The notes under the pieces: model-generated
The model's input: only the letters and a program-made list of their open reading frames with translations
Told to the model about the DNA's origin: nothing
Database searches by the model: none
Made by a program: the position numbers and the translations under genes
Origin: an uncultured Bacteroides sp.
GTDB taxonomy: Bacteria > Bacteroidota > Bacteroidia > Bacteroidales > Bacteroidaceae
Direction of reading: 5' to 3'
Assembly: GCA_959606905.1 (NCBI GenBank)
Contig: CAUHML010000096.1
Span: 1-12,494, forward strand
DNA length: 12,494 bases
In this document: positions 1 through 12,494 of the stretch, one piece after another
Layout of the letters: the number at the start of each line of letters is the position of its first letter
How positions within the stretch are numbered: the stretch's first letter is position 1

Positions 1-74
1 GACAAGTGTACACATGAAGCGGCAGTTTCCGAATAAAATAAGCCCTCTCCCGCAGTATATAGCCGGAAATATCG

Positions 75-82
75 TATATTTG
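75..82 (+). promoter_or_regulatory. Bacteroidales -7 promoter box (TATATTTG)
   Basis: TATATTTG matches the Bacteroides -7 consensus TAnnTTTG and lies 27 bases before the ATG at 110. It would therefore promote the short deaminase-like frame that follows. No clear TTTG-type -33 element is visible upstream. The ten bases 74-83 (GTATATTTGC) also fit the GTAnnTTTGC core used as a target by CTnDOT-type conjugative transposons. That core overlaps the promoter consensus, so this is not evidence of integration here. Confidence 0.5.
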
Positions 83-109
83 CTCTGTACAAAAAGAAAT
101 GAAACCACT

Positions 110-184
110 ATGAAGAAAGAAGAATTAATGCGGAAAGCCATTGAGCTTTCGATGCAGCATATTTACATCACTGATTATCAGTGA
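110..184 (+). pseudogene. Truncated N-terminus of a nucleoside deaminase-like gene
   Basis: This 24-residue frame begins MKKEELMRKAIELS. That closely resembles the start of Bacteroides cytidine/guanine deaminase-family proteins, as I recall them, which continue with a glycine-rich GGGPFGAVI-type stretch. Here the similarity stops after about residue 14 and the frame ends ten residues later in unrelated sequence. None of the catalytic His/Cys zinc motifs is present, so no enzyme can be made. A promoter box sits at the usual distance upstream, suggesting that this is the intact 5' end of a real gene interrupted by inserted DNA. The same frame is open upstream to an ATG at 14, but that start lies before the promoter box. 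The identification rests on about 14 residues and is tentative. Confidence 0.4.
168..184. repeat. Perfect 8-1-8 palindrome at the deaminase break point
   Basis: TCACTGAT and ATCAGTGA are perfect inverted copies separated by a single T. The palindrome lies about 14 bases after the deaminase-like coding similarity ends and includes the stop codon TGA. Such a short symmetrical site could be a recombinase half-site pair or an element terminus. It could also be a regulatory site or chance. No second copy was found within the window; any partner would lie beyond the right edge. Confidence 0.5.
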
Positions 185-198
185 CCATTCATTTTAAT

Positions 199-288
199 CG
201 GTACAACCTCTGTTTTGACAAATACACAGAATGTAGGGACAAATGCAAACCGTTGTATTTCATTGCTTTGCATATACGTGTTGTACCG
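199..288. repeat. Nested inverted repeats
   Basis: CGGTACAAC at 199-207 is perfectly inverted at 280-288 (GTTGTACCG). Inside this pair, ATGCAAA at 243-249 is inverted at 267-273 (TTTGCAT). The two pairs do not share a centre, so they are not one simple hairpin. They may be separate binding sites for a recombinase or another DNA-binding protein. Confidence 0.5.
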
Positions 289-460
289 CTTCTTTTCAGC
301 TCTTTTATGGAATGTCCACTATCAGATACAAGGTGTTGAATGATAGGGCATTTCCGCAGGTATGTTACAGAACGCTTGTTGAATACAAAGGTAGTGGTTT
401 TCTTGGAATTTCTGTGGTTTGCGGTGGAATTTTTATTAGTCTGGTGCAATGAAATATTTG

Positions 461-512
461 ATTCGTTGGAAAAAGTGTAGCGAAACTGAATTATTCGCTT
501 GAAAAAGTGTAG
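461..512 (+). repeat. Imperfect 20-bp direct repeat, two copies
   Basis: The copies occupy 461-480 and 493-512, differ at 2 of 20 positions and start 32 bp apart (about three helical turns). The shared core is ATTCGnTnGAAAAAGTGTAG. They lie just upstream of the hipBST operator region. They could be arm-type sites for an integrase or binding sites for a regulator; the sequence alone does not decide. Confidence 0.55.
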
Positions 513-556
513 AGTAGTGCTTGTGTACTTTAATTTGTAGTTTTGAATCTTACTAT

Positions 557-660
557 ATTATACCTTATCTGATATAATAATGCTGACAATGAAATAAATT
601 ATACCCCTTGTGGTATAATGTGAGATATTTATATTAACTTTGTACCCGAAAAGGTATAAA
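557..660 (+). promoter_or_regulatory. Three tandem palindromic operators of the hipBST-like operon
   Basis: Three sites follow the pattern (A/T)TTATACC-N6-GGTATAA(T/A). Site 1 at 557-578 is ATTATACC/GATATAAT, site 2 at 598-619 is ATTATACC/GGTATAAT (a perfect inverted repeat) and site 3 at 639-660 is TTTGTACC/GGTATAAA. Their centres at 567.5, 608.5 and 649.5 are exactly 41 bp apart, close to four helical turns, so bound dimers would sit on the same face of the DNA. Site 3 overlaps the -7 box. E. coli HipB recognises several TATCC-N8-GGATA sites, a comparable arrangement. The likely ligand is the HTH protein encoded at 666, giving autorepression; that is inference. Confidence 0.8.
635..642 (+). 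promoter_or_regulatory. -7 promoter box (TAACTTTG) of the hipBST-like operon
   Basis: TAACTTTG matches the Bacteroides TAnnTTTG consensus and lies 23 bases before the hipB ATG. No good -33 TTTG is found at the usual 19-21 bp spacing; the nearest TTG (608-610) is 24 bp upstream and falls inside operator 2. The third operator begins within this box, so repressor binding should block polymerase directly. Confidence 0.6.
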
Positions 661-665
661 ATTAA

Positions 666-878
666 ATGCTTATGAATAATCTCTCTACTACGGTCAAGCT
701 GTTGCGAAAGCAGTATAACCTGACGCAAGAAGAACTTTCGTTGAAGTCGGGGGTAGGATTGCGCTTTGTGCGAGACCTCGAACAGGGAAAGGAAACGCTG
801 CGTCTTGATAAAGTGAATCAGCTCCTTGACTTTTTCAATTATGAAATGGTAGCAACTTCTAAAATTGATAATCAATGA
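666..878 (+). CDS. hipB: HipB-like HTH antitoxin/repressor (y4mF type)
   Basis: This is a 70-residue protein that is almost entirely one XRE-family helix-turn-helix domain, at about residues 10-58, with the recognition region LTQEELSLKSGVGLRFVRDL at 19-38. The tail GKETLRLDKVNQLLDFF is characteristic of the y4mF/HipB subgroup found next to HipA kinases. It should form dimers that bind the three upstream palindromes and repress the operon, alone or with the kinase complex. An in-frame second ATG at 672 would shorten it by two residues; neither start has a strong Shine-Dalgarno sequence. Its stop overlaps the next start as ATGA (875-878), which implies translational coupling with hipS. In described HipBST systems HipB is mainly a DNA-binding partner, while HipS neutralises the toxin. 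Confidence 0.88.
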   Translation: MLMNNLSTTVKLLRKQYNLTQEELSLKSGVGLRFVRDLEQGKETLRLDKVNQLLDFFNYEMVATSKIDNQ

Positions 879-1213
879 GACAAGCCCATATATTTTACAA
901 AGACCAATTGGCGGGGATTCTGACAGAAAACGATGCAGGATATGAGTTCTGCTATTTGCCGGAATATCTTTCTCTTGAAAAGGCAAAGGCGGTTAGCATG
1001 ACATTGCCTTTGCAGGAGGAAGCATATACAAGTCCTGTGCTATTCCCATTTTTCGACGGTCTGATTCCTGAAGGATGGTTGTTGGATGTTGCATTGCGGA
1101 ATACAGACATCAGTATTCTTGACCGGATGGCGTTGTTGCTGACATGCTGCAAAGATTGTATCGGAGCAGTAAGTGTTATTCCTTTGGAAGAAAAGGAGGG
1201 AAGCCATGTGTAA
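875..1213 (+). CDS. hipS: HipS-like protein: stand-alone HipA N-subdomain 1
   Basis: This 112-residue protein corresponds to the N-terminal subdomain that precedes the kinase core in classical one-piece HipA. Recognisable family landmarks are SMTLPLQ (residues 41-47), the LFPFFDGLIPEGWLL segment (56-70) and CIGAVSV near the end (95-101). In HipBST systems such as that of E. coli O127:H6, this detached domain (HipS) acts as the antitoxin for the separate kinase HipT. It is translationally coupled to hipB by a 4-base overlap, and its last 8 bases overlap hipT in another frame. The split is not a simple sequencing frameshift: the downstream gene has its own strong ribosome binding site and ATG, plus an extra N-terminal Cys cluster. 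Antitoxin activity is inferred from family precedent. Confidence 0.82.
   Translation: MRQAHIFYKDQLAGILTENDAGYEFCYLPEYLSLEKAKAVSMTLPLQEEAYTSPVLFPFFDGLIPEGWLLDVALRNTDISILDRMALLLTCCKDCIGAVSVIPLEEKEGSHV
1193..1200 (+). promoter_or_regulatory. Strong ribosome binding site of hipT (AAGGAGGG)
   Basis: AAGGAGGG lies inside the end of hipS, five bases before the ATG at 1206. It is a near-ideal Shine-Dalgarno sequence, unusual for Bacteroidales. It decides the hipT start at 1206 rather than the in-frame upstream start at 1173. It also supports independent translation of the kinase as a separate polypeptide. Confidence 0.75.
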
Positions 1214-2147
1214 TTGCTTATATTGTTATCGTCCGCTCTTAAAAGGGGAAAAGGATATGCATACGGCTTGCATAAAGAAGTTCTTCGGAACAACAACATT
1301 ACCAGTTCTTGATTATACGACAGAGCAACTTGATCAGCTTGCTCTGCAAATCATCCAAGACCAAACATCTTTGACTGGTGTTCAGCCGAAATTATCCTTG
1401 CATTTGAATGAGCATGAGGGAAGCAAACGATTGACTATTGTCGGGCTATGGGGCGGTTATATCTGTAAGCCTCAGACCTCGCAATATGAAATGATGCCTG
1501 AGGTCGAGGACTTAACCATGCACCTTGCAGAGGTGGCTCGTATTGAGGTAGTTCCTCATACGCTGATGCGGATGGCAGATGATACGCTATGCTATCTTAC
1601 CCGTCGAATTGACAGGACTTCTGCCGGAGAGAAGATTGCGATGGAAGATATGTGTCAACTGACCGAAAGGCAAACAGAGCATAAATACAAGAGTAGCTAT
1701 GAACGTATCGGCAAGGCTGTTTTAAAATACTCGTCTTTACCTAAAATGGATGTTACCAATTTCTTTGAGTTGGTGCTTTTCTCTTGGTTGACAGGAAATA
1801 ACGACATGCACTTGAAAAACTTCTCTTTGTATGAGGTGGCAGATATGATACGTTTGACCCCTGCTTACGATTTGTTAAATGCGGCTATCATCAATCCTAA
1901 AGATGACGAAGAGTTGGCATTAACCTTGAATGGTCGGAAGAAAAAGCTTCAAAGAGAAGATTTTATCAGGTCAGCAGCTACGTTGGGTATAGAGAATGTG
2001 ATTGTAGAACGGCTGATAAATAAGTATATCAAACTATTGCCCAAGTTTGAGACTGTCATTCAAAGCTCTTTCCTAAGTGATGAATTAAAAGAAAAGTATG
2101 GCGAATTGTTGAAGGAACGGCTTGCGAGGCTTTCACAAAAGCTATAA
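1206..2147 (+). CDS. hipT: HipT-like Ser/Thr kinase toxin (HipA C-terminal fold)
   Basis: This 313-residue HipA-fold protein kinase lacks the N-subdomain, which is supplied by hipS. Landmarks are a glycine-rich loop SLTGVQPK (55-62) whose Ser/Thr residues could be autophosphorylation sites, the CKPQ lysine region (87-90), the catalytic loop NNDMHLKN with D200 (198-205), and the Mg-binding PAYD with D222 (219-222). All key residues are intact, so it should be active. HipA phosphorylates glutamyl-tRNA synthetase and E. coli HipT phosphorylates tryptophanyl-tRNA synthetase; the target here cannot be read from sequence. The N-terminus carries C4-x2-C7 and H19-x2-C22, a zinc-ribbon-like cluster that I recall in related Bacteroidetes proteins but not in E. 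coli HipA. The start is fixed by AAGGAGGG five bases upstream. It ends the operon. Confidence 0.85.
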   Translation: MCNCLYCYRPLLKGEKDMHTACIKKFFGTTTLPVLDYTTEQLDQLALQIIQDQTSLTGVQPKLSLHLNEHEGSKRLTIVGLWGGYICKPQTSQYEMMPEVEDLTMHLAEVARIEVVPHTLMRMADDTLCYLTRRIDRTSAGEKIAMEDMCQLTERQTEHKYKSSYERIGKAVLKYSSLPKMDVTNFFELVLFSWLTGNNDMHLKNFSLYEVADMIRLTPAYDLLNAAIINPKDDEELALTLNGRKKKLQREDFIRSAATLGIENVIVERLINKYIKLLPKFETVIQSSFLSDELKEKYGELLKERLARLSQKL

Positions 2148-2233
2148 AATGGTAAAAATACACAATGCTATGGATATATTAAATCTCACCCCAATAACAT
2201 CATTGTTCATCCTAATTTTAATAGAAAAAGACG

Positions 2234-2389
2234 ATGGACAAAAGAAACAAATTGTGGAGATGCCAACAAATGGCTCGTGTGTTTAAGGCTCGTATGATTC
2301 TATATGCCGCTTATGGGCATTGTGTTATCCGTGAGGATGGAAACTATTATGAACATCCTCATTGGTTTGAGTTGGCAAAAGACAAATGA
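2234..2389 (+). CDS. Small hypothetical protein, 51 residues
   Basis: This short frame (MDKRNKLWRCQQMARVFKAR at the start) is basic at the N-terminus and rich in aromatic residues at the C-terminus (GNYYEHPHWFELAKDK). No clear promoter or ribosome binding site is visible. Its stop overlaps the start of the next small frame as ATGA. Small Bacteroidetes proteins that I recall combine a basic N-terminal part like this with a CSCWMC C-terminal part. The two frames may therefore be either a coupled pair or one gene split by a frameshift. Function unknown. It is equally possible that neither is translated. Confidence 0.4.
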   Translation: MDKRNKLWRCQQMARVFKARMILYAAYGHCVIREDGNYYEHPHWFELAKDK

Positions 2390-2496
2390 AAACTACAGGT
2401 ACTCCCTGTAGTTGTTGGATGTGTAGAGGATTTGAATATGACCGCAAGGAGTATAAGAAAGAAACTTTGCGTATTATTCGGGAATCAATGGAGTAG
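2386..2496 (+). CDS. Small CSCWMC-motif protein, 36 residues
   Basis: The frame encodes a short protein containing PCSCWMCRG at about residues 7-15, followed by a charged helix ending RIIRESME. The three closely spaced cysteines (CxCxxC) could bind a metal. Similar CSCWMC/CxCxxC motifs occur at the C-termini of small uncharacterised Bacteroidetes and proteobacterial proteins, as far as I remember. It overlaps the preceding small frame by four bases in a different phase, so it may be the displaced C-terminus of the same ancestral gene. It is followed within 10 bases by a long hairpin. Confidence 0.42.
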   Translation: MKTTGTPCSCWMCRGFEYDRKEYKKETLRIIRESME

Positions 2497-2502
2497 ACTA
2501 AA

Positions 2503-2547
2503 AATTAGATAACGGAATCTATTATACATAGGTTCAGTTATCTAATT
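2503..2547 (-). terminator. Long hairpin, likely terminator of the minus-strand operon
   Basis: An 11-bp perfect stem (AATTAGATAAC at 2503-2513 with GTTATCTAATT at 2537-2547) continues, after one mismatch, into an 8-bp inner stem with one wobble pair and a 5-base loop. Read on the minus strand it is followed by TTTTT, as in an intrinsic terminator, and it lies about 100 bases after the stop of the last minus-strand gene. On the plus strand no T-run follows, so termination of the small plus-strand frames is less certain. The stem is A/T-rich, so it is weaker than a classic GC-rich terminator. Confidence 0.55.
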
Positions 2548-2648
2548 CTATAATGAGTAGAAGTTTTTGTTTGTATCTCCAAAAGTTAAATCGTGTTATT
2601 GAACAGTTGATATTAGTATATAAATCGAATATGTAATTAAAAGATTTT

Positions 2649-3239
2649 TTAAGCTCTATTTATTATTATTTTGAGTTTGAAAAACTCGTCTTGAATTGTT
2701 TGTAAATTCTCTTGAATTTCAACGATTCTTTCTGGACTATATGTGATTTTACCTCTTTTAACTTCAATGTCAGGAGGTGATTTAGACATAACAGATGTGT
2801 CAGTAAGTAAAGGTTTTAATCGTTTGTAGTTTGTATCTAAAACTTCTTTAATGTCATCCACTTTAAATTCAGATTTTTTGAAAGAATCTATTTTCTTAAA
2901 TAACTTATGGCGTGTTATATTGGATTTTGAATATAAGCTTATCACCTCTGTATAGGTTGTACTATTCAATTTATTTCCAAGTTCGACTAGTGGAGATTCG
3001 GTGTTTTCTACCTGAGAAATAAACATCTCTTTTTCTATTCGAACATCTTGTACTTCTTTCTCTAGAACTTTTGATATATAAATTGCACAACCTATGGTTA
3101 AAAATAGCGATATTGCATCTATTATAGATATTTCCTTGTTTAAAACAAAATATCCCCAATCAATCAGTTTACCACAACAACATCCAATACTGAATATTAT
3201 AATATAGATAATTATGTTAATGATTTTGTTCTTTTTCAT
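2649..3239 (-). CDS. Small membrane protein, third gene of ATPase/STAS-like cassette
   Basis: I do not recognise a family. From the chosen ATG the protein is 196 residues. It has two hydrophobic segments: residues about 6-26 (IINIIIYIIIFSIGCCCGKLI, with three consecutive Cys) and about 38-56 (IIDAISLFLTIGCAIYIS). A charged, helix-prone cytoplasmic domain of about 135 residues follows. The lysine-rich first residues suggest that the N-terminus stays inside, giving a hairpin in the inner membrane with the C-terminal domain in the cytoplasm. The start is uncertain: ATGs at 3245 and 3239 and a TTG at 3251 are all in frame, and each overlaps the STAS-like gene. The overlap argues for coupled expression. 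It may be the membrane anchor or output of the module; that is inference. Confidence 0.75.
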   Translation of the reverse strand: MKKNKIINIIIYIIIFSIGCCCGKLIDWGYFVLNKEISIIDAISLFLTIGCAIYISKVLEKEVQDVRIEKEMFISQVENTESPLVELGNKLNSTTYTEVISLYSKSNITRHKLFKKIDSFKKSEFKVDDIKEVLDTNYKRLKPLLTDTSVMSKSPPDIEVKRGKITYSPERIVEIQENLQTIQDEFFKLKIIINRA

Positions 3240-3567
3240 AGGCATCTTCAATATAATTATCTACTTCTTCTTTATAATCAGGATCTTCGTCTGAAATTAT
3301 AATAAGTGTTTGTTTGAGAATATTGTAATTTATATGGTCTCTCCTAATTAGACCTCCGAAAGATTCTTCCAAAAAAGATGTACCTAAACCAGCAGTGCCG
3401 TCTAAGTCAACAATTAGCTTTACATTCATTTCTATTGCTTTTTTCAGTGCAGGATGTAGAACATTTTGTCTAAATTCTTGACCGGAATAATCTCCTTCTT
3501 CAGGATAACGAGCACCCGGAATACGACTGAAATCTGTCGCGATTTTTATTATAATATCTTTATTCAT
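3217..3567 (-). CDS. STAS-like domain protein (DUF4325 type)
   Basis: This 116-residue protein is a single STAS-like domain. The diagnostic stretch is LIVDLDGTAGLGTSFLEESF (51-70): a buried beta strand, then a loop and a helix start, where true STAS anti-sigma antagonists carry the phosphorylatable serine. T63 and S64 lie in the comparable place. FSRIPGARYPEEGDYSGQEFR (13-33) is also typical of DUF4325 proteins as I recall them. In partner-switching systems STAS proteins bind GHKL ATPases. Here the gene overlaps the preceding GHKL-like gene by 8 bases (ATGAATAA) and the following membrane-protein gene by at least 23 bases, so the three are almost certainly one translationally coupled operon. 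A role as binding partner of the ATPase is inferred. Confidence 0.8.
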   Translation of the reverse strand: MNKDIIIKIATDFSRIPGARYPEEGDYSGQEFRQNVLHPALKKAIEMNVKLIVDLDGTAGLGTSFLEESFGGLIRRDHINYNILKQTLIIISDEDPDYKEEVDNYIEDAYEKEQNH

Positions 3568-4639
3568 AATTTATATTTACATTGTTAAAATTCAATTCCC
3601 AATGGATAAATGTTCCAGCAAACGAATTGTTTAATTTGACATTTGTACCTGCTGTGTATTCAACTTTAGCATCGTTTGCTATAACAACAACGTTTGCAAT
3701 CTTGTTGTCTTCACACGCTTTAAATAAGCATGGAAGACCCTTACCTCTATAATACTTACCTGTTGATGTCTTATGAATTTCTCCCTTAAGTAGCAGAGAG
3801 AGCATTTCTGCATTATTTTGCGGATTGAATAATTCACGGATCTTTGGTATAATATTATAAAACTTACCATGTTCATCATTACGTAAGCTATTAATTATGC
3901 CAACGCCATAATCTATAAATGAAAAGTATGCTTTCTTTAACTTTTCATCATATTGTACAGTTGTCCACCAATGATGTAAGCCCTTTGAATCAAAAGAAGC
4001 ATGATTATTTGTGTTTTGCATGAGTTCAAGAAAAACTCTTTGAACCCCCAAACATCTTCTTTGCTTACCCCATATTAAATTGGATATTTCTGAAATAATT
4101 TGATCTGCTAGACTAGAGTCTACTACTTTTCCTGCATGAGTTAGGACTTTGTTCCTGCAAAACGCATAATTAGGTTCATTGCTTATATTTCTTTTATACA
4201 ACTGATCAAAAAAACCAGAATCAACCAATGCTTTATTTGCATTCTTATTTTTAGGGAAATTTCCATTAAAATCAATATGATTGTATTTGAATTTAGTCAT
4301 TATTGATAAGAGGACGACAATAGCCCCATGAGCTATTGTTTCTACATCTGTTAAATTGACAAATACCTTACTTCGATTCTTTAAGCATTTTTCGATTTTT
4401 GCTATGAATTTTAGTGATTCTTCTGTGTTTTCGATTAGTGAAAAGTTCGAAGGAGCCTTTATTTTAGAATAATCTTTAAATCGATTTTCTAAAATATATT
4501 TCTGACGTTCTTCTTTTGATTTCCCTTGAAGGTAACGCCTTTTGTTTTTCTTTTTTTTCTTTGATATAATCCGTCTTAATTCTTGCTTTTTGGCATGATT
4601 AATAAGGATTTTCTTTTCTCTTTCTGTTAATATTTTCAT
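3560..4639 (-). CDS. GHKL-type (HATPase) ATP-binding protein with N-terminal STAS-like region
   Basis: This is a 359-residue protein. Residues 18-48 are strongly Lys/Arg-rich. Residues about 60-150 look like a degenerate STAS fold (KVFVNLTDVETIAHGAIVVL at 91-110). Residues 198-350 form a GHKL ATP-binding domain: N-box ELMQN (205-209, with N209 as the likely Mg ligand), G1 box DYGVGI (243-248), a glycine-rich lid GKYYRGKG (294-301) and a final GTFIHWEL strand (342-349). There is no His-phosphotransfer or receiver domain, so it is not an ordinary sensor kinase. It could resemble anti-sigma-type kinases or MORC/Hsp90-like switch ATPases. The first gene of the minus-strand cassette, it is followed by an 8-base overlap with the STAS-like gene. 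The region is visibly A/T-rich compared with hsdR, suggesting separate acquisition. Confidence 0.78.
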   Translation of the reverse strand: MKILTEREKKILINHAKKQELRRIISKKKKKNKRRYLQGKSKEERQKYILENRFKDYSKIKAPSNFSLIENTEESLKFIAKIEKCLKNRSKVFVNLTDVETIAHGAIVVLLSIMTKFKYNHIDFNGNFPKNKNANKALVDSGFFDQLYKRNISNEPNYAFCRNKVLTHAGKVVDSSLADQIISEISNLIWGKQRRCLGVQRVFLELMQNTNNHASFDSKGLHHWWTTVQYDEKLKKAYFSFIDYGVGIINSLRNDEHGKFYNIIPKIRELFNPQNNAEMLSLLLKGEIHKTSTGKYYRGKGLPCLFKACEDNKIANVVVIANDAKVEYTAGTNVKLNNSFAGTFIHWELNFNNVNINYE

Positions 4640-4650
4640 ATATCAGTTAT

Positions 4651-4666
4651 ACACATTTTTATGTGT
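4651..4666. repeat. Hairpin or palindrome in leader of the ATPase gene
   Basis: ACACAT and ATGTGT are perfectly inverted around TTTT, and the stem can extend two more pairs with one wobble. It lies 11 bases upstream of the ATPase ATG, inside the expected 5' leader on the minus strand. It may be an operator or an RNA hairpin affecting translation; chance is possible. Confidence 0.4.
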
Positions 4667-4675
4667 GTTGTCTAT

Positions 4676-4705
4676 TGGGATGACAAAAGTACAAAAATAA
4701 TCCCA
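4676..4705. promoter_or_regulatory. Divergent control region: inverted repeat over minus-strand -7 box
   Basis: TGGGAT (4676-4681) and ATCCCA (4700-4705) are perfect inverted copies with an 18-bp spacer. Centred between them, TACTTTTG on the minus strand (4691 down to 4684) fits the Bacteroides -7 consensus and would serve the ATPase/STAS-like operon, whose ATG is about 45 bases away. A dimeric regulator bound here could silence that promoter. The nearby XRE protein (4755) is the obvious candidate, but nothing in the sequence proves it. Confidence 0.4.
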
Positions 4706-4724
4706 GTTGTCGAATATAATTCAC

Positions 4725-4732
4725 TATATTTG
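4725..4732 (+). promoter_or_regulatory. -7 promoter box (TATATTTG) of the XRE regulator gene
   Basis: TATATTTG is a full match to TAnnTTTG and lies 22 bases before the ATG at 4755, leaving a very short leader. The nearest TTG-type -33 candidate (4707-4709) is closer than the usual spacing. The position of this box rules out the in-frame TTG at 4707 as the translation start, because transcription would begin downstream of it. Confidence 0.6.
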
Positions 4733-4754
4733 CACTATAAAATCGTATCAAAGA

Positions 4755-4964
4755 ATGAAACTGAATAGAATAAAAGCAGTCCTTTCGGAAAAAGGCATTT
4801 CTCAAACGTGGTTAGCCAAACAGTTGGATAAGAGTTTTAGCATGGTCAATGCCTATGCGTGCAATAGGATTCAACCTAATTTGGAAACGCTTCAGCGGAT
4901 TGCCGAGATTCTACAGGTTGATTTAAAGGATTTGATAACCGATAAAAAGGAAAGACTACAATAG
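4755..4964 (+). CDS. XRE-family HTH regulator (controller-like)
   Basis: This 69-residue protein is a single Cro/C1-type helix-turn-helix domain. The HTH is at about 15-36 (ISQTWLAKQLDKSFSMVNAY), followed by NRIQPNLETLQRIAEILQVDLKDLI (37-61), the usual XRE helices 4-5. Size and fold resemble controller (C) proteins of restriction-modification systems, and similar small XRE genes often precede RM loci in Bacteroidales. It is divergent from the ATPase/STAS-like operon and 123 bases upstream of hsdR, so it could control either or both. The start is the ATG at 4755, because the -7 box at 4725-4732 excludes the earlier in-frame TTG. It lacks any ligand-binding or protease domain. Which promoter it binds is unknown. 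Confidence 0.85.
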   Translation: MKLNRIKAVLSEKGISQTWLAKQLDKSFSMVNAYACNRIQPNLETLQRIAEILQVDLKDLITDKKERLQ

Positions 4965-5087
4965 AATTTAAAGCGATTTCGGTGGTCTTAGATGTATTTA
5001 ATCTATATAAGATTGAAAATACACTGAATGTTAGAATACTAAATAGTAAGATAAAAATGTTGTAACTACTCATAATAAGGCAAGGAT

Positions 5088-7916
5088 ATGTCAACACAAA
5101 GTGAAGCGGCATTGGAAGCCGGACTGATAGCCACTCTTCTACAAATGGACTATGAATATGTCCAAATCGTAGAAGAGGATAATATGTATGCCAATTTTAA
5201 ACGACAGTTGGAGGTTCATAACCGCAAACGACTGGAGGAACATGGGCGTAGCGAGTTTACAACAGAAGAATTTGAAAAGATTCTTATATACCTTGAAGGT
5301 GGTACTCGCTTTGAAAAGGCAAAGAAACTCCGTGACTTATATCCGCTTGATACGGCTGATGGACAGCGTATATGGGTGGAATTTCTAAATAGGCAGCAGT
5401 GGTGTCAGAATGAATTTCAGGTTTCCAACCAAATCACGGTGGAAGGACGTAAAAAATGCCGTTATGATGTGACGATTCTAATTAATGGTTTGCCACTTGT
5501 GCAGATTGAATTGAAACGTCGTGGCGTGGAACTTAAACAGGCATACAATCAAATACAGCGTTATCACAAGACTTCGTTTCACGGATTGTTTGATTATATC
5601 CAGTTGTTTGTTATATCCAATGGTGTTAACACTCGCTATTTTGCCAATAATCCAAATAGTGGGTATAAGTTCACATTCAACTGGACAGATGCCGCCAATC
5701 ATCCATTCAATGAATTGGATAAGTTTGCTGTATTCTTTTTGGAAAAATGTACACTTGGCAAAATCATAGGAAAGTATATCGTGCTGCATGAGGGTGACAA
5801 GTGTTTGATGGTACTTCGTCCTTACCAATTCTATGCGGTAGAGAAGATTTTGGATCGTGTACAAAACTCCAATGATAATGGTTATATCTGGCATACAACA
5901 GGTGCTGGAAAAACATTGACCTCATTCAAGGCCGCACAACTTGTATCAGAATTGGATGATGTGGATAAGGTGATGTTTGTTGTTGACCGTCATGACCTCG
6001 ATACTCAGACGCAATCGGAATACGAGGCGTTTGAACCGGGTGCAGTGGATAGTACCGACAATACGGATGAACTCGTGAAGCGACTTCAAAGCAATTCCAA
6101 AATCATCATAACCACCATTCAAAAACTTAATGCGGCAGTTAGTAAGACTTGGTATAGCAGTAAGATTGATGCTATCCGTCATTCACGCATCGTGATGATT
6201 TTTGATGAGTGTCACCGTAGTCATTTCGGGGATAGCCATAAAAAGATTATGAAGTTCTTTGATAATGCCCAGATTTTTGGCTTTACGGGAACACCTATCT
6301 TTACTGAAAATGCAGTGGATGGACATACGACAAAAGAAATTTTCGGCAATTGTCTTCATAAATATCTCATCAAAGATGCTATTGCTGATGAAAATGTGCT
6401 CGGCTTCCTCGTGGAGTATTATCACGGTAACGAGATTGTAGATAACGATAACCAAGCTCGTATGGAGGAGATAGCAAGATTTATCCTTAACAACTTTAAT
6501 AAATCTACATTTGATGGAGAGTTTGACGCATTGTTTGCTGTGCAGTCTGTTCCTATGCTTATCCGCTATTACAAGATTTTCAAATCATTGAATCCTAAAA
6601 TCCGTATAGGTGCAGTATTTACATACGCAGCCAATAATAGTCAAGATGATGAACAGACCGGTATGGGAACGGGAAAATATGTCAGCGAAAATGTGGGCGA
6701 AGCAGATGAACTGCAATCCATTATGGATGATTATAATGAAAACTTTGGTACATCTTTTACCACAGAGAATTTCCGTGCTTATTATGATGATATCAACCTG
6801 CGCATGAAAAAGAAGAAAGCGGAAATGAAACCGCTTGACCTTTGTCTTGTCGTGGGAATGTTCCTTACAGGCTTTGACAGTAAAAAGCTGAACACGCTTT
6901 ATGTGGATAAGAACATGGAATATCACGGGTTGTTGCAAGCGTTCAGTCGTACCAACCGAGTGTTGAACGAGAAGAAACGATTCGGTAAAATCGTATGCTT
7001 CCGTGACCTGAAAAACAATGTTGATACGTCTATAAAACTGTTTAGCAATTCCGACAATCCTGAAGATATAGTACGTCCTCCGTTTGAAAAAGTAAAGCAG
7101 GAGTACAAGAGTTTGGCAACAGATTTTCTGCAAAAATATCCAACGCCAAGTAGTATAGACCTTCTGCAAAGTGAAAATGACAAGAAGAATTTTGTACTTG
7201 CGTTCCGTGACATTATTCGTAAACATGCAGAAGTTCAGATATACGAAGATTACAGCGAGGATGCTGAAGACCTCGGTATGACCGAACAGCAGTTTAACGA
7301 TTATAAGAGTAAATACCTTGATATTACAGTTGGGTTTATTGATCCACCTGCTACACCGTCAACTGTTGCGGAAGATCCTGCCCCATACGGGAATAATCAA
7401 GGGCTGGAAGACATTGATTTCTGTCTTGAACTTCTGCATAGTGACATTATCAATGTGGCGTATATTCTTGAACTCATTGCGGAACTTGACCCATATAGCG
7501 ATGATTATTCAGAAAAGCGCAAGCATATCCTTGATACAATGATTAAGGATGCTGGAATGCGAGGCAAAGCAAAACTCATCGACGGCTTTATTCAAAAGAA
7601 TGTAGATGAAGACAAGGAAAACTTCATGAATGGGCGCAATAGAGCAGATGGAACAAATGAATTAGAGGAACGTTTGAACCAATATATTGTGTCAGAACGC
7701 AATAAGGCTGTAAGTGATTTGGCTAATGATGAACAAATTTCTGCCGAAGTGCTTAATCTTTACATAAAAGAGTATGACTATTTGCAAAAAGAACAGCCTG
7801 AGATTATACAAAAGGCATTGAAAGAAAAGCATCTCGGTCTTATCAAAACTCGCAAGGCTTTGACGAGAATTATGGAAAGATTGCGTAGTATTATAAAAAC
7901 GTTTAATTGGGAATAA
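5088..7916 (+). CDS. hsdR: Type I restriction enzyme, R subunit (HsdR)
   Basis: HsdR is the motor and nuclease subunit that, with HsdM and HsdS, translocates DNA using ATP and cleaves unmethylated DNA. At 942 residues it is of normal length. The N-terminal HSDR_N nuclease domain has the PD-(D/E)XK-type residues D127 and E141-x-K143 (in RYDVTILINGLPLVQIELKRR). The SF2 translocase follows: Walker A GAGKT at 272-276, Walker B DECH at 373-376, motif III TGTP at 400-403, and motif VI QAFSRTNR at 617-624. A C-terminal helical region of about 300 residues should contact the methyltransferase. No frameshift or lost catalytic residue is seen. GGCAAGGAT precedes the ATG, a modest ribosome binding site. 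No convincing promoter is visible in the 123-bp gap after the XRE gene, so it may be cotranscribed with that gene. Confidence 0.97.
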   Translation: MSTQSEAALEAGLIATLLQMDYEYVQIVEEDNMYANFKRQLEVHNRKRLEEHGRSEFTTEEFEKILIYLEGGTRFEKAKKLRDLYPLDTADGQRIWVEFLNRQQWCQNEFQVSNQITVEGRKKCRYDVTILINGLPLVQIELKRRGVELKQAYNQIQRYHKTSFHGLFDYIQLFVISNGVNTRYFANNPNSGYKFTFNWTDAANHPFNELDKFAVFFLEKCTLGKIIGKYIVLHEGDKCLMVLRPYQFYAVEKILDRVQNSNDNGYIWHTTGAGKTLTSFKAAQLVSELDDVDKVMFVVDRHDLDTQTQSEYEAFEPGAVDSTDNTDELVKRLQSNSKIIITTIQKLNAAVSKTWYSSKIDAIRHSRIVMIFDECHRSHFGDSHKKIMKFFDNAQIFGFTGTPIFTENAVDGHTTKEIFGNCLHKYLIKDAIADENVLGFLVEYYHGNEIVDNDNQARMEEIARFILNNFNKSTFDGEFDALFAVQSVPMLIRYYKIFKSLNPKIRIGAVFTYAANNSQDDEQTGMGTGKYVSENVGEADELQSIMDDYNENFGTSFTTENFRAYYDDINLRMKKKKAEMKPLDLCLVVGMFLTGFDSKKLNTLYVDKNMEYHGLLQAFSRTNRVLNEKKRFGKIVCFRDLKNNVDTSIKLFSNSDNPEDIVRPPFEKVKQEYKSLATDFLQKYPTPSSIDLLQSENDKKNFVLAFRDIIRKHAEVQIYEDYSEDAEDLGMTEQQFNDYKSKYLDITVGFIDPPATPSTVAEDPAPYGNNQGLEDIDFCLELLHSDIINVAYILELIAELDPYSDDYSEKRKHILDTMIKDAGMRGKAKLIDGFIQKNVDEDKENFMNGRNRADGTNELEERLNQYIVSERNKAVSDLANDEQISAEVLNLYIKEYDYLQKEQPEIIQKALKEKHLGLIKTRKALTRIMERLRSIIKTFNWE

Positions 7917-7933
7917 TTAAAAGTTATTCAATC

Positions 7934-8875
7934 ATGAAATTAGGTAAACTGGAGCAGATAACAGACCTTCGTTCTGTCTGGAAACATGAAGCCAAAGATT
8001 TTACTCCTTGGCTTGCAAAAGAAGAGAATTTGGAAATTCTCAGCGAGGCTGTAGGTATTGATATAGTCGTTGAAGAACAGGAATCCAATGTAGGCGATTT
8101 CAGTGTTGATTTATTTGCGACAGAGGAGGGGACGGGACGACGGATAATCATTGAGAATCAGCTAGAGGAAACAAATCATGACCATCTTGGCAAAATCATA
8201 ACGTATGCTTCAGGTAAAGAAGCTGAAGTAATAATTTGGATTGTCAGAAAAGCACGTGACGAGCATAAACAAGCAATAGAATGGTTAAATCAGCATACGG
8301 ATGACAAGTTCGAGTTTTTCTTAATAGAAATAGAATTGTGGAAAATCAATGATTCAGAACCTGCACCTAAGTTCAATATTGTAGAACGACCTAATACTTG
8401 GGCAAAGGCAATGAAAAAGACAGCAGCACTTTCAGAAACAGAAAACTTGAAATTAGCATTTTGGGAAAAGTTCAACAACGAAGCTCCAAAACACTCTGCC
8501 TTTATAAGGGAATTTAAGCTGCGTAAACCACAAGCTCAGCATTGGTATGACCTAGGTTTAGGATCATCAGCATATCATCTTTGTATGACATTAAATACTA
8601 AAAATAATTGTTTGTCAGCTGGATTGTATGTTAATGAGGACAAGGATATCATTACCCGATTTAAGTCAAATGAAGAATTGGTATCTAAAATATTAGGGAT
8701 TATAAATCCTAATGAAATAGAATGGCGACTAGATGAAAATAAAAAGGCAAGTCGTTTCCTTATTCTTCATCCTATGGGGGATATGAATGATAAAGATAAT
8801 TGGGATAATGGATGTGCATGGCTTTGTGATATGTGTGTAAAAATCAAACAAGTAGTAAAAGAAATACTAAAATAA
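7934..8875 (+). CDS. DUF4268-type protein with PD-(D/E)XK-like N-terminal domain
   Basis: This is a 313-residue protein. The N-terminal half (about 1-150) looks like a PD-(D/E)XK nuclease-fold domain: VGDFSVDLFA supplies D59, followed by RIIIENQLE with E74-x-Q76, then HLGKIITYASG. Gln at the usual Lys position is tolerated in several families of this fold, so activity is possible but unproved. The C-terminal half (about 175-313) matches DUF4268, a domain often seen in such proteins. It is placed between hsdR and hsdM, 17 bases after one and 1 base before the other, so it is part of the RM operon. It could be an extra nuclease, an end-binding helper or a modulator of HsdR. The start is the ATG at 7934; an in-frame TTG at 7907 would overlap hsdR and is less likely. 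Confidence 0.82.
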   Translation: MKLGKLEQITDLRSVWKHEAKDFTPWLAKEENLEILSEAVGIDIVVEEQESNVGDFSVDLFATEEGTGRRIIIENQLEETNHDHLGKIITYASGKEAEVIIWIVRKARDEHKQAIEWLNQHTDDKFEFFLIEIELWKINDSEPAPKFNIVERPNTWAKAMKKTAALSETENLKLAFWEKFNNEAPKHSAFIREFKLRKPQAQHWYDLGLGSSAYHLCMTLNTKNNCLSAGLYVNEDKDIITRFKSNEELVSKILGIINPNEIEWRLDENKKASRFLILHPMGDMNDKDNWDNGCAWLCDMCVKIKQVVKEILK

Positions 8876-8876
8876 T

Positions 8877-10430
8877 ATGAGCGAAGAATTACAGCAGAAA
8901 CTCCGTGACCAACTTTGGGAGGTTGCAAATCGTTTGCGTGGTAATATGTCGGCAAGCGACTTTATGTATTTTACATTAGGTTTCATCTTCTATAAGTACT
9001 TGTCGGAGAAAATAGAGAAGTATGCCAACAATGCCTTGGTGGATGATGAAATAACCTTTAAGGAATTGTGGGAAATGGATGATACAGATGCGGTTGAACT
9101 ACAAGAAGAAGCGAAAAATCAATGCTTGGAGAATATTGGTTATTTCATAGAACCAAAATTTTTGTTTTCGTCAGTAATTGAGGCTATCAAGCGTAAAGAA
9201 AATATCTTGCCTATGCTCGAACGTTCATTGAAGCGTATTGAAGACAGTACGTTGGGACAGGATAGTGAAGAGGATTTTGGCGGATTGTTTTCGGATATAG
9301 ACTTGGCATCGCCTAAATTGGGCAAGACAGCTGACGATAAAAACACGCTCGTTAGTAACGTTCTTCTTGCATTAGATGATATAGACTTCGGAGTAGAGGC
9401 ATCGCAGGAGATTGATATTTTGGGTGATGCTTACGAATATATGATTTCGCAATTTGCCGCAGGAGCCGGGAAAAAGGCTGGAGAGTTCTATACTCCGCAG
9501 GAGGTCAGCCGTATCTTAGCAGAAATTGTTTCCATCGGACACCAGCGTTTGCGCAATGTATATGACCCTACTTGCGGTAGTGGCTCGTTGCTTCTTCGTG
9601 CTGCCAATATCGGAAATGCAGTTGATATTTATGGACAGGAAAAGAATCCTACAACTTATAACCTTGCCCGAATGAATATGTTGCTTCATGGCATCAGATT
9701 CAGCAACTTCAAGATTGAGAATGGTGATACACTTGAATGGGATGCGTTTGGTGATACTCAGTTTGATGCTGTAGTTGCAAATCCTCCGTTCTCTGCAGAA
9801 TGGAGTGCTGCCGACAAATTCAATACTGATGATCGTTTCAGCAAAGCAGGAAGGCTTGCACCACGTAAGACTGCCGATTATGCTTTTATCCTGCACATGA
9901 TTTATCACTTGAACGAGGGCGGTACAATGGCTTGTGTTGCTCCGCATGGTGTACTATTCCGAGGAAATGCGGAGGGCGTTATCCGGCGTTTCCTTATAGA
10001 AAAGAAAAACTATGTGGATGCTATTATAGGATTACCTGCAAATATTTTCTATGGCACAAGTATTCCGACTTGTATTCTTGTTTTTAAGAAGTGCCGTAAA
10101 GAAGATGACAATATTCTGTTTATTGATGCAAGCAAGGAATTTGAAAAGGTAAAGACTCAGAACAAGCTCCGCGAGCAGCATATCCAAAAGATTGTCGAGA
10201 CTTATCGTGACCGCAAGGAAATAGAAAAGTATAGTCACCTTGCCTCTCTTCAAGAAATAGCCGAGAATGATTACAATCTGAATATTCCCCGTTACGTTGA
10301 TACCTTTGAAGAGGAAGAACCTATCGACATAAAGGCTGTAATGGCAGAGATAAAGGAGTTGGAAGCCAAACGTGCTGAACTCGACAAAGAGATTGAAGTG
10401 TATCTGAAAGAATTGGGACTGGTAGAATAG
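8877..10430 (+). CDS. hsdM: Type I restriction-modification DNA methyltransferase (HsdM)
   Basis: HsdM transfers a methyl group from S-adenosylmethionine to N6 of adenine at the site chosen by HsdS, protecting host DNA. Its 517 residues are of typical length. The N-terminal helical HsdM_N domain (LWEVANRLRGNMSASDFMYF) is followed by the methyltransferase domain. FYTPQEVSRILAEIV precedes motif I DPTCGSGS at 230-237 (SAM binding). YGQEKNPTTYNLARMN follows, then the catalytic motif IV NPPF at 302-305. A C-terminal coiled-coil stretch (about 480-510, rich in Glu/Lys) probably packs against HsdS. It starts one base after the preceding gene's stop, so expression is coupled. All key residues are present; the enzyme should be active. 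The methylated sequence cannot be deduced from this gene. Confidence 0.97.
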   Translation: MSEELQQKLRDQLWEVANRLRGNMSASDFMYFTLGFIFYKYLSEKIEKYANNALVDDEITFKELWEMDDTDAVELQEEAKNQCLENIGYFIEPKFLFSSVIEAIKRKENILPMLERSLKRIEDSTLGQDSEEDFGGLFSDIDLASPKLGKTADDKNTLVSNVLLALDDIDFGVEASQEIDILGDAYEYMISQFAAGAGKKAGEFYTPQEVSRILAEIVSIGHQRLRNVYDPTCGSGSLLLRAANIGNAVDIYGQEKNPTTYNLARMNMLLHGIRFSNFKIENGDTLEWDAFGDTQFDAVVANPPFSAEWSAADKFNTDDRFSKAGRLAPRKTADYAFILHMIYHLNEGGTMACVAPHGVLFRGNAEGVIRRFLIEKKNYVDAIIGLPANIFYGTSIPTCILVFKKCRKEDDNILFIDASKEFEKVKTQNKLREQHIQKIVETYRDRKEIEKYSHLASLQEIAENDYNLNIPRYVDTFEEEEPIDIKAVMAEIKELEAKRAELDKEIEVYLKELGLVE

Positions 10431-10448
10431 TTCAGAAAAGTAATAGCA

Positions 10449-11861
10449 ATGGGTGAAAATGACAACATACCTCAGATGACACCTTCATTTGAGAATATAT
10501 GCCGCAAGGATGAAAACGGGAATGAATACTGGAGTTCTCGTGACCTTTGTGGTGCGATGGGTTATTCTGCTTATTGGAAATTTCAACGAGTCATAGATAA
10601 AGCCATTAAAGTAGCCGGAGAAAAAGGAATGAATGTGGACGAGCATTTCAACCAAGCGGTTGATATGGTCAAGATAGGAAACGGCTCATTTCGCAAGGTA
10701 AATATATTCCGACTCTCTCGTATGGCATGTATGATTATTGCGGAAAATGCAGATGGCAAAAAGTTGCTCGTCCAACAGGCACGAGGCTTTTTCTCACAAT
10801 CTGTCTCAATGGCTGAACTTATGCATAATTCGCTAAGTTCTAATATATTGTTGTATAAAACAGCACAAGGAGAGGCACGTGTAGAAGTCATTTTCAATAG
10901 CGAAACATTCTGGATGTCACAAAAAAGGATGGCGGACTTGTTTGGGGTTGATGTCAGAACCATAAATTATCATCTCGGACAAATTTACGAAACAGGAGAA
11001 CTTTCCAAAGAGGCAACTATCCGAAAAATTGGGATAGTTCAAACAGAAGGAGACCGGGAAGTGGAACGTATGCCGCTATTTTACAACCTCGATGCTATTG
11101 TTGCAGTGGGGTATAGGGTAAACAGCTATCAAGCTACTCAATTCCGCATTTGGGCTACTTCAGTGTTGAAAGAGTTTATCATTAAAGGATATGCCCTTGA
11201 TGATGAGAGACTAAAACAGGGCAAACATTTCGGGAAAGACTATTTTGACGATTTGCTTGAGCGTATTCGTGAAATACGCACCTCAGAGCGCAGATATTAC
11301 CAAAAGATAACTGACATTTATGCAGAATGTAGTGCGGATTACGACCCGAAATCAGAAGACACAAAGTTGTTCTTCAAGATGGTACAAAATATGATGCACC
11401 TTGCCGTTACTCATCATACGGCTGCGGAAATTATCTATCAACGGGCTGATTCCGAGCAACCTTACATGGGACTTACCACGTGGAAGAAAGCTCCTGACGG
11501 AAGAGTGCAAAAGTCTGATACCATCGTCGCAAAAAATTACCTGTCAGATTCTGAATTGTCCCAGTTGAATCTTATCACAACTGCTTTTCTTGATATGGCA
11601 GAATCACGTGCTGCACGTCATATTGTTTCAACTATGGATGATTGGAAGAAGTTTCTTCAACAATATCTTGCAACGATGGATTACGAGCCGTGCGATACAG
11701 CCGGAAAAGTGACACAAGAGGAAGCAAGAGATAAGGCTTATAGCGAATATGAAAAATATAAACTGATTCAAGACAAATCATACATATCGGATTTTGACCG
11801 TTTTAATGATGGAAATGATGAAACTCCGTTACTTCCATTTGACTTGAATCCTACAAAATAA
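10449..11861 (+). CDS. DinD/BRO-like N-domain fused to RhuM family protein
   Basis: This 470-residue protein appears to have two parts. Residues about 11-125 (FENICRKDENGNEYWSSRDL, then MGYSAYWKFQRVIDKA and FRLSRMACMIIAENADGKK) resemble the N-terminal domain of DinD/BRO-type DNA-damage or antirepressor proteins. Residues about 131-445 match the RhuM ('virulence') family, with VEVIFNSETFWMSQKRMADL, FYNLDAIVAVGYRVNSYQAT and HHTAAEIIYQRADSEQPYMG (321-340). RhuM proteins I recall are about 340 residues and usually lack the first part, so this is probably a fusion. Both families are frequent passengers between hsdM and hsdS genes, which is exactly its position (18 bases after hsdM, 8 before hsdS). 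The biochemical activity is unknown. It might modulate the RM complex, respond to DNA damage or act as a separate conflict protein. Confidence 0.8.
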   Translation: MGENDNIPQMTPSFENICRKDENGNEYWSSRDLCGAMGYSAYWKFQRVIDKAIKVAGEKGMNVDEHFNQAVDMVKIGNGSFRKVNIFRLSRMACMIIAENADGKKLLVQQARGFFSQSVSMAELMHNSLSSNILLYKTAQGEARVEVIFNSETFWMSQKRMADLFGVDVRTINYHLGQIYETGELSKEATIRKIGIVQTEGDREVERMPLFYNLDAIVAVGYRVNSYQATQFRIWATSVLKEFIIKGYALDDERLKQGKHFGKDYFDDLLERIREIRTSERRYYQKITDIYAECSADYDPKSEDTKLFFKMVQNMMHLAVTHHTAAEIIYQRADSEQPYMGLTTWKKAPDGRVQKSDTIVAKNYLSDSELSQLNLITTAFLDMAESRAARHIVSTMDDWKKFLQQYLATMDYEPCDTAGKVTQEEARDKAYSEYEKYKLIQDKSYISDFDRFNDGNDETPLLPFDLNPTK

Positions 11862-11869
11862 TAACAACT

Positions 11870-12494
11870 ATGGCAATAGATAATAAAGATAAAAAAATCC
11901 TCAATGTTCCCCCTTTGAGATTTCCAGAGTTTACGGAGGAGTGGAAAGCAGAGCAATTAGATAATATTGCTACTTTGTCAAAAGGAATTGGAATATCCAA
12001 AGAACAACTTTCTGAGGATGGCGAGCCATGTATCCTATATGGTGAATTATATACTAAGTACAAATCCGAAATCATCAAGCAAGTTGAAAGTAAGACTGAT
12101 ATTAACGGTTCTAAACTTAAAAGGAGTAAAGCTAATGATGTAATCATTCCTTGCTCTGGTGAAACTGCCGTTGATATTGCCACTGCACGATGTGTCCCAT
12201 TTGATAATATTCTATTTGGAGGTGATTTGAATGTCATTAGCTTGCATCAATACGATGGTGCATTTATGAGTTATCAGTTGAATGGTAAGCGTAAATATGA
12301 TATTGCAAGAGTAGCGCAGGGTGTATCTATTGTTCATCTATACGGAGAACATTTAAAAGCAATTAAAACCTACAATCCAACTTTACCCGAACAACAAAAA
12401 ATAGCCAAATTATTATCACTTCTTGATGATCGTATTGACACCCAAAACAAAATCATTGAGGATTTGAAGAAACTAAAGTCTGCGATTAGTAAAC
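11870..12494 (+). CDS. hsdS: Type I RM specificity subunit (HsdS), 3' end outside window
   Basis: HsdS chooses the DNA sequence recognised by the whole complex through two target-recognition domains (TRDs) joined by conserved helices. The 208 complete codons here start MAIDNKDKKILNVPPLRFPEF. They cover TRD1 (about 19-172, with LRFPEFTEEWK, the KGIGISKEQL loop and VAQGVSIVHLYGEHLK) and the start of the central conserved helix (LPEQQKIAKLLSLLDDRIDTQN, then KIIEDLKKLKSAI). The frame stays open to the window end, so TRD2 is presumably beyond it. The ATG lies 8 bases after the rhuM-like stop. In Bacteroidales, hsdS genes are often followed by inverted partial hsdS copies and a tyrosine recombinase that shuffles TRDs; whether that is so here cannot be seen. 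Confidence 0.93.
   Translation, partial: MAIDNKDKKILNVPPLRFPEFTEEWKAEQLDNIATLSKGIGISKEQLSEDGEPCILYGELYTKYKSEIIKQVESKTDINGSKLKRSKANDVIIPCSGETAVDIATARCVPFDNILFGGDLNVISLHQYDGAFMSYQLNGKRKYDIARVAQGVSIVHLYGEHLKAIKTYNPTLPEQQKIAKLLSLLDDRIDTQNKIIEDLKKLKSAISK

Follow-up and report, generated by a model that had tools for sequence, protein, structure and literature searches.

The window analysed here, by which we mean the whole stretch of 12,494 nucleotides from an uncultured Bacteroides sp., carries a three-gene operon that is likely a switch made up of a kinase, a STAS protein and a membrane effector, with anti-phage action as its likely role. The finding is best read as a membrane-effector variant of a kinase–STAS switch whose published form, VapKSC, has an RNase as its third component (Chambers et al., EMBO J, June 2026; PMC13373217). 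The three genes are as follows.

3560-4639, minus strand: G1, a STAS-GHKL kinase-type protein of 359 aa, assigned from the ORF, its motifs and an AF2 model
3217-3567, minus strand: G2, a DUF4325 STAS protein of 116 aa, the candidate inhibitor and kinase substrate
2649-3239, minus strand: G3, a two-TM protein with a cytoplasmic helical domain, 196 aa from the ATG at 3239, the candidate effector

G1 overlaps G2 by 8 bp. The ORF listing gives three alternative starts for G3 (TTG 3251, ATG 3245 and ATG 3239), and the overlap of G2 with G3 is 35, 29 or 23 bp according to the start used. The original prediction of three overlapping minus-strand genes (8 bp, then at least 23 bp) is borne out by these ORF coordinates. 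One possible promoter element lies in front of the operon:

4684-4691, minus strand: TACTTTTG, a candidate Bacteroides-type -7 element 5' of G1, from a scan for TAnnTTTG

The pattern scanned for is what we take to be the Bacteroides-type -7 consensus; it occurs 13 times in the whole window with 15 expected, and thus not above chance. The window has 17 sigma-70 promoter matches (13.4 expected) and one terminator match (0.9 expected), and a scan with Rfam gave no match at gathering scores. A divergent Cro/CI-type HTH gene at 4707-4964 faces G1 (region 4640-4964). An inverted repeat of 6 bp (4651-4656/4661-4666) lies in the gap between the two genes, as do three matches to TAnnTTTG (4684-4732). 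This region is possibly a shared promoter/operator.

G1 has no match in Pfam at E 0.1, and it matches PHROG 3364 (phrog_3364, 5e-39), a family of unknown function. Its predicted structure (AF2, pLDDT 89) matches SpoIIAB and STAS structures. Three parts can be distinguished.

4475-4639, minus strand: basic N-terminal helical extension, G1 residues 1-55, with 22 K/R vs 6 D/E
4196-4480, minus strand: STAS-fold domain, G1 residues 54-148, without a conserved acceptor Ser/Thr
3584-4156, minus strand: SpoIIAB-like GHKL domain, G1 residues 162-352, with E205, N209, D243, G299, G301, G342 and T343

In an alignment of 34 G1 sequences, the window sequence included, E205, N209, H213, D243, G245, G299, G301, G342 and T343 are invariant. 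It is near certain that G1 has a kinase fold. The GHKL-type ATPase with a Lys/Arg-rich N-terminus that had been read from the sequence is therefore upheld by the residue counts and the invariant ATP-site residues, the ATP-binding fold by the SpoIIAB match, and the degenerate STAS-like region by a matched STAS fold with no conserved acceptor. By our own measure, the N-terminal extension is absent from 16 of 112 kinases, some of which are truncated by contig ends.

G2 is a STAS-like protein of the DUF4325 family (Pfam, E 8.4e-12), which confirms the stand-alone protein of this type that had been proposed. It also matches the C-terminal part of a longer PHROG family (phrog_5816, 2.4e-15). It has a conserved pair of hydroxyl residues:

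3376-3381, minus strand: T63-S64 of G2, the candidate phospho-acceptor, from conservation and the alignment of column 63 with the VapS serine

Position 63 is Ser or Thr in 94 of 97 sequences, and position 64 is Ser in all 97. G2 is quite probably a kinase substrate at 63/64.

The pair formed by G1 and G2 has published relatives. For VapKSC, the published proposal is that the STAS-GHKL protein VapK phosphorylates S48 of VapS and so frees the PIN toxin VapC; the third gene is a toxin kept by the STAS protein, and the operon gives protection from phage Bas42 (PMC13373217). The Escherichia VapS chain (9z7o) comes second in a PDB search with a 46-sequence G2 profile (E 0.16) and is the best PDB match of the 97-sequence profile (E 0.036), a match that is non-significant by the usual cut-off. 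In that alignment the VapS serine, residue 66 of the 9z7o chain, falls on G2 column 63; residue 66 would be S48 if the construct has 18 extra residues. A second connection runs through a Deinococcus plasmid locus whose genes are annotated as encoding an ATP-binding, a STAS-like and a PIN protein. By hhalign, the G1 profile matches its VapK-type kinase with probability 88.9 and E 2.4e-6 over 240 columns spanning STAS and GHKL, and the G2 profile matches its VapS-type protein with probability 91.7 and E 7.8e-7, with a Ser on column 63. Both probabilities are below 95. Of five controls, three were aligned with G1 (two proteins of the window and one wHTH-GHKL-DUF4325 fusion) and two with G2 (a HipA-N protein and the PIN protein of the Deinococcus locus); they gave probabilities of 0.1-0.4 and E 0.16-0.45. 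By profile comparison, G1 and G2 are detectably related to VapK-type and VapS-type proteins.

The resemblance to VapKSC extends to the three-gene operon, to a STAS-GHKL kinase with no N-terminal HTH, and to a small STAS protein whose acceptor Ser/Thr, a predicted phosphosite here, occupies the same column. The third gene partners the STAS protein there and presumably does so here. By this analogy the operon very probably works like VapKSC. There are, however, four differences. The third gene is a PIN RNase in VapKSC and a membrane-anchored protein here. The aromatic at the proposed ssDNA site, F54 of Escherichia VapK (PMC13373217), is not kept in G1 homologues: the corresponding position is G1 column 101, where 2 of 34 sequences have Phe and all others a non-aromatic residue, the mapping being made through Deinococcus W53, which we take as the equivalent of F54. 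The basic N-terminal extension is usual in G1 homologues and absent from the two VapK-type kinases examined. Finally, the acceptor column of G2 is followed by the invariant S64, and in three VapS-type proteins by Pro or Ala. Since column 101 is mostly non-aromatic, ssDNA sensing may not carry over to G1, and with the basic extension added in most homologues the trigger may differ from that of VapK. On account of the membrane third gene, the lost aromatic, the basic extension and S64, the operon is not filed as VapKSC.

The words "transmembrane" and "Bacteroid" are absent from the main text of PMC13373217. No description of a kinase–STAS–membrane trio appears among the matches listed from the open-licence literature, judged by titles and the starts of abstracts. 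The original prediction had taken the system to be undescribed; that stands for the membrane third partner within the literature searched, and it does not stand for the kinase/STAS pair, which is kin to VapK and VapS (PMC13373217). Searches with a VapS fragment returned two plasmid records and one phage record, and no viral contig matched. An unannotated VapKSC-like trio lies on a human-gut phage contig (L170, MT837343, 1420-3192); its first two ORFs are kinase-type and STAS-type, and its third ORF is PIN-like by eye.

Two other arrangements join GHKL and STAS domains. In the same paper, CapK (HTH-STAS-GHKL) is an ssDNA-activated kinase of CapS (STAS-wHTH), which has a C-terminal wHTH and represses transcription (PMC13373217). 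A STAS-GHKL kinase that acts, here by prediction, on a STAS protein is common to both, but CapK carries an HTH and CapS a wHTH, and neither G1 nor G2 has an HTH match in Pfam at E 0.1. The second arrangement is a single wHTH-GHKL-DUF4325 protein (PHROG 5816-like; L058, L060, L061, L063, L066 and L070), which also places GHKL and DUF4325 in one pathway. It differs in being one fused protein, in having a DNA-binding domain and in its DUF4325 motif, and hhalign finds no detectable match between it and G1 (probability 0.3). It may be a self-contained transcription switch. Such single proteins are common in Gammaproteobacteria. DUF4325 is present in 53 of 369 genomes of that class; two of the 30 loci returned (L058-L087) are trios by motif (L069 and L075), and among ten of the other 28 that were read, GHKL-DUF4325 fusions are complete in six and partial in two.

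The third gene is the least conserved part of the operon. Its N-terminal part is listed here.

3057-3236, minus strand: G3 hydrophobic hairpin, the first helix at residues 2-25 and the second from about residue 39

In the predicted G3 model (pLDDT 82.6) the hairpin leads into a long helix, and the helical domain includes a small beta hairpin. The two hydrophobic segments and the helical remainder agree with the two-TM protein with a helical domain that had been expected. T146 is the sole invariant residue across 58 relatives. Over 35 trios, mean pairwise identity is 19% for G3, 36% for G1 and 43% for G2, making G3 the fastest-diverging member. Neither Pfam nor structure comparison finds a relative of known function, and Pfam finds no PIN domain in G3. 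PADLOC-DB 2.0.0 gives one weak match to G3 (RTasRmuC, E 0.0012) over its TM/coiled-coil part, and no model matches G1 or G2 at E 0.1. Among 83 third genes, no Pfam family occurs in more than one gene, and none has a PIN match at E 0.01. A hydropathy of 1.3 is exceeded by 118 of 126 third genes and one of 1.6 by 100 of 126 (duplicates included), compared with 26/59 and 22/59 control ORFs of 130-230 aa; hydrophobic N-termini are common among ORFs, which weakens the hydropathy argument for G3.

This divergence could be read in another way, with G3 as a sensor of envelope stress or phage adsorption that controls the kinase and is not the effector, and with G2 acting on an unlinked target. Sensors can diverge fastest, as G3 does, and no toxic domain is recognised in the third genes. 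However, the third gene of the related VapKSC is a toxin that the STAS protein restrains (PMC13373217), and the target of G2 would then be missing from the unit in 37 of 37 rows compared below. We regard the sensor role as unlikely. We lean slightly toward G3 being a membrane-acting toxin.

The association of the three genes is maintained over great distances. The G1 alignment was scanned against GTDB representative genomes, giving 34 loci in Bacteroidota, a Chitinispirillia, Verrucomicrobia, Opitutales, Methylophaga, Methylobacter, Patescibacteria-type and Omnitrophota genomes. These, together with one viral locus, L002 and the window, make 37 rows; L002, from a relative of the window's genome, is the same locus as L003. 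With G1 alone as bait, all 37 rows have G1, a STAS-like gene and a TM protein of 192-225 aa in that order, and in all 37 the genes overlap or nearly abut; 36 rows were called by script and L033 from its ORF listing. It had been asked whether the trio stays together across genomes, and in these rows it does. The members have also diverged together. Pairwise distances over 35 trios correlate with r of 0.905 for G1-G2, 0.768 for G1-G3 and 0.748 for G2-G3, and none of 2000 label shuffles reached the observed correlations. Of the original prediction, the analysis supports the gene content, the logic of a partner switch and the conserved linkage. Three candidates for G1-G2 or G2-G3 fusions (P0002, P0123 and P0129) were rejected, as parts of their domains are missing; their G2 rows are misplaced in the alignments, and they are probably assembly chimaeras.

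The distribution of the system is patchy. Of 59 relatives, two are positive, and one of these two is the nearest genome, which is near-identical. A survey of the phylum found 8 of 395 genomes positive with that nearest genome counted. In five of the eight the match reaches E 1.3e-39 or better, and in the other three it is weak and partial; the survey counts matches irrespective of their neighbours. This bears on whether the operon is an ordinary partner switch that acts on transcription through a sigma factor, in the manner of SpoIIAB/SpoIIAA or RsbW/RsbV. SpoIIAB is the closest structure to G1, and the GHKL serine-kinase fold and STAS substrate fold are both present. But G1 has its own STAS domain, a membrane protein takes the place of the third partner, the trio is a unit without a sigma factor or PP2C phosphatase, and no gene for either is found by Pfam among the ten window proteins scanned. 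Together with the patchy distribution and the carriage on mobile elements, this makes a sigma-factor switch very improbable.

Copies also occur on mobile elements. Searching IMG/VR with the G2 alignment yielded 170 relatives, of which 80 were kept, representing 74 distinct G2 sequences; two of these loci duplicate genome loci (L037 and L027). A GHKL-motif ORF lies upstream of G2 in 63 of the 74 distinct predicted-viral loci, and an ORF of >100 aa lies downstream in 72. The 11 loci without a kinase motif call comprise four at contig starts, six with an upstream ORF of 354-387 aa, and L137, which has no motif and no such ORF. The third genes exceed a hydropathy of 1.3 in 64 of 72 cases and 1.6 in 49 of 72. 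The search pattern used for G2 would miss VapS-type proteins, so the lack of PIN third genes is uninformative on how frequent VapKSC is. The kinase–STAS–third-gene layout is also found in Marinobacter phage AS1 and a Helicobacter prophage. Among plasmids, G2 matches came from 12 records; nine of these were inspected, and six of the nine have the kinase, the STAS protein and a TM-type third gene (L038, L039, L040, L042, L045 and L046), the kinase ORF of L045 being only 174 aa and the third ORF of L039 unannotated. One plasmid locus (L048) has neither kinase nor third gene. In an Acinetobacter wuhouensis plasmid (L044, 635-3336) an IS3-type element splits the kinase gene, and the STAS and TM genes are open. 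In the Vibrio vulnificus FORC_036 replicon (L047, 2956-3678) the gene after the DUF4325 gene encodes a two-TM protein of 126 aa, and no kinase gene adjoins the DUF4325 gene.

In the window itself, the operon has a split HipA-type TA on one side (666-2147) and a type I RM locus on the other (5088 to the window end), so the setting given in the original prediction is confirmed by gene matches. The TA consists of three overlapping plus-strand genes encoding an HTH protein (70 aa), a HipA N-terminal domain (112 aa) and a HipA C-terminal domain (324 aa), and is presumably HipBST-like. The RM operon (5088-12494, plus strand) encodes HsdR, HsdM and the start of HsdS. Two further genes sit between its core genes, one with DUF4268 (7907-8875, PADLOC candidate PDC-S11) and one of the RhuM family (10449-11861, PDC-S05).

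The suggestion that such operons are enriched near defence genes was followed at 18 of the 34 genome loci, picked for contigs long enough to supply a control. PADLOC was run at E 1e-15 on two sets of proteins of at least 170 aa: the 135 within about 8 kb of the trio, and 181 controls from other 16-kb stretches of those contigs. The flanks matched 56 and 75 PADLOC models and the controls 15 and 1. The flanks are richer than the controls, but since a single protein may hit many models, the matches cannot be counted as independent and we attach no p-value. Flank families among the matches listed are type III and IIG restriction, a type I specificity subunit, DrmMI, DrmD, AbiD, IetA and candidate PDC families. 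Control matches are AbiD, PDC-S01, PDC-S48, RT-related, mad, DEDDh, subtilase and an RmuC-like protein.

Carriage on plasmids and in phage and prophage DNA would also suit an addiction (toxin–antitoxin) module that serves to stabilise mobile DNA and plays no part in defence, the kinase freeing the membrane toxin upon element loss or stress. This reading is quite improbable: the chromosomal copies sit in defence-rich surroundings, and a kinase is superfluous to a labile-antitoxin scheme. The operon probably serves anti-phage defence or prophage exclusion.

The order of events that we infer for such a switch is as follows. At rest, G2 would bind the cytoplasmic helical domain of G3 and hold it inactive; by analogy with VapSC, it is rather probable that G2 holds G3 until phosphorylated. 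A danger signal would reach G1 through the basic N-terminal helix and/or the STAS domain. The signal would most likely be nucleic acid exposed through phage infection or DNA damage, which we propose as the trigger tentatively. Activated G1 would phosphorylate G2 at T63 or S64, phosphorylated G2 would release G3, and freed G3 would perturb the membrane, stopping the cell and the phage with it. Since no phosphatase gene is seen in the unit, the switch looks one-way, which fits abortive infection.

A wider reading, conceivable though a little short of probable when all its parts are taken jointly, is that these operons form a widespread and so far unreported class of immune switches carried by hosts and phages alike. 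The class would have a SpoIIAB-like STAS-GHKL kinase with a basic N-terminal sensor that responds to a cue other than the ssDNA stacking of CapK; phosphorylation of the DUF4325 protein would free a fast-evolving, membrane-disrupting effector; and VapKSC would be the RNase branch. The question this raises is what the kinase's cue is once the DNA-stacking residue is lost and a basic helix is gained. If the reading is true, it adds a system without a model in PADLOC-DB 2.0.0 and gives a testable function to many prophage and plasmid genes annotated "ATP-binding protein", "STAS-like protein" and "hypothetical protein". Bacterial immunity would then have a general means of arming RNase, transcription and membrane outputs, namely the phosphorylation of a STAS inhibitor.
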